The translations under genes and the position numbers were made by a program. The notes beneath the pieces were generated by a model. That model had not been told where the DNA came from and made no database searches. It saw nothing but the letters and a program-made list of their open reading frames with translations. A stretch of 64,000 nucleotides of DNA from an uncultured Magnetospirillum sp. Its GTDB lineage: Bacteria; Pseudomonadota; Alphaproteobacteria; Rhodospirillales; Magnetospirillaceae. The stretch's first letter is position 1. Every line of letters starts with the position of its first letter. Of this stretch, positions 1 to 64,000 are shown piece by piece. The DNA lies in NCBI RefSeq assembly GCF_903853455.1, contig NZ_CAINTR010000144.1, positions 1-64,000 of the forward strand. Reading direction: 5' to 3'.

Positions 1-346
1 CATCGACATCCATGTGGGCGCCCGGGTCTTCCTGCGCCGCCGGATGCTGGGCCTGTCCCAGGCTCAGTTGGCCGCCGCCATCGGCATGACCTTCCAGCAG
101 GTGCAGAAATACGAGCGCGGCGCCAACCGCATCTCGGCCTCCACCCTCTACCGCCTCGCCCAGGCCCTGGACGTGTCGGTCAGCTTCTTCTTCGACGTCA
201 TGGAAGACAGCCCCCCGCCCGCCCGCGACGAGGGCCGGGTCCTCCCGCCCCCGCCGGACATGCTCCTCCACTACTGCGCCTTGCCAGAGGAACTGCGCCG
301 ACGGGTCCATGCCCTGGTCAAGGCCGTGGTGGAAAGCGGGGCGTGA
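1..346 (+). CDS. XRE-family helix-turn-helix regulator, 5' truncated
   Basis: This is a Cro/CI-type DNA-binding regulator cut off by the left window edge. The frame is open to the first base and reads IDIHVGARVFLRRR, so the GTG at 14 is probably an internal valine rather than the start. Alphaproteobacterial members of this family usually begin a few residues upstream with a similar D-x-H-V-G-x-R-V stretch. The helix-turn-helix covers about the first 60 visible residues (GLSQAQLAAAIGMTFQQVQ, then YERGANRIS). A short proline-rich linker and a helical tail of about 30 residues follow. Such proteins act as transcriptional repressors or activators; the target cannot be read from here. A repeat-rich gap of about 260 bases follows it. 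Confidence 0.85.
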   Translation, partial: IDIHVGARVFLRRRMLGLSQAQLAAAIGMTFQQVQKYERGANRISASTLYRLAQALDVSVSFFFDVMEDSPPPARDEGRVLPPPPDMLLHYCALPEELRRRVHALVKAVVESGA

Positions 347-367
347 GGGGGCAGCCGTTTCCATCTT

Positions 368-472
368 TCGTCACCCCCGCGAAAGCGGGGGTCCATGGTG
401 GGGCAAGCCTCCCGCGCCACGACAGGATATGGATCGCGGATGCATGGATTCCCGCTTTCGCGGGAATGACGA
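368..472. repeat. REP-like inverted repeat pair
   Basis: Two 30-base arms at 368-397 and 443-472 are inverted copies of each other with about four mismatches. Each arm carries its own small palindrome, CCCGCGAAAGCGGG. The pair can fold into a cruciform or long hairpin in the gap between two gene 3' ends. A degenerate half-copy lies near 35755-35782. Elements of this kind are common non-coding repeats in alphaproteobacterial genomes. Confidence 0.75.
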
Positions 473-508
473 GGGAGAAACGAGAGTTTTTCCGCAGCCT
501 CCAAGGAG

Positions 509-603
509 GCGACGCGGCGGCTCCGCTCTCTTCGTGACTTCGTGGTGAAGAACACCCTCAGCCCCAAACGAAGCGCCGGGAATTGAAACCGGACAGAAGG
601 GGG
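509..603 (-). repeat. Dispersed repeat, copy 1 (minus orientation)
   Basis: Read on the minus strand, this stretch aligns with 20846-20935 read on the plus strand. Both contain CTTCTGTCCGGTTT, then TTTGGGGCTG, then TTCACCAC followed by an AAGxCACxAAG block. The spacing between blocks is conserved. No coding capacity is evident. It lies just beyond the 3' end of the tusA gene. Confidence 0.6.
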
Positions 604-608
604 AGCGC

Positions 609-836
609 TTACGCCCCCTTCTTGATCTCGAACGTGTAGACGCCACCGGCTTCCGTCTGGCTGACGAGTTCGTTGCCGGTCTGGCGGCAGAAGGCGTCGA
701 AATCCTTCACCGAACCGGGATCGGTGGCGATGACTTCCAGCAAGCCGCCGGCCGCCAGCTCCTTGATCGCCTTCTTGGCGCGCAGGATCGGCAGCGGGCA
801 ATTAAGGCCCTTCACATCCAGAACGGTCTTCGACAT
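609..836 (-). CDS. tusA: TusA-family sulfurtransferase
   Basis: This is a 75-residue sulfur-carrier protein of the TusA/SirA family. The hallmark motif GLNCPLPILRAKKAI is intact, with the persulfide-carrying cysteine at about residue 13 in the CPLP motif. TusA proteins hand sulfane sulfur to DsrE-type partners in tRNA 2-thiolation, molybdenum-cofactor biosynthesis or dissimilatory sulfur metabolism. It lies 12 bases downstream of a DsrE-like gene on the same strand, so the two are probably co-transcribed and form a sulfur-relay pair. The length is typical of the family. Which pathway it serves cannot be decided from sequence alone. Confidence 0.93.
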   Translation of the reverse strand: MSKTVLDVKGLNCPLPILRAKKAIKELAAGGLLEVIATDPGSVKDFDAFCRQTGNELVSQTEAGGVYTFEIKKGA

Positions 837-848
837 TGACGTCCTCCC

Positions 849-1337
849 TCAAATGAACAGATTGATGTCGCACTGGGTCGCGGACTCGATATAGGTGGCG
901 GCGCCCGCCACCTCGATGCCGTCGATCAGGTCGCTGGCTTGGTATTCAAACAGGTTCATGGCCATCTGGCAGCCGATCATGCGGACTTCGGCGTCGATGG
1001 CCAGATCCCGCAATTCCTCGATGGAGGCAATCCCCTTCTTCTTAATGAGGTCCTTCATCATCAAGGTGGCGGCGCTGTCCATGCCCGGCAGGGCGCCCAG
1101 CAGGTTGGGCATGGCCATGTGCATGCCCATCATCGGCATTTCCATGGCGGCGTTGCCGAGCGTGGTGACCTTGAGGTCCAGCTTCTTCTTCAACAGCGTC
1201 AGGCCGTAGAAGGTGAAGAACATGGTCACCTTCAACCCCATGCTGGCGGCGGTGGTCGCCAGCACGAAAGGGGGATAGGCCCAATCCAGGGTTCCCTTGG
1301 TGACGATCAGCGACATGGACTTGTTGGCGACGGTCAT
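849..1337 (-). CDS. DsrE/DsrF-like (peroxiredoxin-fold) sulfur relay protein
   Basis: A 162-residue protein of the DsrE/DsrF/TusD-like family (COG2210 type). The ATG at 1337 was chosen because an excellent Shine-Dalgarno sequence, AAAGGAGGAG, precedes it. The N-terminal half shows the alternating beta/alpha pattern of the family (SLIVTKGTLDWAYPPFVLA). A methionine-rich loop spans residues 65-76, and the likely active cysteine is Cys123 in the segment RMIGCQMAMN. These proteins accept persulfide sulfur from TusA-like carriers, and a tusA gene lies directly downstream. The gene is first in a two-gene unit. Function in sulfur trafficking is inferred from family and neighbour. Confidence 0.88.
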   Translation of the reverse strand: MTVANKSMSLIVTKGTLDWAYPPFVLATTAASMGLKVTMFFTFYGLTLLKKKLDLKVTTLGNAAMEMPMMGMHMAMPNLLGALPGMDSAATLMMKDLIKKKGIASIEELRDLAIDAEVRMIGCQMAMNLFEYQASDLIDGIEVAGAATYIESATQCDINLFI

Positions 1338-1489
1338 GCTCCTCCTCCTTTGTTGATGAGGATACACTAATGTTCACCGCCGTCCCAGCCCATTGAGACC
1401 CAATATCACGATTTTCTGATATTGCAGACGCGCAACGCCAATGGCCGGGACGTGAGCCCGGCCATGACAACGGAACCGCAGGTTTGGCG

Positions 1490-1930
1490 CTAGCGCGACG
1501 CCATCACGTAATCGCGCAGGGAATCCGCTTCCATCGTGGTTTCGCTGAGGCGCGACTTGACCACGTCGCCGATGGTCACGATGCCGACCACCTGGCCGGC
1601 GTTGCCCACCACCGGCAGGTGGCGGATGCGCTTGGCGGTCATGGTCTGCATCAGATGCTCGACGGTGTCGTCCTCGTGGCAGACGAACACGTCGGCGGTC
1701 ATCAGGTCGCGGACCTTGGCGGCGGTACAGACATCGACGGCCTGGGCCAGACCGCGAACGATGTCGCGCTCGGACAGGATGCCGGCGACCTTGTCGCCCG
1801 CCATCACCATCACGGCGCCGATACGATGCTGCGCCAGCAGCCTTGCCGCGTCGCCCACGGACGCATCCGGAGAAATCTCCACGATGCCCGCGCCGCGAGC
1901 CTTTTCCTTCAGTATGGATTTGACGATCAT
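1490..1930 (-). CDS. Tandem CBS-domain protein
   Basis: A 146-residue protein made almost entirely of two CBS domains, at about residues 8-62 and 74-130. The signatures GIVEISPDASVGDAARLL and VFVCHEDDTVEHLMQTM open the two repeats, and VGIVTIGDVVK closes the second. Stand-alone CBS pairs bind adenine nucleotides and sense energy state or regulate partner enzymes. The ATG at 1930 follows a GGGGAGG ribosome-binding site; longer in-frame extensions lack one. No effector domain is attached, so the partner is unknown. It is a separate unit transcribed in the same direction as the sulfur-relay pair, about 150 bases upstream of it. Confidence 0.9.
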   Translation of the reverse strand: MIVKSILKEKARGAGIVEISPDASVGDAARLLAQHRIGAVMVMAGDKVAGILSERDIVRGLAQAVDVCTAAKVRDLMTADVFVCHEDDTVEHLMQTMTAKRIRHLPVVGNAGQVVGIVTIGDVVKSRLSETTMEADSLRDYVMASR

Positions 1931-2011
1931 GCACGCCTCCCCTTGTTGGTCTTGTCTAGCCATTACCTTAGATAAGGGAGGTGGCCGACACGCCTTCAAG
2001 AGGGGCGGCGA

Positions 2012-2974
2012 TTAATACAGCAGCTTGATGGCGGCAGCCCGGTCGGCGCCGGCGACGGCGGCGTTGCCCAGCAGATAGTGGAGCGCGGTCCGGCCGCGGG
2101 CGTCGGCCCGCTGGGGATCGGCGCCGGCGGCCAGGGCCTTGGAGATGTCGGCCAGGGTGCCCTTGGCGGCGGCGGTCATCAGCGTGGTGCGCAGATCGCG
2201 CGGCAAGGCGGCGTCGCCCTCGCTGGGACTCGTCAAGGCCCCGGCGGGATCGCGGGCGATGCGCTCCAGCAGCGCGAAATCGGCCTCGTGGCCCTTGGGA
2301 GCCGGGCAGTCGGTCAGCACCGCCCCCAGTTGATCCATGGTCTTGGCCGCGCCCTCCAGCAAGGCCCGGTGGCTGGCCGCCAGGCGGCAAGGGAAGCGCA
2401 GCATCATGCCATCGAACACCGAGGGATCCGGCGCCGACTTGCGCGCCACCAGGTCGTAGCCCTTGAGAGTCGGCAGGGTCTCGGCCAGCAGCACGGCGTC
2501 CACCTTGCGCATCACCACGGCGAAGCGGTTGAAGACATAGGTGTCGGCCTTGACGCCCTTGCCCGATTCGGGCTCGGGCAGCAGCTCGAAATAGCTGACC
2601 AGCCACTCTTCCTTGTCGGCCAGCAGCGGATCGGCCGCCACCTGCTCGTCGGTGGGCACCCGGCTGTCGATCTCGGCCTCGACATCGTCCAGCAGATGGG
2701 CCGCCCCGACCGTGTTGCCGGCCAGGAACTCGCGCAGCGCGACGCCGATCGCCTCCAGCGGGTCGGCCGGTCCGTCGGCGGGCAATGCCGACTTGCCGGC
2801 GGCGGCGCGGTTCATCTCGGTCTGGATGCGGGCGAAGGTCACCAGACCGTCGCCGGGCAGCGGCACCAGCTCCTCGCCGGCGGGAGACGGCAGATGGCCG
2901 GTCAGCCACCACACCCCGGTTCCCGCCGCCAGCAGCAGCGCCGCCGCGCCGGCTATGACCGTTTGCCTCGACAT
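2012..2974 (-). CDS. Exported or membrane-anchored protein with C-terminal ankyrin-repeat region
   Basis: A 320-residue protein without a recognised family for its main body. The N-terminus (TVIAGAAALLLAAGTGVWWL) is a signal peptide or membrane anchor, so the bulk probably faces the periplasm. The middle part is acidic and helical. The last 60 or so residues show ankyrin features: LMTAAAKGTLADISKALAAG, then ADPQRADARGRTALHYLL. That gives one clear repeat plus a partial one, suggesting a protein-binding role. It is monocistronic by position, lying between the CBS gene and tfoX-like. No enzymatic motif was seen. Confidence 0.75.
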   Translation of the reverse strand: MSRQTVIAGAAALLLAAGTGVWWLTGHLPSPAGEELVPLPGDGLVTFARIQTEMNRAAAGKSALPADGPADPLEAIGVALREFLAGNTVGAAHLLDDVEAEIDSRVPTDEQVAADPLLADKEEWLVSYFELLPEPESGKGVKADTYVFNRFAVVMRKVDAVLLAETLPTLKGYDLVARKSAPDPSVFDGMMLRFPCRLAASHRALLEGAAKTMDQLGAVLTDCPAPKGHEADFALLERIARDPAGALTSPSEGDAALPRDLRTTLMTAAAKGTLADISKALAAGADPQRADARGRTALHYLLGNAAVAGADRAAAIKLLY

Positions 2975-3144
2975 GGATGATCGTTCCTCGTTGCTGATCG
3001 GCGCGGGAGGATAGCCGAGCCGGGCGGGAGTGTCAGTAACCGCTTTGGCATGGGAGACGGAAGGTCTCCACCTCTTTTGTCTGGCCTGGGACGGCCCGGA
3101 CCGTCGATGATACGCGCCTCGCGACGGAAAAAGACGGAGGCGGC

Positions 3145-3489
3145 ATGTCCCGGGAACTGGCGGATCACGTCTGCGACATGCTGTCGCGGCTCGGCCCGGT
3201 CACGGCGCGGGCGATGTTCGGCGGCTTCGGCATCTATCTCGACGGCCTGATGTTCGCCCTGATCGCCGACGAGGTGCTCTACTTCAAGGCCGACGCCACA
3301 TCGAAACCCATGTTCGAGGCGGCGGGCATGGCGCCGTTCAAGCCCTTCGCCCACAAGCCCATGGTCATGCCCTATTGGGAAGTCCCCGCCGACGTGATGG
3401 ACGAACCCGACCAGTTGTGCGCCTGGGGCCGCGCCGCCTTCGAAGCCGCCCTTCGCACCCGCAAGCCCAAGACGCGGAAGAAGGCCTAA
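3145..3489 (+). CDS. TfoX/Sxy N-terminal-domain protein
   Basis: A 114-residue protein matching the TfoX N-terminal domain (ARAMFGGFGIYLDGLMFALI, then LYFKAD and a central MPYWEVP). The C-terminal domain of full Sxy/TfoX is absent, as in most alphaproteobacterial homologues. In gammaproteobacteria TfoX activates competence genes; the role of short alphaproteobacterial forms is unclear. A good AAGACGGAGGCGGC stretch precedes the ATG. The basic tail RKPKTRKKA and the stop codon are encoded by a 31-base sequence that is repeated 752 bases downstream, beyond the toxin-antitoxin pair, so the 3' end of this gene appears to be the entry point of that cassette. Confidence 0.88.
   Translation: MSRELADHVCDMLSRLGPVTARAMFGGFGIYLDGLMFALIADEVLYFKADATSKPMFEAAGMAPFKPFAHKPMVMPYWEVPADVMDEPDQLCAWGRAAFEAALRTRKPKTRKKA
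3458..3488 (+). repeat. 31-bp direct repeat, left copy (tfoX 3' end)
   Basis: Bases 3458-3488 are identical to 4210-4240. The block begins CCCGCAAGCCCAAG and ends GAAGAAGGCCTA. The left copy encodes the last residues and most of the stop codon of the tfoX-like gene. The two copies bracket higBA. Confidence 0.9.
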
Positions 3490-3845
3490 GCCGCATGAGG
3501 CCGAACTTCGGCCCTGATCCTCTCGCCCAGGACGCGGCGCGCCGTTTCCAGGTCGTAGGCGGCCTGAAGGCCAATCCAGAAGTCGGCGCTGGTGTCGAAC
3601 AGGCAGGCGAGACGCAAGGCGGTTTCGGCCGTCACCGCACGCCGGCCATGAACAATTTCATTCATCCGGGACCGCGAGACCTTCAGCGCCCCGGCCAGCC
3701 CATAGACGGACATGCGCAGAGGCACCAGGTAATCATGACGCAGCACGTCGCCCGGATGCACGGGGGCAAGGCGGGTGGTGCTCGGGTCCACCACATCCGA
3801 CAGATCGATACGCCCCGCATCCAGGTCTTCACGGCGAATGGTCAT
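3486..3845 (-). CDS. higA: HigA-family antitoxin
   Basis: A 119-residue HigA-type antitoxin and autoregulator with an XRE-like helix-turn-helix. The family opening HPGDVLRHDYLVPLRMSV is present, followed by the recognition region ALKVSRSRMNEIVHGRRAVTAETALRLA and the trailing FWIGLQAAYDLETA. The ATG at 3845 has a GAGGTG ribosome-binding site and sits 8 bases after the toxin stop; a GTG four codons earlier is an alternative. Its stop codon overlaps the end of the convergent tfoX-like gene by a few bases. HigA binds and neutralises HigB and represses the higBA promoter. Toxin-first order is typical for higBA. Confidence 0.93.
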   Translation of the reverse strand: MTIRREDLDAGRIDLSDVVDPSTTRLAPVHPGDVLRHDYLVPLRMSVYGLAGALKVSRSRMNEIVHGRRAVTAETALRLACLFDTSADFWIGLQAAYDLETARRVLGERIRAEVRPHAA

Positions 3846-3853
3846 GGCACACC

Positions 3854-4138
3854 TCACGAATGGTAATCACAGAACGCCACATCCTCGGCACCGTCCACCA
3901 CCCAACGGAAGCATACGCGCCATTGAGCGTTGACGCGGATGCTGTGTTGGCCCTTCCGATCCCGTTCCAAGGCCTCCAGCCGATTGCCCGGCGGGCTACG
4001 CAGGTCGTTCAGGTCGACCGCCTTGTCGACCATGACCAGCTTCCGGCGCGCGACACTGGCGACGTCCGGGGGCGTCCCTTTCGGACAAAGCCCCACGAAA
4101 ATCGCGGCGGTCCGCTTGTCGGCGAAACTCTTGATCAT
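3854..4138 (-). CDS. higB: HigB/RelE-family toxin
   Basis: A 94-residue RelE-fold mRNA interferase of the HigB type. Family segments visible are MIKSFADKRTAAIF at the start, the basic stretch VARRKLVMVDKAVDLNDLRSPPGNRLEAL, and the C-terminal core QWRVCFRWVVDGAEDVAFCDYH, all typical of ribosome-dependent HigB. The ATG at 4138 matches the usual N-terminus and length of the family (about 92 residues); the longer upstream reading runs through the operator-like repeat and the flanking direct repeat. It precedes higA by 8 bases. When free of HigA it cleaves translated mRNA at the ribosome. Confidence 0.93.
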   Translation of the reverse strand: MIKSFADKRTAAIFVGLCPKGTPPDVASVARRKLVMVDKAVDLNDLRSPPGNRLEALERDRKGQHSIRVNAQWRVCFRWVVDGAEDVAFCDYHS

Positions 4139-4145
4139 CGCCAAA

Positions 4146-4183
4146 GCGTACCGCACTCCGCTACGTCCCGTCAAACGGTACGC
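4146..4183. promoter_or_regulatory. Candidate HigA operator (inverted repeat upstream of higB)
   Basis: GCGTACCG at 4146-4153 and CGGTACGC at 4176-4183 are perfect inverted 8-mers separated by 22 bases. They lie 7-45 bases upstream of the higB start, where HigA or the HigBA complex would bind for autoregulation. The assignment is positional inference. Confidence 0.5.
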
Positions 4184-4209
4184 AGCGCTGTCGAGGGCCG
4201 ATCCGCGCG

Positions 4210-4240
4210 CCCGCAAGCCCAAGACGCGGAAGAAGGCCTA
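4210..4240 (+). repeat. 31-bp direct repeat, right copy
   Basis: Identical to 3458-3488. It is a second copy of the tfoX-like 3' end that is not attached to any tfoX coding sequence. A few bases upstream of the core (4206-4209) also match except for one substitution. It marks the right boundary of the higBA insertion. Confidence 0.9.
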
Positions 4241-4301
4241 GCATTCCGCCGCCGCTGCGCCCACTCTACGTAAGAGTGCCTCCTATTCGCAGAATCGGTC
4301 C

Positions 4302-4745
4302 ATGCCCTCAAGCCTTCGCGTTCCCCTCTTCCCGCCGGCGCCGGATCCGGTGACCGGCCCCGCCAAACGGCCGGTGGCGCGGTCCCTGCTGCGCGGCCTG
4401 CGGCAACGCTGTCCCAAATGCGGCATCGGCGCCGCCATGGAGGGCTATCTGCGGGTGCGGGAACACTGCCCCCATTGCGCCGAGCCGCTGGGCCTGATCC
4501 ACGCCGACGACGGCCCCGCCTATTTCACCATGCTGGTCTCCGGCCATGTGGTGGTGCCGCTGGTGCTGATCGTCGAGCAGCAATGGCACCCGCCGCTGGT
4601 GCCCATGATGGTGGCGGCGGTGGCGGCCATGGGCCTGCTGATCTGGCGGCTGCTGCCCCGCATGAAGGGGGCGGTGCTGGGGCTGATGTGGGCCTTGCGC
4701 CTGAACGGCGACGAGGTCCAGGGCGACATCGAGCGCCATGGGTAG
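4302..4745 (+). CDS. DUF983-family membrane protein with zinc-finger-like CxxC pairs
   Basis: A 147-residue DUF983 protein. Two cysteine pairs, CPKCG (residues 38-42) and CPHC (57-60), form a zinc-ribbon-like unit, followed by DDGPAYFTMLVSGHVVVPLVL and a second hydrophobic segment VAAVAAMGLLIWRLLP, giving two transmembrane helices. In alphaproteobacteria DUF983 genes often sit in cytochrome c oxidase assembly clusters, and heme o synthase and DUF420 genes follow here on the same strand. A role in oxidase or heme handling is inferred from that context, not proven. Confidence 0.88.
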   Translation: MPSSLRVPLFPPAPDPVTGPAKRPVARSLLRGLRQRCPKCGIGAAMEGYLRVREHCPHCAEPLGLIHADDGPAYFTMLVSGHVVVPLVLIVEQQWHPPLVPMMVAAVAAMGLLIWRLLPRMKGAVLGLMWALRLNGDEVQGDIERHG

Positions 4746-4824
4746 CGTCTTCGGTTGATGCCTGGAAGAGGGGCGGCGATTGCCGGACTTGCCGAGGCCG
4801 GCGTCAAGGGCCATAACGGAAGAC

Positions 4825-6054
4825 ATGGACACCTTCGTCATCGTCATCTTTCTGCTGACCTATCTCGGCATGGCCTTCGGCAGCGTGCGCGGCCTGAAGC
4901 TCGACCGCACCGGCATCGCCTTGCTGGCGGTGGTGGTGCTGCTGGTCTCGGGCAAGGTCGGCGTCAAGGCCATGGGCAGCTCCATCGACGTGCCCACCCT
5001 GCTGCTGCTGTTCGCCCTGATGATCGTCTCGGCCCAGTTCCAGCTGGCCGGCGTCTACGGCACGGTGGCGGCCAAGGTGGCGGCGGCGTCGGGCTCGCCC
5101 CGGCGGCTGTTGGCGCTGGTGATCGTGGTGGCGGGCGGCCTGTCGGCGGTGCTGGCCAACGACGTGGTCTGCTTCGCCATGACCCCCATCATCGCCGAGG
5201 GCATCCGCCAACGCGGCCTCGATCCCCGCCCCTATCTGCTGGGTCTGGTGGGAGCCGCCAATGCCGGCAGCGCCGCCACCCTGATCGGCAATCCCCAGAA
5301 CATCCTGATCGGCCAAGTGGGCGGCCTCGACTTCTGGAGCTTCCTCGCCGCCTGCGCCGTGCCGGCCGCCCTGTCGCTGGTGGTGGTCTACGCCACGCTG
5401 TGCCTGATGTGGAAGCGCGAACTGGCCGCCACCCCCGCCGCCACCGACACCGGCGAGCGGCCCCATCTCAATCACTGGCAGGCCGCCAAGGGCATCGGCG
5501 CCCTGATCGGTCTGCTGCTGCTGTTCGCGGCGCCGCTGCCGCGCGAGGTGGGCGCCATGGTCATCGCCGGCCTGCTGCTGGCCAGCCGCCGCATGTCGTC
5601 GCGCGAGATGATCGGCACGGTGGACTGGCACCTGCTGCTGCTGTTCGCCTGCCTGTTCGTGGTGACCGGCGCCTTCGCCAACACCGAACTGGCGCGCCAG
5701 TGGATGGAATCCCTGGCCGAGCATGGCCTGTTCCCCGACAATCTGCGGGCCATGCTGCCGCTGGCCCTGGCGGCGTCCAACTCCATCGGCAACGTGCCGG
5801 CGGTGATGCTGATCCTGGCGGTCTGGCCGACCCCCGATGCCGGGGCGCTGACCGGTCTGGCGCTGCTGTCCACCCTGGCCGGCAATTTCCTGCTGGTCGG
5901 CAGCATGGCCAACATCATCGTCGCCGAACGGGCGGCGGCGGCGGGGGCCAGGCTGTCGTTCGGCGATTTCGCCCGCGCCGGCATTCCCATGACCCTGGCC
6001 ACCATGACCATCGCCACCCTGTGGCTGCGGGCCGGCGGCTGGATGGCCTGGTAA
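4825..6054 (+). CDS. Anion/citrate-type permease (ArsB/NhaD/SLC13-like superfamily)
   Basis: A 409-residue integral membrane protein with about 10-11 hydrophobic helices. The hallmark of the ion-transporter superfamily is the pair of hairpin-loop motifs: NAGSAATLIGNPQNILIG in the first half and ASNSIGNVPAVMLIL plus LVGSMANIIVAERA in the second. Substrate is not readable; family members move arsenite, citrate, sulfate or sodium. ATG 4825 is preferred because GGAAG precedes it, whereas the longer form begins with TTG inside the intergenic gap. It lies between DUF983 and DUF420 genes, but the spacing of 79 bases after DUF983 leaves open whether it belongs to the same operon. Confidence 0.85.
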   Translation: MDTFVIVIFLLTYLGMAFGSVRGLKLDRTGIALLAVVVLLVSGKVGVKAMGSSIDVPTLLLLFALMIVSAQFQLAGVYGTVAAKVAAASGSPRRLLALVIVVAGGLSAVLANDVVCFAMTPIIAEGIRQRGLDPRPYLLGLVGAANAGSAATLIGNPQNILIGQVGGLDFWSFLAACAVPAALSLVVVYATLCLMWKRELAATPAATDTGERPHLNHWQAAKGIGALIGLLLLFAAPLPREVGAMVIAGLLLASRRMSSREMIGTVDWHLLLLFACLFVVTGAFANTELARQWMESLAEHGLFPDNLRAMLPLALAASNSIGNVPAVMLILAVWPTPDAGALTGLALLSTLAGNFLLVGSMANIIVAERAAAAGARLSFGDFARAGIPMTLATMTIATLWLRAGGWMAW

Positions 6055-6075
6055 CCTGATCGGGATGATGGACGC

Positions 6076-6498
6076 ATGACCACCGCCAACACCCTGCCCC
6101 ATGTCACCGCCGGCCTGAACGCCCTGGCGCTGTGCTTCCTGGTGGCCGGCTTCGTCTTCATCCGCACCGGGCGCAAGCACCTGCACAAACGGGCCATGCT
6201 GGGAGCGGTGGCGACCTCGGCCCTGTTCCTGGGCTTCTACATCCTGTACCACGTCACCGCCCCCATCTTCGTGTTCCGGGGAACCGGCGCGGTGCGGCCG
6301 GTCTACTACGCCTTGCTGATCAGCCACGTGACGCTGGCGGCCTTGGTGACCCCCATGGTCGGAGTCACCGTGTTCCGGGCGTTGAAGGGAAACTTCGAGG
6401 CCCATCCCCGCATCGCGCGGTGGACCTTGCCGGTGTGGCTTTATGTATCCGTCACCGGCATTGTCGTTTACCTGATGCTGTACCATTTCTACATTTGA
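6076..6498 (+). CDS. DUF420-family membrane protein
   Basis: A 140-residue protein with four predicted membrane helices, matching DUF420 (YozB-like): HVTAGLNALALCFLVAGFVF, RKHLHKRAMLGA, LFLGFYILYHVT and a C-terminal helix ending LMLYHFYI. The spaced histidines (H9, H37, H39, H60, H84, H136) suggest a heme or metal role. DUF420 genes are commonly found with cytochrome oxidase genes. Here the gene lies 21 bases after the permease and 36 bases before heme o synthase, which supports a function in terminal oxidase assembly. The reaction is unknown. Confidence 0.87.
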   Translation: MTTANTLPHVTAGLNALALCFLVAGFVFIRTGRKHLHKRAMLGAVATSALFLGFYILYHVTAPIFVFRGTGAVRPVYYALLISHVTLAALVTPMVGVTVFRALKGNFEAHPRIARWTLPVWLYVSVTGIVVYLMLYHFYI

Positions 6499-6534
6499 TC
6501 CCCGGCCGAACGGGGGCGGCCAGGGGAGACGCAA

Positions 6535-7386
6535 GTGACGTTCCGGCAATATCTCGAACTGCTCAAGCCGCGCATCGCCCTGATGATCGCGCTGACCGCC
6601 ATCACCGGCTACGGCGCGGTGGCGGACAAGGTCGAGGCCAGCGCGCTGGCGCTGCTGACCCTGGCCATGGTGCTGGGCGCCGGCGCGGCGGCGGTGTTCA
6701 ACCATGTCTGGGACCGCGACATCGACCGGCTGATGCGCCGCACCGCCAAGCGGCCCATGGCCTCGGGCGCCGGAACCCCGGTGGTGGGATTCATCCTGGC
6801 CGGGGTGATGATGGCGGCGGGCATGGCGGTGGCCCATGTCGCCTTCAACTGGGTGGTGGCGCTGCACCTGTTCCTGGGCGGCTTCGTCTATGCGGCGGTC
6901 TACACCGTCTGGCTGAAGCGCCGCCACTGGACCAACATCATCATCGGCGGCGCCGCCGGCAGCTTCGCCATCCTGGCCGGCGCGGCGGCGGTCAACCAGA
7001 CCGAATGGCTGCTGCCGCTGGTGCTGGCGCTGGTGCTGTTCCTGTGGACGCCCAGCCATTTCTGGGCCCTGGCCATCCTGCTCACCGACGACTACCGCAA
7101 GGCCGGAATTCCCATGCTGCCGGTGGTGGTGGGCGAGCAGCGCACCGCCTGGTGCATCCTGGCCAACAGCGTCTTCCTGGTGGGAGCCTCGCTGCTGCCC
7201 TGGGCCATGGGGCTGCTGGGGCCGGTCTATGGCGCCATCGCGGCCGTCATGGGGCTGGCGCTGCTGGGCTTCAACGTCAGGCTGGTGATGACCCCGACCC
7301 GCTTTTGGGCCGGCTGGAACTTCGCCGCCTCCATGCCGTATCTCCTGATTTTGTTCGTCGGGGTCTTCGTCGACAAGCATCTCTAA
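6535..7386 (+). CDS. ctaB: Protoheme IX farnesyltransferase (heme o synthase)
   Basis: A 283-residue UbiA-superfamily prenyltransferase that adds a farnesyl group to heme b to make heme o. The first catalytic aspartate motif reads NHVWDRDIDRLMRRTAKRP at about residues 61-79, characteristic of CtaB/CyoE rather than UbiA. The second is LLTDDYRKAGIPMLPVV, with SHFWALAI before it. About eight to nine membrane helices are visible. The start is GTG at 6535, preceded by GGGGAGA at good spacing. It ends the DUF983/permease/DUF420/ctaB run. Subunit genes of the oxidase are not in this window. Confidence 0.95.
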   Translation: MTFRQYLELLKPRIALMIALTAITGYGAVADKVEASALALLTLAMVLGAGAAAVFNHVWDRDIDRLMRRTAKRPMASGAGTPVVGFILAGVMMAAGMAVAHVAFNWVVALHLFLGGFVYAAVYTVWLKRRHWTNIIIGGAAGSFAILAGAAAVNQTEWLLPLVLALVLFLWTPSHFWALAILLTDDYRKAGIPMLPVVVGEQRTAWCILANSVFLVGASLLPWAMGLLGPVYGAIAAVMGLALLGFNVRLVMTPTRFWAGWNFAASMPYLLILFVGVFVDKHL

Positions 7387-7461
7387 GAGTTACAAGATCT
7401 GGCTTGCGGCGGTCACCCCCATTGCATACCCTTTTAACCCCGATGCGAACTGGAAGCAGAC

Positions 7462-9147
7462 ATGGGTATGGATAAGGACGATCTGGGCCGATCCAGCGAT
7501 GTCTACGTGGCGTTCGCCTTCGCCGCCGCCGACGTGCTGCTGGAAACCGATCCCGACGGCAATACTCTGTTCGCGGTCGGCGCCGCCATGGCGCTGGTCG
7601 GACGCGGCGCCCGGGCGCTGACCGGCGAGCCGCTGAAGAAGATCATCCACCCCGCCGACCAGCCGCTGATCGCCCAGTCCCTGGCCCAGATGGTCAAGGG
7701 CGAGCGGGTCCGCAACATCATGGTGCGGGTGCTGATTCCCGAGGGCCGCGCCGTCACCCTGGCCCTGTCGGGCTATCGCCACCCCGGCAACAAGGACCGG
7801 CTGCTGGTGGCGCTGAGCCATCCCGGCGGCCTGCCGCCGCTGGTGGAAAAGCGGCTGTCCGGCGCCGGGCTGCTGGACAAGGACAGCTTCCAGGCCATGG
7901 CGGCCCAGTTGCTGGACAGCGCCACCCCGGACGAGCCCTACCAGTTGACCTTGGTCGAGCTGCCCGAGATCGCCGCCTTGCATGCGGAAGGCGGGGCCGC
8001 GACCCAGGAAGCCCTGACCACCGAATTGGGCAATCGCTTGCGATCCTTGTCGGTGGGCGGCGACGCGGTCGGCCAGTTGGACGACGGCAAGTTCGGCGTG
8101 TTGCACTCGGCCTCGGTGTCCGCCGACAAGATCAGCCAGTCGGTGACCCAGGCCGCCAAGACGGTGATGCCGGACGCGCCCCCCATCGAGGCCAAGCTGG
8201 CCACCCTGGTGCTGGACGTCGCCGACATCCCGCCCGAGGAGGCGGCCCGCGCCCTGACCTATACCCTGAACCGCTTCGCCCGCGATTCCGAGAACGGCGG
8301 CGACCTCGCCACCCTGATGAAGGATTTGCAGCCCCGCCTGTCGGCCACCGTCAAGCAGATGAACGACGTCCGCCAGACCGTGACGACCGGCGACTTCAAC
8401 CTGATGTACCAGCCCATCGTCGATCTGTGGACCAACGTGGTGCACCATTTCGAGTGTCTGGTCCGCTTCAAGGGCGAGGACAACAAGTCGCCCTACGAGA
8501 CGGTGGCCTTCGCCGAGGATGTGGGCATGGCCGGCATGCTGGACATGGCGCTGCTGGAGCGCGCCATCGGCACCATGCGCTCCAGCGTCGCCAACACCGA
8601 TAGCTTGCGCTTCGCCGTCAACCTGTCGGGCCGCTCGCTGTCGGACCCGGCGGTGGTGAAAAAGCTGCGCAGCATCCTGACCACCACCACCGACCTGCGC
8701 AAACGGCTGGTGTTCGAGATGACCGAATCGGCCGAGGTCCACGACCTGGCGGCGGTCAACGACGTGATCCAGAGCATCCGCAAGCAGGGCCACGAAGTCT
8801 GTCTCGACGATTTCGGCGCCGGCCATGCCGCCTTCCACTATCTGCGGGCGCTGAAGGTCGACAACGTCAAGATCGACGGCAGCTACATCAAGGACGCCAT
8901 GCGCAGCAACGAGGACGTCTCGTTCATCAAGGCCATCGTCCAGCTGTGCACCGAACTGGGGGTCACCACCACCGCCGAATACGTGGAGGACGCCGAGACC
9001 GCCAACCTGCTGAAGCTGCTGAAGGTGCGCTTCGGCCAGGGCTGGTTCTTCGGCAAGCCGCAACACCCGGCCAGCGACGACATCCGCACCGCCTGGCAGA
9101 CCTCGGCGCTGGAATGGCGCAAGGGCCTGCTCTACTTCAAGGGATAG
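7462..9147 (+). CDS. EAL-domain protein with PAS-like N-terminus and degenerate GGDEF
   Basis: A 561-residue cytoplasmic signalling protein. Residues 15-120 look like a PAS-type sensor (DVLLETDPDGNTLFAVGAAM). Residues 150-270 resemble a degenerate GGDEF domain whose signature is reduced to a GGDAVGQLDDGKFGVL-type stretch, so cyclase activity is unlikely. Residues 315-550 form an EAL domain in which the signature is E331-C-L instead of EAL. The metal-binding LDDFGAG and VKIDGSYIKD segments are retained, while the usual AEGVE reads AEYVED. It may be a weak c-di-GMP phosphodiesterase or a c-di-GMP-binding effector. It is monocistronic by position. Confidence 0.88.
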   Translation: MGMDKDDLGRSSDVYVAFAFAAADVLLETDPDGNTLFAVGAAMALVGRGARALTGEPLKKIIHPADQPLIAQSLAQMVKGERVRNIMVRVLIPEGRAVTLALSGYRHPGNKDRLLVALSHPGGLPPLVEKRLSGAGLLDKDSFQAMAAQLLDSATPDEPYQLTLVELPEIAALHAEGGAATQEALTTELGNRLRSLSVGGDAVGQLDDGKFGVLHSASVSADKISQSVTQAAKTVMPDAPPIEAKLATLVLDVADIPPEEAARALTYTLNRFARDSENGGDLATLMKDLQPRLSATVKQMNDVRQTVTTGDFNLMYQPIVDLWTNVVHHFECLVRFKGEDNKSPYETVAFAEDVGMAGMLDMALLERAIGTMRSSVANTDSLRFAVNLSGRSLSDPAVVKKLRSILTTTTDLRKRLVFEMTESAEVHDLAAVNDVIQSIRKQGHEVCLDDFGAGHAAFHYLRALKVDNVKIDGSYIKDAMRSNEDVSFIKAIVQLCTELGVTTTAEYVEDAETANLLKLLKVRFGQGWFFGKPQHPASDDIRTAWQTSALEWRKGLLYFKG

Positions 9148-9174
9148 ACGGCCCCCTCCCGCTCAAGGTGCCCC

Positions 9175-10728
9175 ATGGCGAGAGCCTTCACGCTTTGCCT
9201 CGTGCTGCTGGCCCTCCTCGGCTGCGCTCCCATGCGCGACGACGGCAACCCGACCGTCTCCCACGCCTTCGACCAGCCGCGGGAAACCGCCCTGGGCCGC
9301 GCCTTCGCCGAAGCCGAGTCTCAGCATCCCGGCCAGTCCGGCTTCCGCCTGCTCAACAACGGCGTCAGCGCCCTGATGACCCGCGCCGCCCTGGCCGACC
9401 GCGCCGAGCGCAGCATCGACTTCCAGACCTTCATCTTCGATGCCGACGAGGTCGGCGCCTTCGTGCTGGACCACCTGATCGCCGCCGCCCGGCGCGGGGT
9501 CAAGGTCCGCATCCTGCTCGACGATTACCAGCTCGGCCTCGACGACCGCATCCTCGCCCGGCTCGACGCCGAGCCCAATATGGAAGTCCGGTTGTTCAAC
9601 CCCTTCCCCGACCGCATGCGCTGGTCGCGCTCGTTGCAGATGATGATGGGGCTCGACCATCTGGGCAAGCGCATGCACAACAAGGTCTTCGTGGTCGACA
9701 ACCAGGCGGTGCTGCTGGGCGGCCGCAACATCAGCAACCTCTATTTCGAGGCCGAGGGCGAGTCCAACTTCCGCGACATCGAGCTGCTGGCCGCCGGGCC
9801 GGTCGCCCGTCAGGCCTCCACCAGCTTCGACACCTTCTGGAACTCGGCCATGGTCACCCCCGTCGCCGCCTTCGGCCTGGACGGGCACGCGGCGGACGCG
9901 GCCGAGCGTCTGGACGACCTGTTGCGCCTCAACGAGGAAGAGGTGGGGCCGGCCGCCGAATACCGCCGCCGCCGGGCCGAATATCTCCAGCGGGTGTCGG
10001 GGCCGCAGGGGCTGACCTGGGCGCCGGCGCGAGTGATCGCCGAACCACCGGTCCGCCAGGAGGCGGGAGCCGCCAAATCCTCGGCGGAGATCGCCCGCGC
10101 CCACGCCATCGCCCGCCAGGACGCCACCCGGGAAGTGGTCTACGAATCCGCCTATTTCGTCCCCGGCGACCGGGGCGTCGAGGTGCTGGGCGAGTTGCGC
10201 CGGCGCGGAGTGGCGGTGACGGTGCTGACCAACTCGCTGGCCTCCACCGACGTGGTTGCCGTGCATGCCAGCTACGCCCTCTACCGCCCGGCCCTGTTGA
10301 AGGCCGGGGTGCGCCTCTACGAATACCGCACCGACGCCAAACGGCCGGAACCGGTTGGCGATACCATGCGGCGGGGACGCCCGGACTCGGCGTTGCATGC
10401 CAAGATCGTGGTCTACGACCGGTGGCGGGTCTGGGTGGGCAGCGCCAATTTCGACCCGCGCTCGCGCCATCTCAACACCGAGATCGGGGTGATGATCGAC
10501 AGCGAGGCCCTGGCGGCGCAGGTGCTGGCCGGGATCGAGCGCGACTTCGCCCCCTCGCAAAGCTGGCGGGTGGAACTGGCCCCCGAGCGCGGCGCCAGCG
10601 GATTGGTGTGGATCGGCGAGCAGGACGGCCACGAGACTCGCCGCGACACCGACCCCGACGCCGGCCCCTGGCGTGGCCTCGACGCCCTGTTCTACACCGT
10701 GCTGCCGGGGATCGAGGAACTTCTGTGA
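9175..10728 (+). CDS. Phospholipase D-family lipoprotein, ClsC-like cardiolipin synthase
   Basis: A 517-residue protein with an N-terminal lipoprotein signal (LLALLGC, Cys17 as lipidation site) and two complete HKD motifs. The first is MHNKVFVVD at about residues 167-175, followed by GGRNIS. The second is LHAKIVVYD at about 406-414, followed by VGSANFDPRS. This is the layout of ClsC/YmdC-type cardiolipin synthases, which use two phospholipids, although endonuclease and lipase members share the fold. The lipobox suggests membrane attachment on the periplasmic side. It starts 28 bases after the EAL gene and ends 35 bases before ubiA. Confidence 0.88.
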   Translation: MARAFTLCLVLLALLGCAPMRDDGNPTVSHAFDQPRETALGRAFAEAESQHPGQSGFRLLNNGVSALMTRAALADRAERSIDFQTFIFDADEVGAFVLDHLIAAARRGVKVRILLDDYQLGLDDRILARLDAEPNMEVRLFNPFPDRMRWSRSLQMMMGLDHLGKRMHNKVFVVDNQAVLLGGRNISNLYFEAEGESNFRDIELLAAGPVARQASTSFDTFWNSAMVTPVAAFGLDGHAADAAERLDDLLRLNEEEVGPAAEYRRRRAEYLQRVSGPQGLTWAPARVIAEPPVRQEAGAAKSSAEIARAHAIARQDATREVVYESAYFVPGDRGVEVLGELRRRGVAVTVLTNSLASTDVVAVHASYALYRPALLKAGVRLYEYRTDAKRPEPVGDTMRRGRPDSALHAKIVVYDRWRVWVGSANFDPRSRHLNTEIGVMIDSEALAAQVLAGIERDFAPSQSWRVELAPERGASGLVWIGEQDGHETRRDTDPDAGPWRGLDALFYTVLPGIEELL

Positions 10729-10763
10729 TTTCCTCCCGCCCCGCTTTCCGCTATCCATAGACC

Positions 10764-11681
10764 ATGAACACCACCGAGACCCTGAACGGCGACATTCCGG
10801 TCGGCAATTGGATCGACCGCTGGATTCCGGCGGCCGGCCGACCCTATTTTCGGCTAATGCGCCTGGACCGGCCCATCGGCACCTGGCTGCTGCTGTTCCC
10901 CTGCTGGTGGAGCGCCGCCCTGGCCGCCGACGGGCTGCCCAGCCTGGGACTGTTCGCCCTGTTCGCCGTCGGCGCGGGGGTGATGCGCGGCGCCGGCTGC
11001 ACCTTCAACGACTGGGCCGACCGCGACTTCGACGGCCGCGTCGCCCGCACCGCGTCCCGCCCCATTCCGTCGGGAGCGGTGAGACCCAGTCAGGCCCTGG
11101 CCTTCCTGGGGCTGCAACTGGCGCTGGGACTGCTGGTACTGCTGCAATTGAACGCCTATGCCGTCACGGTGGGCGTGGCCTCGCTGCTGCTGGTGTTTCC
11201 CTATCCCTTCATGAAGCGCATCACCTACTGGCCGCAGGCCTGGCTGGGACTGACCTTCAATTGGGGGGCGCTGCTGGGCTGGGCGGCGGTGCGGGGGCAA
11301 CTGGACCTGCCGGCCTTGCTGCTCTATGCCGCCGGGCTGTTCTGGACCCTGGGCTACGACACCATCTACGCCCACCAGGACAAGGAGGACGACGCCCTGA
11401 TCGGGGTCAAGTCCACCGCCCTGGCGCTGGGCAACGCCACGGTCGGCTGGCTGTGGCCGTTCTACGGCGCGACCCTGGCCCTGGTGGGAGCCGCCGGCTG
11501 GACCGCCGGGCTGGGCTGGCCGTTCTGGCCGCTGCTGGCGGTGGCGGGGGGGCAGTTGCTGTGGCAGATCCTGACGGTGGACATCGACGATTCCGCCGAC
11601 TGCCTCGCCATCTTCAAATCCAACCGCTGGTTCGGCTGGCTGCTGCTGGCGGCCATCGTGGCCGGGCGCGTGGCGTCGTGA
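10764..11681 (+). CDS. ubiA: 4-hydroxybenzoate polyprenyltransferase
   Basis: A 305-residue UbiA that prenylates 4-hydroxybenzoate in ubiquinone synthesis. Both aspartate-rich motifs are intact: GCTFNDWADRDFDGRVARTA (about residues 77-96) and GYDTIYAHQDKEDDALIGVKS (about 198-217). Eight or nine hydrophobic helices are visible. It differs from the heme o synthase upstream in having the NDxxDxxxD pattern and the DTIYAHQDKEDD loop typical of UbiA. Its TGA stop overlaps the GTG start of the following methyltransferase (GTGA), indicating translational coupling. Confidence 0.96.
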   Translation: MNTTETLNGDIPVGNWIDRWIPAAGRPYFRLMRLDRPIGTWLLLFPCWWSAALAADGLPSLGLFALFAVGAGVMRGAGCTFNDWADRDFDGRVARTASRPIPSGAVRPSQALAFLGLQLALGLLVLLQLNAYAVTVGVASLLLVFPYPFMKRITYWPQAWLGLTFNWGALLGWAAVRGQLDLPALLLYAAGLFWTLGYDTIYAHQDKEDDALIGVKSTALALGNATVGWLWPFYGATLALVGAAGWTAGLGWPFWPLLAVAGGQLLWQILTVDIDDSADCLAIFKSNRWFGWLLLAAIVAGRVAS

Positions 11682-12343
11682 GCCCCGTCTCCGCCACCTA
11701 CGAGGCCGCCACCGCCTTCATCCAGGCCAACACCGAGATCGACTGTCCGCCCGCCTGTCCCGAGATCAAGCTGTGGATCGCCACCGAGGTGACGCCGCTG
11801 TGGGAGGCCACCGAGCAGGCGCTGCTGCGGGTCAACCTGCCGCCGCCCTATTGGGCGTTCTGCTGGGCCGGCGGTCAGGCGCTGACCCGCTGGGTGCTGG
11901 ACAATCCCGATCTGGTCAGGGGCAAGCGGGTGCTGGACTTCGCCGCCGGCTCGGGGGTCACCGCCATGGCGGCGGCCCTGTCCGGTGCCGCCAGCGTCGA
12001 GGCCGCCGACATCGACCCCATGGCCTGTTTCGCCATCCGGCTCAACGCCGAGCTGAACGGGGTGACGCTGGAGGTGCTGAAGGACGACGTGGTCGGCGCG
12101 CCGTGCCGCTGGGACGTGGTGGTGGCCGGCGACGTCTGCTACGAGGCCCCCATGACCGCCCATATCTGGCCGTGGCTGAAGCAACTGGCCGCCGAGGGCG
12201 CCACCGTGGTGATGGCCGATCCCGGCCGCGCCTATCTGCCCAAGACCGGCCTGCTCAAGGTCGGCGGCTATGTGGTGCAGACCAGCCTGGACCTGGAAGA
12301 CCGCACCCAGCGCGACGTGGTGGTCTACCAGATCGTGGGGTAG
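11678..12343 (+). CDS. Class I SAM methyltransferase, ETF-beta lysine methyltransferase-like
   Basis: A 221-residue Rossmann-fold methyltransferase. The segment PPPYWAFCWAGGQALTRWVLD followed by VLDFAAGSGVTAMAAAL (SAM motif I) and EAADIDPMA is characteristic of the METTL20/Nnt1-like group, which in bacteria includes enzymes that methylate lysines of the electron-transfer flavoprotein beta subunit. The substrate is inferred only from that resemblance; protein L11 methyltransferase relatives share these motifs. GTG 11678 is taken as start because it overlaps the ubiA stop in a GTGA coupling. A palindromic repeat element follows within 10 bases. Confidence 0.83.
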   Translation: MSPVSATYEAATAFIQANTEIDCPPACPEIKLWIATEVTPLWEATEQALLRVNLPPPYWAFCWAGGQALTRWVLDNPDLVRGKRVLDFAAGSGVTAMAAALSGAASVEAADIDPMACFAIRLNAELNGVTLEVLKDDVVGAPCRWDVVVAGDVCYEAPMTAHIWPWLKQLAAEGATVVMADPGRAYLPKTGLLKVGGYVVQTSLDLEDRTQRDVVVYQIVG

Positions 12344-12351
12344 GGCTTTGC

Positions 12352-12510
12352 CCCCTCGCCCGCTTGCGGGAGAGGGGAGCGAGCATCGCGAGCCGGGTGA
12401 GGGCGCGCGCGTCGGCGCGCCATATAACTGATTTCCGCCGGAACAGCCCCCCCCCTCACCCTCCCACCGCTTCGCGGCGGGCCCCGCCCTCTCCCGCAAG
12501 CGGGCGAGGG
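12352..12510. repeat. ~160-bp inverted-repeat element, copy A
   Basis: The outer arms CCTCGCCCGCTTGCGGGAGAGG (12354-12376) and its reverse complement (12488-12510) bracket inner blocks containing GGGTGAGGG and CCCTCACCCTCCCACCGC. Each outer arm is itself palindromic around CCCGCTTGCGGG. The same structure occurs at 27441-27576 and 37464-37590. Copy A lies between two converging gene ends. No coding potential is seen. Confidence 0.88.
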
Positions 12511-12514
12511 AATC

Positions 12515-12955
12515 CTACCGGAAGATCATCTTGTTGATCAGCAGGTCGAGAACCTTGTCGGCGCCGGCCTCCTTGCGGGCCAAGTCGAGCATGCTGGCCT
12601 TGATCATGGGAGCGGGATTGGCCCGCATGTACTCCTCGTAGGGCGTGGCGTTCAGCGCCCGCTTCATCTTCTCCGCCAAGGGCTTGTCCGCGATCTTGGC
12701 GTCCTCGGTCACCAGCAGCAGCAGGTCGATGGACGACATGCGGAAATTGCCGTCCTTGTCCCACAGTTCCAGCACGATGGTGGGCAGCCGCACATAGCGC
12801 TGGCCCTTGCCGGGAGTGGGCAATTGCCCCGGCTTTTTGTCGTCCTTCTTCTTGTCGTCCTTCTTCTCGCCGCCCTCGTGGCCCTCGGCCCAGGCGGAGG
12901 CGGCAGGGGCGAGCAGCAGGGCGGCGACAGCGGCGACGAAGCGGCGGCGGAGCAT
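12515..12955 (-). CDS. Exported protein, weakly FliL-like
   Basis: A 146-residue protein with a clear signal peptide (RRFVAAVAALLLAPAASAWAE), a lysine/aspartate-rich hydrophilic linker (residues 25-42), and a C-terminal domain of about 100 residues. That domain reads YVRLPTIVLELWDKDG, then LLLLVTEDAKIADKPLAEKM and PMIKASMLDLA, a pattern reminiscent of FliL, the stator-associated flagellar protein, but without its usual N-terminal membrane helix arrangement. The FliL link is my inference and is weak. It follows the cNMP-binding gene by 3 bases and is probably the last gene of the nad operon. Confidence 0.7.
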   Translation of the reverse strand: MLRRRFVAAVAALLLAPAASAWAEGHEGGEKKDDKKKDDKKPGQLPTPGKGQRYVRLPTIVLELWDKDGNFRMSSIDLLLLVTEDAKIADKPLAEKMKRALNATPYEEYMRANPAPMIKASMLDLARKEAGADKVLDLLINKMIFR

Positions 12956-12958
12956 GGG

Positions 12959-13345
12959 CTATTCCTTGTCCAGCGCCAGGATGACCGTGGCCTCGGCCAG
13001 TTCGGTTCCCATGGCGCGAATATTGCCCAACAGGGCGTTGACGATCACCCGCACCCCCTTGGGGGCCTTTTCCATCTGTTCGAACAGCCGCGTCTTGCCG
13101 ATGATGACGCAGGCGGTCTCCTCCACCGCCATGGCCGAGGCCATGCGGGGATGGTCGTCGATCAGCGCCATTTCGCCGAAGATGCCGCCCGGCCCGACCT
13201 GGCCGATTTCGATGCGCTTGCCGGCGACCGTCTTGAAGATGGTGACCTTGCCCGACTCGACCACATAGGCGGTGGAGCCGGTCTCGGCCTCGGTGAAGAC
13301 GACCGCTCCGGCGGGAAACACCACTCTGCGGCTGGTATTGTCCAT
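12959..13345 (-). CDS. Cyclic-nucleotide-binding (cNMP) domain protein
   Basis: A 128-residue protein that is essentially one cNMP-binding domain. The beta-roll reads FPAGAVVFTEAETGSTAYVV, followed by ESGKVTIFK, and the phosphate-binding cassette region GGIFGEMALIDDHPRMASAMA. The cassette has GEMAL as in CRP-like folds; the usual Arg-Thr/Ser pair is replaced by R-M-A-S. No helix-turn-helix follows, so it is not a transcription factor by itself. It begins 2 bases after the nadB stop, suggesting co-expression with NAD biosynthesis. Confidence 0.87.
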   Translation of the reverse strand: MDNTSRRVVFPAGAVVFTEAETGSTAYVVESGKVTIFKTVAGKRIEIGQVGPGGIFGEMALIDDHPRMASAMAVEETACVIIGKTRLFEQMEKAPKGVRVIVNALLGNIRAMGTELAEATVILALDKE

Positions 13346-13347
13346 GC

Positions 13348-14967
13348 TTACCCCAAACGGCGGACGGAGAAGGTCTTGGGCACCAGGATGGTGTTCTGCG
13401 GCGGCGCCACCGTATCGAGAGTGGGAAAATCGATGGTGTAATGCAAGCCCCGGCTCTCGCGCCGGGCCAGGGCGGAGCGGATGATCAGGTCGGCCACCAG
13501 CGACAGGTTGCGCAGTTCCAGCAGGTCGTTGGTGACGCGGAAGCTGCCGTAATACTCGTCGATTTCCTCGCGCAGCAGCTTGACCCGGTGCTTGGCCCGC
13601 TCCAGACGCTTGTTGGAGCGCACGATGCCCACATAGTCCCACATGAAACGCCGCAGCTCGTCCCAGTTATGGGCGACCACCACCTCCTCGTCGGAATCGG
13701 TGACCCAGGTCTCGTCCCACGGCGCCAGTTCGGGAGTATCGGCGATGGCGCCGAACTTGGCGCAGATGTCGCGGCTGGCGGCCGCCCCCAACACCAGGCA
13801 TTCCAGCAGCGAGTTCGACGCCATGCGGTTGGCGCCGTGCAGGCCGGTGAAGGCCACTTCGCCGACGGCGTAGAGGTTCTCCACATCGGTGCGCCCGGCC
13901 AGGTCGGTCAGCACGCCCCCGCAGGTGTAGTGGGCCGCCGGCACCACCGGCAGCGGCTCCTTGGTCATGTCGATGCCGAATTTCAGCGCCTCGGCATGGA
14001 CGGTGGGAAAGTGGTGGGTGATGAACTCGGCCGGCTTGTGGCTGATGTCGAGATAGATGCACTCGCAGCCCAGCCGCTTCATGACGTCGTCGATGGCGCG
14101 GGCCACGATGTCGCGCGGGGCCAGTTCGCCGCGCGGATCGTACTCGTCCATGAAGCGGGTGCCGTCGGGCCGCAGCAGCAGCCCGCCCTCGCCCCGCACC
14201 GCCTCGGTCACCAGGAACGACTTGGCCCTGGGATGGAACAGGCAGGTGGGATGGAACTGGCTGAACTCCATGTTGGCGACGCGACAGCCGGCACGCCAGG
14301 CCATGGCGATGCCGTCGCCGGTGGAGCCGTCGGGATTGGAGGAGTAGAGATAGACGCGCGAGGCGCCGCCGGTGGCCAGCACCACGCTGCGGGCCGGGAA
14401 CAGCTTGACCCTGCCGTCGCGGCGATCCAGGCCATAGGCGCCGACGCAGCGGCCCTGGCGCCCCTGGGGCAGTTTTTCACGGATCAGGTCGATGGCGTTG
14501 TGGTGCTCGAACAACTCGGCACCGCTGGCGCGGATGCGGGCCTCCAGGGAGGCCTGCACCACCTTGCCGGTGGCGTCGGCGGAGTGGACGATACGGCGGT
14601 GGGAATGGCCGCCCTCGCGGGTGAGGTGAAGCTCCCCCTCCTCCTGGTCGAAGATCACGCCGTTGGCCACCAGCCACCGGATGGCCTCGGGAGCGCCCTC
14701 GACCACGGCGCGCACCGCCGGCTCGACGCAGATGCCGGCGCCGGCGTCCAGGGTGTCGGCGATATGGGCCTCGGTGGAATCGGCTGCGTCGAGCACGGCG
14801 GCGATGCCGCCCTGGGCATAGCGGGTGCTGCCCTCCGACAATTCGTTCTTGGCCAGGACCGCCACCCGCGCCGTCGGATGCTGCGCCAACACCCCCAGCG
14901 CCACCGACAACCCGGCGGCGCCGGAGCCGATCACCAGCAGGTCGTAGAGCGGCTTCAGCTTAGCCAT
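13348..14967 (-). CDS. nadB: L-aspartate oxidase
   Basis: A 539-residue FAD enzyme that oxidises L-aspartate to iminoaspartate, the first step of de novo NAD synthesis. The N-terminal dinucleotide fold LLVIGSGAAGLSVALG is followed by SEGSTRYAQGGIAAVLD. Further signatures are HPTCLFHP, VRGEGGLLLRPDG and HYTCGGVLTD, then GLHGANRMASNSLLECLVLG near residue 370, all typical of NadB/succinate-dehydrogenase-type flavoproteins. It starts 6 bases after nadC, in the order nadA-nadC-nadB. The product is unstable and is passed to NadA. Confidence 0.97.
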   Translation of the reverse strand: MAKLKPLYDLLVIGSGAAGLSVALGVLAQHPTARVAVLAKNELSEGSTRYAQGGIAAVLDAADSTEAHIADTLDAGAGICVEPAVRAVVEGAPEAIRWLVANGVIFDQEEGELHLTREGGHSHRRIVHSADATGKVVQASLEARIRASGAELFEHHNAIDLIREKLPQGRQGRCVGAYGLDRRDGRVKLFPARSVVLATGGASRVYLYSSNPDGSTGDGIAMAWRAGCRVANMEFSQFHPTCLFHPRAKSFLVTEAVRGEGGLLLRPDGTRFMDEYDPRGELAPRDIVARAIDDVMKRLGCECIYLDISHKPAEFITHHFPTVHAEALKFGIDMTKEPLPVVPAAHYTCGGVLTDLAGRTDVENLYAVGEVAFTGLHGANRMASNSLLECLVLGAAASRDICAKFGAIADTPELAPWDETWVTDSDEEVVVAHNWDELRRFMWDYVGIVRSNKRLERAKHRVKLLREEIDEYYGSFRVTNDLLELRNLSLVADLIIRSALARRESRGLHYTIDFPTLDTVAPPQNTILVPKTFSVRRLG

Positions 14968-14973
14968 TTCGTC

Positions 14974-15817
<844 letters not shown>

Positions 15818-15828
<11 letters not shown>

Positions 15829-16840
15829 TCACCGCAGCTCCCGACATGGGGACCGACTTGCTCATCTCCAGCATGCGCTCCAGCGGTTTCAGGGCGGCGA
15901 GGCGCAGCTCCTCCGGCACGGTGATGGCCGGCGCGTCGTTCTTGAGGCAGAGATAGATCTTCTCCAGGGTGTTGAGCGCCATGAACGGGCAGTTGGAGCA
16001 CGAACAGCCGCCGTCGGCGCCCGGCGCCGGAATGAAGGTCTTGTGCGGCGCCGCCTTGCTCATCTGGTGGATGATGTGCTGCTCGGTGGCGATGATGAAC
16101 TCCGAGGCCTCCGAGGCCAGCACGAAGTCCAGGATGGCCCGGGTCGAGCCCACCTGGTCGGCATGGGTCAGGATGCTGTCGGGGCATTCGGGATGGGCCG
16201 CCACCAGGGCCTGGGGATGGCGCACCTTCAGCTTGACCAGTTCCTTTTCGGAAAACTGCTCGTGGATGATGCAGCTGCCCGGCCACAGGGTCATGTCGCG
16301 GCCGGTCTTCTTCTGCATATAGGCCCCCAAATGCCGGTCGGGCGCGAACAGGATCGGCCGGTCGGCCGGCAGTTGGCGGATGATGGTCTCGGCGTTGGAC
16401 GAGGTGACGATCACGTCGGACAGCGCTTTGACCTCGGCCGAACAGTTGATGTAGGTGACGGCGAGATGGTCGGGGTGAGCGTCGCGGAAGGCCTTGAACG
16501 CCTCGGGCTGGCAGGCTTCCTCCAGCGAACAGCCGGCGGCGGCGTCGGGGATCACCACCAGCTTGGACGGCGACAGGATCTTGGCCACCTCGCCCATGAA
16601 GCGCACGCCGCAGAACACGATCATGTCGGCGTCGGTGGCGGCGGCCTTGCGCGACAGGTCCAGCGAATCGCCGACGAAATCCGCCAGGTCCTGGATCTCC
16701 CCATCCTGGTAGTAATGGGCCAGGATCACCGCGTTGCGCTCCTTGCGCAGGCGGTCGATCTCGGCATGCAGGTCGAGCGTGGGATCGATGTCGCTCTCGG
16801 TCAGGGCGCCCTGGGACGGCAGAACAATGGTGTCGGTCAT
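15818..16840 (-). CDS. nadA: Quinolinate synthase A
   Basis: A 340-residue [4Fe-4S] enzyme that condenses iminoaspartate with dihydroxyacetone phosphate to quinolinate. The segment [20 protein letters not shown] opens the first domain. Likely cluster ligands are Cys77 in FCGVRFMGE, the cysteine in HPECPDS and one in CSCSNCPFM near residue 290, matching the three-cysteine arrangement of NadA. It is the first gene of the operon, with AGAGAAAG before the ATG. The roughly 145-base gap upstream, shared with the divergent receiver gene, should hold both promoters. Confidence 0.97.
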
Positions 16841-17021
16841 CGGATCGGCTTTCTCTCTGGCCCGGAAATTTCACGAAGCTGAAGTAAAGGACAATTCCGC
16901 CGGCCAAAGCAACCCCGCCTTCCACCAGCCTTATGCATAGACCGGTATGACGCCCGGCCGCTTCCCTATATGGTGGCAATGCGGCATGATGGGGACGGGG
17001 CTGAAGGATGGGCTTATCGTA

Positions 17022-17450
17022 ATGGTTCTGGCCGGTCACGAGATATCAGAGCACCCCTCGACGGGCGCGGCCCAGCGGGTGGTCGTCGTCATTGAGGACG
17101 AAGCCATCGTGCTGGCCGGGTACCAGATGCTGTTCGAAAGCTGGGACTATCACGTCGTCGCCGCCCAGACGGTGGAAGAGGCGATCGAGACCCTGGCCGA
17201 GGAAGCCAACGCGCCCGGCTTCATCCTGGCCGATTTCCGCCTGCGCGACGGCCAGACCGGCGTCGAGGCCATCGACCGCCTGCGCCAGGCCTTCGGCCTG
17301 GAGATCCCCGGCGTGGTGGTGACCGGCGACACCACCGTCACCGTCGAGGGGCTGCGCAAGGCGCTGGCGTCGGGCATGCCGGTTCTGCACAAGCCGGTCA
17401 ACGGCCGGCAGTTGCAGGACATCCTGACCCGCTCGTTCGGCAACGCCTAA
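17022..17450 (+). CDS. Stand-alone response-regulator receiver domain
   Basis: A 142-residue protein (from ATG 17022) consisting of a receiver domain only. RVVVVIEDEAIVLAGYQMLF carries the acidic pocket, LADFRLRDGQ the phosphoacceptor aspartate, VVVTGDTT the conserved Thr region, and VLHKPV the invariant lysine. The domain most resembles the receivers at the C-terminus of hybrid histidine kinases. No output domain or adjacent kinase is present. The start is uncertain: ATGs at 16986 and 16989 are in frame, and 17022 is preferred because AAGGATG lies upstream, though at long spacing. Confidence 0.85.
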   Translation: MVLAGHEISEHPSTGAAQRVVVVIEDEAIVLAGYQMLFESWDYHVVAAQTVEEAIETLAEEANAPGFILADFRLRDGQTGVEAIDRLRQAFGLEIPGVVVTGDTTVTVEGLRKALASGMPVLHKPVNGRQLQDILTRSFGNA

Positions 17451-17524
17451 GCCCCCTCCGCTGTAGACTGCGGCCTCCGACTCGGCCAAACTCCGCCGAC
17501 CATCGGATCAAGGACCGTCACAGC

Positions 17525-17779
17525 ATGAAGAAGCCCTCCCCGGCATGGAAATGGTTCGGCATCGGCTGCGCGATCAGCCTGGTGCTGTCGGTGCTGGCCA
17601 CCATCGCCCTGGTCGGCGACAAGATGGACAAGGCCGGCGCCGATCCCGCCTTGGCCGCCCCGCCCCTGGCGGTGGCGGTGTCGGTGCTGATGACCTTCTT
17701 CGGCCTGCTGATTCCGGCGGTGGCGCTGTGCGGCGCGGTGGTCGTCATCGTCGACGGCTATTCCCGCAAGGCCCGCTGA
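17525..17779 (+). CDS. Small two-helix membrane protein
   Basis: An 84-residue hydrophobic protein without a recognised family. Two predicted membrane helices are WFGIGCAISLVLSVLATIAL and the region around VSVLMTFFGLLIPAVALCGA. The N- and C-termini are basic. AAGGA precedes the ATG. The TGA stop sits within the presumed start region of the following methyltransferase gene, so the two may be translationally coupled. Function unknown. Confidence 0.72.
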   Translation: MKKPSPAWKWFGIGCAISLVLSVLATIALVGDKMDKAGADPALAAPPLAVAVSVLMTFFGLLIPAVALCGAVVVIVDGYSRKAR

Positions 17780-19377
17780 TTCCCCCCCGCGACATCGCCG
17801 GCCTCGGCCGCGACGGCATCGAGGCCGAGCTGGGCCTGCTGGAAGCCGAGACCTGGCCGCCGCGCCACAACGTCCACAAATATTGGGGCAAGAAACCGGC
17901 CAACGTGGTGCGGTCCTATGTCCAGTATTTCTCCCATCCCGGCGAGACCGTGCTCGACCCGTTCTGCGGCAGCGGCGTCACCCCCATTGAGGCGGCCCTG
18001 CTGGGGCGGCGGGCGGTGGGAGTCGACTTCAACCCCTTCGCGGTGGCGCTGGGCCGCGCCCTGGCCGCCCCGCCGGAACCATCGGACTTCAAATGCGCCG
18101 CCGCCGCCATCCTCCAGCGGGTGGAGCCAGAGATCCGCGCCCTGTTCTCCACCACCTGCCGCGACTGCGGTCGCGCCGTGGCGGTGCGCAGCTTCGGCTA
18201 TGACCGGGACCGCCTGCTGGCGGTGCGCTACCGCTGCCCCTGCACCCGCAAATCCAGCGCGGTGCCGCCGACCGACGCCGACAGGGCGCTGGCGGCGCTG
18301 GCGGTGGAACCGGTCCCCGGCACCCCCGACGCCGACATCCTGTTCGGCTGGGAGATGCGCAAGCTGAAGCGCCACGGCGGCATCCGGCGCTGGAGCGACC
18401 TGTTCACCCCGCGCAATTACCGCATCGCCGGGGCGATCTGGGCGGAGATCCAGAGCTTCCGCGACCGGCCCGACCTCCACGCCTGGCTGTCGCTGACCCT
18501 GACCGCCAGTCTGGCCCAGTTCACCCGCATGATCGCCGATTCCTCGGGCGCCGGCGGCGGCCCCAGCTGGAAGATCAATAGCTACTGGCTGCCGGACACA
18601 TGGCAGGAGCTCAATCCGCTGTGGTACTTCGAGAACCGGGCCGGCAAGAGTCTGGCCGGACTGGTCGATCTGGCCCAGCAGCCGGTCACCCACCCGGCGG
18701 ATATCCGCCAGGGTGACAGCCGCAGCCTGCCGCTGCCCGACCTCAGCGTGGACTATATCTTCACCGATCCGCCCTATGGCGGCGAGGGCATCCAGTACGG
18801 CGAGTTGTCCACCTTGTGGAATCTGTGGCTGGGCGCCGAGGCGGCGCTGGAGCGCGAGATCGCCTTCAACCCCGTCCGCAACCTGTCCGCCGGCCACTAC
18901 GCCGCCGGCCTGGACGCGGTGTTCGCCGAGGCGGCGCGGGTGCTGCGCCCGGAGCGCTGGATGACGGTGACCTTCGCCAACAAGACCCCGGCGGTCTGGG
19001 ACGCCCTGATGACGGCCTGCCGCACGGCCGGCTTCACCCTGGTCACCGCCGCCCCCATGACCCGCTCGGCCCCGTCACTGACCGAGACCACCATGCGCCA
19101 AGCCCCCAAGGCCGACCTGATCCTCAGCTTCCAGAAAACCCGCCGCCGCGCCGCCATGCCCAGAGACGACGCCTACCGGCTGCCCGAGCGGATCGCGACC
19201 ATCATCGCGGCCATGCGGGCGGCGGGGATCGGCGTGACCGCCGCCGCCCTGTTCGACCGCGTCACCATCGACTGGTTCTCCTGGTTCTACCAAGGCGGCA
19301 ACCGGCCGGAGAGCGTCACCCCCACCCTGGACGCGGTGGAACGGATTCTGGCCGACCGCAGGGACGCCGCGTCATGA
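17776..19377 (+). CDS. Zn-ribbon-containing DNA methyltransferase (COG1743/DUF1156-like)
   Basis: About 533 residues. Motif I DPFCGSG lies near residue 60 and catalytic motif IV DPPYGG near residue 330, the order of gamma-type N6-adenine (or N4-cytosine) DNA methyltransferases. The lead-in HNVHKYWGKKPANVV is characteristic of this subgroup. Between the motifs lies a cysteine set, CRDCG then CPC, that looks like a zinc ribbon. No restriction endonuclease gene is adjacent, so it appears to be an orphan. No ATG/GTG/TTG start fits: the frame opens at CTG 17776 or ATT 17779, overlapping the stop of the small membrane gene, with AAGG just upstream. Its TGA overlaps the ATG of a broken arfB copy. 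Confidence 0.82.
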   Translation: MIPPRDIAGLGRDGIEAELGLLEAETWPPRHNVHKYWGKKPANVVRSYVQYFSHPGETVLDPFCGSGVTPIEAALLGRRAVGVDFNPFAVALGRALAAPPEPSDFKCAAAAILQRVEPEIRALFSTTCRDCGRAVAVRSFGYDRDRLLAVRYRCPCTRKSSAVPPTDADRALAALAVEPVPGTPDADILFGWEMRKLKRHGGIRRWSDLFTPRNYRIAGAIWAEIQSFRDRPDLHAWLSLTLTASLAQFTRMIADSSGAGGGPSWKINSYWLPDTWQELNPLWYFENRAGKSLAGLVDLAQQPVTHPADIRQGDSRSLPLPDLSVDYIFTDPPYGGEGIQYGELSTLWNLWLGAEAALEREIAFNPVRNLSAGHYAAGLDAVFAEAARVLRPERWMTVTFANKTPAVWDALMTACRTAGFTLVTAAPMTRSAPSLTETTMRQAPKADLILSFQKTRRRAAMPRDDAYRLPERIATIIAAMRAAGIGVTAAALFDRVTIDWFSWFYQGGNRPESVTPTLDAVERILADRRDAAS

Positions 19378-19484
19378 TCCAGATCACGCAGCGCATCGCC
19401 CTCGACGAGAAGGAAATCGAGGAGAATTTCATCCGCGCCTCGGGTCCCGGCGGCCAGAACGTCAACAAGGTGGAGACGCCATAG
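19374..19484 (+). pseudogene. Truncated 5' fragment of arfB (original N-terminus)
   Basis: Thirty-six codons starting MIQITQRIALDEKEIEE and ending GGQNVNKVETP before a stop. Bases 19374-19478 are about 90% identical to the first 105 bases of the intact arfB at 20151, with a 27-base perfect core at the end (19452-19478 versus 20229-20255). The ATG overlaps the methyltransferase stop (ATGA), so this was probably the native arfB start before an insertion separated it from the rest of the gene. Confidence 0.85.
19452..19478 (+). repeat. 27-bp direct repeat, left copy (arfB GGQ region)
   Basis: Identical to 20229-20255. The block begins GGCCAGAACGTC and ends GGTGGAGACG, encoding GQNVNKVET, the invariant GGQ-loop segment of release-factor-type hydrolases. 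The two copies are 777 bases apart and bracket the AT-rich insert. Confidence 0.88.
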
Positions 19485-19529
19485 CTAGATCAGCCTTCGG
19501 ACCCTGGATCGAATTGCGGCATTATCGCT

Positions 19530-19557
19530 TTGTTCCCAATCTATTTAGCTGTATAAA
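19530..19557 (+). promoter_or_regulatory. Candidate sigma-70 promoter for the inserted lipoprotein gene
   Basis: TTGTTC at 19530-19535 and TATAAA at 19552-19557 are separated by 16 bases, within an AT-rich tract 33 bases upstream of the lipoprotein ATG. This is close to a housekeeping consensus. Prediction only. Confidence 0.45.
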
Positions 19558-19590
19558 AATGTTGAATGTAATCTTTTTACGTGATGTCCC

Positions 19591-20109
19591 ATGAAGCTCA
19601 GAAACATCGCTCCTCTGGCCGCTTTCCTTATGGGCGCGTGCACATCCGCGCCGCCACCCGAGACCTTGAAAAATCTCTACGAAGTGGAGAGTGCCGCACG
19701 GCAAATGAAGCCACAGCCAGAAATGGCACTTCTTTACTTGGTGTCAACAGAGTCTACCAACAAAGCGGATGAGGTTTCCCTTCGCATTAATGGCGAAATG
19801 TCCATGAAGAAGGGGTTCTTCGAAGGACAATTCTATGTATTTTGCTTGCCCGCAGGAAAATACGATATTACTTATAGGGCGGACCTGCTGTCACCTAATA
19901 AGCAGGAATTCCTAACGGCAGAGGCTGGTGGCATTTACGTTCGCGACTTCAGTCAACACGTATTTGCGCTGCCGCCCTTTATCTTTTTATCGAGTTCGAC
20001 CTTAAAAGAGAGAGACCTCAAGGTCGCAAAGGAATTGATTGCGGCTAAACGCATCGGCTCGGAACCTGAGTACATCGATTCACGCTATCGCTGCCGATCA
20101 CTTAATTAG
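19591..20109 (+). CDS. Putative lipoprotein, horizontally acquired
   Basis: A 172-residue protein with a lipoprotein-type N-terminus (MKLRNIAPLAAFLMGAC, Cys17 as likely lipidation site). The middle reads VSLRINGEMSMKKGFFEGQF, then YVFCLPAGKYDITYRADLLS, a beta-rich pattern that recalls DUF2846-type lipoproteins with their small-extension-plus-PGKY turn; this match is tentative. Base composition is clearly more AT-rich than every neighbour, and codon choice includes many A/T-ending codons, signs of foreign origin. It is the only gene in the insert that splits arfB. The ribosome-binding site is weak. Confidence 0.78.
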   Translation: MKLRNIAPLAAFLMGACTSAPPPETLKNLYEVESAARQMKPQPEMALLYLVSTESTNKADEVSLRINGEMSMKKGFFEGQFYVFCLPAGKYDITYRADLLSPNKQEFLTAEAGGIYVRDFSQHVFALPPFIFLSSSTLKERDLKVAKELIAAKRIGSEPEYIDSRYRCRSLN

Positions 20110-20150
20110 AAGTGTGGCTCAGGGAGCTGATCTGTCGATATAAGCTTCCC

Positions 20151-20576
20151 ATGATCCAGATCACCCACCGCGTCTCCCTCGACGAGAAGGAAATCGAGGA
20201 GAGCTTCATCCGCGCCTCGGGACCGGGGGGCCAGAACGTCAACAAGGTGGAGACGGCGGTCCAGTTGCGCTTCGACGCCCGCCGCTCGCCGTCGCTGCCC
20301 GACGATGTCAGCGTGCGGCTGCAGAAGCTGGCGGGAAGCCGCCTGACCCTGGACGGCGTCATCGTCATCACCGCCCAGGCCCATCGCAGCCAGGAGCGCA
20401 ACCGCGCCGACGCGCTGGCCAAGCTGGTGGAGCTGATCCGCGAGGCCGCCAAGCCGCCTCCCCCCAAGCGCAAACCGACCAAGCCGACCAAGGGCTCCAA
20501 GGAGCGCCGGCTGGAGGGAAAGGGCCGGCGGGCGGAGGTCAAATCCCTGCGCCGGGGCAAGCCTGACTCTGACTGA
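20151..20576 (+). CDS. arfB: Peptidyl-tRNA hydrolase ArfB (alternative ribosome-rescue factor)
   Basis: A 141-residue class I release-factor-like protein (ArfB/YaeJ) that frees ribosomes stalled on non-stop mRNA by hydrolysing peptidyl-tRNA. The catalytic loop SGPGGQNVNKVET is at about residues 23-35, followed by the family segment LRFDARRSPSLPD. The C-terminal basic tail (KPPPPKRKPTKPTKG, then RRLEGKGRRAEVKSLRRGK) is the part that enters the empty mRNA channel. The first 105 bases duplicate the fragment at 19374, so this intact gene has a probably insert-supplied 5' end and has lost its overlap with the methyltransferase gene. Confidence 0.93.
   Translation: MIQITHRVSLDEKEIEESFIRASGPGGQNVNKVETAVQLRFDARRSPSLPDDVSVRLQKLAGSRLTLDGVIVITAQAHRSQERNRADALAKLVELIREAAKPPPPKRKPTKPTKGSKERRLEGKGRRAEVKSLRRGKPDSD
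20229..20255 (+). repeat. 27-bp direct repeat, right copy (inside arfB)
   Basis: Second copy of the 19452-19478 block, here within the intact arfB coding sequence at the GGQ loop. It marks the right end of the arfB insertion. Confidence 0.88.
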
Positions 20577-21198
20577 CCGGTCGGTATATGGCTTTGCCCG
20601 GCCTGTGGATGTTTCGTCCCTGCACGGATGACGATCCTGACGATCACCACCGCTGTTCAACCTGCATAACCACCGTGCAATTTAGAAAAAACGAGCAAAT
20701 TCGCCCCTTGGTTTGCAAGGCCCCATGGGCAGGATGGCCCGCTCATCCGTGCGTAAATACCCAGCGAAATATGTGGACAAAAGGGGCAAAGCGGGGATAA
20801 CTGCCTTGGCGCACGGCCCTTTCTCCGTCATGGCCGGACGTGTTCCACTTCTGTCCGGTTTAAATCGTGCGGTTGATTTGGGGCTGGCGTTGTTATTCAC
20901 CACCAAGGCACCAAGGACACTAAGAGGTCTCCCGGGTGGCGCCGTTTCGTCTTCCGTCCGCGCAACGGGGCAATAAAATTGCTCAAGGCGTCGATGGAAC
21001 GTGAAGCGATGCGGCCGCTCCGTTCTCTTGGTGTCCTTGGTGCCTTGGTGGTAAAAAATCCATGTCCATCCGGGATGACGTGGCCGGAAAGCCATCCGCA
21101 GCAATGCGCTCGGTGGCACCGCGTGGATACCCGTGACGAGCACGGGCATGACGGCGAAGGGACGGCCCAGGCTCTTCTGGATGGATCGGTAAAGCGGA
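20577..21198. other. Gene-free stretch with dispersed repeats
   Basis: About 620 bases between arfB and the recombinase-like gene contain no convincing coding sequence in either strand. The first 270 bases show nothing recognisable. From 20846 onward the stretch is composed of repeats, listed separately. It may hold the promoter of the recombinase-like gene, but no clear one was seen. Confidence 0.6.
20846..21052. repeat. Dispersed repeat copy 2, with inverted CCTTGGTG arms
   Basis: Bases 20846-20935 align with the reverse strand of 509-603. Within it, the arm CACCACCAAGGCACCAAGG (20898-20916 and onward) is repeated in inverted form at 21021-21052 (TTGGTGTCCTTGGTGCCTTGG), about 100 bases away. 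Arms of this CCTTGGTG type recur as non-coding repeats in many proteobacterial genomes. Confidence 0.7.
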
Positions 21199-21741
21199 AT
21201 GATTGTCGGCTATTTCAGGACGATGGAACCGGAGGACGCGGGCAAGCCGTCGCCGACCGCCAGCCTGCGCGCCGCCCGCTGCCTGCGCATCGAGTCGGAC
21301 CCGCCCGGATCGCGGGAGGCCCGCCGTCGCCTGATCGCCGACCTTGCCAACGGCGACATCCTGGTCTCGCCCTCCATCGACCACCTCGCCGCCTCCATCG
21401 CCGACCTGATCGCCGTGGCGCGGCGGGTCCACGCCCGGGGCGCCACCCTGCGGCTGGTGGCCGAGCAGATGGACTCCTCCGTTCCCGCCGCCCGCAACGT
21501 GCTGGCGGCCATGGCCGAGTACGAGCGCCGCGTCCTGGCCGCCCGCCGCGCCGCCGGCCTGCGCGAGGCGGAGCAGCGCGGCGCCGCTCCCGGCCGGCCG
21601 CGCAAGCTGGACGAAACCACCGCCCGGGCCGTCCGCGACGAGATCGCCTCGGGCCGGACCCATGCCGCCATCGCCCGCGAAATGGGGGTGCACCCCACCA
21701 CGATCATGCGTCTGGTCGGCCGTCTGACCGAGCCCGATTAG
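21199..21741 (+). CDS. Serine-recombinase-like protein lacking catalytic residues
   Basis: A 180-residue protein with the layout of a small resolvase/invertase. It opens MIVGYFRTMEPED, where true recombinases have Y-x-R-V-S-T; the nucleophilic serine is replaced, here by Met. The second active-site block reads SIDHLAAS instead of LDRLGRS, so two catalytic arginines are missing. The rest of the family pattern is intact: EYERRVLAARRAAGLREAEQ, then GRPRKLDETTARAV, and a Hin-like helix-turn-helix (GRTHAAIAREMGVHPTTIMR). It is therefore probably a DNA-binding protein that no longer cuts DNA. It converges on the TonB-type gene, the two stops overlapping by 4 bases. Confidence 0.83.
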   Translation: MIVGYFRTMEPEDAGKPSPTASLRAARCLRIESDPPGSREARRRLIADLANGDILVSPSIDHLAASIADLIAVARRVHARGATLRLVAEQMDSSVPAARNVLAAMAEYERRVLAARRAAGLREAEQRGAAPGRPRKLDETTARAVRDEIASGRTHAAIAREMGVHPTTIMRLVGRLTEPD

Positions 21742-23693
21742 AAGCTGACCGTCGTCATGACGAACAGGCTGCGCCCCGGCGCTTCCTGAAAGCGGGTGAC
21801 CGGGCTTTGCGGCAGGGGATCGACGTGGAGGTGATAGCGCTTGTCCAGCACGTTGGCGACGCCGCCGGTGACCGTCAGGCGGTCCCCCAGCGTCGCTCCC
21901 AGGAAAAAGTCGAGCAGCGCCCAGCCGGCGGTGGCGCCGGTGGTGTCCTCGCCGGAGCCGGTGGCGGTGGAGGCGTCGACGCGGTTCTGGGTGGCGGCGA
22001 AGCTGAGCCGCGCTCCCAGCGAGACGACGGTGTCGGGCGCCACTTCGCGGCGATGCTCGATCACCGCCTCGCCATCCAGCGGCGGCACCTGATAGAGCGG
22101 ACGGTGATCGGTCAGGTTCTGGCCCCGGGTCCAGCCGAGGCGGCCGCGCGCCTCCCAGCCCGGCGCCAGGCTCCACCAGCCGTCCAGGCCGATTCCGGTC
22201 AGAGTGGCGTCGACGTTGCGATAGATGATGGCCTTGTCCGACATCAGGATGCCGGGCTGGCCGCGCGCCCGGTCGGCGGAGATGAAGTCCACCACTCGGT
22301 CGGCATAGACGGTGGCGACCACCCGTCCCGACCCCGCCGGATTGGCCGCGGCGAAGCTGTCCTTGAACCCGTCGAAATCCTTGCGCCCCCCCAGTTCGAA
22401 GCGATGATGCGCCTCGGGCGACAATTGCGGGTTGCCCACCTGAATCAGCGCGGCCGGCCCCGACGTGGCATAGAAGCGCTCGCCGGGATCGGGGCTGCGG
22501 ACGGCGCGGCGCAGGTCGGCGTAGACTTGGCCGCTGCCGTCCTCCAGGTCGTGGCTCAGTTGCAGCCGGGCGCTGATATTGAGGTTGGTCGGGCTGGAAT
22601 CGGTGCCGGCGCCGTAATAGGTGTTCCACAGATGCTGGGGCGTCACCGCGAAGGCCGCCGCGCCGGTGCCGGTCACCGGCGGCAGGGAATTGCGCTTGAC
22701 CGCCTCGCTGTGAATGCCGTCCAGGCGCAGCCCGGCGCTGAGCGCCTCGCCTTTGCCCAAGGCGGTGGTGGTGGCCAGGGTCAGCCCGCCCTGCAGGGTG
22801 TGGACGTCGGGCAACCGGTAGCTGGCCACCCCCTGGGCCGGATACAGCGCGTCCACGTCCACGTTGTAGTTGAGCAGGCCGGCGTCGAGGGTCACGCTGT
22901 TGCGCCAGGCCCCGGTGGTGAACCCGCCCCGCACCAGACCGCGAGTGGTGGTCCACAGGCCGGAATAGCTCAGCCCCATGGAGCCGCGATCACGCAGCGT
23001 CACATTGTCGGCGTCATAGCTCAGCGCGTCGAACACCACCCCCGCTTCCAGCCGGTCCAGGCCGGACTCCTTGGGGGCATGCTCCAGCACCGAGGAGGCG
23101 AGATAGCGGTCCATCCTCGGACTGTCGAGGCCGTAACCGGGCAGCCGCAGATTGGAAAAGCCGTCGCGCATGGCGAAGGCCGACAGCCGGCTGTCCGGCG
23201 AAAGGCGCAGATTGCCCGCCAACTGGGTGTTGAGGCGGTCGTAGCCGTAATTGACCCGCTGACCGCCGCCATCCTGGTAGGGCAGGATATGGTCGTGACG
23301 CGCCCCTCCCCACAGCGACGACGCGTCGATCTCCTGGGTGGCCAGCAATGCCTCGGTGCCCACGGCGCCGTTGCCCTGGTAGCCGCCGGTGGCGACCACG
23401 GCCTTGTCGGCGGCGACGGATTTACGGGCGGCGGCGAACTCGGTCGGCCACGGCGTCTTGGCCGGCAGGAACGGCTCGGCCACCGGCAGATCACCCAGCA
23501 GCATCAGCGGCGGCACGTCCTGGCCGGCCTGGCGGCTCATATAGCGGGTATCGACGAAGGACTGGTCGGGATAGATCTTGGGCGCCTCGGCGGCCACGGC
23601 TCCTCCCCCCGACAGCATCACCGCCGCCAGAATCGCGGCCCGTCGCCCGCTTGGCCGTCCTCCACGCATCCCCATCGGCGCCATTTCCCCCAT
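21738..23693 (-). CDS. TonB-dependent-receptor-type outer-membrane barrel protein
   Basis: A 651-residue (maximum) outer-membrane protein. A signal peptide (RRAAILAAVMLSGGGAVAAEA) is followed by only about 80 residues before repeated amphipathic beta-strands begin. The barrel shows typical features such as NLNISARLQLSHDLED, YADLRRAVRSPDPGERFY, LSPEAHHRFELGGRKDF and the C-terminal aromatic end FVMTTVSF. A complete plug domain and a clear TonB box are not evident, so it may be a shortened member of the OprC/copper-receptor-like group; that link is tentative. Start choice is uncertain: ATGs at 23693, 23684, 23675 and 23669 are in frame. The neighbouring cus operon suggests metal uptake or export context. 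Confidence 0.78.
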   Translation of the reverse strand: MGEMAPMGMRGGRPSGRRAAILAAVMLSGGGAVAAEAPKIYPDQSFVDTRYMSRQAGQDVPPLMLLGDLPVAEPFLPAKTPWPTEFAAARKSVAADKAVVATGGYQGNGAVGTEALLATQEIDASSLWGGARHDHILPYQDGGGQRVNYGYDRLNTQLAGNLRLSPDSRLSAFAMRDGFSNLRLPGYGLDSPRMDRYLASSVLEHAPKESGLDRLEAGVVFDALSYDADNVTLRDRGSMGLSYSGLWTTTRGLVRGGFTTGAWRNSVTLDAGLLNYNVDVDALYPAQGVASYRLPDVHTLQGGLTLATTTALGKGEALSAGLRLDGIHSEAVKRNSLPPVTGTGAAAFAVTPQHLWNTYYGAGTDSSPTNLNISARLQLSHDLEDGSGQVYADLRRAVRSPDPGERFYATSGPAALIQVGNPQLSPEAHHRFELGGRKDFDGFKDSFAAANPAGSGRVVATVYADRVVDFISADRARGQPGILMSDKAIIYRNVDATLTGIGLDGWWSLAPGWEARGRLGWTRGQNLTDHRPLYQVPPLDGEAVIEHRREVAPDTVVSLGARLSFAATQNRVDASTATGSGEDTTGATAGWALLDFFLGATLGDRLTVTGGVANVLDKRYHLHVDPLPQSPVTRFQEAPGRSLFVMTTVSF

Positions 23694-23704
23694 GAATGGG
23701 GGAA
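23685..23704 (-). promoter_or_regulatory. Hairpin over the ribosome-binding site of the TonB-type gene
   Basis: TTCCCCCAT and ATGGGGGAA are perfect inverted 9-mers two bases apart, realistically a CCCCC/GGGGG stem with a short loop. On the mRNA the 3' arm contains the only good Shine-Dalgarno sequence (GGGGGAA) for ATG 23675, so folding would mask it. Confidence 0.5.
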
Positions 23705-23744
23705 GGGCTTAGCACATGCCGGCGGCGGGCGGAATAGCCTCCCC

Positions 23745-23761
23745 GCCCCTGCGTCGCAGGG
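23745..23761. terminator. Short palindromic stem beyond a small periplasmic gene
   Basis: CCCTGCG and CGCAGGG flank a single base, giving a GC-rich palindrome between the stop of the small exported protein gene and the start of the TonB-type gene. No U-tract follows. It could act as a weak terminator or a transcript-stability element. Confidence 0.35.
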
Positions 23762-23769
23762 AACAGGCG

Positions 23770-24150
23770 TCACCTTACGGAGTTCGACGACTGTTCAGAT
23801 CGGGCTTGGGGGAATGCGGCCAAATGGAAATGGCGTCGAATGTAACCCATCTCGGTGGCGGCCTCGTAGACCCGCCCTTTGTGGCAAAGCCTTTCCGCCC
23901 GATGCAATTCCTGCCGGATGGAATCAACCTCGGAAGCCGGATACCATTCGCCGTTTCCAAGTTTGACCGGCCCCTGCCCCAGCCTCGACATGTCGCCCCT
24001 CGCTTCTCCCGTCACGTATGAATTGAGGTCGTCGAGTTGCGTCTGGCAAGCGGGGGCATCGGGCCCTTCCGCGGCAGGCGCCGCGCTTGGGATCATGAAC
24101 AGCGCGAACAAGGCCATCGCCACGATGGGCTGACGGAACGGGGTTGTCAC
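23770..24150 (-). CDS. Small exported protein of unknown function
   Basis: A 126-residue protein with a signal peptide (PIVAMALFALFMIPSAAPAAE). The mature part has two cysteines (PACQTQLDDLNSYV and ERLCHKGRVYEAATEMGYIRR), which may form a disulfide, and is otherwise helical. No family was recognised. GTG 24150 is preferred because GGGAGG precedes it by 7 bases; the ATG at 24165 overlaps that ribosome-binding site. It lies between cusA and the TonB-type gene, all on the minus strand, so a link to metal handling is possible but unproven. Confidence 0.68.
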   Translation of the reverse strand: MTTPFRQPIVAMALFALFMIPSAAPAAEGPDAPACQTQLDDLNSYVTGEARGDMSRLGQGPVKLGNGEWYPASEVDSIRQELHRAERLCHKGRVYEAATEMGYIRRHFHLAAFPQARSEQSSNSVR

Positions 24151-24292
24151 GGCGGGGCCTCCCATTGTTGATCGGTTGGCCGATGCTGATGGTCCCCCCC
24201 GTCATCAGGTCTGGTCCGTCGTAGTCTAACCACCGGCGAACCGGCGGCGGCAGCCTCGGAAACCACTCAGCCCGGAGACCGCAGCGTCCCTA

Positions 24293-27200
24293 TCAAGCCG
24301 GATCAGAGGGGAGAGCCCTCTCCACCACCACGCCCCGCTGCTTGATCAGGGCGTAGAGCGCCGGGATGACGATCAGGGTCAGGACGGTGGACGACACCAT
24401 GCCGCCGACCATGGGCATGGCGATGCGGCGCATGACCTCGGATCCGGTGCCGGTACTCCACATGATGGGCAGCAGGCCGGCCATGATGGCCACCACCGTC
24501 ATCATCTTGGGCCGCACCCGCTCCACCGCGCCCTCCATGATCGCCTGATACAGGTCGGCGCGGGTGAAGGCCTGCCCGTCGGCGGCGCGCTTGGCCTTGA
24601 GCGCGGTCAGGGCGTGGTCGAGATAGATCAGCATCACCACCCCGGTCTCGGCGGCGACGCCGGCCAGGGCGATGTAGCCAACCGCCACCGCCACGCTCAT
24701 ATTGTAGCCGAGCAGCCATTGCAGCCACAGCCCGCCCACCAGGGCGAAGGGCAGCGACAGCATGACGACCAGGGTCTCGGTCACCCGCTTGAAGTTGAGG
24801 TAGAGCAGCAGGAAGATGATGGCGACGGTCAGCGGCACCACCAGCTTCAGCTTCTCGATGGCGCGTTCCATGTATTCGAACTGGCCCGACCAGGCGACGA
24901 AATAGCCGGGGGGCATCTTGACCTCGGACTCCACCGCCCGCCGCGCCTCGGCCACATAGCCGCCGATGTCGCGGTCGCGGATGTCCACGTAGATATAGGC
25001 CGACAGCAGGGCGTTCTCGGTGCGGATGCCGGCGGGGCCCTTGGACAGCCGCACCTTGGCCAGTTGCCCCAGCGGCACCAGGATCCCGTCCATGCCCGAG
25101 ACCAGCACCCGTTCCGCGATGGCCTGGGGGTCGCTGCGGAAGGCGCGGGGATAGCGGACGTTGACCGAGAAGCGCTCGCGCCCCTCCACCGTGGTGGTGA
25201 CGGTCTCGCCGCCCAGCGCCGTCAGGATCACCTCCTGGAGGTCGCCGATGGTGATGCCGTAACGGGCCAACTGGGCGCGGTCAGGCTCGATGTTGAGGTA
25301 GAAGCCGCCGCCGATACGTTCCGCGTAAGCAGACGTGGTGCCGGGCACGGTGCGCACCACCGCCTCGATCTGGCGAGCCAAACGCTCCATCTCGTCCAGG
25401 TCCTTGCCGAACACCTTGATGCCGATGGGGGTGCGGATGCCGGTGGACAGCATGTCGATACGGGCGCGCAGCGGCATGGTCCAGGCGTTGGACACGCCCG
25501 GCATCTGCAACGCCTTGTCCAGCTCGGCGATCAGCCCGTCGATGGTCAGGCCGGGGCGCCACTGCTCCTCCGGCTTGAGGTTGATCACCGTCTCGAACAT
25601 CTCGGTCGGCGCCGGATCGGTGGCGGTGCCGGCGCGGCCGGCCTTGCCCCACACCGACTCCACCTCGGGGAAGCTCTTGATGATCTTGTCCTGGGTCTGC
25701 AACAGCTCCGCCGCCTTGGTGATGGACAGGCCCGGCAGGGTGGTCGGCATATAGAGCAAGGTGCCCTCGTTCAGCGTCGGCATGAACTCGGCGCCCAGCT
25801 TTGAGAGCGGGTACCAAGACACGGCCAGGACGACGAGAGCCACGGCGATGGTGACGATCTTGGTCCGGAGCACGCCGGTGATCAGCGGCCGATACAGCCA
25901 GATCAGCACGCGGTTGATGGGGTTCTTGTGCTCGGGGACGATCTTGCCGCGCACGAACAGCATCATCAGCACCGGCACCAGCGTCACCGACAGGATCGCC
26001 GCCCCGGCCATGGAGAAGGTCTTGGTGAAGGCCAGCGGCTTGAACAGCCGGCCCTCCTGCGCCTCCAGGGTGAACACCGGCAGGAACGACACGGTGATGA
26101 TCAGCAGGCCGAAGAACAGGCTCGGCCCCACCTCGATGGCGGCGGCGATCAGCGCCTCGGCGCGCGAGTCGCCCGGCTTCATGCGCTCCAGATGCTTGTG
26201 GGCGTTCTCGATCATGACGATGGCGGCGTCCACCATGGCCCCCACCGCGATGGCGACGCCACCCAGGCTCATGATGTTGGACGTCATGCCCAGCGCTTCC
26301 ATGACGATGGCGGCGATCAAAACCCCCACCGGCAGCATGATGATGGCCACCAGGGCCGAACGCAGATGGAGCAGGAACACCACGCAGACGGCGGCGACGA
26401 TCAGGCTTTCCTCGATCAGGGTGTGCTTGAGGGTGGCGACGGCGCGCAGGATCAGGTCGGAGCGGTCGTAGACCGCCTTGATGGTCACGCCCTCGGGCAG
26501 GCCGGGGGTGATCTCGGCGATCTTGGCCTTGGTGCGCTCGATCACGTCGAGCGCGTTCTGGCCGAAACGCTGGAGGACGATGCCGCTGACCACCTCGCCC
26601 TCGCCGTCCAGCTCGGTCAGGCCGCGCCGCTCGTCGGGACCCAACTCGACCCGGGCGACGTCGCGCAGCAGGACCGGCGTGCCCTTCTCCGACTTCAGCA
26701 CCAGTTGCTCGATGTCGCCGACACCGCGCAGATAGCCGCGACCGCGCACCACGAACTCGGTCTCCGCCAGTTCCACCACCCGGCCGCCGACGTCGATGTT
26801 GCTCTTGCGGATGGTGTCGGTGACCTTGGCCAGCGGGATGTTGTAGGCCTGCAGCCGCTGGGGATCGACCACCACCTGATACTGCTGGACGAAGCCGCCG
26901 ACGGAGGCGACCTCGGCGACACCCTCGGCCTTGGCCAGTTGGTAGCGCAGATACCAGTCCTGCACCGTGCGCAGCTCGGCCAGCGACCGCTCCTTGGCCA
27001 GCACCACATACTGGTAGACCCAGCCCACCCCGGTGGCGTCGGGACCCAGCGACGGCGAGATGCCGGGCGGCAGCCGCTTGGCGGCGAAGGAGAGATATTC
27101 CAGCACCCGGCTGCGCGCCCAGTAGATGTCGGTGCCGTCCTCGAAGATGATGTAGACGAAGCTGACGCCGAAGAACGAGAAGCCGCGCACGGTCTTGGAG

Positions 27201-27433
27201 CGGGGCACGCTCAGCATGGCGGTGGCCAGCGGATAGGTGACCTGATCCTCCACCACCTGCGGCGCCTGACCGGAATATTCGGTGTAGAGGATGACCTGGA
27301 CGTCGGACAGGTCGGGCAGCGCGTCCAGCGGCAGCCGTTTCACCGCCACCACCCCGGCGCCTACGATGAAGGCGGTGGCCAGCAGGACCAGGAAGACGTT
27401 CTTGGCCGACCAGCGGATGACGGCGGCGATCAT
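24293..27433 (-). CDS. cusA: CusA-type heavy-metal RND efflux pump (Cu+/Ag+)
   Basis: A 1046-residue inner-membrane RND transporter, full length for the HME subfamily. After the first helix it shows LPLDALPDLSDVQVILYTEY. The fourth-helix signature VAIAVGAMVDAAIVMIENAHKHLE is the monovalent-cation (CusA/SilA) type rather than the CzcA type. Two large periplasmic loops and twelve helices are apparent. It expels periplasmic or cytosolic copper/silver through CusB and CusC using the proton gradient. It is last in the operon, and the sequence just before its ATG, including the ribosome-binding site GAGGGG, comes from the repeat element at 27441-27576. Confidence 0.94.
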   Translation of the reverse strand: MIAAVIRWSAKNVFLVLLATAFIVGAGVVAVKRLPLDALPDLSDVQVILYTEYSGQAPQVVEDQVTYPLATAMLSVPRSKTVRGFSFFGVSFVYIIFEDGTDIYWARSRVLEYLSFAAKRLPPGISPSLGPDATGVGWVYQYVVLAKERSLAELRTVQDWYLRYQLAKAEGVAEVASVGGFVQQYQVVVDPQRLQAYNIPLAKVTDTIRKSNIDVGGRVVELAETEFVVRGRGYLRGVGDIEQLVLKSEKGTPVLLRDVARVELGPDERRGLTELDGEGEVVSGIVLQRFGQNALDVIERTKAKIAEITPGLPEGVTIKAVYDRSDLILRAVATLKHTLIEESLIVAAVCVVFLLHLRSALVAIIMLPVGVLIAAIVMEALGMTSNIMSLGGVAIAVGAMVDAAIVMIENAHKHLERMKPGDSRAEALIAAAIEVGPSLFFGLLIITVSFLPVFTLEAQEGRLFKPLAFTKTFSMAGAAILSVTLVPVLMMLFVRGKIVPEHKNPINRVLIWLYRPLITGVLRTKIVTIAVALVVLAVSWYPLSKLGAEFMPTLNEGTLLYMPTTLPGLSITKAAELLQTQDKIIKSFPEVESVWGKAGRAGTATDPAPTEMFETVINLKPEEQWRPGLTIDGLIAELDKALQMPGVSNAWTMPLRARIDMLSTGIRTPIGIKVFGKDLDEMERLARQIEAVVRTVPGTTSAYAERIGGGFYLNIEPDRAQLARYGITIGDLQEVILTALGGETVTTTVEGRERFSVNVRYPRAFRSDPQAIAERVLVSGMDGILVPLGQLAKVRLSKGPAGIRTENALLSAYIYVDIRDRDIGGYVAEARRAVESEVKMPPGYFVAWSGQFEYMERAIEKLKLVVPLTVAIIFLLLYLNFKRVTETLVVMLSLPFALVGGLWLQWLLGYNMSVAVAVGYIALAGVAAETGVVMLIYLDHALTALKAKRAADGQAFTRADLYQAIMEGAVERVRPKMMTVVAIMAGLLPIMWSTGTGSEVMRRIAMPMVGGMVSSTVLTLIVIPALYALIKQRGVVVERALPSDPA

Positions 27434-27440
27434 GATTTTA

Positions 27441-27576
27441 GCCCCTCGCCCGCTTGCGGGAGAGGGAGGGGCCCGCCGCGAAGCGGTGGGAGGGTGAGGG
27501 GGCTTCTTTGTTCAGGCAGACGAGCCCTCACCCGGCTCGCCATGCTCGCCACCCTCTCCCGCAAGCGGGCGAGGGC
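27441..27576. repeat. Inverted-repeat element, copy B, inside the cus operon
   Basis: Same architecture as copy A: outer arms GCCCGCTTGCGGGAGAGGG (from 27448) and its inverse (to about 27576), with GGGAGGGTGAGGG and CCCTCACCCGGCTCGC inside. It fills most of the gap between cusB and cusA. On the minus strand its distal arm ends GCGAGGGG, 8 bases before the cusA ATG. Confidence 0.88.
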
Positions 27577-27602
27577 TCTGTCGAAGAGGTGTCGGTCACT
27601 CA

Positions 27603-29021
27603 TCACTTGCCCTGGAAGCTTTGAAGCGCGGCGCGCAGGTTGCTCTCGGCGTCGATCAGGAAGTTGGCCTTCACCACCACCTTCTCGCCCTCAGCCAGCC
27701 CGTCCTGGATCTCGACCAGCCCGCCCGCCCGTGCCCCCAGCTTGACTTCGCGCGGCTCGAAGCGGCCCTCGCCGCGTTCCACCAGCACCACTTGCCTTGT
27801 GCCGCTGTCCAGCACCGCCGAATCCGGCACCGCCACCACCGGCCGCCCGGCCAGCGGCGCCGCCAGCTCGACGGTGCCGTACAGCGCCGGCTTCAGATGG
27901 CCGTCATGGTTGGGCAGCTCGATGCGCACCTTGGCGGTGCGGGTCTCGGGCGTCACGGTGGGATAGAGGAAGGTGACCTTGCCGGTGAAGCTCATCCCCG
28001 GCAGGGCGCTGAAGCTGACCTTGGCGGTCTGGCCCAGGGTGACCATGGCCAGGTCCTGCTCGAACACCTCGGCCACCACCCAGACCGAGGACAGGTCGGC
28101 GATCTGGTACAGCATCTCGCCCGGCATGAAGCGCATGCCCTGGATCGCCCGCTTGTCCAGCACCACCCCCGAGGCGGGCGAGGCCAGCGACAGGGTGCGG
28201 CTGACGTCGCCGCCCCGGCGCAGCCGCTCGATCTGAGCGGCGGGAATGTCCCAGTTCTTCAGCCGGGCCAGGGCGCCGTCGGCGAGGCTGCGGGCGGAAT
28301 CGCGGGCCTCCGGGCTGGCGGTCTCCAGGGTGGCCGCCCCCTTGGCCGCCAGCAGGAACTCCTGCTGCGCCAGCACCAGATCGGGGCTGTAGACCTCCAT
28401 CAGCGACTGGCCGCGACTCACCGACTGACCGGTCTGGTTGATGTTGAGCCGCTCGATATAGCCCTCGAACTTGGCGGTCACGATATGCAGGTTGCGCTCG
28501 TCCACCTGGACGGTGCCGACGGCGCGGATGGAGCGGGTCAGCGTGGTCAGGCGCGCCGCCTCGGTGCGGACGCCCAGCTTCTGGACCTTGTCCTGGCTGA
28601 CGTTGAGGACCCCGCCGTCGTCGTCGCCCTCGTAGACCGGCACGTAATCCATCCCCATGCCGTCCTTCTTGGGAACCGGCGAGGTGTCGGCGAGGCCCAT
28701 GGGATTGCGGTAATAGAGGATCTTCCCCTTGGCCGCCGGCTTGGATGGAGCGGCCTCGGGCTCGGGATCGGCATAGACCGGGGTGTAGTCGCGGCCCTTG
28801 GCGTCCTTCTTCGGCACCGGCGAATAGTCGGCGCCGCCGTCGGGATGCTGGTAGAAGAGGATCTGGCGTTCCTTGGCGACCTGCGCCGCCACCTGGGCGG
28901 GGAGTTCGTGGCCGGCATGGGATTCGGCCACCGGCGGCGGCGCGTTCCTGCCCAGCCAATAACCGCCGCCCAGCGCCACCGCTGCCGCCGCGCCGCCCAG
29001 GATGAAAGCGCGCGCGCTCAC
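27603..29021 (-). CDS. cusB: CusB-type membrane-fusion protein
   Basis: A 472-residue periplasmic adaptor. Start GTG 29021 overlaps the cusC stop (GTGA). An N-terminal anchor (AAAAVALGGGYWLGR) precedes two tandem heavy-metal-binding-type repeats at residues 53-85 and 98-130 (ILFYQHPDGGADYSPVPKKD and ILYYRNPMGLADTSPVPKKD). The repeats lack the cysteines of the classical YHS-like form. The adaptor core follows: VGTVQVDERNLHIVTAKFEG, the hairpin, the lipoyl half SGVVLDKRAIQGMRFMPGE, and the beta-barrel. CusB links CusA to CusC and passes metal to the pump. Confidence 0.93.
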   Translation of the reverse strand: MSARAFILGGAAAAVALGGGYWLGRNAPPPVAESHAGHELPAQVAAQVAKERQILFYQHPDGGADYSPVPKKDAKGRDYTPVYADPEPEAAPSKPAAKGKILYYRNPMGLADTSPVPKKDGMGMDYVPVYEGDDDGGVLNVSQDKVQKLGVRTEAARLTTLTRSIRAVGTVQVDERNLHIVTAKFEGYIERLNINQTGQSVSRGQSLMEVYSPDLVLAQQEFLLAAKGAATLETASPEARDSARSLADGALARLKNWDIPAAQIERLRRGGDVSRTLSLASPASGVVLDKRAIQGMRFMPGEMLYQIADLSSVWVVAEVFEQDLAMVTLGQTAKVSFSALPGMSFTGKVTFLYPTVTPETRTAKVRIELPNHDGHLKPALYGTVELAAPLAGRPVVAVPDSAVLDSGTRQVVLVERGEGRFEPREVKLGARAGGLVEIQDGLAEGEKVVVKANFLIDAESNLRAALQSFQGK

Positions 29022-30319
29022 AGGTCGCCCCCCACCAGCTTTTCCAGCTCGGCCAGCCGAATCTGCTGGTCGAACAGCACCTTGATCAGCTCGATATTGG
29101 ACTTCCACAATTGCTGCTCGGTCTGCAACACGTCCAGCAGGTCGGCGCGGCCCAGCTCGTAGCCCTTGGCCGAGGCCTGGAAGCCGATCTCGGCCTGGGG
29201 CAGTTGGGTTTCACGCAGCAGGGTTTCCACCTCGCGCGCCGATTTCAGGCTGATCCAGGCGTCGGCGACCTCGTTGCCCAGCTCCAGCGCCCGCAGTTCG
29301 CGCCTGGTGCGGGCCGCCGCCGCCATGGCCTTGGCCTCGCCGATATCGGAGGTGCGCAGGTCCCATTGCAGCGGCACGTTCATGCTGAGCATGGCCTCGT
29401 AGCCCCGCCATTCGCCATCGCGCTTGACCGAGGTGACCCCGACCTCGAAATCGGGATACCAGCTTTTCTCGGCCAGATCGCGGGACTTGTCGGCGCCATC
29501 GATGGCCGCCAACTGCGCCGCGATCTCGGGATTGGCGCTTTGCGCCCGCTCGGTCAGCGCCGCCAGATCCAGCGCCGCCATGGCGGGAAGGACGCGCGGG
29601 GCCGGCGCCTCCACCAGGGGGGCGTCGAGGACGCGCGCCAGCAAACGGTTGATCTTGACCCGGGCCTTGCGGCGTTCGGCATCCATGCGGATGATCTCGG
29701 TCTCCAGCACCGATTTCTCCACCTCGGCGCGGGTGACGTCCTGCTGCTTGCCCAGGGCTTGGCCATAGCGGGCACGGGCCAGCCGGGCCAGGGTGTCGAG
29801 ACGCGAGCGCAGGTCGCGGGCGACGTCGGAGGCGAGATGGGCCGAATGGTATTCGGCATAGGCCACCTTGACCTTGGCGACCAGTTCGTTCTCCACCTGC
29901 CGCTTGAGGATGGCGGCCTTGCGGGCGCCGGCGGCCGCGATCTCGCGCTTGAGGTCGCGCTTGCCCCAGAACGGCAGCTCCTGCGACAGCTTCAGCTTCT
30001 TGGTGGTGTTGGAGGCGGGATTGGACGGGAAGCTGCCGCCGTTGCGGTTGGCGCTCCAATCCTCGATGGACAGCGACACCTTGGGATCGGCCAGCGACCC
30101 GGCGCCGTCCACCTTGGCCAGGGCGGCGTCGGCCTCCAGCGCCGAGATCTGCACCTCCGGGCTCATGGTCCGGGCGATGGCGATCAGTTCCTCGACAGTG
30201 GCCCCCACCGCCCCCGCCGCCTCGGGCTGGGCGCCATGATGATGCTCGTGCTGCGCCCAGGCGGGACCGGCCAGGAGCAGGCCGAGCGCCAGCGTCAGCG
30301 TCCTAATGACTGTGGACAT
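29018..30319 (-). CDS. cusC: CusC-type TolC-family outer-membrane factor
   Basis: A 433-residue TolC-family protein with a signal peptide (LTLALGLLLAGPAWAQ) followed by a histidine-rich start of the mature chain (HEHHHG), a plausible metal-binding patch. Two long helical repeat halves are visible, with KLKLSQELPFWGKRDLKREI in the first and AMLSMNVPLQWDLRTSD in the second. It forms the outer-membrane channel of the tripartite pump. It overlaps the upstream FixH/YtkA-like gene by 17 bases and cusB by 4. Confidence 0.92.
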   Translation of the reverse strand: MSTVIRTLTLALGLLLAGPAWAQHEHHHGAQPEAAGAVGATVEELIAIARTMSPEVQISALEADAALAKVDGAGSLADPKVSLSIEDWSANRNGGSFPSNPASNTTKKLKLSQELPFWGKRDLKREIAAAGARKAAILKRQVENELVAKVKVAYAEYHSAHLASDVARDLRSRLDTLARLARARYGQALGKQQDVTRAEVEKSVLETEIIRMDAERRKARVKINRLLARVLDAPLVEAPAPRVLPAMAALDLAALTERAQSANPEIAAQLAAIDGADKSRDLAEKSWYPDFEVGVTSVKRDGEWRGYEAMLSMNVPLQWDLRTSDIGEAKAMAAAARTRRELRALELGNEVADAWISLKSAREVETLLRETQLPQAEIGFQASAKGYELGRADLLDVLQTEQQLWKSNIELIKVLFDQQIRLAELEKLVGGDL

Positions 30320-30710
30320 GCTCGGCCTTGGCGGCGACCAGGGGAACCGAGCCGGTGACGGTGCCGGTCTCGCCCTGGACCTTGGCGGCCAGGACCAGCA
30401 CCCACGGCCCCGCCATGGAGACGTCGGCGACGAAGGGATAGACGCCCTTGCCGTCGGCCGGCTGGGCGGTAAGGGTGGTCGGCATGGGCGCCATGCTGCC
30501 CATGGGCATTTCCAGCCGGCTTTGAAAGATGACGGCGCCGGGCACCGGCTTGTTGGTGGGGATGTGGATCAGCCGCACCGCCAGCGGGGCGGTGGGCGAC
30601 ACCGCGACCTGGGCTTCCACCGCCTCGAACCGGTAATCCTTGGGATCGGCCAGGGCCGGACCGGCCGCCAGAATCGTCACCACGCCGAGCATCAGTATCT
30701 TGCGCCGCAT
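30303..30710 (-). CDS. FixH/YtkA-like exported protein
   Basis: A 135-residue secreted or periplasmic protein with a signal peptide (RKILMLGVVTILAAGPALA) and one immunoglobulin-like YtkA/FixH-type domain. The methionine- and proline-rich stretch LEMPMGSMAPMPTT and the histidine end EHVHSH suggest copper binding, and the domain occurs in many Cus-type operons. It is first in the cus operon, with AAGGACGG upstream of the ATG. Its role as copper chaperone is inferred from motif and position. Confidence 0.83.
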   Translation of the reverse strand: MRRKILMLGVVTILAAGPALADPKDYRFEAVEAQVAVSPTAPLAVRLIHIPTNKPVPGAVIFQSRLEMPMGSMAPMPTTLTAQPADGKGVYPFVADVSMAGPWVLVLAAKVQGETGTVTGSVPLVAAKAEHVHSH

Positions 30711-30814
30711 CGTCCGTCCTTCCGCTTGAATTCTTGCCTGATCCTGTATAGCTCCCGTCTCGGACAATTGCGTGTAAAGTTATGTAACCGGAGCCACTGG
30801 AGAGCCCCTGGGCC
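30711..30814. promoter_or_regulatory. Divergent control region between cus operon and sensor/regulator genes
   Basis: A 104-base gap between oppositely oriented units. It contains the AT-rich stretch TGTAAAGTTATGTAAC at about 30773-30787, which could be a response-regulator site as two loose direct half-sites, and TATACAGG on the minus strand as a possible -10 element. Functional assignment is inferred from position. Confidence 0.45.
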
Positions 30815-32191
30815 ATGCGCTCGATCCTTCCCGATTCCATCGCCGGCCGAACCATGGTCGTCCTGCTGGTCGGCCTGACCCTGTCGCACATGGTCAGCAC
30901 CTGGGTTCTGTCCGCCGACCGCCACGACGCGGTGGTCGAGGCCAGCGAAAGACTGTGCGCCGACCGGTTGGCGGTGATGGCGCGGCTGATCGACAAGAGC
31001 CCCGCCCCGCAGCGGCGACAGCTCGTCGACGACCTCGGCAGCGCCCTGCTGGCCATCTCACTCGGCGACCGCCCCCAGGTGGGCGACGGCCACCACGACA
31101 GCGAAGACCTGCCGCTGATGCAGGCCGCCCTGGCCCCCTATTTCGGCGCGGTGGAACACGCCCGGCTGCATGTGACCCATCGCGAGCTGAGCAGCGCCGA
31201 CAACCCCGCCGGCCTCTGGCGTCGCCTGCTGCACGGCTTCCCCCACGACCGGGTGATGGAGGTGTCGTTCCAGCTGACCGACGGCAGTTGGGCCAATTTC
31301 GCCATGGCCATGGCGCGCTCCGCCTCGCTGTGGTCGCCCCACGCGGTGCTGTCGACCCTGGTGATGATGGTGGCGGTGCTGGGGTTCGGCGCCTGGGCCA
31401 CCGGCTGGATCGGGCGGCCGCTGGCGGCCTTCGCCGGGGCGGCGGACCGGCTGGGCCGCGACGTCGCCGCCGCGCCGCTGCCCGAGGACGGCCCGCGCGA
31501 GGTGCGCCGCGCCGTCGCCGCCTTCAACGAGATGCAAGGCCGCATCCGCCGTTTCGTCGAGGACCGCACCCAAATGCTGGCGGCCATCTCCCACGACCTG
31601 CGCAGCCCCATCACCCGCCTTCGCCTGCGCACCGAGGTGCTGCCCGAGGGCGAAGGGCGCGAGCGCATGCTGGCCGACCTGGACGAGATGGCGGCCATGG
31701 TGGCCTCCACCCTTGACTTCGCCCGCCAGGACGCCGCCGACGAACCCGGCCAGGCCGTCGACCTCGCCGCCACCTTGCAATCGGTTTGCGACAATGTCGC
31801 CGATATGGGGCTGGCGGCGGAATTCGAATGGTCCGGCCGTCTGGTCTGCACCTGCCGGCCGCTGGCGATCAAGCGGGCGCTGGCCAACCTGATCGAGAAC
31901 GGCGGCCGCTACGGCGGCGCGGTCACGGTGCGCGCCGCCCATCGGGGCCATGCCGTCGAGGTGGTGGTGGAGGACCGGGGACCCGGCATCCCCGAGGCCG
32001 AAATGGAACGGGTGTTCGCCCCCTTCACCCGGCTGGAGGGCTCACGCAACCGCCGCACCGGCGGCATCGGCCTGGGACTGGCGGTGGCGCGAACCATCAT
32101 CCGCTCCCACGGCGGCGACATCCGCCTGGAGAACCGCCCCGAGGGCGGCCTGCGGGTCACCGTCACCCTGCCCCAGAGCGGGCTAGCATGA
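30815..32191 (+). CDS. EnvZ-type sensor histidine kinase
   Basis: A 458-residue membrane kinase. Helix one (TMVVLLVGLTLSHMVSTWVL) and helix two (HAVLSTLVMMVAVLGFGAW, ending near residue 197) enclose a periplasmic sensor region of about 140 residues with several histidines (GDGHHDSED, HARLHVTH), plausible for metal sensing. HAMP follows, then the phosphorylation site AISHDLRSPITRLRL with His260, the N box NLIENGGRYGG, and G boxes EDRGPGIPEAE and GGIGLGLAVA. Its stop overlaps the regulator start (ATGA). Divergent placement from cus suggests it is the CusS-like sensor. Confidence 0.92.
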   Translation: MRSILPDSIAGRTMVVLLVGLTLSHMVSTWVLSADRHDAVVEASERLCADRLAVMARLIDKSPAPQRRQLVDDLGSALLAISLGDRPQVGDGHHDSEDLPLMQAALAPYFGAVEHARLHVTHRELSSADNPAGLWRRLLHGFPHDRVMEVSFQLTDGSWANFAMAMARSASLWSPHAVLSTLVMMVAVLGFGAWATGWIGRPLAAFAGAADRLGRDVAAAPLPEDGPREVRRAVAAFNEMQGRIRRFVEDRTQMLAAISHDLRSPITRLRLRTEVLPEGEGRERMLADLDEMAAMVASTLDFARQDAADEPGQAVDLAATLQSVCDNVADMGLAAEFEWSGRLVCTCRPLAIKRALANLIENGGRYGGAVTVRAAHRGHAVEVVVEDRGPGIPEAEMERVFAPFTRLEGSRNRRTGGIGLGLAVARTIIRSHGGDIRLENRPEGGLRVTVTLPQSGLA

Positions 32192-32907
32192 CCGGTCAGT
32201 ATAATATCGTCATGATCGACGACGACCCGGAGATCTGCGCCCTGGTGGCCGATTTTCTGGGAGGGCAGGGCTTTCGCGTCGCCACCGCCGGCGACGGCGA
32301 CGGCCTGCGCCGGCTCCTCGCCGAGGACCCGGCCGATCTGGTCATCCTCGACCTGATGCTGCCGGGCGAGGACGGGCTGACCCTGCTGCGCCATCTGCGC
32401 GCCACCAGCCGGCTGCCGGTGATCATGCTGACCGCCATGGGCAGCGAGACCGACCGGGTGGTGGGGCTGGAGATGGGCGCCGACGACTACCTCGCCAAGC
32501 CGTTCGGCACCCGCGAACTGCTGGCCCGCATCCGCGCCGTGCTGCGCCGCGCCGCGCCGCCGACGGAAGCGACGGTCGAGCCGGTGGCCGAGAGTTTGGA
32601 CTTCGCCGGCTGGCGGCTGGACATCGCCCATCGCCGCCTGACGGCGCCGGACGGGGTGCTGGCGGAGATGACCAGCGGCGAATACGACCTGCTGCTGGCC
32701 TTTCTGCGCCATCCCCGTCAGGTGCTCAGCCGCGACCAGTTGCTGGACCTCGCCCGCGGCCGCATGGCCGGCCCGTTCGACCGCACCATCGACGTCCAGG
32801 TCGGCCGCCTGCGCCGCAAGCTGGAATCCGACCCCAAGGCCCCCGAGATCATCAAGACCGTCCGCGGCGGCGGCTATGTGCTGGCCACCGACGTGAGGAA
32901 GGGTTGA
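32188..32907 (+). CDS. OmpR-family response regulator
   Basis: A 239-residue two-domain regulator. The receiver has the acidic pair MIDDDPE, phosphoacceptor Asp55 (VILDLMLPGEDG), LTAMGSETD and the conserved lysine in DDYLAKPFG. The C-terminal winged helix shows FAGWRLDIAHRRL, the SGEYDLLLAFLRHP and VLSRDQLLDLARGR segments, and the terminal RLRRKLESD with VRGGGYVLA. Translation is coupled to the kinase. It probably controls the neighbouring cus operon and possibly its own. Confidence 0.93.
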   Translation: MTGQYNIVMIDDDPEICALVADFLGGQGFRVATAGDGDGLRRLLAEDPADLVILDLMLPGEDGLTLLRHLRATSRLPVIMLTAMGSETDRVVGLEMGADDYLAKPFGTRELLARIRAVLRRAAPPTEATVEPVAESLDFAGWRLDIAHRRLTAPDGVLAEMTSGEYDLLLAFLRHPRQVLSRDQLLDLARGRMAGPFDRTIDVQVGRLRRKLESDPKAPEIIKTVRGGGYVLATDVRKG

Positions 32908-32930
32908 GACGGGCCCCGGAATGCGCTGTA

Positions 32931-33197
32931 ATGGCGCCCATGAACACCGCCGCCACCGCCCGCGAGACCCAGAACGACGCGCCCGGACCGCAAGCCGGAC
33001 CCGAGCAGCCGGACCGGGCCGGCGGCGGCGGCCACGACCACGGCCCGCCGCCGGTGGTTCTGCTGGTGGTGGCGATCGTGCTGATCGTCGGCAGCTATCT
33101 GCTCAGCGTCAAGCTGCGCGACATGGGCCGGCTCGAGGATTGCCTGATGTCGGGCCGCACCAACTGCGCCCCCATCGAAGTGCCGGCCGACCGCTAG
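32931..33197 (+). CDS. Small single-helix membrane protein
   Basis: An 88-residue protein with a disordered, histidine-containing N-terminus (GGGGHDHGPPP), one membrane helix (VVLLVVAIVLIVGSYLLSV), and a short tail with two cysteines (EDCLMSGRTNCAPIE). The tail could bind metal or form a disulfide on the periplasmic side. It follows the response regulator by 23 bases and may belong to that unit. No family recognised. ATG 32940 is an alternative start. Confidence 0.68.
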   Translation: MAPMNTAATARETQNDAPGPQAGPEQPDRAGGGGHDHGPPPVVLLVVAIVLIVGSYLLSVKLRDMGRLEDCLMSGRTNCAPIEVPADR

Positions 33198-33198
33198 C

Positions 33199-33522
33199 TC
33201 AGTGAGCGGCGGCGTCTTTCTTTTCCTCATCGGGGAGCAGGCCGGACAAGCCCTTGAAATCCTTCTTGGTGGCGACCGAGCCGCGCTTCTCGCAGAGCTT
33301 CCGGTCGTCCCGCAACGTGCCTTCGATCACGCGGCAATCCTTGCCGGTCACCACATCGACCCCGTCTTCCACCAGTCCCTTGCCGTTGACGGCGCGCGGA
33401 ACCACTTCGGTGGTGAAGAAGGTTATGGGAATGCCGGCGATGACCACCGCCGCGCAACCGGACAGCGGCCCTACGACCAGCAGGGCGAAGAGGTAGCAAG
33501 CCCCCGCAGTTTTAAATGCCAT
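33199..33522 (-). CDS. Small lipoprotein of unknown function
   Basis: A 107-residue lipoprotein: signal FALLVVGPLSGC with Cys at residue 23, then a second hydrophobic stretch AAVVIAGIPITFFTTEVVP. The mature part contains two cysteines (GKDCRVIE and RKLCEKRG) and a lysine/aspartate-rich end. Its 3' end lies within a base of the convergent small membrane protein gene. No family recognised. Confidence 0.72.
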   Translation of the reverse strand: MAFKTAGACYLFALLVVGPLSGCAAVVIAGIPITFFTTEVVPRAVNGKGLVEDGVDVVTGKDCRVIEGTLRDDRKLCEKRGSVATKKDFKGLSGLLPDEEKKDAAAH

Positions 33523-33700
33523 CGTCAGCCGCCCTGTCCGGCCGGCCGCATGGAGGAGACGATCCGCCGGCCCATACGACAATACCCAACCGCGATCCCG
33601 GGACGCAGACCCGGAAACTACTCAGGGCCCCGGACCAAGGGAGGCATGCTTTCGCAGCCCTTGCGATGGAAGGAGACTTTTCTCGGCCGCCCCCGAATGC

Positions 33701-33720
33701 GTATACTGGTACCAGTTTAC
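33701..33720. promoter_or_regulatory. Palindromic operator candidate upstream of the flavoenzyme gene
   Basis: A 20-base near-palindrome centred on ACTGGTACCAGT (perfect 12-mer) and extended by GTA/TAC ends, placed 18 bases before the ATG of the flavin oxidoreductase. The left end also reads TATACT, a possible -10 element, so a bound repressor would block transcription. The regulator is unknown; size and symmetry fit TetR- or GntR-type proteins. Confidence 0.6.
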
Positions 33721-33737
33721 GCCATTAAGGGGCCGCC

Positions 33738-35726
33738 ATGTCTTTCCCGCATCTGCTGTCGCCGCTTCAGGTTCGCTCGGTCCGGCTGGCCAACCGCATG
33801 GTCATGGGCTCCATGCATCTGGGCTACGAGGGCGGCGCCGACGCGTTCCCCCGGCTGGCGCGGTTCTACGGCGAGCGCGCCAAGGGCGGCATCGGCCTGA
33901 TCGTCACCGGCGGCGTCGCGCCCAACGGCGAGGGCAGCTTCGGCCCCGACGGCACCGTCCTGACCGACGACAGCGGCCTCGCCGGCCACCGCCTGATCAC
34001 CGAGGCGGTCCACGCCGAGGGCGGCCGTGTCGTCATGCAGATCCTGCATTGCGGCCGCTATGGCAAGCATGCCGACATCGTGGCGCCGTCGGCCATCAAG
34101 GCGCCGATCAACAGCGTGACACCGCGCGCCATGACCGAGGCCGACATCTCCCGCACCGTCGCCGATTACGGCCGCGCCGCCGCCCTCGCCATCCGCGCCG
34201 GCTATGACGGCGTCGAGGTGATGGCGTCGGAGGGCTATCTGATCAACGAGTTCCTGGCGCCGCGCACCAACAAGCGCGCCGATGCCTGGGGCGGCGACCT
34301 CGACGGCCGCATGCGCTTCCTGCTGGAGGTCGTCGGGGCGGTGCGGACCGCCCTCGGCCCCGATCCGATCCTGACGGTGCGGCTGTCCATGGTCGATCTG
34401 GTGGAGGACGGCCTCGGCGCCGACGAGGTGGTGACGGTGGCCCGCGCCCTGGAAGCGGCGGGCGTCGATATCCTCAACAGCGGCATCGGCTGGCACGAAG
34501 CCCGCGTCCCCACCATCGCCCATACCGTGCCGCAGGGCGCCTGGAGCTGGGCCACCGCCCGGGTCAAGGCCGCCGTCGGCATTCCGGTGGCGGCCAGCAA
34601 CCGCATCACCACGCCGGAGATGGCCGAGGCGCTGCTGGCGGCCGGCGAAGCCGATCTGGTGGCCATGGCGCGGCCGCTGCTGGCCGACCCCGCCTTCGCC
34701 GCCAAGGCCGGGGACGGCCGGGCCGTCAACGCCTGCATCGGCTGCAACCAGGGCTGCCTCGACCCCATCTTCTCCGGCGGCTCGGCCACCTGTCTGGTGA
34801 ATCCCCGCGCCGGCCGCGAGGGCGAATTCGTCGCCGCCCCGGTCACCGCCCCCGCCGCCATCGCCGTGGTCGGCGGCGGTCCCGCCGGATTGGCCTGCGC
34901 CCTGGAAGCGGCCCGGCGCGGCCACCGCGTCACCCTGTTCGAGGCCTCGGCCGAGCTGGGCGGCCAGTTCCTGCTGGCCCGCGCCGTCCCCGGCAAGGAA
35001 GAGTATCTGGCGACGCCGCGCTATTACGCCCACGAACTGGCTGCCGCCGGGGTGACGGTCCGCCTGGGAACCACCGTCGCCGCCGCCGACCTCGCCGGCT
35101 TCGACCGTATCGTCCTGGCCAGCGGCATCACGCCGCGCCGCCTGGACCTGCCGGGCGCCGACCATGCCAAGGTGGCGAGCTATGACGACATCCTGTCCGG
35201 CCGGGTCCGGGCCGGCGCGCGGGTGGCCATCCTGGGCAGCGGCGGCATCGGCTTCGACGTCGCCGCCGCCCTGGCCGGCGAGGTCGGGGACTTCGACGCC
35301 ATCTGGGGGATCGACCGAAGCTTTCGCACCCCCGGCGGCCTGACCGCCCCGGCCAAGCCACCGGCGCCCCAGCGGCGCATCGTCATGATGCAGCGCAAGC
35401 CCGACCGCCCCGGCGCCAGCCTGGGCAAGACCACCGGCTGGATTCACAAGGCCCTGCTGCAACGGGCCGGGGTGGAGATGCTGAGCGGGGTGACGTACCG
35501 GTCGGTCGATGACGCCGGGGTCCATGTCACGCTGGGCGAGACCGACCGGTTGGTCGAGGCCGACACCGTGGTGGTCTGCATCGGCCAGGAGCCCCGGCGC
35601 GACCTGGCGGCGGCGCTGACCGTCCTGGGCAAGCCGGTCCACCTGATCGGCGGCGCCCGCGACGCGGCCAAGCTGGACGCCCTGGCCGCCTTCGAGGAAG
35701 GCACCCGCCTGGGCCTGGAAATCTAG
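33738..35726 (+). CDS. NADH:flavin oxidoreductase, 2,4-dienoyl-CoA reductase-like
   Basis: A 662-residue enzyme with three modules. Residues 1-340 are an old-yellow-enzyme TIM barrel (MQILHCGRYGKHADIVAPSA, VMASEGYLINEFLAPRTN). An iron-sulfur motif follows at about 333-355: CIGCNQGC, then the fourth cysteine in SATCLVNP. The C-terminal half has an FAD-binding fold (VVGGGPAGLACALEAARRGH) and an NAD(P)-binding fold (VAILGSGGIGFDVAAALAG). This is the domain set of FadH and of trimethylamine/bile-acid-type reductases, so the substrate is not certain. It is a single-gene unit with a palindromic operator candidate. Confidence 0.92.
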   Translation: MSFPHLLSPLQVRSVRLANRMVMGSMHLGYEGGADAFPRLARFYGERAKGGIGLIVTGGVAPNGEGSFGPDGTVLTDDSGLAGHRLITEAVHAEGGRVVMQILHCGRYGKHADIVAPSAIKAPINSVTPRAMTEADISRTVADYGRAAALAIRAGYDGVEVMASEGYLINEFLAPRTNKRADAWGGDLDGRMRFLLEVVGAVRTALGPDPILTVRLSMVDLVEDGLGADEVVTVARALEAAGVDILNSGIGWHEARVPTIAHTVPQGAWSWATARVKAAVGIPVAASNRITTPEMAEALLAAGEADLVAMARPLLADPAFAAKAGDGRAVNACIGCNQGCLDPIFSGGSATCLVNPRAGREGEFVAAPVTAPAAIAVVGGGPAGLACALEAARRGHRVTLFEASAELGGQFLLARAVPGKEEYLATPRYYAHELAAAGVTVRLGTTVAAADLAGFDRIVLASGITPRRLDLPGADHAKVASYDDILSGRVRAGARVAILGSGGIGFDVAAALAGEVGDFDAIWGIDRSFRTPGGLTAPAKPPAPQRRIVMMQRKPDRPGASLGKTTGWIHKALLQRAGVEMLSGVTYRSVDDAGVHVTLGETDRLVEADTVVVCIGQEPRRDLAAALTVLGKPVHLIGGARDAAKLDALAAFEEGTRLGLEI

Positions 35727-35748
35727 GCCCCGCCCCTTTCCCTCGCCC

Positions 35749-35782
35749 CAAAATGGACCCTTGCTTTCGCGGGTGTGACGAC
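35749..35782. repeat. Degenerate half-copy of the CGCGAAAGCGGG repeat
   Basis: ATGGACCCTTGCTTTCGCGGGTGTGACG resembles the right arm at 443-472, with several changes that spoil the internal palindrome. It lies in the 137-base gap before the TPR-like gene. Confidence 0.45.
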
Positions 35783-35863
35783 GCGAACGAATGCGGGAGG
35801 CATTTTTCCACAGCCTGTCAGACCTGTTGCCGATGGCGCTGCGGTGCCGTATAGGGTTGAAGC

Positions 35864-37453
35864 ATGGCAAGTGCCGAGGAAGAAGAGAAAAGGGCGGAAC
35901 GGCTGCGGCGGGCTCGTGAACTGACGGCCTCGCGCGGCGGGGCCGTGCCCGCTCCGGTGGCGGCGGCACCGACGCCCGTTCCGGCGGCCCGGCCCGAGCC
36001 GGCGCGCGGCGAGGCTCCGCCCGCTCCCAAGCCCCTCGGCCTGCTGGAGATCATCGCCGGCCTGTTCAAGCCCAAACCGGCGCCGGCGCCGGCACCGGTC
36101 CAGAGCGCCGCCGGAGTCGAGACGCCGGCCTTCACCGTGCTGGTCGCCGCCCTGGGTGGCGATGCCGACGGCGCCGCCGCCACCTACCTCAACAAGGCGC
36201 TGGCAACGCGGCCGACGCTCAAGGTCAAGGCCCTGGGCAAGGTGTTCCAGCTCGACAACCTCGAAGACCCGTCGCTGGTGTCGTCGGTGGTGCTGAACAC
36301 CCGCCATGCCGTGGCCGAGGACGACGCCGACCTGCTGGTTTGGGGCGATTTCGGCCGCGAGGGCTATCGCCTGCGGCTGGCCACCGCCACCACCGACGAC
36401 GAGCGCGCCGCCGCCTTCGGCCCGGCCACCCGCATCGAGCTGCCCAAGGACTTCGCCGAGCCGGCCAACCATCTGCTCTACGCCGCCATCCTCGCCGCCA
36501 TCGACCCGGCCACCGAGGCGCAGAAGAGCGCCCTACGCCGCCAGTTGCCCGCCGCCGCCGCCGCCGCCGAGACCCTGGCCGCCCGGCCGCCGGTGCAGAT
36601 GACCATGCCGCAGCAGCGCTCGATCCAACTGGTGTTCGGACATGTGGCCACCGCCGCCGCCCTGGTCCTTCCCGCCGAGGAGGCGCCGGCCTGGTTCGAC
36701 AAGGCCATCAACGCCTACCGCCAGGCCCAGCGCCGGCTGGCCCGCACCGACGCCGGCTGGGAGGGTGGCCTGCTCCACAAGCACGTCGCCGCCGCCCTGG
36801 TCTCCAAGGCCGAACGCACCAAGGACCAGGCGGTGGCGGCGCCGCTGTGGGAAGACGCCATCACCGAATGGCGCTCGGCGGTGGAAACCCTGCCGCGCGC
36901 CCTGATGCCCCAGGAATGGGCCTCGGCCCAGGTCCGCCTGGGCGGAACCCTCTACCGCCTCGACCTGCTGACCGGCCAGACCGAATTGCTGCGGGAAGCG
37001 TTGCAGGCGCTCCAGGCCACGCTTCAGGTCTATTCCCGCACCGAGACCCCCCAGCGCTGGGCCGAGATCATGCACACCGTCGCCCAGGTGCTGGAGGTCT
37101 ATGGCGACCAGATCAAGAATACCGAGGTGTTGCAGCGCGCCGTCGACGCCTGCTACTCGGTGCTGGAAATCCGCACCCGCGAGCGCGGCCCGCTGGCCTG
37201 GGCGGCGACCCAGAACACCCTGGGGGGCGCCCTGTTCCTGCTCGACCGCCACAGCGAAAACGGCAACCACCTCGCCGAGGCGGAAACGGCGCTGACCTCG
37301 GCGCTGGAGGTGTTCCAGGCCCATGGCGCCAAGGGCCCCGCCAAGGTGGCGGCCAAGAATCTGGGCCATGTGCGCAAGCTGATGGAAACCCGCAAGAGCC
37401 GCCACGGCGTCGATCCCCACTGGCTGGACGACCCCGACGACAAGCGGAAGTAG
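35864..37453 (+). CDS. TPR-like helical repeat protein
   Basis: A 529-residue, apparently cytoplasmic protein. Residues 1-20 are a charged helix and 25-90 an alanine/proline-rich linker. Residues 90-200 form an alpha/beta region (TPAFTVLVAALGGDADGAA, LLVWGDFGREGYRLRL) of unknown type. From about 230 on there are tetratricopeptide-like helical pairs, for example WFDKAINAYRQAQRRLA and LREALQALQATLQVYSR. No catalytic motif was seen, so it probably binds partner proteins. The gene is followed by repeat copy C and a terminator shared with ftsZ. Confidence 0.8.
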   Translation: MASAEEEEKRAERLRRARELTASRGGAVPAPVAAAPTPVPAARPEPARGEAPPAPKPLGLLEIIAGLFKPKPAPAPAPVQSAAGVETPAFTVLVAALGGDADGAAATYLNKALATRPTLKVKALGKVFQLDNLEDPSLVSSVVLNTRHAVAEDDADLLVWGDFGREGYRLRLATATTDDERAAAFGPATRIELPKDFAEPANHLLYAAILAAIDPATEAQKSALRRQLPAAAAAAETLAARPPVQMTMPQQRSIQLVFGHVATAAALVLPAEEAPAWFDKAINAYRQAQRRLARTDAGWEGGLLHKHVAAALVSKAERTKDQAVAAPLWEDAITEWRSAVETLPRALMPQEWASAQVRLGGTLYRLDLLTGQTELLREALQALQATLQVYSRTETPQRWAEIMHTVAQVLEVYGDQIKNTEVLQRAVDACYSVLEIRTRERGPLAWAATQNTLGGALFLLDRHSENGNHLAEAETALTSALEVFQAHGAKGPAKVAAKNLGHVRKLMETRKSRHGVDPHWLDDPDDKRK

Positions 37454-37463
37454 GGACCGATAA

Positions 37464-37590
37464 CCCTCGCCCGCTTGCGGGAGAGGGGGGCGCGAAGCGC
37501 CGGGTGAGGGCTCGTCTACTGGAACAGAAGCCCCCTCACCCTCCCACCGCTGCGCGGCGGGTCCCTCCCTCTCCCGCAAGCGGGCGAGGG
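37464..37590. repeat. Inverted-repeat element, copy C
   Basis: Outer arms CCCTCGCCCGCTTGCGGGAG (from 37464) and CTCCCGCAAGCGGGCGAGGG (to 37590), with inner GGGTGAGGG and CCCTCACCCTCCCACCGC blocks. Same family as copies A and B, shortened in the middle. It lies between the converging TPR-like gene and ftsZ. Confidence 0.88.
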
Positions 37591-37602
37591 ATGAAATAAA
37601 AG

Positions 37603-37633
37603 AAGGCCCAACCGGACAAGCCGGTCGGGCCTT
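37603..37633. terminator. Bidirectional terminator between TPR-like gene and ftsZ
   Basis: AAGGCCCAACCGG and CCGGTCGGGCCTT form a 13-bp stem with one mismatch and a 5-base loop. An A-rich stretch precedes it (AAATAAAAG) and TTTATAG follows, so it can end transcription from both directions: the TPR-like gene on the plus strand and the dcw cluster on the minus strand. Confidence 0.85.
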
Positions 37634-37684
37634 TATAGTTTTCAGCGCGAGCGAGGGTCGCCCCCCGCTTAAGGTCGTCCGGTC

Positions 37685-39391
37685 TTAGTTCGCCTGACGG
37701 CGGAGGAAGGCCGGAATGTCGAGGTCCTCACCCGAACGCGGCGCGGTGCTTTCGCGGCGGGCTTCCATGCGCGGCTGCGGTGCCGGCGGCTCGGCGGCGC
37801 GGGCGGCGGGAGCCGGCGCGACGGCGTGACGGCCACGATTGACCAGACGATCCAGCAGGCTGCCGCTCCGGCGGGCCTCCGCCTGGGGCTGCGGTGCCAG
37901 GTCCGGGCTGCTTTCACTGATGCCCGACAACGCCTTCTGCATGGCGTTCATGTCGTGCTCGGCGGAGTCGAGATAGGCCTGCGAGCGGCCCAGCGAGGGC
38001 TCGGGGCGGAAGCTGGGCTCGGGACGGAAGCTGGGCTCCGGCCGGGCCTGCTGCTCGGACCGCATCTGGGGCTCCGGGCGGAAGCTGGGCTCGGGACGGA
38101 CTTGCGGCTCGGGCTGGCGGATGTCCAGCTCGGGCTCGCGGATGGCGGCGGCCGTGGCGGCCTGGACGCGATGATGCGTCTGGGCGTGATGCGGCTGCTG
38201 ATGCATGGGGTGATGATGCGGCCCGTGGATGGGAGCCGAAGCCACCTGCGGCTGCGGCTGAGCCACCGGCTGGGTCGTCACCTGGGGGCGGAACTGCGGC
38301 TGCGACGACACCGTGGCCGCCGTCGGCTGGGGCATGGGACGCGCCGGCGGGGCGGCGACCGAGGGCTGGGCCGCCGGGGCCTGGGTTCCCACCAGCGAGA
38401 TGACGGTGGGCTTGGGCTGGACGGCGGCTTCGCTGGCGATGCCGGTGGCGACCACCGAGACCCGCATCTTGCCGTTCAGCTTCTCGTCGAAGGTGGAGCC
38501 GAAGATGATGTTGGCTTCGGGATCCACCTCGTCGCGGATGCGGTTGGCGGCTTCATCGACCTCGAACAGGGTCATGTCGAGACCGCCGGTGATGTTGATC
38601 AGGACGCCCTTGGCCCCCTTCATGGAGGTGTCGTCCAGCAGCGGGTTGGAGATGGCGGCCTCGGCGGCGTCGATGGCGCGCTTGTCGCCCTCGGCCTCGC
38701 CGGTGCCCATCATGGCCTTGCCCATCTCGCTCATGACGGTGCGGATGTCGGCGAAATCCAGGTTGATCAGGCCGGGCATGATCATCAGGTCGGTGACGCC
38801 GCGCACGCCGGAATACAGCACGTCGTCGGCCATCTTGAAGGCGTCGGCGAAGGTGGTGCGCTCGGTGGCGACCCGGAACAGGTTTTGGTTGGGGATGATG
38901 ATCAGGGTGTCGACGAACTGCTGCAGCTCCTCGATGGCCGCCTCGGCGGTGCGCATGCGGTGGGCGCCCTCGAAGTGGAACGGCTTGGTCACCACGCCGA
39001 CGGTGAGGATGCCCTGCTCGCGGGCCGCCCGGGCGATGACGGGAGCGGCGCCGGAACCGGTGCCGCCGCCCATGCCGGCGGTGATGAACACCATGTTGGC
39101 GCCGTGGATCTGGCCCAGGATCTCTTCCAGGCTTTCCTCGGCGGCGGCGCGGCCCACATCGGGACGCGAGCCGGCGCCCAGGCCTTGAGTGACCTGATTA
39201 CCCAGCTGGATGCGGCGTTCGGTGCGGCTTTGGCCCAGCGACTGGGAATCGGTGTTGGCGACGATGAACTCGACGCCTTCCAGCCGCGACAGAATCATGT
39301 TGTTGACGGCATTGCCGCCGGCACCGCCCACACCGACCACGGTGATGCGAGGCTTGAGCTCTTGATGAGCCCCGGGAAGGAAAGTCAGCAT
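37685..39391 (-). CDS. ftsZ: Cell-division GTPase FtsZ
   Basis: A 568-residue tubulin homologue that forms the Z-ring. The GTP-binding signature GGGTGSG is at residues 108-114, and the T7-loop region reads [13 protein letters not shown]. The GTPase core ends near residue 325. A linker of about 220 residues follows, rich in Gln, His, Pro and Arg, including [14 protein letters not shown] and a tandem RPEPSF repeat. The chain ends in the conserved peptide [13 protein letters not shown], which binds FtsA and other partners. The linker is longer than in most bacteria, though long linkers are usual in alphaproteobacteria. Last gene of the dcw cluster. Confidence 0.97.
38004..38105. repeat. Tandem repeat in the ftsZ linker
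   Basis: The block CGGAAGCTGGGCTCGGGACG recurs three to four times, encoding RPEPSF units on the minus strand, interrupted by a MRSEQQA-type spacer. Such in-frame 18- to 21-base repeats can expand or contract and change linker length. Confidence 0.8.
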
Positions 39392-39445
39392 GTTATCGTC
39401 CTCCGCGCTGAATTCGGCCGCTTCGTTGTCGGCCGTCGGTTAAAT

Positions 39446-40693
39446 CTAAAAGTTCCGTTTAAGCCACGACCCCAACCTGCCCCAGCCCGAGCCGCCCTCA
39501 TGCCCGCTTGCCCCGGCGCGCTTGCCGCGCGACGGCGCGGGGGCGTGGACCATGGCGTAACGGATGAGGCCGGCGCAGGTGGAGAAAGCGGGTCCGCCGG
39601 TGGCTTCCGGAAGACCCTGCAGTCCGACAGGGCGGCCGAGCCGCACCTGCTTGTCGAGAACCAGGCCGGCGAGGTCGCGCACGCCCTGCATCTGGCTGGC
39701 GCCGCCGGTCAAAACCACGCGGCGGCCGGCCATCTTGTCGAAGCCGCCCTGCTCCAGATAGGAGCGCACCAGCTCGAAGGTCTCCTCGATGCGGGGCTGG
39801 ATGATCTGGATCAGCATGGAGCGCGGCACCTGGTTGCTGGCGCCGTCCTCGTCCTCGCCCACCAGCGGCACCTTCAGGATCTCGCGGTCGTCGGACGGGC
39901 TGGGGATGGCCGAACCGTACAGCGTCTTCATGCGCTCGGCATGGACCAGCGGCGTCGACAGGCCGCGGGCGATGTCGCTGGTGACATGGGCGCCACCCAC
40001 GGCGATGACGTCGGTGTGAACCAGTTGGCCGCCCAGGAACACCGCGATGGAGGTGGTGCCGCCGCCCATGTCGATGCAGGTGACGCCCAGTTCCTTCTCG
40101 TCGTCCACCAGGCAGGCCAGACCGGCGGCATAGGGGCTGACGACGCGGGCTTCGATGTCGAGATGGCAGCGGTTGACCACGGTGGACAGGTTGCGCACCG
40201 GTCCGATGCCGGCGGAGATGACGTGGATGGCGACACCGAGGCGGTCGCCGAACATGCCGCGCGGGTCCTTGATGCCTTCGTTGCCGTCGATGGTGTAGTC
40301 CACCGGAATGGCGTGGATCAGCTCGCGGTCGGGGCTTTCGTGATGGGCGCGGCCGTGTTCCAGCATGCGGCGGATATCGGCCTCGTTGACCGGATGGCCG
40401 TTCATGGCCACCTCGACCTTGACGTTGGCCGAGCCGGGCTGGCCGCCCGAAATGTTGACGGCGACGGCGCGGATGCGCTCGCCCGCCATTTCCTCGGCGG
40501 CGTCCACCGAGGCGCGGATGGAGGTCTCCAGCTCCTCCATGTCGACCACGGCGCCGTTGCGCATGCCGCGCGCCAGCTGATGGCCGATGCCGACGATGCG
40601 CGGCGCGCCGTCGTCCTGGACGCGCGCGATGAAGCAGCACACCTTGGTGGTGCCCACATCGACGGCGGCGATCAGTCCGTTGCGCGTGGCCAA
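39446..40693 (-). CDS. ftsA: Cell-division protein FtsA
   Basis: A 415-residue actin-like ATPase that tethers FtsZ to the membrane. LIAAVDVGTTKVCCFIARV is the phosphate-1 motif, CIDMGGGTTSIAVF the phosphate-2 motif, and VVLTGGASQMQGV the adenosine motif. The 1C domain lies around residues 80-165. The C-terminus (WGRLGSWLKRNF) is the amphipathic membrane-targeting helix. It begins 2 bases after ftsQ and is separated from ftsZ by 54 bases, room for an ftsZ promoter. Confidence 0.97.
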   Translation of the reverse strand: MATRNGLIAAVDVGTTKVCCFIARVQDDGAPRIVGIGHQLARGMRNGAVVDMEELETSIRASVDAAEEMAGERIRAVAVNISGGQPGSANVKVEVAMNGHPVNEADIRRMLEHGRAHHESPDRELIHAIPVDYTIDGNEGIKDPRGMFGDRLGVAIHVISAGIGPVRNLSTVVNRCHLDIEARVVSPYAAGLACLVDDEKELGVTCIDMGGGTTSIAVFLGGQLVHTDVIAVGGAHVTSDIARGLSTPLVHAERMKTLYGSAIPSPSDDREILKVPLVGEDEDGASNQVPRSMLIQIIQPRIEETFELVRSYLEQGGFDKMAGRRVVLTGGASQMQGVRDLAGLVLDKQVRLGRPVGLQGLPEATGGPAFSTCAGLIRYAMVHAPAPSRGKRAGASGHEGGSGWGRLGSWLKRNF

Positions 40694-40695
40694 AA

Positions 40696-41652
40696 TCAGT
40701 CCTCCTTCCGGGCTTCAGAGGGAGCGCGACGCTCGGCGGCGGTCTGCTGCGGCTCGCTCTTCAGCACCAGCCGGTCGGGCACCCGCAGGTCGATCATGGT
40801 GACCAGCTTGCCCGAGAGCCCCCGGTTGCGCTCCAGCTCGGCCAGGCGATGCCAGGCCACCTCGGCCTCCAGCTCGGGCAGCCGGGCCTCCAGGCCATGC
40901 TCCACGTCGTCCAGCTTCAGGTTCCAGCGGCGGTTGCCCACCCGGGTGGCCGCCTTGACGCGCGTTGCCATTTCCGGCTCGGTCGCCAGCAGGGCGAACA
41001 GCTCGTCGGCGCGGGCGGGAGCGCCGTCGCCCACCACCAGCGGCAGATCCTCGAAGCCCTCGATGGCGCCGGGGATCTGGTGGCCCTCGCGGTCGACCAG
41101 GACGAACTCGCCGTTGTTCTGCCACAGCGCCACCGGCTGGCGCTCGACGATGGACAAGTGCAGCGCGCCGGGCAGGCGGCGCTCGATGGCGGCGGCGCGC
41201 ACGCTGGGCAGCGCCTCCAGCCGGTCCTTGGCGGCGCCGATGTCCAATCCCAGGATCGGCTCGCCGTGGCGGGCCGCCAGGGCGGTGACGATCTGGTCGG
41301 TGGGCGTGCGCTTACGGCCGGCGACAGTGATCTCGGTGATGCGGAAACCGCCCTCGGCCGTCGCCCGCAGCACGGCGACGCCGGTGTCGCGTACCAGCCG
41401 CTGGGGCGCGCCGGAATGCCACAGCACCGCGCCGCCCACCAGCACGGCGGTGGCCAGCACGCCGAGACCGGCCAGCTTTTGCAGCGGCGTGGCGTCCAGC
41501 CGCAGGCGCGGCATCATCTTGCGCTTGGCCTTGGCTTTGGCCTTCGCGGCGGGGGCCTGGGCACGGGGAGCCGGGCCGCGCGGCGGGCGCGACGACCCGA
41601 CCAGCCGGTCGTCGGGAGTGATGACGATATCGGACGAGCTTATGCGTCGCAT
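40696..41652 (-). CDS. ftsQ: Cell-division protein FtsQ
   Basis: A 318-residue bitopic membrane protein. A long basic cytoplasmic part (AAKAKAKAKRKMMPRLR) precedes the membrane helix (AGLGVLATAVLVGGAVLW). The periplasmic POTRA domain starts FRITEITVAGRKRTPTDQIV, followed by the beta domain (LSIVERQPVALWQNNGEFVLVD and RWNLKL). FtsQ bridges early and late divisome proteins with FtsB and FtsL. It overlaps ddlB by 13 bases. The Ala/Lys-rich tail is unusually repetitive. Confidence 0.94.
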   Translation of the reverse strand: MRRISSSDIVITPDDRLVGSSRPPRGPAPRAQAPAAKAKAKAKRKMMPRLRLDATPLQKLAGLGVLATAVLVGGAVLWHSGAPQRLVRDTGVAVLRATAEGGFRITEITVAGRKRTPTDQIVTALAARHGEPILGLDIGAAKDRLEALPSVRAAAIERRLPGALHLSIVERQPVALWQNNGEFVLVDREGHQIPGAIEGFEDLPLVVGDGAPARADELFALLATEPEMATRVKAATRVGNRRWNLKLDDVEHGLEARLPELEAEVAWHRLAELERNRGLSGKLVTMIDLRVPDRLVLKSEPQQTAAERRAPSEARKED

Positions 41653-42550
41653 CGAGCCTCCTCCACCATCCAGCGCACCAGCTCGGGGAAACCGATCCCG
41701 GCATGGGCGGCGATTTCGGGAACCAGCGAAGTGGCGGTCATGCCCGGCTGGGTGTTGACCTCCAGCATGATCAGGCGCGGGGTGGCGCCGGTATCGTCGT
41801 AGCGCAGATCGGCGCGGGACACGCCCCGGCAGCCCAGCGCCTTATGGGCCGCCACCGCCAGCCGGCAGGCCTCGGCGTAATCGGCGGCCGGCAGCGGCGC
41901 CGGCATGATGTGGCGTGAACCGCCGGGGGCATACTTGGCCTCGTAATCGTAGAAACCCCGGTCCGAGGTGATCTCCAGGGCGCCCAGGGCGCGGTCGCCC
42001 ATCACCGCCACGGTGATCTCGCGGCCGGGGATGAACTCCTCCACCAGAACTTCGTCGGACTCGAACGGCCAATCCGTCAGGGGATCGCGGTTGTCGCCCT
42101 GTTGCAGGATGTAGACCCCGACGCTGGAGCCCTCGTTCAACGGCTTGACCACATGGGGGCGCGGCAGCGGCGAGGCCTCTCCGCGACGAACCACGCCGCC
42201 CTTGGCCACCGGGATGCCGGCGCTTTCGAAAATCTGACGGGCGAAGGCCTTGTCCATGGCCGCCGCCGAGGCCAGCAGGCCGGAATGGGTATAGGGCACC
42301 CCCAGCAGGTTCAGCACGCCCTGGACGCAGCCATCCTCGCCGAAACGGCCGTGCAGGGCGTTGAACACCACCTCGGGGGAGGTCTCGACCAAGGCCCGCA
42401 CCAGTTCGCCGGGATCACGGCCCACATCCACCTGGATGACGTCGTAGCCGGCCTGCTCCAAGGCTTGCGCGGCGGCACGGCCCGAGCGCAGGGAGACGTC
42501 GCGCTCGGCCGAGGCTCCTCCCATCAGGACGGTGACGCGCTTTGCCTGGG

Positions 42551-42554
<4 letters not shown>
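41640..42554 (-). CDS. ddlB: D-alanine--D-alanine ligase B
   Basis: A 304-residue ATP-grasp ligase making the D-Ala-D-Ala dipeptide for peptidoglycan. Signatures are [19 protein letters not shown] near the start, [30 protein letters not shown] for ATP binding, and [17 protein letters not shown] near the C-terminus. ATG 42554 overlaps the murB stop (ATGA). Confidence 0.97.
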
Positions 42555-44892
<2,338 letters not shown>

Positions 44893-44897
44893 GGCGG

Positions 44898-46010
44898 TCA
44901 GGTCCTTTGCTCGGCGGGAATAAGCCCGATGACCAGATCGGCCAGACGCCCCGCCGCGTCGGCGCGACCGGCCCTGGCGGCGCAGACAGCGGTGCGCGTC
45001 AGGGTTCCGGGCTGGGTGAACAGGGTTTCCAGGCGCGCGGTCAGCGCCTCGGCGGTGAAGGCGTCCTGCTGCATCAGCCAGGCGCCGCCATTGTCCTCGA
45101 CCGCATGGGCGTTGGCGGTCTGGTGGTCGTCGATGGCGAAGGGATAGGGCACCAGGATGGCCGGGCGCCCCAGCGCCGTCAGCTCGGCCACGGTGGAGGC
45201 CCCCGCCCGCCCGATCACCAGATGGGCGCTCGCCAGACGCTCGGGCACGTCGGCGAAGAAGCTTTGCAGGGTGCAGGCGATGCCGGTGCCCTCATAGGCC
45301 TTGGTCACGGCGTCGAGATCCTCGGGCCGGCACTGCTGGGCGACATGGGTACGCTGGCGCAGGGCCTGGGGCAGCGCCGCCAGCGCCGCCGGCACCACCT
45401 CGGACAGCACTCGCGCCCCCTGGCTGCCGCCCAGCACCAGCAGGTTGACGGGGCCGGCCGCGTCCAGCGGCGGATAGGGGGTGTCGCGCAAGGCAGCGAT
45501 GGCGGCGCGCACCGGCATGCCGGTGTGGACCAGCTTGGGGGTCAGGCGGGCATCCACATGGCTGACCTCGGCGAAGGAGGTGGCGATGCGCCTGACCCGG
45601 CTGGCCAGCAGGCGATTGGCGCGGCCCAGCACCGCGTTCTGCTCGTGCAGGACGGTGGGAATGCCGGCCAGCACCGCCGCCACCATGCCCGGCACCGAGG
45701 CGTAGCCGCCGAAGCCCACCATCACGGCGGGACGCATGCGCTGGAGCAGCGCGCGGGCCTGCACCACGCCCAGGCCGATCTCGGCGATGGCGCGGATCTT
45801 GGCCAGGCCGCCGCGCCCGGCGATGCCGCCGGCGGCGATGCGCAGCGTCTCCAGCGAGCCCAGGGTGCCGCCATAGACCGCGCCGCGACGATCGGTCACC
45901 AGCGCCAGCCGGTAGCCGCGTTCCAGCAGCACCCCGGCCAAGGCCTCGGCGGGGAAGACGTGGCCACCGGTACCACCGGCGGCGAGAGCGATGAGGGGGG
46001 CGGTACTCAT
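44898..46010 (-). CDS. murG: UDP-GlcNAc:lipid I N-acetylglucosaminyltransferase
   Basis: A 370-residue GT28 glycosyltransferase that converts lipid I to lipid II at the inner membrane face. [19 protein letters not shown] is the first glycine-rich loop, [19 protein letters not shown] the second, [15 protein letters not shown] follows, and [17 protein letters not shown] is the third. The donor site shows [22 protein letters not shown] 46010 overlaps the ftsW stop (ATGA). Confidence 0.97.
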
Positions 46011-47137
46011 ACGTCCTGGCCCTCCCTGCCGTAGCGGGTGCGGGTCAGCGCCAGCACCATGCCCATGCCCAGCGCCAGCGCCAGCATGGACGAGCCGCCA
46101 TAGGAGATGAACGGCAGGGTCATGCCCTTGGCCGGCATCAGCCGCAGGGTGGAAGCCATGTTGACGATGGCCTGCAAGCCGAACTGAACCAGCAGGCCGA
46201 CGGTGGCCAGGACCACGAACAGATTGTCGTCCTTGAGCACACGGGAGAAGCCGCGCAGCACGATGAAGGCGAACAGCGCCAGCACGAACAGGCACAGCAC
46301 CACCCCGAACTCCTCGCCGCCCACCGCCAGGATGAAGTCGGTATGGGCGTCGGGCAGCACCAGCTTGACCCGGCCCTCGCCGGGGCCCTTGCCGAACAGG
46401 CCGCCATTGCGGAAGGCGTTGAGCGCGGTGGTCACCTGATAGCCGCCGCTGCCCGAGGGATCGAGGAACTTGTCGACGCGGGCGGTCACATGGGGAAAGA
46501 CGTAATAGGCGGCCATGGCGCCGACCGGCGCCGCCAGCCCCAATCCGATCACCCAGACCATGGACAGGCCGGCCAGGAAGAACTGGGTCACCCAGATGGC
46601 GGTGACGACGGCGGTCTGGCCCACATCGGGCTGAATTAGCAACAGGCCGGCGATCACGCCGAACAGGGCGGTGGCGATGACCCGGCCGGGGAAGCCCTCC
46701 TCCACCCGGGCGGCGGAGAACATCCAGGCTCCCACCACCGCGAACATGGGCTTGACGAATTCCGACGGCTGGATCGACATGCCGGCGATGGTCAGCCAGC
46801 GCTTGGCGCCCTTGACCTCGGCCCCAAAGATCGGCACCAGCACCAGCAGCAGCACCGAGCCGATCAGCCCCAGCACCGCCAGCCGCCGCACCTGCTTGGG
46901 CGCCAGCAGCGACACCGCGACCATGATCACCAGCGACGGGGCCAGGAACATGAACTGACGCCGCACGAAGTGGAAGCTCTGGGCGCCGATGCGTTCGGCC
47001 ACCGCCGGGCTGGCCGCCATGGTCAGCAAGGCGCCGACGCCGGCCAGCAGGAACAGCGCCGCGATGGTCCAACGGTCCACCGTCCACCACCAGCGGCCGA
47101 GCGTCGAGGTATCGGTGCGGCCGAAGGTCACGCTCAT
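46007..47137 (-). CDS. ftsW: Septal peptidoglycan polymerase FtsW
   Basis: A 376-residue SEDS-family protein with about ten membrane helices. WLTIAGMSIQPSEFVKPM and LLLIQPDVGQTAVV (with the catalytic Asp) are the family signatures, followed by GGYQVTTALNAFRNGGLFGKG and the C-terminal TLPFISYGGSSMLALALGMG. With FtsI it polymerises septal glycan. ATG 47137 overlaps the murD stop (ATGA). Confidence 0.97.
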   Translation of the reverse strand: MSVTFGRTDTSTLGRWWWTVDRWTIAALFLLAGVGALLTMAASPAVAERIGAQSFHFVRRQFMFLAPSLVIMVAVSLLAPKQVRRLAVLGLIGSVLLLVLVPIFGAEVKGAKRWLTIAGMSIQPSEFVKPMFAVVGAWMFSAARVEEGFPGRVIATALFGVIAGLLLIQPDVGQTAVVTAIWVTQFFLAGLSMVWVIGLGLAAPVGAMAAYYVFPHVTARVDKFLDPSGSGGYQVTTALNAFRNGGLFGKGPGEGRVKLVLPDAHTDFILAVGGEEFGVVLCLFVLALFAFIVLRGFSRVLKDDNLFVVLATVGLLVQFGLQAIVNMASTLRLMPAKGMTLPFISYGGSSMLALALGMGMVLALTRTRYGREGQDV

Positions 47138-48495
47138 GGGGCGAACCCCTTGACCAGGTCGCGGAAGCTGTCGCCGCGATGCTCGAACGACTTGAACTGA
47201 TCCCACGAGGCGCAGGCCGGCGACAGCAGCACCACCGCGCCGGGGATGGCGTCGGACACCGCCAGATTGCGGGCGGCGGCCACCGCCTTGGCCAGGGTGA
47301 CGCAGCGGGTGAAGCGGACCTTGCCCTCCAGCGTCGCGGCGAAGGCGTCGCTGGCATCGCCGATCAGGAAGGCGTGCTCGATCCGGCCGAAATGCTTCTC
47401 CAGCGACACGATGCCGCCTTCCTTGGCTTGGCCGCCGGCGATCCAGTAGACGTGGTCGTAGCAGACCAGGGCCTTTTCCACCGCGTCGGCGTTGGTGGCC
47501 TTGGAATCGTTGATCCAGGCGATGCCGTCGCAGGTGGCGATCAGCTCCTGGCGATGGGCCAGACCGGGATAGGTGGCCAGGGCGGCGACGATGGTCTTGG
47601 CGGCGATGCCCTCGGCGCGGGCGGCGGCAAAGACGGCGCAGGCGTTCTGCCAGTTGTGCTTGCCCGGCAGGCGCGGAAAGGCCTTGAGGTCGCAGACCGG
47701 CTTGCCATTGTCCAGCAGCACGCCCTCGGGGGCGGAGACGCCGTCGTCCAGCACCTTCTCCACCGAGATCGGCACCACCCGCAAGCCCAGCCGCGACAGC
47801 TCCGCCGCCATGGCGCGGCAAGGACCGTCGTCCACCCCGATCACCGCCGCGCCGCCGGGGGTGATGAAGTCGAACAGCCGGCGCTTGGCGGCGATATAGC
47901 CCTCCATGCCGCCATGACGGCCGAGATGGTCGGGGGTGATGTTGAGCAGGATGCCGACGCCGACGGACAGGCTTTGCACCAGCTCCAGCTGATAGGACGA
48001 CAGTTCCAGCACATAGCGGCCGTCGCCCGGCAGCTCGGGCAGATCCAGGGCGGCGGTGCCGAGATTGCCGCCGGCGGCGGTAGCGATGCCGGCGGCCTCC
48101 AGCACATGGGCCAGCAGGGTGGTGGTGGTGGACTTGCCGTTGGTGCCGGTCACCGCCAGGAAGCGATGGTCGGGCTTGGCGCGGGCCAGTAGTTCCACGT
48201 CGCACACCACCGGCACCCCGGCGGCGCGGGCCTTCACCGCCGCCGGATGGGGCTGGGGATGGGTGTGGGGGATCCCGGGGCTCCACACCACCAGGTCGGC
48301 CTTGGCCAGATTGATCACCAGGGGGTCGCCGATGGGCACGCCGTCCTCGGCGGCGAGGCGGCGCGCCCCTTCGTCGTCGTCCCAGGCCATGACGCCGACG
48401 CCGCTGGCCAGCAGCGCCCGGGCCGTGGCGGCGCCGGACTTGCCCAGCCCCATCACCGCCACGCGCTTACCCGTCAGGAAGGGAGTCGGAATCAT
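47134..48495 (-). CDS. murD: UDP-N-acetylmuramoyl-L-alanine--D-glutamate ligase
   Basis: A 453-residue Mur ligase adding D-Glu. VAVMGLGKSGAATARALLAS forms the UDP site, AVTGTNGKSTTTTLLAHVL the ATP loop, LELSSYQLELVQSLS and NITPDHLGRHGGMEGY are MurD-specific, and INDSKATNADAVEKAL lies in the C-terminal domain. It follows mraY by 7 bases. Confidence 0.97.
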   Translation of the reverse strand: MIPTPFLTGKRVAVMGLGKSGAATARALLASGVGVMAWDDDEGARRLAAEDGVPIGDPLVINLAKADLVVWSPGIPHTHPQPHPAAVKARAAGVPVVCDVELLARAKPDHRFLAVTGTNGKSTTTTLLAHVLEAAGIATAAGGNLGTAALDLPELPGDGRYVLELSSYQLELVQSLSVGVGILLNITPDHLGRHGGMEGYIAAKRRLFDFITPGGAAVIGVDDGPCRAMAAELSRLGLRVVPISVEKVLDDGVSAPEGVLLDNGKPVCDLKAFPRLPGKHNWQNACAVFAAARAEGIAAKTIVAALATYPGLAHRQELIATCDGIAWINDSKATNADAVEKALVCYDHVYWIAGGQAKEGGIVSLEKHFGRIEHAFLIGDASDAFAATLEGKVRFTRCVTLAKAVAAARNLAVSDAIPGAVVLLSPACASWDQFKSFEHRGDSFRDLVKGFAP

Positions 48496-48502
48496 GGTTG
48501 TC

Positions 48503-49591
48503 CTACCTCAGCTTCAGGGTGGCGAGGCCCGCCAGCCCAAGAATGGTGGCGATGATCCAGAAGCGGATGACCACGGTCGGCTCGGCCCAGCCCTTCTTTT
48601 CGAAGTGGTGGTGCAGCGGCGCCATGCGGAACACCCGCTTCCCGGTCAGCTTGAACGAGGCGACCTGGACGATGACCGAGACGGTCTCCAGCACGAACAG
48701 GCCGCCGACGATGCCCAGCACCAGCTCGTGCTTGGTCACCACCGAGATGGCCCCCAGGGCGCCGCCCATGGCCAGGCTGCCGGTGTCGCCCATGAACACC
48801 ATGGCGGGGGGAGCGTTGAACCACAGGAAGCCGAGCCCGGCTCCCACCAATGCGCCGCAGAACACCGCCAGCTCGCCGGACCCGGTGACGTAGTGGATCT
48901 GGAGATAGTTGGAGAAGACGGCGTGGCCGACCAGATAGGCGAGGATGGCGAACACGCCCGACGCGATCATCACCGGCACGATGGCCAGCCCGTCGAGGCC
49001 GTCGGTCAGGTTCACCGCGTTGCCGGCGCCGACGATGATGAACACGGCGAAGGGCAGGTAGAACCACGACAGCTGCAACAGCACGGTCTTGAAGAACGGC
49101 ACCGCCAGGGCGCCGGACAGCGGTTCGCGCTGCACCGCCATCACCCAGCCGGCCGCCACCAGGGCGATGGCGATCTCGCCCACCAGCTTGGCCTTGCCGG
49201 GCATGCCCTTGGGGTTCTTCTTCGACACTTTGAGGTAGTCGTCGAAGAAGCCGATCAACCCGTAGCCCAGGGTCACCAGCAAGACGATCCAGACATAGTG
49301 ATTGCGCAGATCGGCCCATAGCAGGGTCGAGATGGACAGCGCGAACAGAATCAGGATGCCGCCCATGGTGGGCGTGCCCTTCTTGGTCAGCAGATGGCTT
49401 TCGGGGCCGTCGGCACGGATGGGCTGGCCCTGCTTCTGCCATTTGCGCAGCCAGGCGATGACCATGGGCCCCAGCAGGAACGACACGATCAGCGCCGTCA
49501 GCACCGCGCCGCCGGTGCGGAAGGTCAGGTACTTGAACAGGTTGAAGACGCCGACCTGATCCGCCAGGGGGAATAGGAGGTTATAGAGCAT
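48503..49591 (-). CDS. mraY: Phospho-N-acetylmuramoyl-pentapeptide transferase
   Basis: A 362-residue ten-helix membrane enzyme that makes lipid I from UDP-MurNAc-pentapeptide and undecaprenyl phosphate. [20 protein letters not shown], the catalytic [16 protein letters not shown] aspartates, [31 protein letters not shown] and [19 protein letters not shown] are all intact. It follows murF by 7 bases. Confidence 0.98.
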
Positions 49592-49598
49592 CTGTTTC

Positions 49599-50990
49599 CT
49601 AGGCCCCCTCGGCCAGAGTTTGAACCACGCGGCCCATGCGGCTGCCCGCCGAGCCTTTGACCATCACCACGTCGCCGGCCTTGACTGCTTGCTTGACCAG
49701 CGGCGCCAGGGCCTCGGAATTGTCGGCATGCCCGCCCCGGCGCTGTTCCGGCAGGGCCTGGCGCAGATGGGCCATCAGCGGACCGGCGGTGAACACCAGA
49801 TCGATGCCCCAGGTCTCGACGGTCTCGGCCAGCCCCTGGTGCAGCGCCGCCGAGGACGGGCCCAGTTCCAGCATGTCGCCCAGCACCGCGATGCGGCGCG
49901 CGCCCTTGGCCGGCTTGGCCGAGGCCAGGGTGGCGATGGCGGCGCGCATGGACACCGGCGAGGCGTTGTAGCTTTCGTCGATCAGCTCGGCGGTGCCACC
50001 CGTTACGGTCACGGTACGGCGCTCGCCACGTCCCTTGGGCGCCGACATGCCGGCCAGGGCATGGGCGGCGGCATCGGCATCGCCGCCCAGCGCCTTGACG
50101 ATCAGCAGAACCGCCAGGGAATTCATCGCCCAGTGCAGGCCGGGGATGCCGATGCGGTAGGACAGCGGATGGTCGTCGAGCAGGGCGAAGACGGCGGTGG
50201 AGGCGGGATCGACGCCGCAATCCAGCAGCCGCGCGGTGGCGTCGATGTGGCTGCCGAACGACAGGATGCGCGCCCCCGAGGCGGCGGCGGCCAGCCGCTG
50301 GTAGTGGCGGTTGTCGCGCGGCAGGATGGCGATGCCGTCCGTCTCCAGCCCGGCGAAGATCTCGGCCTTGGCGTCGGCGATGGCCTCGGTGGAGGCGAAG
50401 AACTCCATATGCACCGCCTCGACGGTGGTGATCGCCGCCACATGCGGCCGCACCATGCGGGTCAGCGGGGTCAGCTCGCCGGCATGGTTCATGCCCAGTT
50501 CGAACACCGCGAAGCGCACGCCCTTGGGCATGCGGGCCAGCGACAGCGGCACCCCCCAGTGATTGTTGAAGCTGCCGACGCTGGCATGGGTCGGACCTTG
50601 GTTCGACAGAACGAGGCGCAGCATTTCCTTGGTGCCGGTCTTGCCGACACTGCCGGTGACGGCGACGATATGGGCGGCCGAGCGGTTGCGCGACGCCACG
50701 CCCAAATCCTGCAGCGCCACCATGGTGTCCTTGACCAGCAGCAGCGGCGCGTCCTCGGGCACCCCGGCCGGCAGGCGGTGGACCAGGGCGCCGACCGCTC
50801 CGGCGGCCAGGGCGCCGGCCACATGGTCGTGGCCATCGTGCGAGGGACCTTCCAGGGCGATGAACAGGTCGCCCGGCTGCACCGTGCGGCTGTCGATGGA
50901 GACGCCGAACGCCTCCCACATGCCGCCCGAGGGCGTGGCGGCGGTGGCGGCGGCGGCTTCGGCCGAGGTCCAGAGAGGAGTCGCGCTCAT
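49599..50990 (-). CDS. murF: UDP-N-acetylmuramoyl-tripeptide--D-alanyl-D-alanine ligase
   Basis: A 463-residue Mur ligase adding D-Ala-D-Ala. [18 protein letters not shown] is the N-terminal signature, [20 protein letters not shown] the ATP loop, [16 protein letters not shown] and [17 protein letters not shown] are MurF-type, and [18 protein letters not shown] lies near the end. ATG 50990 overlaps the murE stop (ATGA). Confidence 0.97.
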
Positions 50991-52441
50991 GACAGCCTCC
51001 CATCGGCGGCGAGCACAGCGGCGCGGGCCTCTTCGGAATCGTCGAAATGATGAACGGTGGCGCCGACGATCTGCCCGGTTTCGTGGCCCTTGCCGGCGAT
51101 CACCAGCAGGTCGCCCGCCTGCAAGCCGGTCACGGCGGTGCGGATGGCTTCGCGGCGGTCGCCGATCTCGATGGCGCCGCAGCAGGCTCCCAGCACCGCC
51201 CGGCGGATCGCCGCCGGGTCCTCGGAGCGGGGGTTGTCGTCGGTGACGATCATGGCGTCGGCCAGACGGCAAGCGATGGCCCCCATCTGCGGCCGCTTGC
51301 CGGGGTCGCGGTCGCCGCCGCAGCCGAACACCGCCACCAGCCGGCGGGCGGCATGGGGCTTCAAGGCGATCAGCACCGTCTCCAGGGCGTCGGGGGTATG
51401 GGCGTAATCCACATAGATGGCGGCGCCGTTGGCGCGCTCGGCCACCTTCTGCAACCGTCCGGGAACACCGTCGAGGCTTTCCAGCGCCGCCAGCGCCTTG
51501 TCGCCATCGGCACCGGTGGCCAGCGCGAGGCCCAGGGCGGCCAGGGCGTTGTAGGCCTGGAACAGCCCGGCCAGCGGCAGCCGGACGGTGACGGCGCGGC
51601 CCCGCACCTCCAGCCGCAAGTCCTGGCCGGAAGCGGTGGGCAGGGAATCGATCAGGCGCAGCTCGGCGCCGGCCTTGCCGTAGCCCAGCACCGTGACCCC
51701 GCGCTGGGCGCAGGCGGCGGCGAAACGCGGCGCCGCCTCGCTGTCCATGTTGAGGACGGCGGTGCCGCCCTCGGGCAGCAGCTCGGTGAACAGCCGCAGC
51801 TTGGCCCCGCCATAGGCGAACATGTCGCCGTGATAGTCGAGATGGTCGCGGGTCAGGTTGGTGAAGGCCGCCGCCTTGAGGCGGACGCCGTCGAGGCGAT
51901 ACTGGTCGAGGCCGTGGCTGGAGGCCTCCATGCAGGCATGGGTGATGCCGAACGCCGCCAGCCGGGCCAGGTTGGCGTGCAGGGCCGACGGGTCGGGGGT
52001 GGTCAGGCCGCCGGCATTGTCCCAGCCCTCGGCGACGATCCCTAAGGTGCCGATGGCGGCGGCCTTCTCACCCAGCGCGGCCATGATCTGGCGGTAGAAC
52101 ATGGCGGTGGAGGTCTTGCCGTTGGTGCCGGTGACCGCCACCATGGTCTCGGGCTGGCTTGCGTGGAAGGCGGCGGCCAGCAAGGCGAGGCGACGGCGGG
52201 GATTGGGATCGGTGACCAGCGCCACGCCGTCGGGCAGGTCGAAGCGGGAGCCCTCGGGGGCGAGGATGGCGGCGGCGCCGGCAGTGATGGCGGCGGGCAC
52301 GAAGGCGCGGCCGTCGGCCTTGGTCCCCACCAGGGCGGCGAACAGGAAGCCGGGCGCGACCGCGCGGGAATCGGCGGTCAGACCGGCGATCTCCACGTCC
52401 TTGGGCAGGGTCGTTCCCATGAGCTCACTCAACCGCCGCAA
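50987..52441 (-). CDS. murE: UDP-N-acetylmuramoyl-tripeptide synthetase (meso-DAP-adding)
   Basis: A 484-residue Mur ligase. EIAGLTADSRAVAPGFLFAA opens it, VAVTGTNGKTSTAMFYRQIM is the ATP loop, and YVDYAHTPDALETVL and FGCGGDRDPGKRPQMG follow. TDDNPRSEDPAAIRR contains the DNPR motif of meso-diaminopimelate-adding MurE. TTG 52441 is preferred as start: it yields the usual N-terminus (RRLSELMG) and has AAGGGGAG upstream, though ATG 52420 is possible. It overlaps the ftsI end by 17 bases. Confidence 0.95.
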   Translation of the reverse strand: MRRLSELMGTTLPKDVEIAGLTADSRAVAPGFLFAALVGTKADGRAFVPAAITAGAAAILAPEGSRFDLPDGVALVTDPNPRRRLALLAAAFHASQPETMVAVTGTNGKTSTAMFYRQIMAALGEKAAAIGTLGIVAEGWDNAGGLTTPDPSALHANLARLAAFGITHACMEASSHGLDQYRLDGVRLKAAAFTNLTRDHLDYHGDMFAYGGAKLRLFTELLPEGGTAVLNMDSEAAPRFAAACAQRGVTVLGYGKAGAELRLIDSLPTASGQDLRLEVRGRAVTVRLPLAGLFQAYNALAALGLALATGADGDKALAALESLDGVPGRLQKVAERANGAAIYVDYAHTPDALETVLIALKPHAARRLVAVFGCGGDRDPGKRPQMGAIACRLADAMIVTDDNPRSEDPAAIRRAVLGACCGAIEIGDRREAIRTAVTGLQAGDLLVIAGKGHETGQIVGATVHHFDDSEEARAAVLAADGRLS

Positions 52442-54191
52442 CTTCCTTGCTCCCCTTGATGGTGATGGATCCGGCTCCCGCCATGACCGGCGAGGGCGTC
52501 ACGGTCTTGGGCATCAGCCCCATCAGGGGCGCGATCTGGGCGATCACCCGGCTGACGGCGGGAGCCGCCGTCCAGCCGGCGGTGATGAATCCGTGGGTCT
52601 CCTTGGTGGCCTGCGGCTCGTCGACCATCATCAGGACGGCGTAGCGCGGGGCGTCCATGGGGAAGGCGGCGACGAAGGAGGACAGCACCGACTTCTTGCG
52701 ATAGCCGCCGCTGCCGACCTTCTCGGCGGTTCCGGTCTTGCCGCCGACCTCGTATCCGGCCACGTCGGCCTTCTTGCCGGTACCATCGGTGACCACCAGG
52801 CGCATCAGGCCCCGCATCTGCTCCGAGGTCTTGGGCGAGATGATCCGCATGCCGGGGGTCGGCTCGTCGGGAGCCCGCGCCAGCAGGGTGGGCGGATGGT
52901 ATTCGCCGCCGTTGACCAAGGTGGCGACGCCGGTCAGCAATTGCAAAGGCGTCACCGACAACCCATGACCGAAAGAGATGGTGATGGTGTTGATCTCGCG
53001 CCAGGGATTGGGCACCAGCGGCGCGCCGACTTCCGGCAATTCGATGGAGGGCGGCGCCAGCATGCCGATGCGGGCCATGAAAGCGCGCTGGGTCTCGGTG
53101 CCGGCGTCCAGCGCCATGCGGGCCGAGCCGATATTGGACGAGTGGATCAGGATCTCCGGCACGGTCAGCCAGCGGTTGAGGGCGTGGTCGTCGTGGATGG
53201 TGTGGTTGGCGAAGACCAGCGGCTTGGTGGCGTCGAAGGTGGAATTGAGGGTGATGCGCCCTGAATCCAGCGCCATGGCGGTGTTGAACAGCTTGAAGGT
53301 GCTGCCCATCTCGTACGACCCCTTGGTCGCCCGGTTGAACATGGCGGGATCGGTGGCGGGCGGCGGATCGTTGGGGTCGAAATCGGGCAGGCTGACCATG
53401 GCCAGCACTTCGCCGGTGCGCACGTCCATCACCATGCCGGTGCCGCCCACCGCCGAGAACTCCTCCACCGAGCGGGCCAGTTCGTTGCGCACGATGGTCT
53501 GGATGCGGATGTCGATGGCCAGGCCCAGCGGCTCGTGGCTTTCCTTCAGGGCGTTCTCGAACCGCTTCTCGATGCCGGCGACGCCCTTGTTGTCCACGTC
53601 GGTCATGCCGACCACATGGGACACCAGGTTGCCGTGGGGATAGATGCGGCGCTCGCCCTTTTCGAACAGCAGGCCGGGGATGCCCAGCGCGTTGACGTCG
53701 TATTGCTGGCGCGGCGTCAGGTTGCGCTTGAGGTAGACGAACTGGCGCGACGACGACAGATGCTCGATGGTCTCTTCCAGGTCGAGTTCGGGCAGCACCG
53801 CCACCAGCTTGGCGGCGGCCGCTTCCACGTCGACCTTGGCGCCGCGCAGGTCGTCGGGCCGGGCATGCAGCGACACGGTGGGCAGCGACGACGCCAGCAG
53901 CACGCCGCTGCGGTCAGCGATGTCGGCCCGCTCCATCTCCACCCCGTCCTCGTGGGCCTGGGGCGCGACGCTGAAGCGGGCGGGATTGCGGTCGAGCACC
54001 GAGACGTCGATCATGCGCACGCCGATGACCCCGAAGGCGACCAGGAACACCAGCGAGGTGGCGACCAGACGCGAGCGGCCGGTTTCCAGCGCCTGCATGC
54101 GCACGCCGTCCAGACGCAGGGCGGCGCCGGCCTGGAGGTCGTCGCCGGCATGAAAGCCCGGCCGGTGGCGCTTGGCGGAGAACATGCTCAT
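52425..54191 (-). CDS. ftsI: Septal transpeptidase FtsI (PBP3)
   Basis: A 588-residue class B penicillin-binding protein. A short cytoplasmic part and one membrane helix (residues 41-60) are followed by the pedestal domain. The transpeptidase active site has Ser297 in GSTFK, the second motif SSN (HSSNIGSARMAL) and the third KTG (GGKTGTAEKVG). With FtsW it builds the septal wall. The C-terminus carries an extra 35-40 residues rich in Pro/Ala. A 100-base non-coding gap separates it from ftsL. Confidence 0.97.
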   Translation of the reverse strand: MSMFSAKRHRPGFHAGDDLQAGAALRLDGVRMQALETGRSRLVATSLVFLVAFGVIGVRMIDVSVLDRNPARFSVAPQAHEDGVEMERADIADRSGVLLASSLPTVSLHARPDDLRGAKVDVEAAAAKLVAVLPELDLEETIEHLSSSRQFVYLKRNLTPRQQYDVNALGIPGLLFEKGERRIYPHGNLVSHVVGMTDVDNKGVAGIEKRFENALKESHEPLGLAIDIRIQTIVRNELARSVEEFSAVGGTGMVMDVRTGEVLAMVSLPDFDPNDPPPATDPAMFNRATKGSYEMGSTFKLFNTAMALDSGRITLNSTFDATKPLVFANHTIHDDHALNRWLTVPEILIHSSNIGSARMALDAGTETQRAFMARIGMLAPPSIELPEVGAPLVPNPWREINTITISFGHGLSVTPLQLLTGVATLVNGGEYHPPTLLARAPDEPTPGMRIISPKTSEQMRGLMRLVVTDGTGKKADVAGYEVGGKTGTAEKVGSGGYRKKSVLSSFVAAFPMDAPRYAVLMMVDEPQATKETHGFITAGWTAAPAVSRVIAQIAPLMGLMPKTVTPSPVMAGAGSITIKGSKEVAAVE

Positions 54192-54291
54192 TGTTCAGCC
54201 CCCTCAAGCGCCGGGCGCCCACATCCGTGGGCTTGGCTCCTCCGCTGCGCTCCGGGTCGCTCAACGCTCCCGCGCTCGGCTGACGCCTCGC

Positions 54292-54914
54292 TCATCGGTT
54301 CCCCCCATCGCTTTGGGCCAGAGCCGGTGACGAAATGACAATGGACCGGCTCCCATGAGCCGGCGTGGTGGCAGCCGTTGCGGGGTGAAGCTGCGGCAAC
54401 GCCGCGGCCGCCATCGTCGGTGGCGGCGCCGCGTTGGCCAGGGTGCCGCCGCCCGGCTTGACCGGCGGCGGCTTGGCGGTGGAGGGCTTGGACGATTCCA
54501 CCGGGTGCGGCCGGGGCTGGTTGTCCGCCAGCTTGGTCTGCGGCTTGGGCGCCGGCTCGACCGGACGCGCCAGGCCGGCGGGAGGCGACGGCACCACGGC
54601 CGGACGGGCCGCCGCCAGCATGGTGCCGGCGGGCATGCCGTTGCGCAGGACGCTGTCCAGGGTGGCCACCTGGGCCGGCATCACCGGATGCATGCCGAGA
54701 TGCTTTTCCGACAGCGCCCGCAGCCGGGCCGGATCGTTGAGATAGCTCCACTCGGCCCGCAGCACGTGGATGGTTTCCTGATTGCGCTGGATCTCGGCGG
54801 TGAGCTCGTTGAGGTGATGCTCCTGATCCTTGACCTCGTGCTTGACGAAGAACAGGCCGACCCCGATGCAGGCGGCCAGGCAGGCCCACAGGATGGTGCC
54901 GAGGATGCCGCGCG

Positions 54915-54918
<4 letters not shown>
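54292..54918 (-). CDS. ftsL: Cell-division protein FtsL with extended C-terminal tail
   Basis: A 208-residue bitopic protein. The membrane helix (GILGTILWACLAACIGVGLF) is followed by a leucine-zipper coiled coil (HHLNELTAEIQRNQETIHVL) and the FtsL signature LRAEWSYLNDPARLRALS. The last 95 residues form a Pro/Ala/Lys-rich low-complexity tail absent from most FtsL proteins, which are about 100-130 residues long. The assignment rests on the signature and on its position between rsmH and ftsI. ATG 54918 overlaps the rsmH stop (ATGA). Confidence 0.92.
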
Positions 54919-55876
<958 letters not shown>

Positions 55877-55880
<4 letters not shown>

Positions 55881-56344
55881 CCCCCCGCCGGAGTTCTGGG
55901 ACGCAGCGGCAGGGTCGGACGGGATTGCAGGGCGCGGGCGCGGATCTCGGCCTCGACCAGCTTGTAGGCCTCGGGCTGCCAGATCTGGAAGGTCTGGCCC
56001 TTGCCGACGAAGGCCACCGTCTCATTGATACCGGCATGGGCCAGGATGTCCTCGGGCAGGACGATGCGGCCCTCGGGGTCCCAGGGCAACTGGCGGGCGT
56101 CGGCGAAGATCAGGGCGGAGAGGTTTTCCTGCTCGGGGCTGAAGGCGTCGAGACTTTGGGCGCCGTCGGACAAGCGCTCCATGAAGTCCATGCCGCAGCC
56201 TTCGACGCAAGCGCCGGTGAACGAGCGATAGGCGACGATCCCCTGGAAGGTCTGTCCGGTCAAGGCAGCACGAAAGGTCGAGGGAACCGACACCCGGCCC
56301 TTCTTGTCGACCTTATTGACGAATGTGGAAAGGAACAGCGCCAC
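55877..56344 (-). CDS. mraZ: Transcriptional regulator MraZ
   Basis: A 155-residue AbrB-like DNA-binding protein with two MraZ repeats: FLSTFVNKVDKKGRVSVPST near the start and the second reading PWDPEGRIVLPEDILAHAG. MraZ represses the dcw operon by binding repeated TGGG boxes, and such an array lies 71 bases or more upstream. The GTG at 56344 gives the normal family N-terminus (VALFLSTFVNK); the longer frame from 56392 adds residues not seen in homologues. First gene of the dcw cluster. Confidence 0.94.
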
Positions 56345-56414
56345 CCTCGTCCACCTTGTTTCCAATTGCCCGAACCCATCACCGCGACACACTTCGCCCT
56401 TCGGCGCCCTTCGG

Positions 56415-56458
56415 TGGGTACTATTGGGATAACATGGGAAAACATGGGCGTCAATGGA
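56415..56458. promoter_or_regulatory. MraZ-binding box array
   Basis: TGGG occurs at 56415, 56425, 56435 and 56445 on the plus strand, exactly 10 bases apart, with a fifth degenerate TGGA at 56455. The known MraZ site in Escherichia coli is a set of TGGGN repeats with 5-base spacers, the same 10-base period. The array lies 71-114 bases upstream of the mraZ start, on the strand opposite to the gene. Confidence 0.88.
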
Positions 56459-56701
56459 TTCGTATAGTAAAACAGTGGGAAATCAACGCACTCCAGCAAT
56501 CCCGCATAGTTTTTATTAAAGTACTCGAGGAAATTGACGCAATGCGTTGATTCTTCGCAAACTTCGCCCATAGCGGCAAAATCTGACCTCGCCGATCGTA
56601 TTGGGGTATACCAAGAACATCGGCAATCTCCCCTCTTCGTCATGGCCGGACATGTTCCGGCCATCCACGCGGCCGGCCCACACGGGCGGCGCCCTGGCCC
56701 C

Positions 56702-56718
56702 CCGGATCAAGTCCGGGG
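56702..56718. repeat. CCGGATCAAGTCCGG palindromic repeat
   Basis: The arms CCCCGGA and TCCGGGG flank TCAAG, giving a hairpin often found in alphaproteobacterial intergenic regions, next to TGACGA. It lies between mraZ and rnpB. Confidence 0.5.
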
Positions 56719-56789
56719 GTGACGACGGGGAGGATGGAGATTCCGCAAGCCCTTTCAAGGGATTGCGGAAGAATAGAGTGGAGATGGAC

Positions 56790-57207
<418 letters not shown>

Positions 57208-57213
57208 GGCGGA

Positions 57214-57242
57214 CTGTGCCCCCGGACGGGGCGGCGCGTCAA
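57214..57242 (-). promoter_or_regulatory. Candidate rnpB promoter
   Basis: On the minus strand TTGACG (57242-57237) lies 17 bases before GCACAG (57219-57214), with the expected RNA start about 7 bases beyond, at 57207. The -35 element is good and the -10 weak. Confidence 0.42.
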
Positions 57243-57269
57243 GCGCCGTCTCGAAGGGTGAGGACACAA

Positions 57270-57299
57270 GTAAACATCGGGTAAAACCCTGATGTTTAC
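57270..57299. terminator. Hairpin at the 3' end of cheZ
   Basis: GTAAACATCGGG and CCCTGATGTTTAC form a long stem with one bulged base and a TAAAA loop, directly beyond the cheZ stop. It likely ends cheZ transcription before rnpB, though the expected U-run is short. Confidence 0.7.
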
Positions 57300-57300
57300 T

Positions 57301-58032
57301 TCAGCCGAACAGGCTGTCGATTTCAGCCTGGGAAATTCCCTTGTTCTCAAGCTGCGGTCCGTTGAGCAGCTTGGAATCGTCGTCGCGGTGTTCCTCGAAG
57401 ATCTTGGGCGAGACGTCGGCGATGTTCTCGGGCCCCCAGATCTCGATCATGGCGTTGATGCGGTCCTCGACGTATTTCAGGGTCTTGACCACCTTGGTGA
57501 TGCGCTGGCCGGTAATGTCCTGGAAATTGCAGGCCTCGAAGATGCTGCTGATGGTCTCGTCGATGTCCTCGACCAGACGGCTGACATAGCCGTCGGCGGC
57601 ATGCGCCCGGATTTCCTTGCCGATGGCCTCGATCTTTTCCGACGCTTCCAGAATCTGCTCGGTGGCGCGCTCGGTGGACGAGACGATGGCGTCCAGTTCG
57701 AAGGTCACGGCGATCAGGCGGTCGTCGTCGGCTTCCCTGGGCTTCAAGGCGGCGATTTCGGCCTTGGTATGCTCGATGCAGACCGCCAGCGCCCGCAACT
57801 CGGTCTTGAGCATGGACACTTCGGCCGCCCGCTGGGGCGGCGTGTCATCGGACGAATTGCTGGCCTGCGGCGGCGGCGGCGGCGGCTCGCCGCCGGCGAC
57901 CAGATGCCTGAGGTCGGCCCGAAGATCGTTGATCGCCTTCAGCACTTCGGCGTTGGAGGTATTCGGCGCAGCCTCGCCCCGCTGCTGCAGACGTTTGATT
58001 TCAGCCGTGAACAACTTGCGTTCGGTTGTCAT
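57301..58032 (-). CDS. cheZ: Chemotaxis phosphatase CheZ
   Basis: A 243-residue CheZ-family protein that dephosphorylates CheY-P. A long helical region (FELDAIVSSTERATEQILEA) leads to the active-site helix ACNFQDITGQRITKVVKTLK, where Asp and Gln catalyse the reaction. The extreme C-terminus (GISQAEIDSLFG) resembles CheY-binding ends. ATG 58032 lies inside the stop of the hemerythrin gene (ATGA overlap). A proline tract (GGEPPPPPPQAS) near residue 50 is unusual. Confidence 0.93.
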   Translation of the reverse strand: MTTERKLFTAEIKRLQQRGEAAPNTSNAEVLKAINDLRADLRHLVAGGEPPPPPPQASNSSDDTPPQRAAEVSMLKTELRALAVCIEHTKAEIAALKPREADDDRLIAVTFELDAIVSSTERATEQILEASEKIEAIGKEIRAHAADGYVSRLVEDIDETISSIFEACNFQDITGQRITKVVKTLKYVEDRINAMIEIWGPENIADVSPKIFEEHRDDDSKLLNGPQLENKGISQAEIDSLFG

Positions 58033-58484
58033 GATTGGATGCCGCCTCTTTCCGCCATCTTCGACGGTCCCGATCCGTCGCTGTCCACCCGTTCCACCCA
58101 CGGCTTATACGAGTTATCCGAAACCAGGATGTGCTCGGTCAACCAATTCTTCAGCAAATCGACGACATCTTGCCCCAATACGCCGCGCTCCCCCGCCTGA
58201 TAGCGGTCGCGGACATCGACCACCTGCCGTTCGAGGTCGTGATGTTCGGTGCGATGGCGGTCCAGGTCGGGAAAGCCGGCGGCCTTCATGATCGCCTCTT
58301 CGCGGCGGAAATGATGTCCGACATATTCCGCCAGCACGCCGACGACACTGCCGATCACATCCCGGCTTTGGCCGGTTTCCATGGCGTCGTACAATTGCGC
58401 CATCAGGTCGAGGAGAATGCGATGGTCGGAATCCAAAAGGGTGTTGCCGACCCTGTAGGATTCGTTCCACGCCACCCACGCCAT
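58029..58484 (-). CDS. Bacteriohemerythrin
   Basis: A 151-residue hemerythrin-domain protein that binds O2 at a di-iron site. The ligand pattern is visible: LDSDHRILLDL, then GHHFRREEAIM, HRTEHHDLERQV, and a C-terminal HILVSDN. ATG 58484 is preferred since GGAGGGG lies 7 bases upstream; a GTG at 58499 is possible. Stop and cheZ start overlap (ATGA), so oxygen binding and chemotaxis output appear co-expressed. Confidence 0.94.
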   Translation of the reverse strand: MAWVAWNESYRVGNTLLDSDHRILLDLMAQLYDAMETGQSRDVIGSVVGVLAEYVGHHFRREEAIMKAAGFPDLDRHRTEHHDLERQVVDVRDRYQAGERGVLGQDVVDLLKNWLTEHILVSDNSYKPWVERVDSDGSGPSKMAERGGIQS

Positions 58485-58594
58485 CCCGTGCCCCTCCACG
58501 CCGACCGCCCCGTTGATTCAATATACCGGAGCCCCGCCACGGCACAAGCGCGGAGGCTCGCGGCACCGCCGGGGTTGGAGTAAGCTGCGGAATC

Positions 58595-59632
58595 ATGACA
58601 CAGACGCTGCGGCTCGCCACCTTCAACCTGGAAAACCTGGATGACCGCCCCCAGGGCGCCATCGATTTCGACGACCGCCTCGCGGTCCTGCGGCCGCAGC
58701 TTCAGCGCCTGCGCGCCGACGTGCTGTGCCTGCAGGAGGTCAACACCCATCCCTCCGTCAAAAGCGGCCCCCGGCTGTTCCTGGCGCTGGACCGCCTGCT
58801 GGAGGGAACCGAGTACGAGAGCTGGCATCGGGTGACCAGCCTCAACCGGGGCGGCAAGCACCCGGCCGACAAGCACAACCTGGTCATCCTCTCCCGGCTG
58901 CCGCTCTTGTCCCACGACCAGGTCTGGCACGACCTGGTGGCGCCCTGCACCTGGCGGCCGACCCATTCGCAACCGCCCCCCGAGGCGCCGGAGCCGGTGG
59001 AATGGGACCGGCCGGTCCTGCACGCGGTCCTGCGATTGCCCGACGACCGGCGGCTGCATGTGGTCAACGTCCATCTGCGGGCGCCGCGAGCGGTGTGGCT
59101 GGCGGGGCAGAAGGAACGCTTCGGCCGCTGGCTGTCGGTGGGCGGCTGGGCCGAGGGCTATTTCCTGGCCGCCGTCAAGCAGGCGGGCCAGGCGCTGGAG
59201 GTCCGGCTGCTGGTCGAGCGCATCCTCGACGCCGAGCCCGACGCCCTGATCACCGTCTGCGGCGACTTCAACGCTTCCGACCGCGAAGCCTCGCTGCGCA
59301 TCATCCGCGGCGACGAGGAGGACACCGGCAACGGCCATCTGGCCATGCGCATGCTGGTGCCGGCCGAACGCACCCTGCCCGAGGCGGTTCGCTTTTCGGT
59401 CATCCACCATGGGCGGCCGGTGATGCTGGACCACATCTTGATGTCGCGGCCGCTGCTGGGGTGGTATCGGGGCGTCGAGATCCACAACGAATCCCTGGGC
59501 GACGAACTGGTTTCGCCCGCCACCATCCACGGCACCCCGGAAAGCTATCACGCTCCCATGGTGGCGGAATTCGCCGTGCCCGACGACGACGCCACCTTGG
59601 CGGTTGGCGCGTCGGCGGAGGTGAAGCTATAG
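58595..59632 (+). CDS. Endonuclease/exonuclease/phosphatase-family hydrolase
   Basis: A 345-residue EEP-fold protein. Catalytic landmarks are LATFNLENLDD (metal-binding Asn), LCLQEVN (Glu), VVNVHLRAPR, TVCGDFNASDRE and the terminal MLDHILMS. Substrates in this family range from DNA to phospholipids and inositol phosphates, so the exact one is unknown. No signal peptide, so probably cytoplasmic. It lies 20 bases before the K+ channel gene. Confidence 0.9.
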   Translation: MTQTLRLATFNLENLDDRPQGAIDFDDRLAVLRPQLQRLRADVLCLQEVNTHPSVKSGPRLFLALDRLLEGTEYESWHRVTSLNRGGKHPADKHNLVILSRLPLLSHDQVWHDLVAPCTWRPTHSQPPPEAPEPVEWDRPVLHAVLRLPDDRRLHVVNVHLRAPRAVWLAGQKERFGRWLSVGGWAEGYFLAAVKQAGQALEVRLLVERILDAEPDALITVCGDFNASDREASLRIIRGDEEDTGNGHLAMRMLVPAERTLPEAVRFSVIHHGRPVMLDHILMSRPLLGWYRGVEIHNESLGDELVSPATIHGTPESYHAPMVAEFAVPDDDATLAVGASAEVKL

Positions 59633-59652
59633 TGGCCGGAAGGGGGAGCCGG

Positions 59653-60837
59653 ATGACCGAGTGGCTGAAGGGATTGATCGTCGAGGGGCCGTTTCCGCCG
59701 AAGCGGGCGGTGGCGTTTCGCTCGGCCCTGATCACCTGCATCGTCCTGTCCACCGCCATCGCCATGATCGACACGGTCCCCGGCGTCTGGGCTCCCCACG
59801 AGGGAGCGGTCCAGGCCGTCGGCGCCGTGCTGCTGGCGGTGCTGAGCGCCGACTATGCGTTGCGGCTGGTGGTGGCCGGCCTCAGTCCGGGGGAGGACGA
59901 ATCGGCCGGCAAGGCGGTGCTGCGCTATGCGCTGAGCCCCTACGGCATCTTCGACTTCGTGGCGGTAGTGCCGTTCCTGCTGGGCGAGATCTTCAACCTG
60001 CCCCGCGACGGCGAGACCGTGTTCGGGATCCTGCGCTTCCTCAAGCTGGCCCGCTACTCGCCGGCCTTGGAAACCCTGGGCGTGGTGGTCCTGCACGAAT
60101 TGCGGCCGCTGCTGGCGGCGCTGTTCATCATGCTGATCCTGGCGATCTCGGCGTCCACCATGCTGTATTTCGCCGAGCGGAGCATCAATCCCGGCTTCGC
60201 CTCGGTGCCCAACGCCATGTGGTGGGCCATCGTCACCCTGTCCACCGTCGGCTATGGCGACGTCACGCCGGTCACCGTGCTGGGCAAGATGCTGGGCAGC
60301 GTGGTGGCGGTACTGGGCCTGTGCATGTTCGCGCTGCCGGCCTCGATCCTGGCCTCGGGCTTCTCCGAGGAGATGAAGCGCCAGAACTTCGTCTCCACCT
60401 GGCATCTGGTCGCCAAGGTGCCGTTCTTCACCAAGCTGCAAGCCAGCCAGATCGCCGAGATCGCCGGCCTGCTGAAACTCAGCCGCGCCATCAAGGGCGA
60501 GGTGCTGATGCGCGAGGGCGACACCGGCGAGTGCATGTATTTCATCGTCAGCGGCCAGGTCGAGGTCAAGGGCAAGGCCGGCACCTTCATCCTCAAGACC
60601 GGCGACTTCTTCGGCGAGATCGCCCTGATCGAACGCTGTCCCCGCACCGCCACCGTCAAGGCCGTCAGCCGCTGCCAGCTGCTGATCCTGGATGCGCGCG
60701 ACTTCCACAAATTCGTCGCCCACGACCACGCCCTGCTGGAAGTGATCTGGGAGACGGCACGGCAACGCATGGCCATGGACAACATCCCCACCTCCCATGA
60801 CCACCCGCCAGGGCACCCGCCGGGGCCGAAGGCGTGA
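59653..60837 (+). CDS. Cyclic-nucleotide-gated K+ channel (MlotiK1/MmaK-like)
   Basis: A 394-residue six-helix channel. The selectivity filter TVGYGD is at 198-203 after the pore helix (MWWAIVTLS). S4 (GILRFLKLARYSPALETLG) has few regularly spaced arginines, so voltage sensing is probably weak. The C-terminal cNMP domain shows EGDTGECMYFIVSGQVEVKG and the phosphate cassette FFGEIALIERCPRTATV with the R-T-A contact. No long C-linker is present, as in prokaryotic MlotiK1. Related channels were described from Magnetospirillum; identity with one is not verified here. Confidence 0.93.
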   Translation: MTEWLKGLIVEGPFPPKRAVAFRSALITCIVLSTAIAMIDTVPGVWAPHEGAVQAVGAVLLAVLSADYALRLVVAGLSPGEDESAGKAVLRYALSPYGIFDFVAVVPFLLGEIFNLPRDGETVFGILRFLKLARYSPALETLGVVVLHELRPLLAALFIMLILAISASTMLYFAERSINPGFASVPNAMWWAIVTLSTVGYGDVTPVTVLGKMLGSVVAVLGLCMFALPASILASGFSEEMKRQNFVSTWHLVAKVPFFTKLQASQIAEIAGLLKLSRAIKGEVLMREGDTGECMYFIVSGQVEVKGKAGTFILKTGDFFGEIALIERCPRTATVKAVSRCQLLILDARDFHKFVAHDHALLEVIWETARQRMAMDNIPTSHDHPPGHPPGPKA

Positions 60838-61178
60838 GCGAACCCCGCCTGAAGGCCAAGCTGTGGGTGCATGCGGTGATCCGCCAGTGCGGCGTGTTCG
60901 GCATTCCGGCCATGGTGGTGAAAAAGGGCGACGAGGACGCCGGCGCCGTCCTGGTCAAGCTCAACCGCGGCGCCGCCGGCTGCGAGGTCTTCACCCAGGT
61001 GCGCGACGGCACCGGCGAGCCGGCCTGGCTGCGCGCCACCGGGCCGGAGCCGGTGGAAGAAAGCAAGGCCGACGCCTACATCAATCGCCAGCGCGACTTC
61101 GACTGCGACCTGTGGGTGCTGGAGATCGAGGACCGCGAGGGCCGCATCCCCTTCCTCGACCGGGTGCTGAAAGGGTAA
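60834..61178 (+). CDS. DUF1491-family protein
   Basis: A 114-residue alphaproteobacterial protein. The pattern LKAKLWVHAVIRQCGVFGIP, the VLVKLN strand and YINRQRDFDCDLWVLEIED are typical of DUF1491. GTG 60834 overlaps the channel stop (GTGA), so the two are translationally coupled. Function unknown. A strong terminator follows directly. Confidence 0.87.
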   Translation: MSEPRLKAKLWVHAVIRQCGVFGIPAMVVKKGDEDAGAVLVKLNRGAAGCEVFTQVRDGTGEPAWLRATGPEPVEESKADAYINRQRDFDCDLWVLEIEDREGRIPFLDRVLKG

Positions 61179-61217
61179 GACCGCGCCCCGGCAAGGCGGA
61201 CTGCCGAGGCGCGGTCT
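61178..61217. terminator. Bidirectional terminator between converging genes
   Basis: AGACCGCGCC (61178-61187) and GGCGCGGTCT (61208-61217) are a perfect 10-bp stem, with an inner CGGCA/TGCCG pairing. It sits between DUF1491 and the convergent small gene. Confidence 0.82.
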
Positions 61218-61222
61218 AATCT

Positions 61223-61441
61223 CTATTCGGGAGCAGGGCCGCTGAAGAAATCATAGGCGGCTCTCGGCATGTCACTCCGCAGCCTCTCACGGCCATCGAC
61301 GGTCACATAGAAGCAACTGTCGGAACGGGAGTAATGTATCTCCTTCAGCGCACCGGAATTTGACTTGCATGCGGCAATGGCGACGTTTCCATTGTGTTTT
61401 CCGTTGCGGAAGGCATCAATAATACTCTCGCGGTCGATCAT
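61223..61441 (-). CDS. Small protein of unknown function
   Basis: A 72-residue soluble protein. The ATG at 61441 is preceded by AAGGGGAA. The chain reads IIDAFRNGKHNGNVAIAACK, then HYSRSDSCFYVTVDG, with no recognised family. Composition is less GC-rich than its neighbours. A longer frame upstream has no ribosome-binding site. Confidence 0.6.
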   Translation of the reverse strand: MIDRESIIDAFRNGKHNGNVAIAACKSNSGALKEIHYSRSDSCFYVTVDGRERLRSDMPRAAYDFFSGPAPE

Positions 61442-61658
61442 GACGTTTTCCCCTTCCCTGGCGGTCGCGGGATCCCCCTTCGCTCCCAGGAATACCCGCG
61501 CCGCTGGGACCAGGGGGTGAAAAGACGGTGACAATCCGGTGACTGGACCGGAGAGGCCGGTCTTCCATGACGGGATGGCGCCACCGCCCTATTGCCTCGG
61601 ATGGGAAATGCGCTATGAAACGTGTCGTTCCGATTTTCTCTGACAAGGATCGTCGTCC

Positions 61659-62033
61659 ATGACCCGTCACCTGATTTCCTCCGGTTCGTCGTTCGAAGAA
61701 GTCGCCGGCTATTCCCGCGCGGTTCAGCAGGACCCCTGGGTGTTCGTCTCCGGCACATCGGGCTTCAAGGACGGCCAGATCGCCGACGGCGTGGTCGCCC
61801 AGGCCGAGCAGTGCATCGCCACCATCGCGGCGGCGCTGGAACAGGCCGGCGCCGGGTTGAAGGACGTGGTCCGGGTCAAGGCCTACATCACCGAAGCCGC
61901 CTTCTTCGAGCAGATCGCGCCGGTGCTGGGCAAGGCCTTCAAGGGCATCCGCCCGGCCAACACCACCATCGTCTGCGGTCTGGTCGATCCCCGTATGAAG
62001 GTGGAGATCGAAGTCACCGCCCTGAAAGGGTAA
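61659..62033 (+). CDS. RidA-family (YjgF/YER057c/UK114) protein
   Basis: A 124-residue RidA-like protein. Members hydrolyse reactive enamine/imine intermediates. WVFVSGTSGFKDGQ, then ATIAAALEQAGAGLKDVVRV and ANTTIVCGLVDPRMKVEIEV are family features. The arginine that binds substrate carboxylate in true RidA appears to sit in LVDPRMKVEIEV, so activity is plausible. A hairpin (GGGCCACGGAAGTGGCCC, 62061-62078) follows before the SDR gene. Confidence 0.9.
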   Translation: MTRHLISSGSSFEEVAGYSRAVQQDPWVFVSGTSGFKDGQIADGVVAQAEQCIATIAAALEQAGAGLKDVVRVKAYITEAAFFEQIAPVLGKAFKGIRPANTTIVCGLVDPRMKVEIEVTALKG

Positions 62034-62060
62034 GATCGGCGCTCGGGCGGCAAGAGCCAA

Positions 62061-62078
62061 GGGCCACGGAAGTGGCCC
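62061..62078. terminator. Hairpin between ridA-like and SDR genes
   Basis: GGGCCAC and GTGGCCC form a 7-bp perfect stem around GGAA, flanked by further complementary GGCGG/CCGCC tracts. It may attenuate read-through. Confidence 0.5.
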
Positions 62079-62114
62079 GCCCGCCGCCTGAGGGACATAA
62101 AAAGGAGCCCCGCC

Positions 62115-62783
62115 ATGCCGACCATCCTGATCGTCGGAGCCAGCCGCGGGCTGGGTCTGGAATTCGTCCGGCAATACGCCGCCGACGGCTGGCGGGTCCT
62201 GGCGACGGTGCGCGACATCGCCCAAGGCCGCGCGGTGTCCGAGGCCGGGGCCGAGGTCTATATCTGCGACGTCGCCGATCTCGCCTCGGTGACGCGGCTG
62301 GCGGCGAGTCTGGCCGACACCGGACTGGACATCGTGCTGCACAGCGCCGGCATCTATGGCGAGCGCCAGGAGTTCGGCGCGGTCGATCCCGACGAATTCC
62401 TGAAGGTCATGCGCGTCGATGCCCTCGCCCCCCTCAAGATGGCGGAGGCCTTGGCCGACCGCCTGTGCGGGCGCAAGATCTTCGCCGCCATGTCGTCCAT
62501 GATGGGATCGGTGGCCGAGAACACCTCCGGCGGCTCCCATGCCTACCGTGCCGCCAAGGCGGCGCTGAACATGGTGATCAAGGGTCTGGCCATCGACCTG
62601 GCCCCGCGCGGCATCCTGACCGTGGCGCTGTCGCCCGGCTGGGTCCGCACCGACATGGGCGGCCCCACCGCTCCGCTGGAGCCGCCGGAATCGGTGGCCG
62701 GCATGCGCAAGGTCCTGGCCGCACTGACGCCGGAGAACAGCGGCCGGCTGATGCATTACGACGGACGCCGGCTTGATTGGTAG
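62115..62783 (+). CDS. Short-chain dehydrogenase/reductase, C-factor-like
   Basis: A 222-residue classical SDR. ILIVGASRGLGLEFVRQYA is the NAD(P)-binding TGxxxGxG-type motif, LHSAGIYG replaces NNAG, and the active site is Ser with HAYRAAKAALNM (YxxxK). Similar proteins include C-factor-type SDRs. Substrate unknown. AAGGAG precedes the ATG. Confidence 0.9.
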   Translation: MPTILIVGASRGLGLEFVRQYAADGWRVLATVRDIAQGRAVSEAGAEVYICDVADLASVTRLAASLADTGLDIVLHSAGIYGERQEFGAVDPDEFLKVMRVDALAPLKMAEALADRLCGRKIFAAMSSMMGSVAENTSGGSHAYRAAKAALNMVIKGLAIDLAPRGILTVALSPGWVRTDMGGPTAPLEPPESVAGMRKVLAALTPENSGRLMHYDGRRLDW

Positions 62784-62794
62784 GGAGGGCACTC

Positions 62795-63397
62795 ATGAGC
62801 GACCCCATTCAGTTCTACTTCGACTTCGCCTCCCCTTACGGCTATTTCGCCAGCCTCTACATCGACGCGCTGGGCGAACGCTGCGGCCGCGCGGTGGCGT
62901 GGAAGCCGATCATGATCGGCAGCGCCTTCAAGGCGTCGGGCAACCTGCCGCTGGTGGAGCAGCCCCTCAAGGGCGCCTATGCCCGCCATGACTGGGAGCG
63001 CATGGCCCGCATGCTGAAGGCCCCCTACCGCCTTCCCGACCGCTTCCCGGTGCCGGCGCTGCCGCCGTCGCGGGCGTTCTGGTGGCTGGCCGAGCGTGAC
63101 GAGGTCCAGGCCAAGGCCTATGCGCGGGCGGTCTACCACGCCTATTTCGCCGAGAACCGCGACATTTCCGAGGTGGCGGTGGCGACCGAGCTGGCGGGGC
63201 GGCTGGGCATCGACGCCGCCGCCCTGGAGACCGCGATCCAGGAACCGCACTGGAAACAGCGCCTGAAGGACGAGACCGAAGCCGCCATCGCCGCCGGCGT
63301 GTTCGGTTCGCCGTTCGTCATCGCCGACGGCGAGGGATTCTGGGGCGCCGACCGGTTGCCGATGATCGAGGGCTGGCTGAAGAGCGGCGGCTGGTAA
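62795..63397 (+). CDS. 2-hydroxychromene-2-carboxylate isomerase-like (DsbA/GST-kappa fold)
   Basis: A 200-residue thioredoxin-like protein. FYFDFASPYGYFASLYIDAL is the opening of the HCCA isomerase/GST-kappa group, with the catalytic serine in place of CxxC. VFGSPFVIADGEGFWGADRL is the conserved C-terminal motif. It may act on glutathione-dependent aromatic degradation. ATG 62795 follows AGGGAGGG, 11 bases after the SDR stop. Confidence 0.92.
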   Translation: MSDPIQFYFDFASPYGYFASLYIDALGERCGRAVAWKPIMIGSAFKASGNLPLVEQPLKGAYARHDWERMARMLKAPYRLPDRFPVPALPPSRAFWWLAERDEVQAKAYARAVYHAYFAENRDISEVAVATELAGRLGIDAAALETAIQEPHWKQRLKDETEAAIAAGVFGSPFVIADGEGFWGADRLPMIEGWLKSGGW

Positions 63398-63463
63398 CAT
63401 GTTGCCAGCCGGCGCCCGACCTCTTACTAATTAAGCAAGGCCGCAGCCCCTGGGAGAACAGCC

Positions 63464-63874
63464 GTGCCGCTACTCATTGACCTGAAACCCGGCGAGAAAG
63501 TGATCGTCAACGGTGCCGTCGTCGAGAATGCCGGTCACTCCACGAAGCTTAGGGTCCTGAACGATTCCAACATCCTGCGGGAAAAGGACATCATCGCCGA
63601 CGGCGACAACATCACGCCGGCCGGCCGGGTCTATTTCTTCATCCAGAACTCGTACATCTTTCCCGGCAGCCGGGCGAAATATGTCGCCCTGTTCGAGCAC
63701 TGCATCGATGAATACGTCATGTCCTGCTCGAGCGCGGCGCCGTTGGCCGACGAGATCCGCGCCGCCGTCGCCGGAGTCGAGTATTACAAGGCCCTGAAAC
63801 TGGCCCGCAAGCTGCTGAAGCACGAGGCGCAGCTTCTCGACATCTACAACAAGGCGAACGCCGCCAAGGCCTGA
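63464..63874 (+). CDS. flbT: Flagellin translation regulator FlbT
   Basis: A 136-residue FlbT, which in alphaproteobacteria binds flagellin mRNA and controls its translation. LLIDLKPGEKVIVNGAVVEN opens it, then LRVLNDSNILREKDII and RVYFFIQNSYIFP, typical of the family. GTG 63464 is preceded by GGGAGAA. Its partner flaF is not visible in the window. The 3' end overlaps the convergent partial gene by 31 bases. Confidence 0.93.
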   Translation: MPLLIDLKPGEKVIVNGAVVENAGHSTKLRVLNDSNILREKDIIADGDNITPAGRVYFFIQNSYIFPGSRAKYVALFEHCIDEYVMSCSSAAPLADEIRAAVAGVEYYKALKLARKLLKHEAQLLDIYNKANAAKA

Positions 63875-64000
63875 GACAGGTCCGCGAGCACGCCGGCCCA
63901 ATCGCCCGGCTTGGCCTGACGGAACAGCCGGGCGGTGGGGTACCACGGGCTGTCGGACCGGCCGGTCATCCACAGGAAGGCGCTGGTCGGATTGGCCAGG
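63844..64000 (-). CDS. Partial gene, 3' end of a probable glycosyltransferase/TPR protein
   Basis: The minus frame is open from the right window edge to a TAG at 63846-63844. The visible 51 residues include ANPTSAFLWMTGRSDSPWYP followed by TARLFRQAKPGDWAGVLADL, a C-terminal pattern of TPR-linked glycosyltransferases (SPWYP-x-x-RLFRQ). It overlaps the flbT 3' end. The assignment is based on this short end only. Confidence 0.6.
   Translation of the reverse strand, partial: LANPTSAFLWMTGRSDSPWYPTARLFRQAKPGDWAGVLADLSQALAAFALL

Follow-up and report, generated by a model that had tools for sequence, protein, structure and literature searches.

Codons beside the GGQ motif of arfB as a likely attachment site for serine-recombinase elements that bring a replacement gene

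How does the start of a conserved gene come to occur twice, on both sides of an AT-rich insert, while one full copy of the gene is kept? This question is raised by the arfB locus of the window, by which we mean the whole stretch of 64,000 nucleotides that was analysed. The features of the locus are as follows.

17545..19377, + strand: DNA methyltransferase ORF, the upstream flank (PF01555, 2e-18); its stop overlaps the ATG of the remnant
19374..19484, + strand: native 5' remnant of arfB, 36 codons and then TAG (19482-19484), with the same break in relatives
19443..19489, + strand: attL-like junction, an arfB half with AACGTCAAC (19458-19466), a 13-nt spacer and the element arm CATAGCTAGA (19480-19489)
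19490..20150, + strand: AT-rich cargo region with 48% GC when counted from 19480
19591..20109, + strand: orphan lipoprotein-like gene, 172 aa, with sub-threshold similarity to DUF2846
20113..20143, + strand: promoter-like TGTGGC-N18-GATATAA of leaderless type, with its end 7 nt upstream of the arfB ATG and resembling the arfB promoter of relatives (by eye)
20151..20576, + strand: full arfB (NF006718, 195.8 bits, cut-off 100)

An earlier note on this DNA had described an arfB start duplicated at about 90% identity, a perfect 27-base core at the GGQ codons, an upstream copy of 36 codons set on the methyltransferase stop and a downstream copy that is a full arfB, and the sequence bears out each of these. 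The direct repeat (19373-19478 and 20150-20255) is 106 nt long and 92% identical, with 777 nt from start to start and 10 differences when the copies are counted from the ATG over 106 nt. The perfect block lies at 19452-19478 = 20229-20255, the upstream ATG at 19374 shares bases with the stop of the methyltransferase (ATGA), and the downstream ArfB has its GGQ as GPGGQNVNK. The divergence of the copies had also been taken to suggest another strain as the source of the 5' end. For the window this is not borne out; each of the two copies finds its best match in the other (89.3% over 84 nt).

The insert itself is unusual in composition. The stretch that begins with the motif at 19480 and runs up to the downstream ATG measures 671 nt and has 47.8% GC, versus 68.2% in the window, and none of 1267 sampled stretches of 671 nt is as low. 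Its sole clear gene is the lipoprotein-like one (19591-20109), whose similarity to DUF2846 (E 0.0086, 16.6 bits) lies below the cut-off of 34.3 and whose predicted structure has a pLDDT of 42. This gene had no match in 148 other genomes (149 searched, self only), in viral contigs, phages or plasmids, or in PHROGs, PADLOC and NCBIfam. No tyrosine integrase was seen in the window insert.

The break in arfB is recurrent. The gene is split in 8 of the 50 family genomes having a full arfB, and the break in each of the eight 5' remnants lies near codon 31, with the exogenous motif CATAGCTAG exactly 13 nt beyond AAYGTCAMN (diverged in one). The attL pattern occurs at 7 sites in 6 of the 317 genomes of the order, every one at arfB, with the control columns for the reversed pattern all 0; a diverged eighth attL-like site is found in G156. 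In 31 loci totalling 990,608 bases, with both strands counted, the motif CATAGCTAG has 7 occurrences, and all of them lie at arfB junctions. The break codon, the arm and the 13-nt register are constant though the inserts differ in content, with low-GC cargo that varies between them, and one genome (G005) has two remnants ahead of one full arfB. The earlier note had raised the prospect of other inserts at the GGQ site of arfB, and they are present in relatives. These counts leave out arfB pieces cut by contig ends (G123, G298, G084, G055) and take the G153 remnant as ending at codon 36 (tblastn), its profile match having read across five stop codons as far as position 89. Extra arfB matches in G004 and G030 were rejected as release-factor-like on reading.

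Two relatives have more of what was inserted. In G016, native 5' and 3' pieces of arfB flank a complete arfB, with inverted arms at both ends. The native 5' piece is 90.5% identical to G010 and 76.2% to the full arfB of G016 itself, and the native 3' piece is 65.5% identical to that full gene. Between the native pieces there is also a C-terminal recombinase fragment (PF13408, 5e-11) with its stop codon inside the right arm; this relic is the end piece of a large serine recombinase and has the recombinase zinc ribbon but not the catalytic part. Right junctions with an inverted arm are found in G016 and G010, such that hybrid junctions lie at the fixed arfB site on the left in the window and relatives and on the right in these two; the right-junction pattern gave 0 matches in an evenly drawn 100 genomes of the order, a draw in which neither of the two falls. 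In G155, a native 5' remnant and a native 3' piece lie on two contigs whose flanks are collinear with its sister species G033, where the native site is uninterrupted. This structure is read across a contig break. The 3' piece is 90.0% identical to G033 and 68.7% to the full arfB of G155, and the inserted side has a whole arfB, a PF14373 superinfection immunity match (2.3e-15) and a recombinase tail (PF07508, 8.9e-6). In both G016 and G155 the full arfB is clearly foreign. At the level of sequence, the recurrent break with its arm and register, both ends and the recombinase relic of G016, and the whole foreign arfB in G016 and (across the contig break) in G155 are well established.

A Pfam scan of three G016 relic ORFs and six G155 insert ORFs found no tyrosine integrase. 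A full-length relative of the G016 recombinase, 48% identical, is encoded in G009 and matches integrases of the phiC31, TP901-1 and SPbeta types. The relatives of this recombinase in G008 and G009 sit inside a comM-like gene (by eye), the G008 copy beside a tape-measure gene.

From this we consider it likely that phage-related elements with a serine recombinase use arfB codons 29-31 as their attB and supply an arfB in place of the one they split, and that the window has the left-end scar of one such element that lost its recombinase end. The attachment site would be AAC GTC AAC, adjoining GGQ, and the enzyme a large serine recombinase. Integration would split arfB, giving a left junction of native 5' arfB with the element arm ending CATAGCTAGA and a right junction of the inverted arm with native 3' arfB. 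A promoter of the element's own and a complete arfB would lie close within the left end, preceded by cargo in some cases and not in others, and bringing the whole gene along should keep rescue activity. The recombinase end would later be lost, probably by homologous recombination between the 3' halves of the element's and the native arfB, thereby fixing the left part as a scar, in the window with the lipoprotein gene as cargo. The window arfB would so be supplied with a promoter (20113-20150) and an N-terminus in frame (20151 onward). We infer that the same recombinase made the window's event, that the loss step took place, that gene conversion acted between the window copies and that ArfB is still active. 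The earlier note had spoken of a 777-base lipoprotein insert with a replacement 5' end; entry beside the GGQ codons and a full arfB left behind agree with this, but what was delivered was probably a recombinase element of larger size that held an entire arfB, and the 777 nt are its remainder.

Several points count against this main reading. In the window genome a search with the G016 relic gave no recombinase at E 1e-8, and neither a right arm nor a 3' piece of arfB was seen; the G016 enzyme lacks its catalytic part and contig ends truncate the G155 element. No intact element turned up in the genomes, viral contigs, phages and plasmids searched, with partial recombinases in G016 and G155 only. 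The attP-like and attL patterns had 0 matches in viral contigs, where the G016 recombinase piece matched 13 stretches with no true relative among them; this piece had no match in phages or plasmids. As a separate observation, arfB relatives occur in viral contigs at 39 loci (27-61% identical in the best segment, many covering the GGQ part only), and three phage records have arfB-like matches (32-47% identical). A further problem is that the window full arfB has ordinary core codons. An element holding attP together with such a gene might recombine with itself, so the main reading needs later gene conversion or another route. At AAGGTGGAGACG, the window remnant has 12 arfB-like bases before 19479, and since seven other remnants have a spacer there that is not arfB (six with the exact motif, one diverged), the long perfect core of the window is probably later homogenisation rather than the original crossover.

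Three inserts have a replacement arfB with synonymous changes that span the codons of the crossover, AAC GTC AAC AAG having become AAT GTA AAT AAA. The changed core is in 3 of 3 inserts of 166 nt versus 4 of the remaining 47 arfB genes of the family (35/19,600, calculated by hand after the fact), and perhaps protects against self-integration. It was rejected as specific to inserts, being in 7 family arfB genes, and the strict form is found without any remnant in G017 and G148; a wider pattern, which also matches release factors, is in 55 of 317 genomes. We regard it as possible, and no better than tentative, that a mobile element using the codons beside GGQ as attB carries a complete arfB recoded across the crossover, which would prevent integration into its own copy and close the gene to relatives until the codons revert.

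The best of the alternatives, which we think unlikely, is the literal model of the earlier note. Here the element end would carry only a promoter and the 5' codons of arfB, and one integrase crossover in the core would join these to the native 3' half, in the style of the dusA islands and SXT/prfC. The insert units, the unchanged window core and the published precedents fit it. The sharing of 5' halves, a point against the main reading, also fits an element carrying a 5' end only: pairs of promoter-bearing arfB share their 5' halves beyond their 3' halves by +11.5 points versus +3.3 for pairs without the promoter, among 31 full genes (8 with inserts, 23 without), a difference reached by 10 of 5000 label shuffles in a test chosen after the data were seen. 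The promoter GTCGATATAA was dropped as a mark of the element, as it also precedes arfB in three genomes that showed no remnant (G008, G012 and G017); the window version was missed by a strict regex. Against this model, G016 and G155 have an entire foreign arfB enclosed by native halves, the changed core in the 166-nt inserts extends past the left crossover point, and the short insert units have no integrase gene. A 5'/3' chimera was rejected for the full arfB of G155, which G148 matches equally in both parts (88.1 and 86.2%).

It is very improbable that circular DNA with a 5' segment of arfB entered by a single homologous crossover, with no site-specific enzyme at the locus. This would give the roughly 90 nt of arfB as direct repeats around the insert and 5' halves common to different lineages, but not a break codon, arm and register that stay constant between different inserts, nor the inverted arm at the right junctions. 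The native 3' piece of G155 puts more weight on the whole-arfB serine-recombinase reading and less on these two rivals. A tandem duplication followed by decay of the first copy has the mutual best match of the window copies in its favour, but is already contradicted and hardly credible because 8 of 8 family remnants end at the same codons into the same motif (seven exact, one diverged), the cargo is low in GC and variable, 0 of 55 family genomes have two full copies, and G155 compared with G033 is an insertion into an uninterrupted gene.

Empty sites, as the earlier note proposed, exist in relatives, but none with the ATGA overlap of methyltransferase and arfB was found. G033 serves for G155, with both flanks and both native halves collinear. 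G008 and G009 serve for G013 with both flanks direct, and for G005 with the right flank direct and the left only from 2.1 kb away. The nearest to the window, G011, has the methyltransferase ortholog and upstream synteny, with a chemoreceptor-like gene between methyltransferase and arfB.

If the serine-recombinase reading is right, arfB would join the conserved genes that serve mobile elements as a safe site; the codons chosen have little freedom to change in the protein, and the target would be kept working by the delivery of a complete substitute gene. Should the synonymous change prove to be genuine immunity, it would be a natural removal of an attachment site with the protein unchanged. The nine-base arm with its fixed register could be used to find further scars, and caution is needed as arfB phylogenies in the family mix lineages.

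Replacement of the 5' end of a target gene is already known from SXT/prfC and the dusA islands; the SXT integration site in prfC is given in PMC3715440. For the arfB target, the recombinase type, the whole-gene copy and the layering, no precedent was found in the literature searched. The arfB case differs from SXT/R391 ICEs at prfC and dusA-specific islands (IMEVchUSA3) in that the target is the GGQ region of arfB, cut near codon 30 just beyond the catalytic motif, and in that the elements of G016 and G155 carry the whole target gene. SXT/R391 and the dusA-specific islands use tyrosine recombinases, whereas the arfB relics with an enzyme have serine recombinases. The likeness to phiC31, TP901-1 and SPbeta-type prophages comes through the zinc ribbon of the G016 relic and the integrase matches of its G009 relative. 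Prophages with large serine recombinases usually disrupt or silence their target, whereas the arfB elements bring a replacement gene with them and their scars accumulate. SCC elements use serine recombinases at one site in a conserved gene, the 3' end of rlmH, where they accrete serially and leave the target functional. The arfB inserts show no ccr pair and no resistance cargo, but are alike in the serine recombinase of the relics, one conserved-gene site, accretion and a target that is kept, and the G009 enzyme is itself weakly similar to CcrA and CcrB (51.5 and 50 bits, below the cut-offs of 700 and 900).

The two arfB 5' copies around a low-GC lipoprotein insert that the earlier note described are indeed present in the window. 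A direct repeat of 106 nt (19373-19478 and 20150-20255, 92% identical, 777 nt apart) supplies them: the upstream copy is an arfB start of 36 codons overlapping the methyltransferase stop, and the downstream copy belongs to a complete ArfB of 141 aa. GC between the arfB copies is 47.8% versus 68.2% for the window, with 0 of 1267 same-size samples as low, and the sole gene there is lipoprotein-like (172 aa, start MKLRNIAPLAAFLMGAC, with a lipobox judged imperfect by eye). The neighboring features are as follows.

17545-19377: methyltransferase adjoining the arfB site, with PglX-like matches (PADLOC, 3.2e-49) and an ortholog in the relative G011; the annotated start of this ORF is probably too far upstream
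20893-21058, after arfB: long imperfect inverted repeat with ACCACCAAGGCACCAAGGACAC-type sequence, 71-nt arms, 70% complementary
21199-21741 (+): resolvase-like protein (PF00239, 1.8e-15), of which residues 38-129 align with profile positions 48-144

The catalytic serine of a resolvase domain lies at the domain start, and as this start is unaligned the resolvase-like protein may be inactive or a regulator.

Other inserts at the arfB GGQ site, for which a search had been proposed, exist, as a search of 60 relatives gave more arfB pieces next to full arfB genes. A full arfB is found in 50 of 55 genomes of the window's family (9 + 41 in two listings) and is split in eight of these 50: the window genome (G000), G005 (with two remnants), G010, G013, G016, G153, G155 and G156. 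Eight remnants, meaning short arfB 5' pieces upstream of the full gene, are spread over seven genomes, and by tblastn or profile every one stops within codons 30-36 of about 139 (the profile match of the G153 remnant continued through stops). Apart from cuts at contig ends, no arfB piece broken at another position was found in the family. Three genomes have 3' pieces, which in G016 and G010 join the element-end motif, or arm, at codon 28 or 29 and in G155 start at codon 73, the contig start. Across the order, at least 17 of 317 genomes have more than three arfB or release-factor matches; full inspection of 16 of these and three others, with the remaining one (G013) inspected separately, added two sister species and gives a lower bound for split arfB outside the family. 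In these species (G054, L035 7993-8085; G291, L097 7107-7199) a second kind of insert leaves a remnant at the same arfB codon with a different, TGTTGTTWATTTTGCGG sequence beyond the break, and the codons beside GGQ are changed in the full arfB of G054, not of G291. A thin class-wide sample (49 genomes, E 0.001) gave 16 others with full arfB and no remnant.

At the junction, CATAGCTAG stands in seven remnants exactly 13 nt beyond AAYGTCAAN, and G156 has AACGTCACC and CATAGCGAGA instead at the same 13-nt distance. A count over 31 loci (990,608 bases, the two strands together) gave 7 occurrences of CATAGCTAG, six at left and one at right arfB junctions; its single window occurrence is at 19480. 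The core-plus-arm pattern was found at 7 sites in 6 of the 317 genomes of the order and the reversed pattern at none, while in the GTDB collection it was found in 3 contigs (Phaeospirillum, Rhodospirillales and Magnetospirillum MAGs) already among the family's split genomes. Ahead of the 3' piece the arm is inverted in G016 and G010, with one mismatch in G010. Serine integrase hybrid sites consist of inverted arms flanking a short shared core, and codons 29-31 beside GGQ are the proposed core here. In the window the spacer AAGGTGGAGACG before the arm is arfB-like, which points to replacement of part of the remnant by sequence from the full copy.

What such an insert carries can be seen in two relatives. 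The arfB locus of G016 (L032) is collinear with that of G010 on both sides, with an extra 3-kb stretch at the G016 left. Its 5' piece is 90.5% identical to G010; its 3' piece reaches 82.6 and 85.6% identity with the two copies there, and on sequence grounds the two pieces belong together. The full arfB between them is of another lineage (76.2% to the 5' piece, 65.5% to the 3' piece), with its ATG 60 nt beyond the left arm. The insert also encodes an incomplete restriction enzyme, which covers 450 of the 1646 positions of its profile (PADLOC REase_MTase_IIG, 2.4e-205), and a helix-turn-helix protein. At its right end is a large serine recombinase represented by its C-terminal part (PF13408, 5e-11); the TAG stop of this gene falls within the right arm. 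This recombinase has its nearest relatives in G008 (L059) and G009, at 47 and 48% identity; by eye, both lie within a comM-like gene, and the one in G008 adjoins a tape-measure gene. The related large serine recombinases are at:

L059, 7236-8870 (-)
L060, 6749-8497 (+)

A mirror form is seen in G010 (L033 6732-8318, -), with full arfB, nucleotidyltransferase cargo, inverted arm and 3' arfB piece, the left end being gone.

In G155 the insert spans a contig break. Contig C152 is collinear with its sister G033, where arfB is uninterrupted, over 5.1 kb of left flank (89%) and the 5' remnant; beyond the arfB break it continues with a complete arfB of foreign type and a further 3.3 kb. Contig C153 opens inside a native-type 3' piece (90.0% to G033, 81.1% to G020, 68.7% to G155's full gene) and continues collinear with the G033 right flank (87% over 2.1 kb). 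The join is unsequenced; as each contig measures exactly 10,000 nt, the two may have been cut from a single scaffold. C152 also has a small ORF with a lipoprotein signal (by eye), ends in a recombinase tail (PF07508, 8.9e-6) 77% identical to the end of a second recombinase in the G009 prophage region, and the insert includes:

L100, 9292-9639 (+): superinfection-immunity protein with zinc ribbon (PF14373, 2.3e-15)

In both relatives, then, a complete arfB entered arfB on a phage-like insert.

The search for empty sites succeeded for relatives and not for the window. G033 provides the uninterrupted site for G155. G008 and G009 do so for G013, whose two flanks they match directly, and for G005, where the right side matches directly and the left from 2.1 kb away. 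The window's left flank matches G011 up to the methyltransferase, but a chemoreceptor-like gene precedes arfB there and the right flank beyond arfB has no match, so no exact empty site was found among the fetched loci. In G005 two successive remnants, with ATG-to-ATG spacings of 1193 and 166 nt, precede a single full gene, the pattern predicted for repeated insertion into a rebuilt gene.

The origin of the replacement gene is clearer in G155 than in the window. The G155 full gene is 88.1% and 86.2% identical to G148 in two parts, and its remnant 86.9% to G033. The single arfB of G148 (L151 5168-5584) is of the same foreign type, with changed core and no remnant; complete replacement of its native arfB is possible. 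Among 31 arfB genes, the 5' halves exceed the 3' halves in sharing by a mean of 11.5 points in the 36 pairs where both have the TGGACG-N-GATATAA promoter versus 3.3 points in the 231 pairs without it, an excess reached in 10 of 5000 label shuffles, where the promoter expression omitted G000 and G153 (slightly different promoters) and related genomes are non-independent. For the window, the idea that the 5' end came from another strain gained no support: over 84 nt the remnant is closest to the full copy (89.3%), with G012 and G005 next (88.1%), and this comparison singles out no donor.

The inserts differ in cargo and in core. The arm-to-arfB stretches are low in GC with varying content: the window has one lipoprotein, G005 two ORFs with lipoprotein signals and G156 a phosphoesterase-like ORF (the last two judged by eye), and G013 and G153 have small ORFs; between the G010 arfB copies lies a nucleotidyltransferase (PF01909, 1.7e-10; PADLOC PDC-S09, 2.2e-12). 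We would guess that the lipoproteins help to exclude other phages, which is less idle given the immunity protein in the G155 insert. Three inserts (G005's second, G016 and G155) have no cargo there, each being 166 nt ATG to ATG. In these the full arfB core reads AAT GTA AAT AAA (G005, G016) or AAT GTG AAT AAG (G155); remnants and most relatives compared have AAC GTC AAC AAG or close, encoding the same protein. The GTR form is found in 7 family arfB genes, 3 of 3 in the 166-nt inserts versus 4 of 47 others, a contrast chosen after the data were seen. An element carrying attP together with an unaltered copy of its own attB would be expected to undergo self-recombination, and this would supply a reason for recoding. 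Alternatively, the changed core could reflect ancestry, as the strict form also occurs in G017 and G148, which lack a remnant, and GTR forms are found in many genomes of other families. A general recoding rule is disfavored because the inserts that do carry cargo (window, G013, G153, G156) have ordinary core codons.

The site, the arm, its register, the recurrence, the carriage of an entire arfB in two relatives and the recombinase relic at the right arm lead us to the following model as the likeliest. A recombinase of this kind would have integrated at arfB in the window's ancestor, bringing a complete arfB; the right end would have been lost when the 3' halves of the two arfB copies recombined, gene conversion would have acted, and the rebuilt arfB would be active. 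The main weakness of this whole-gene reading is that it accounts for the window's ordinary core only with conversion. An element carrying the arfB 5' end alone would account for that core directly, and we consider it unlikely.

Within the open-licence literature, arfB as an integration site is absent from the titles and abstract openings found. For comparison, the SXT site is dealt with in PMC3715440. In passages of PMC4131195, where arfB is not treated as a site, tmRNA gene fragments come from islands and ArfB serves as a backup.
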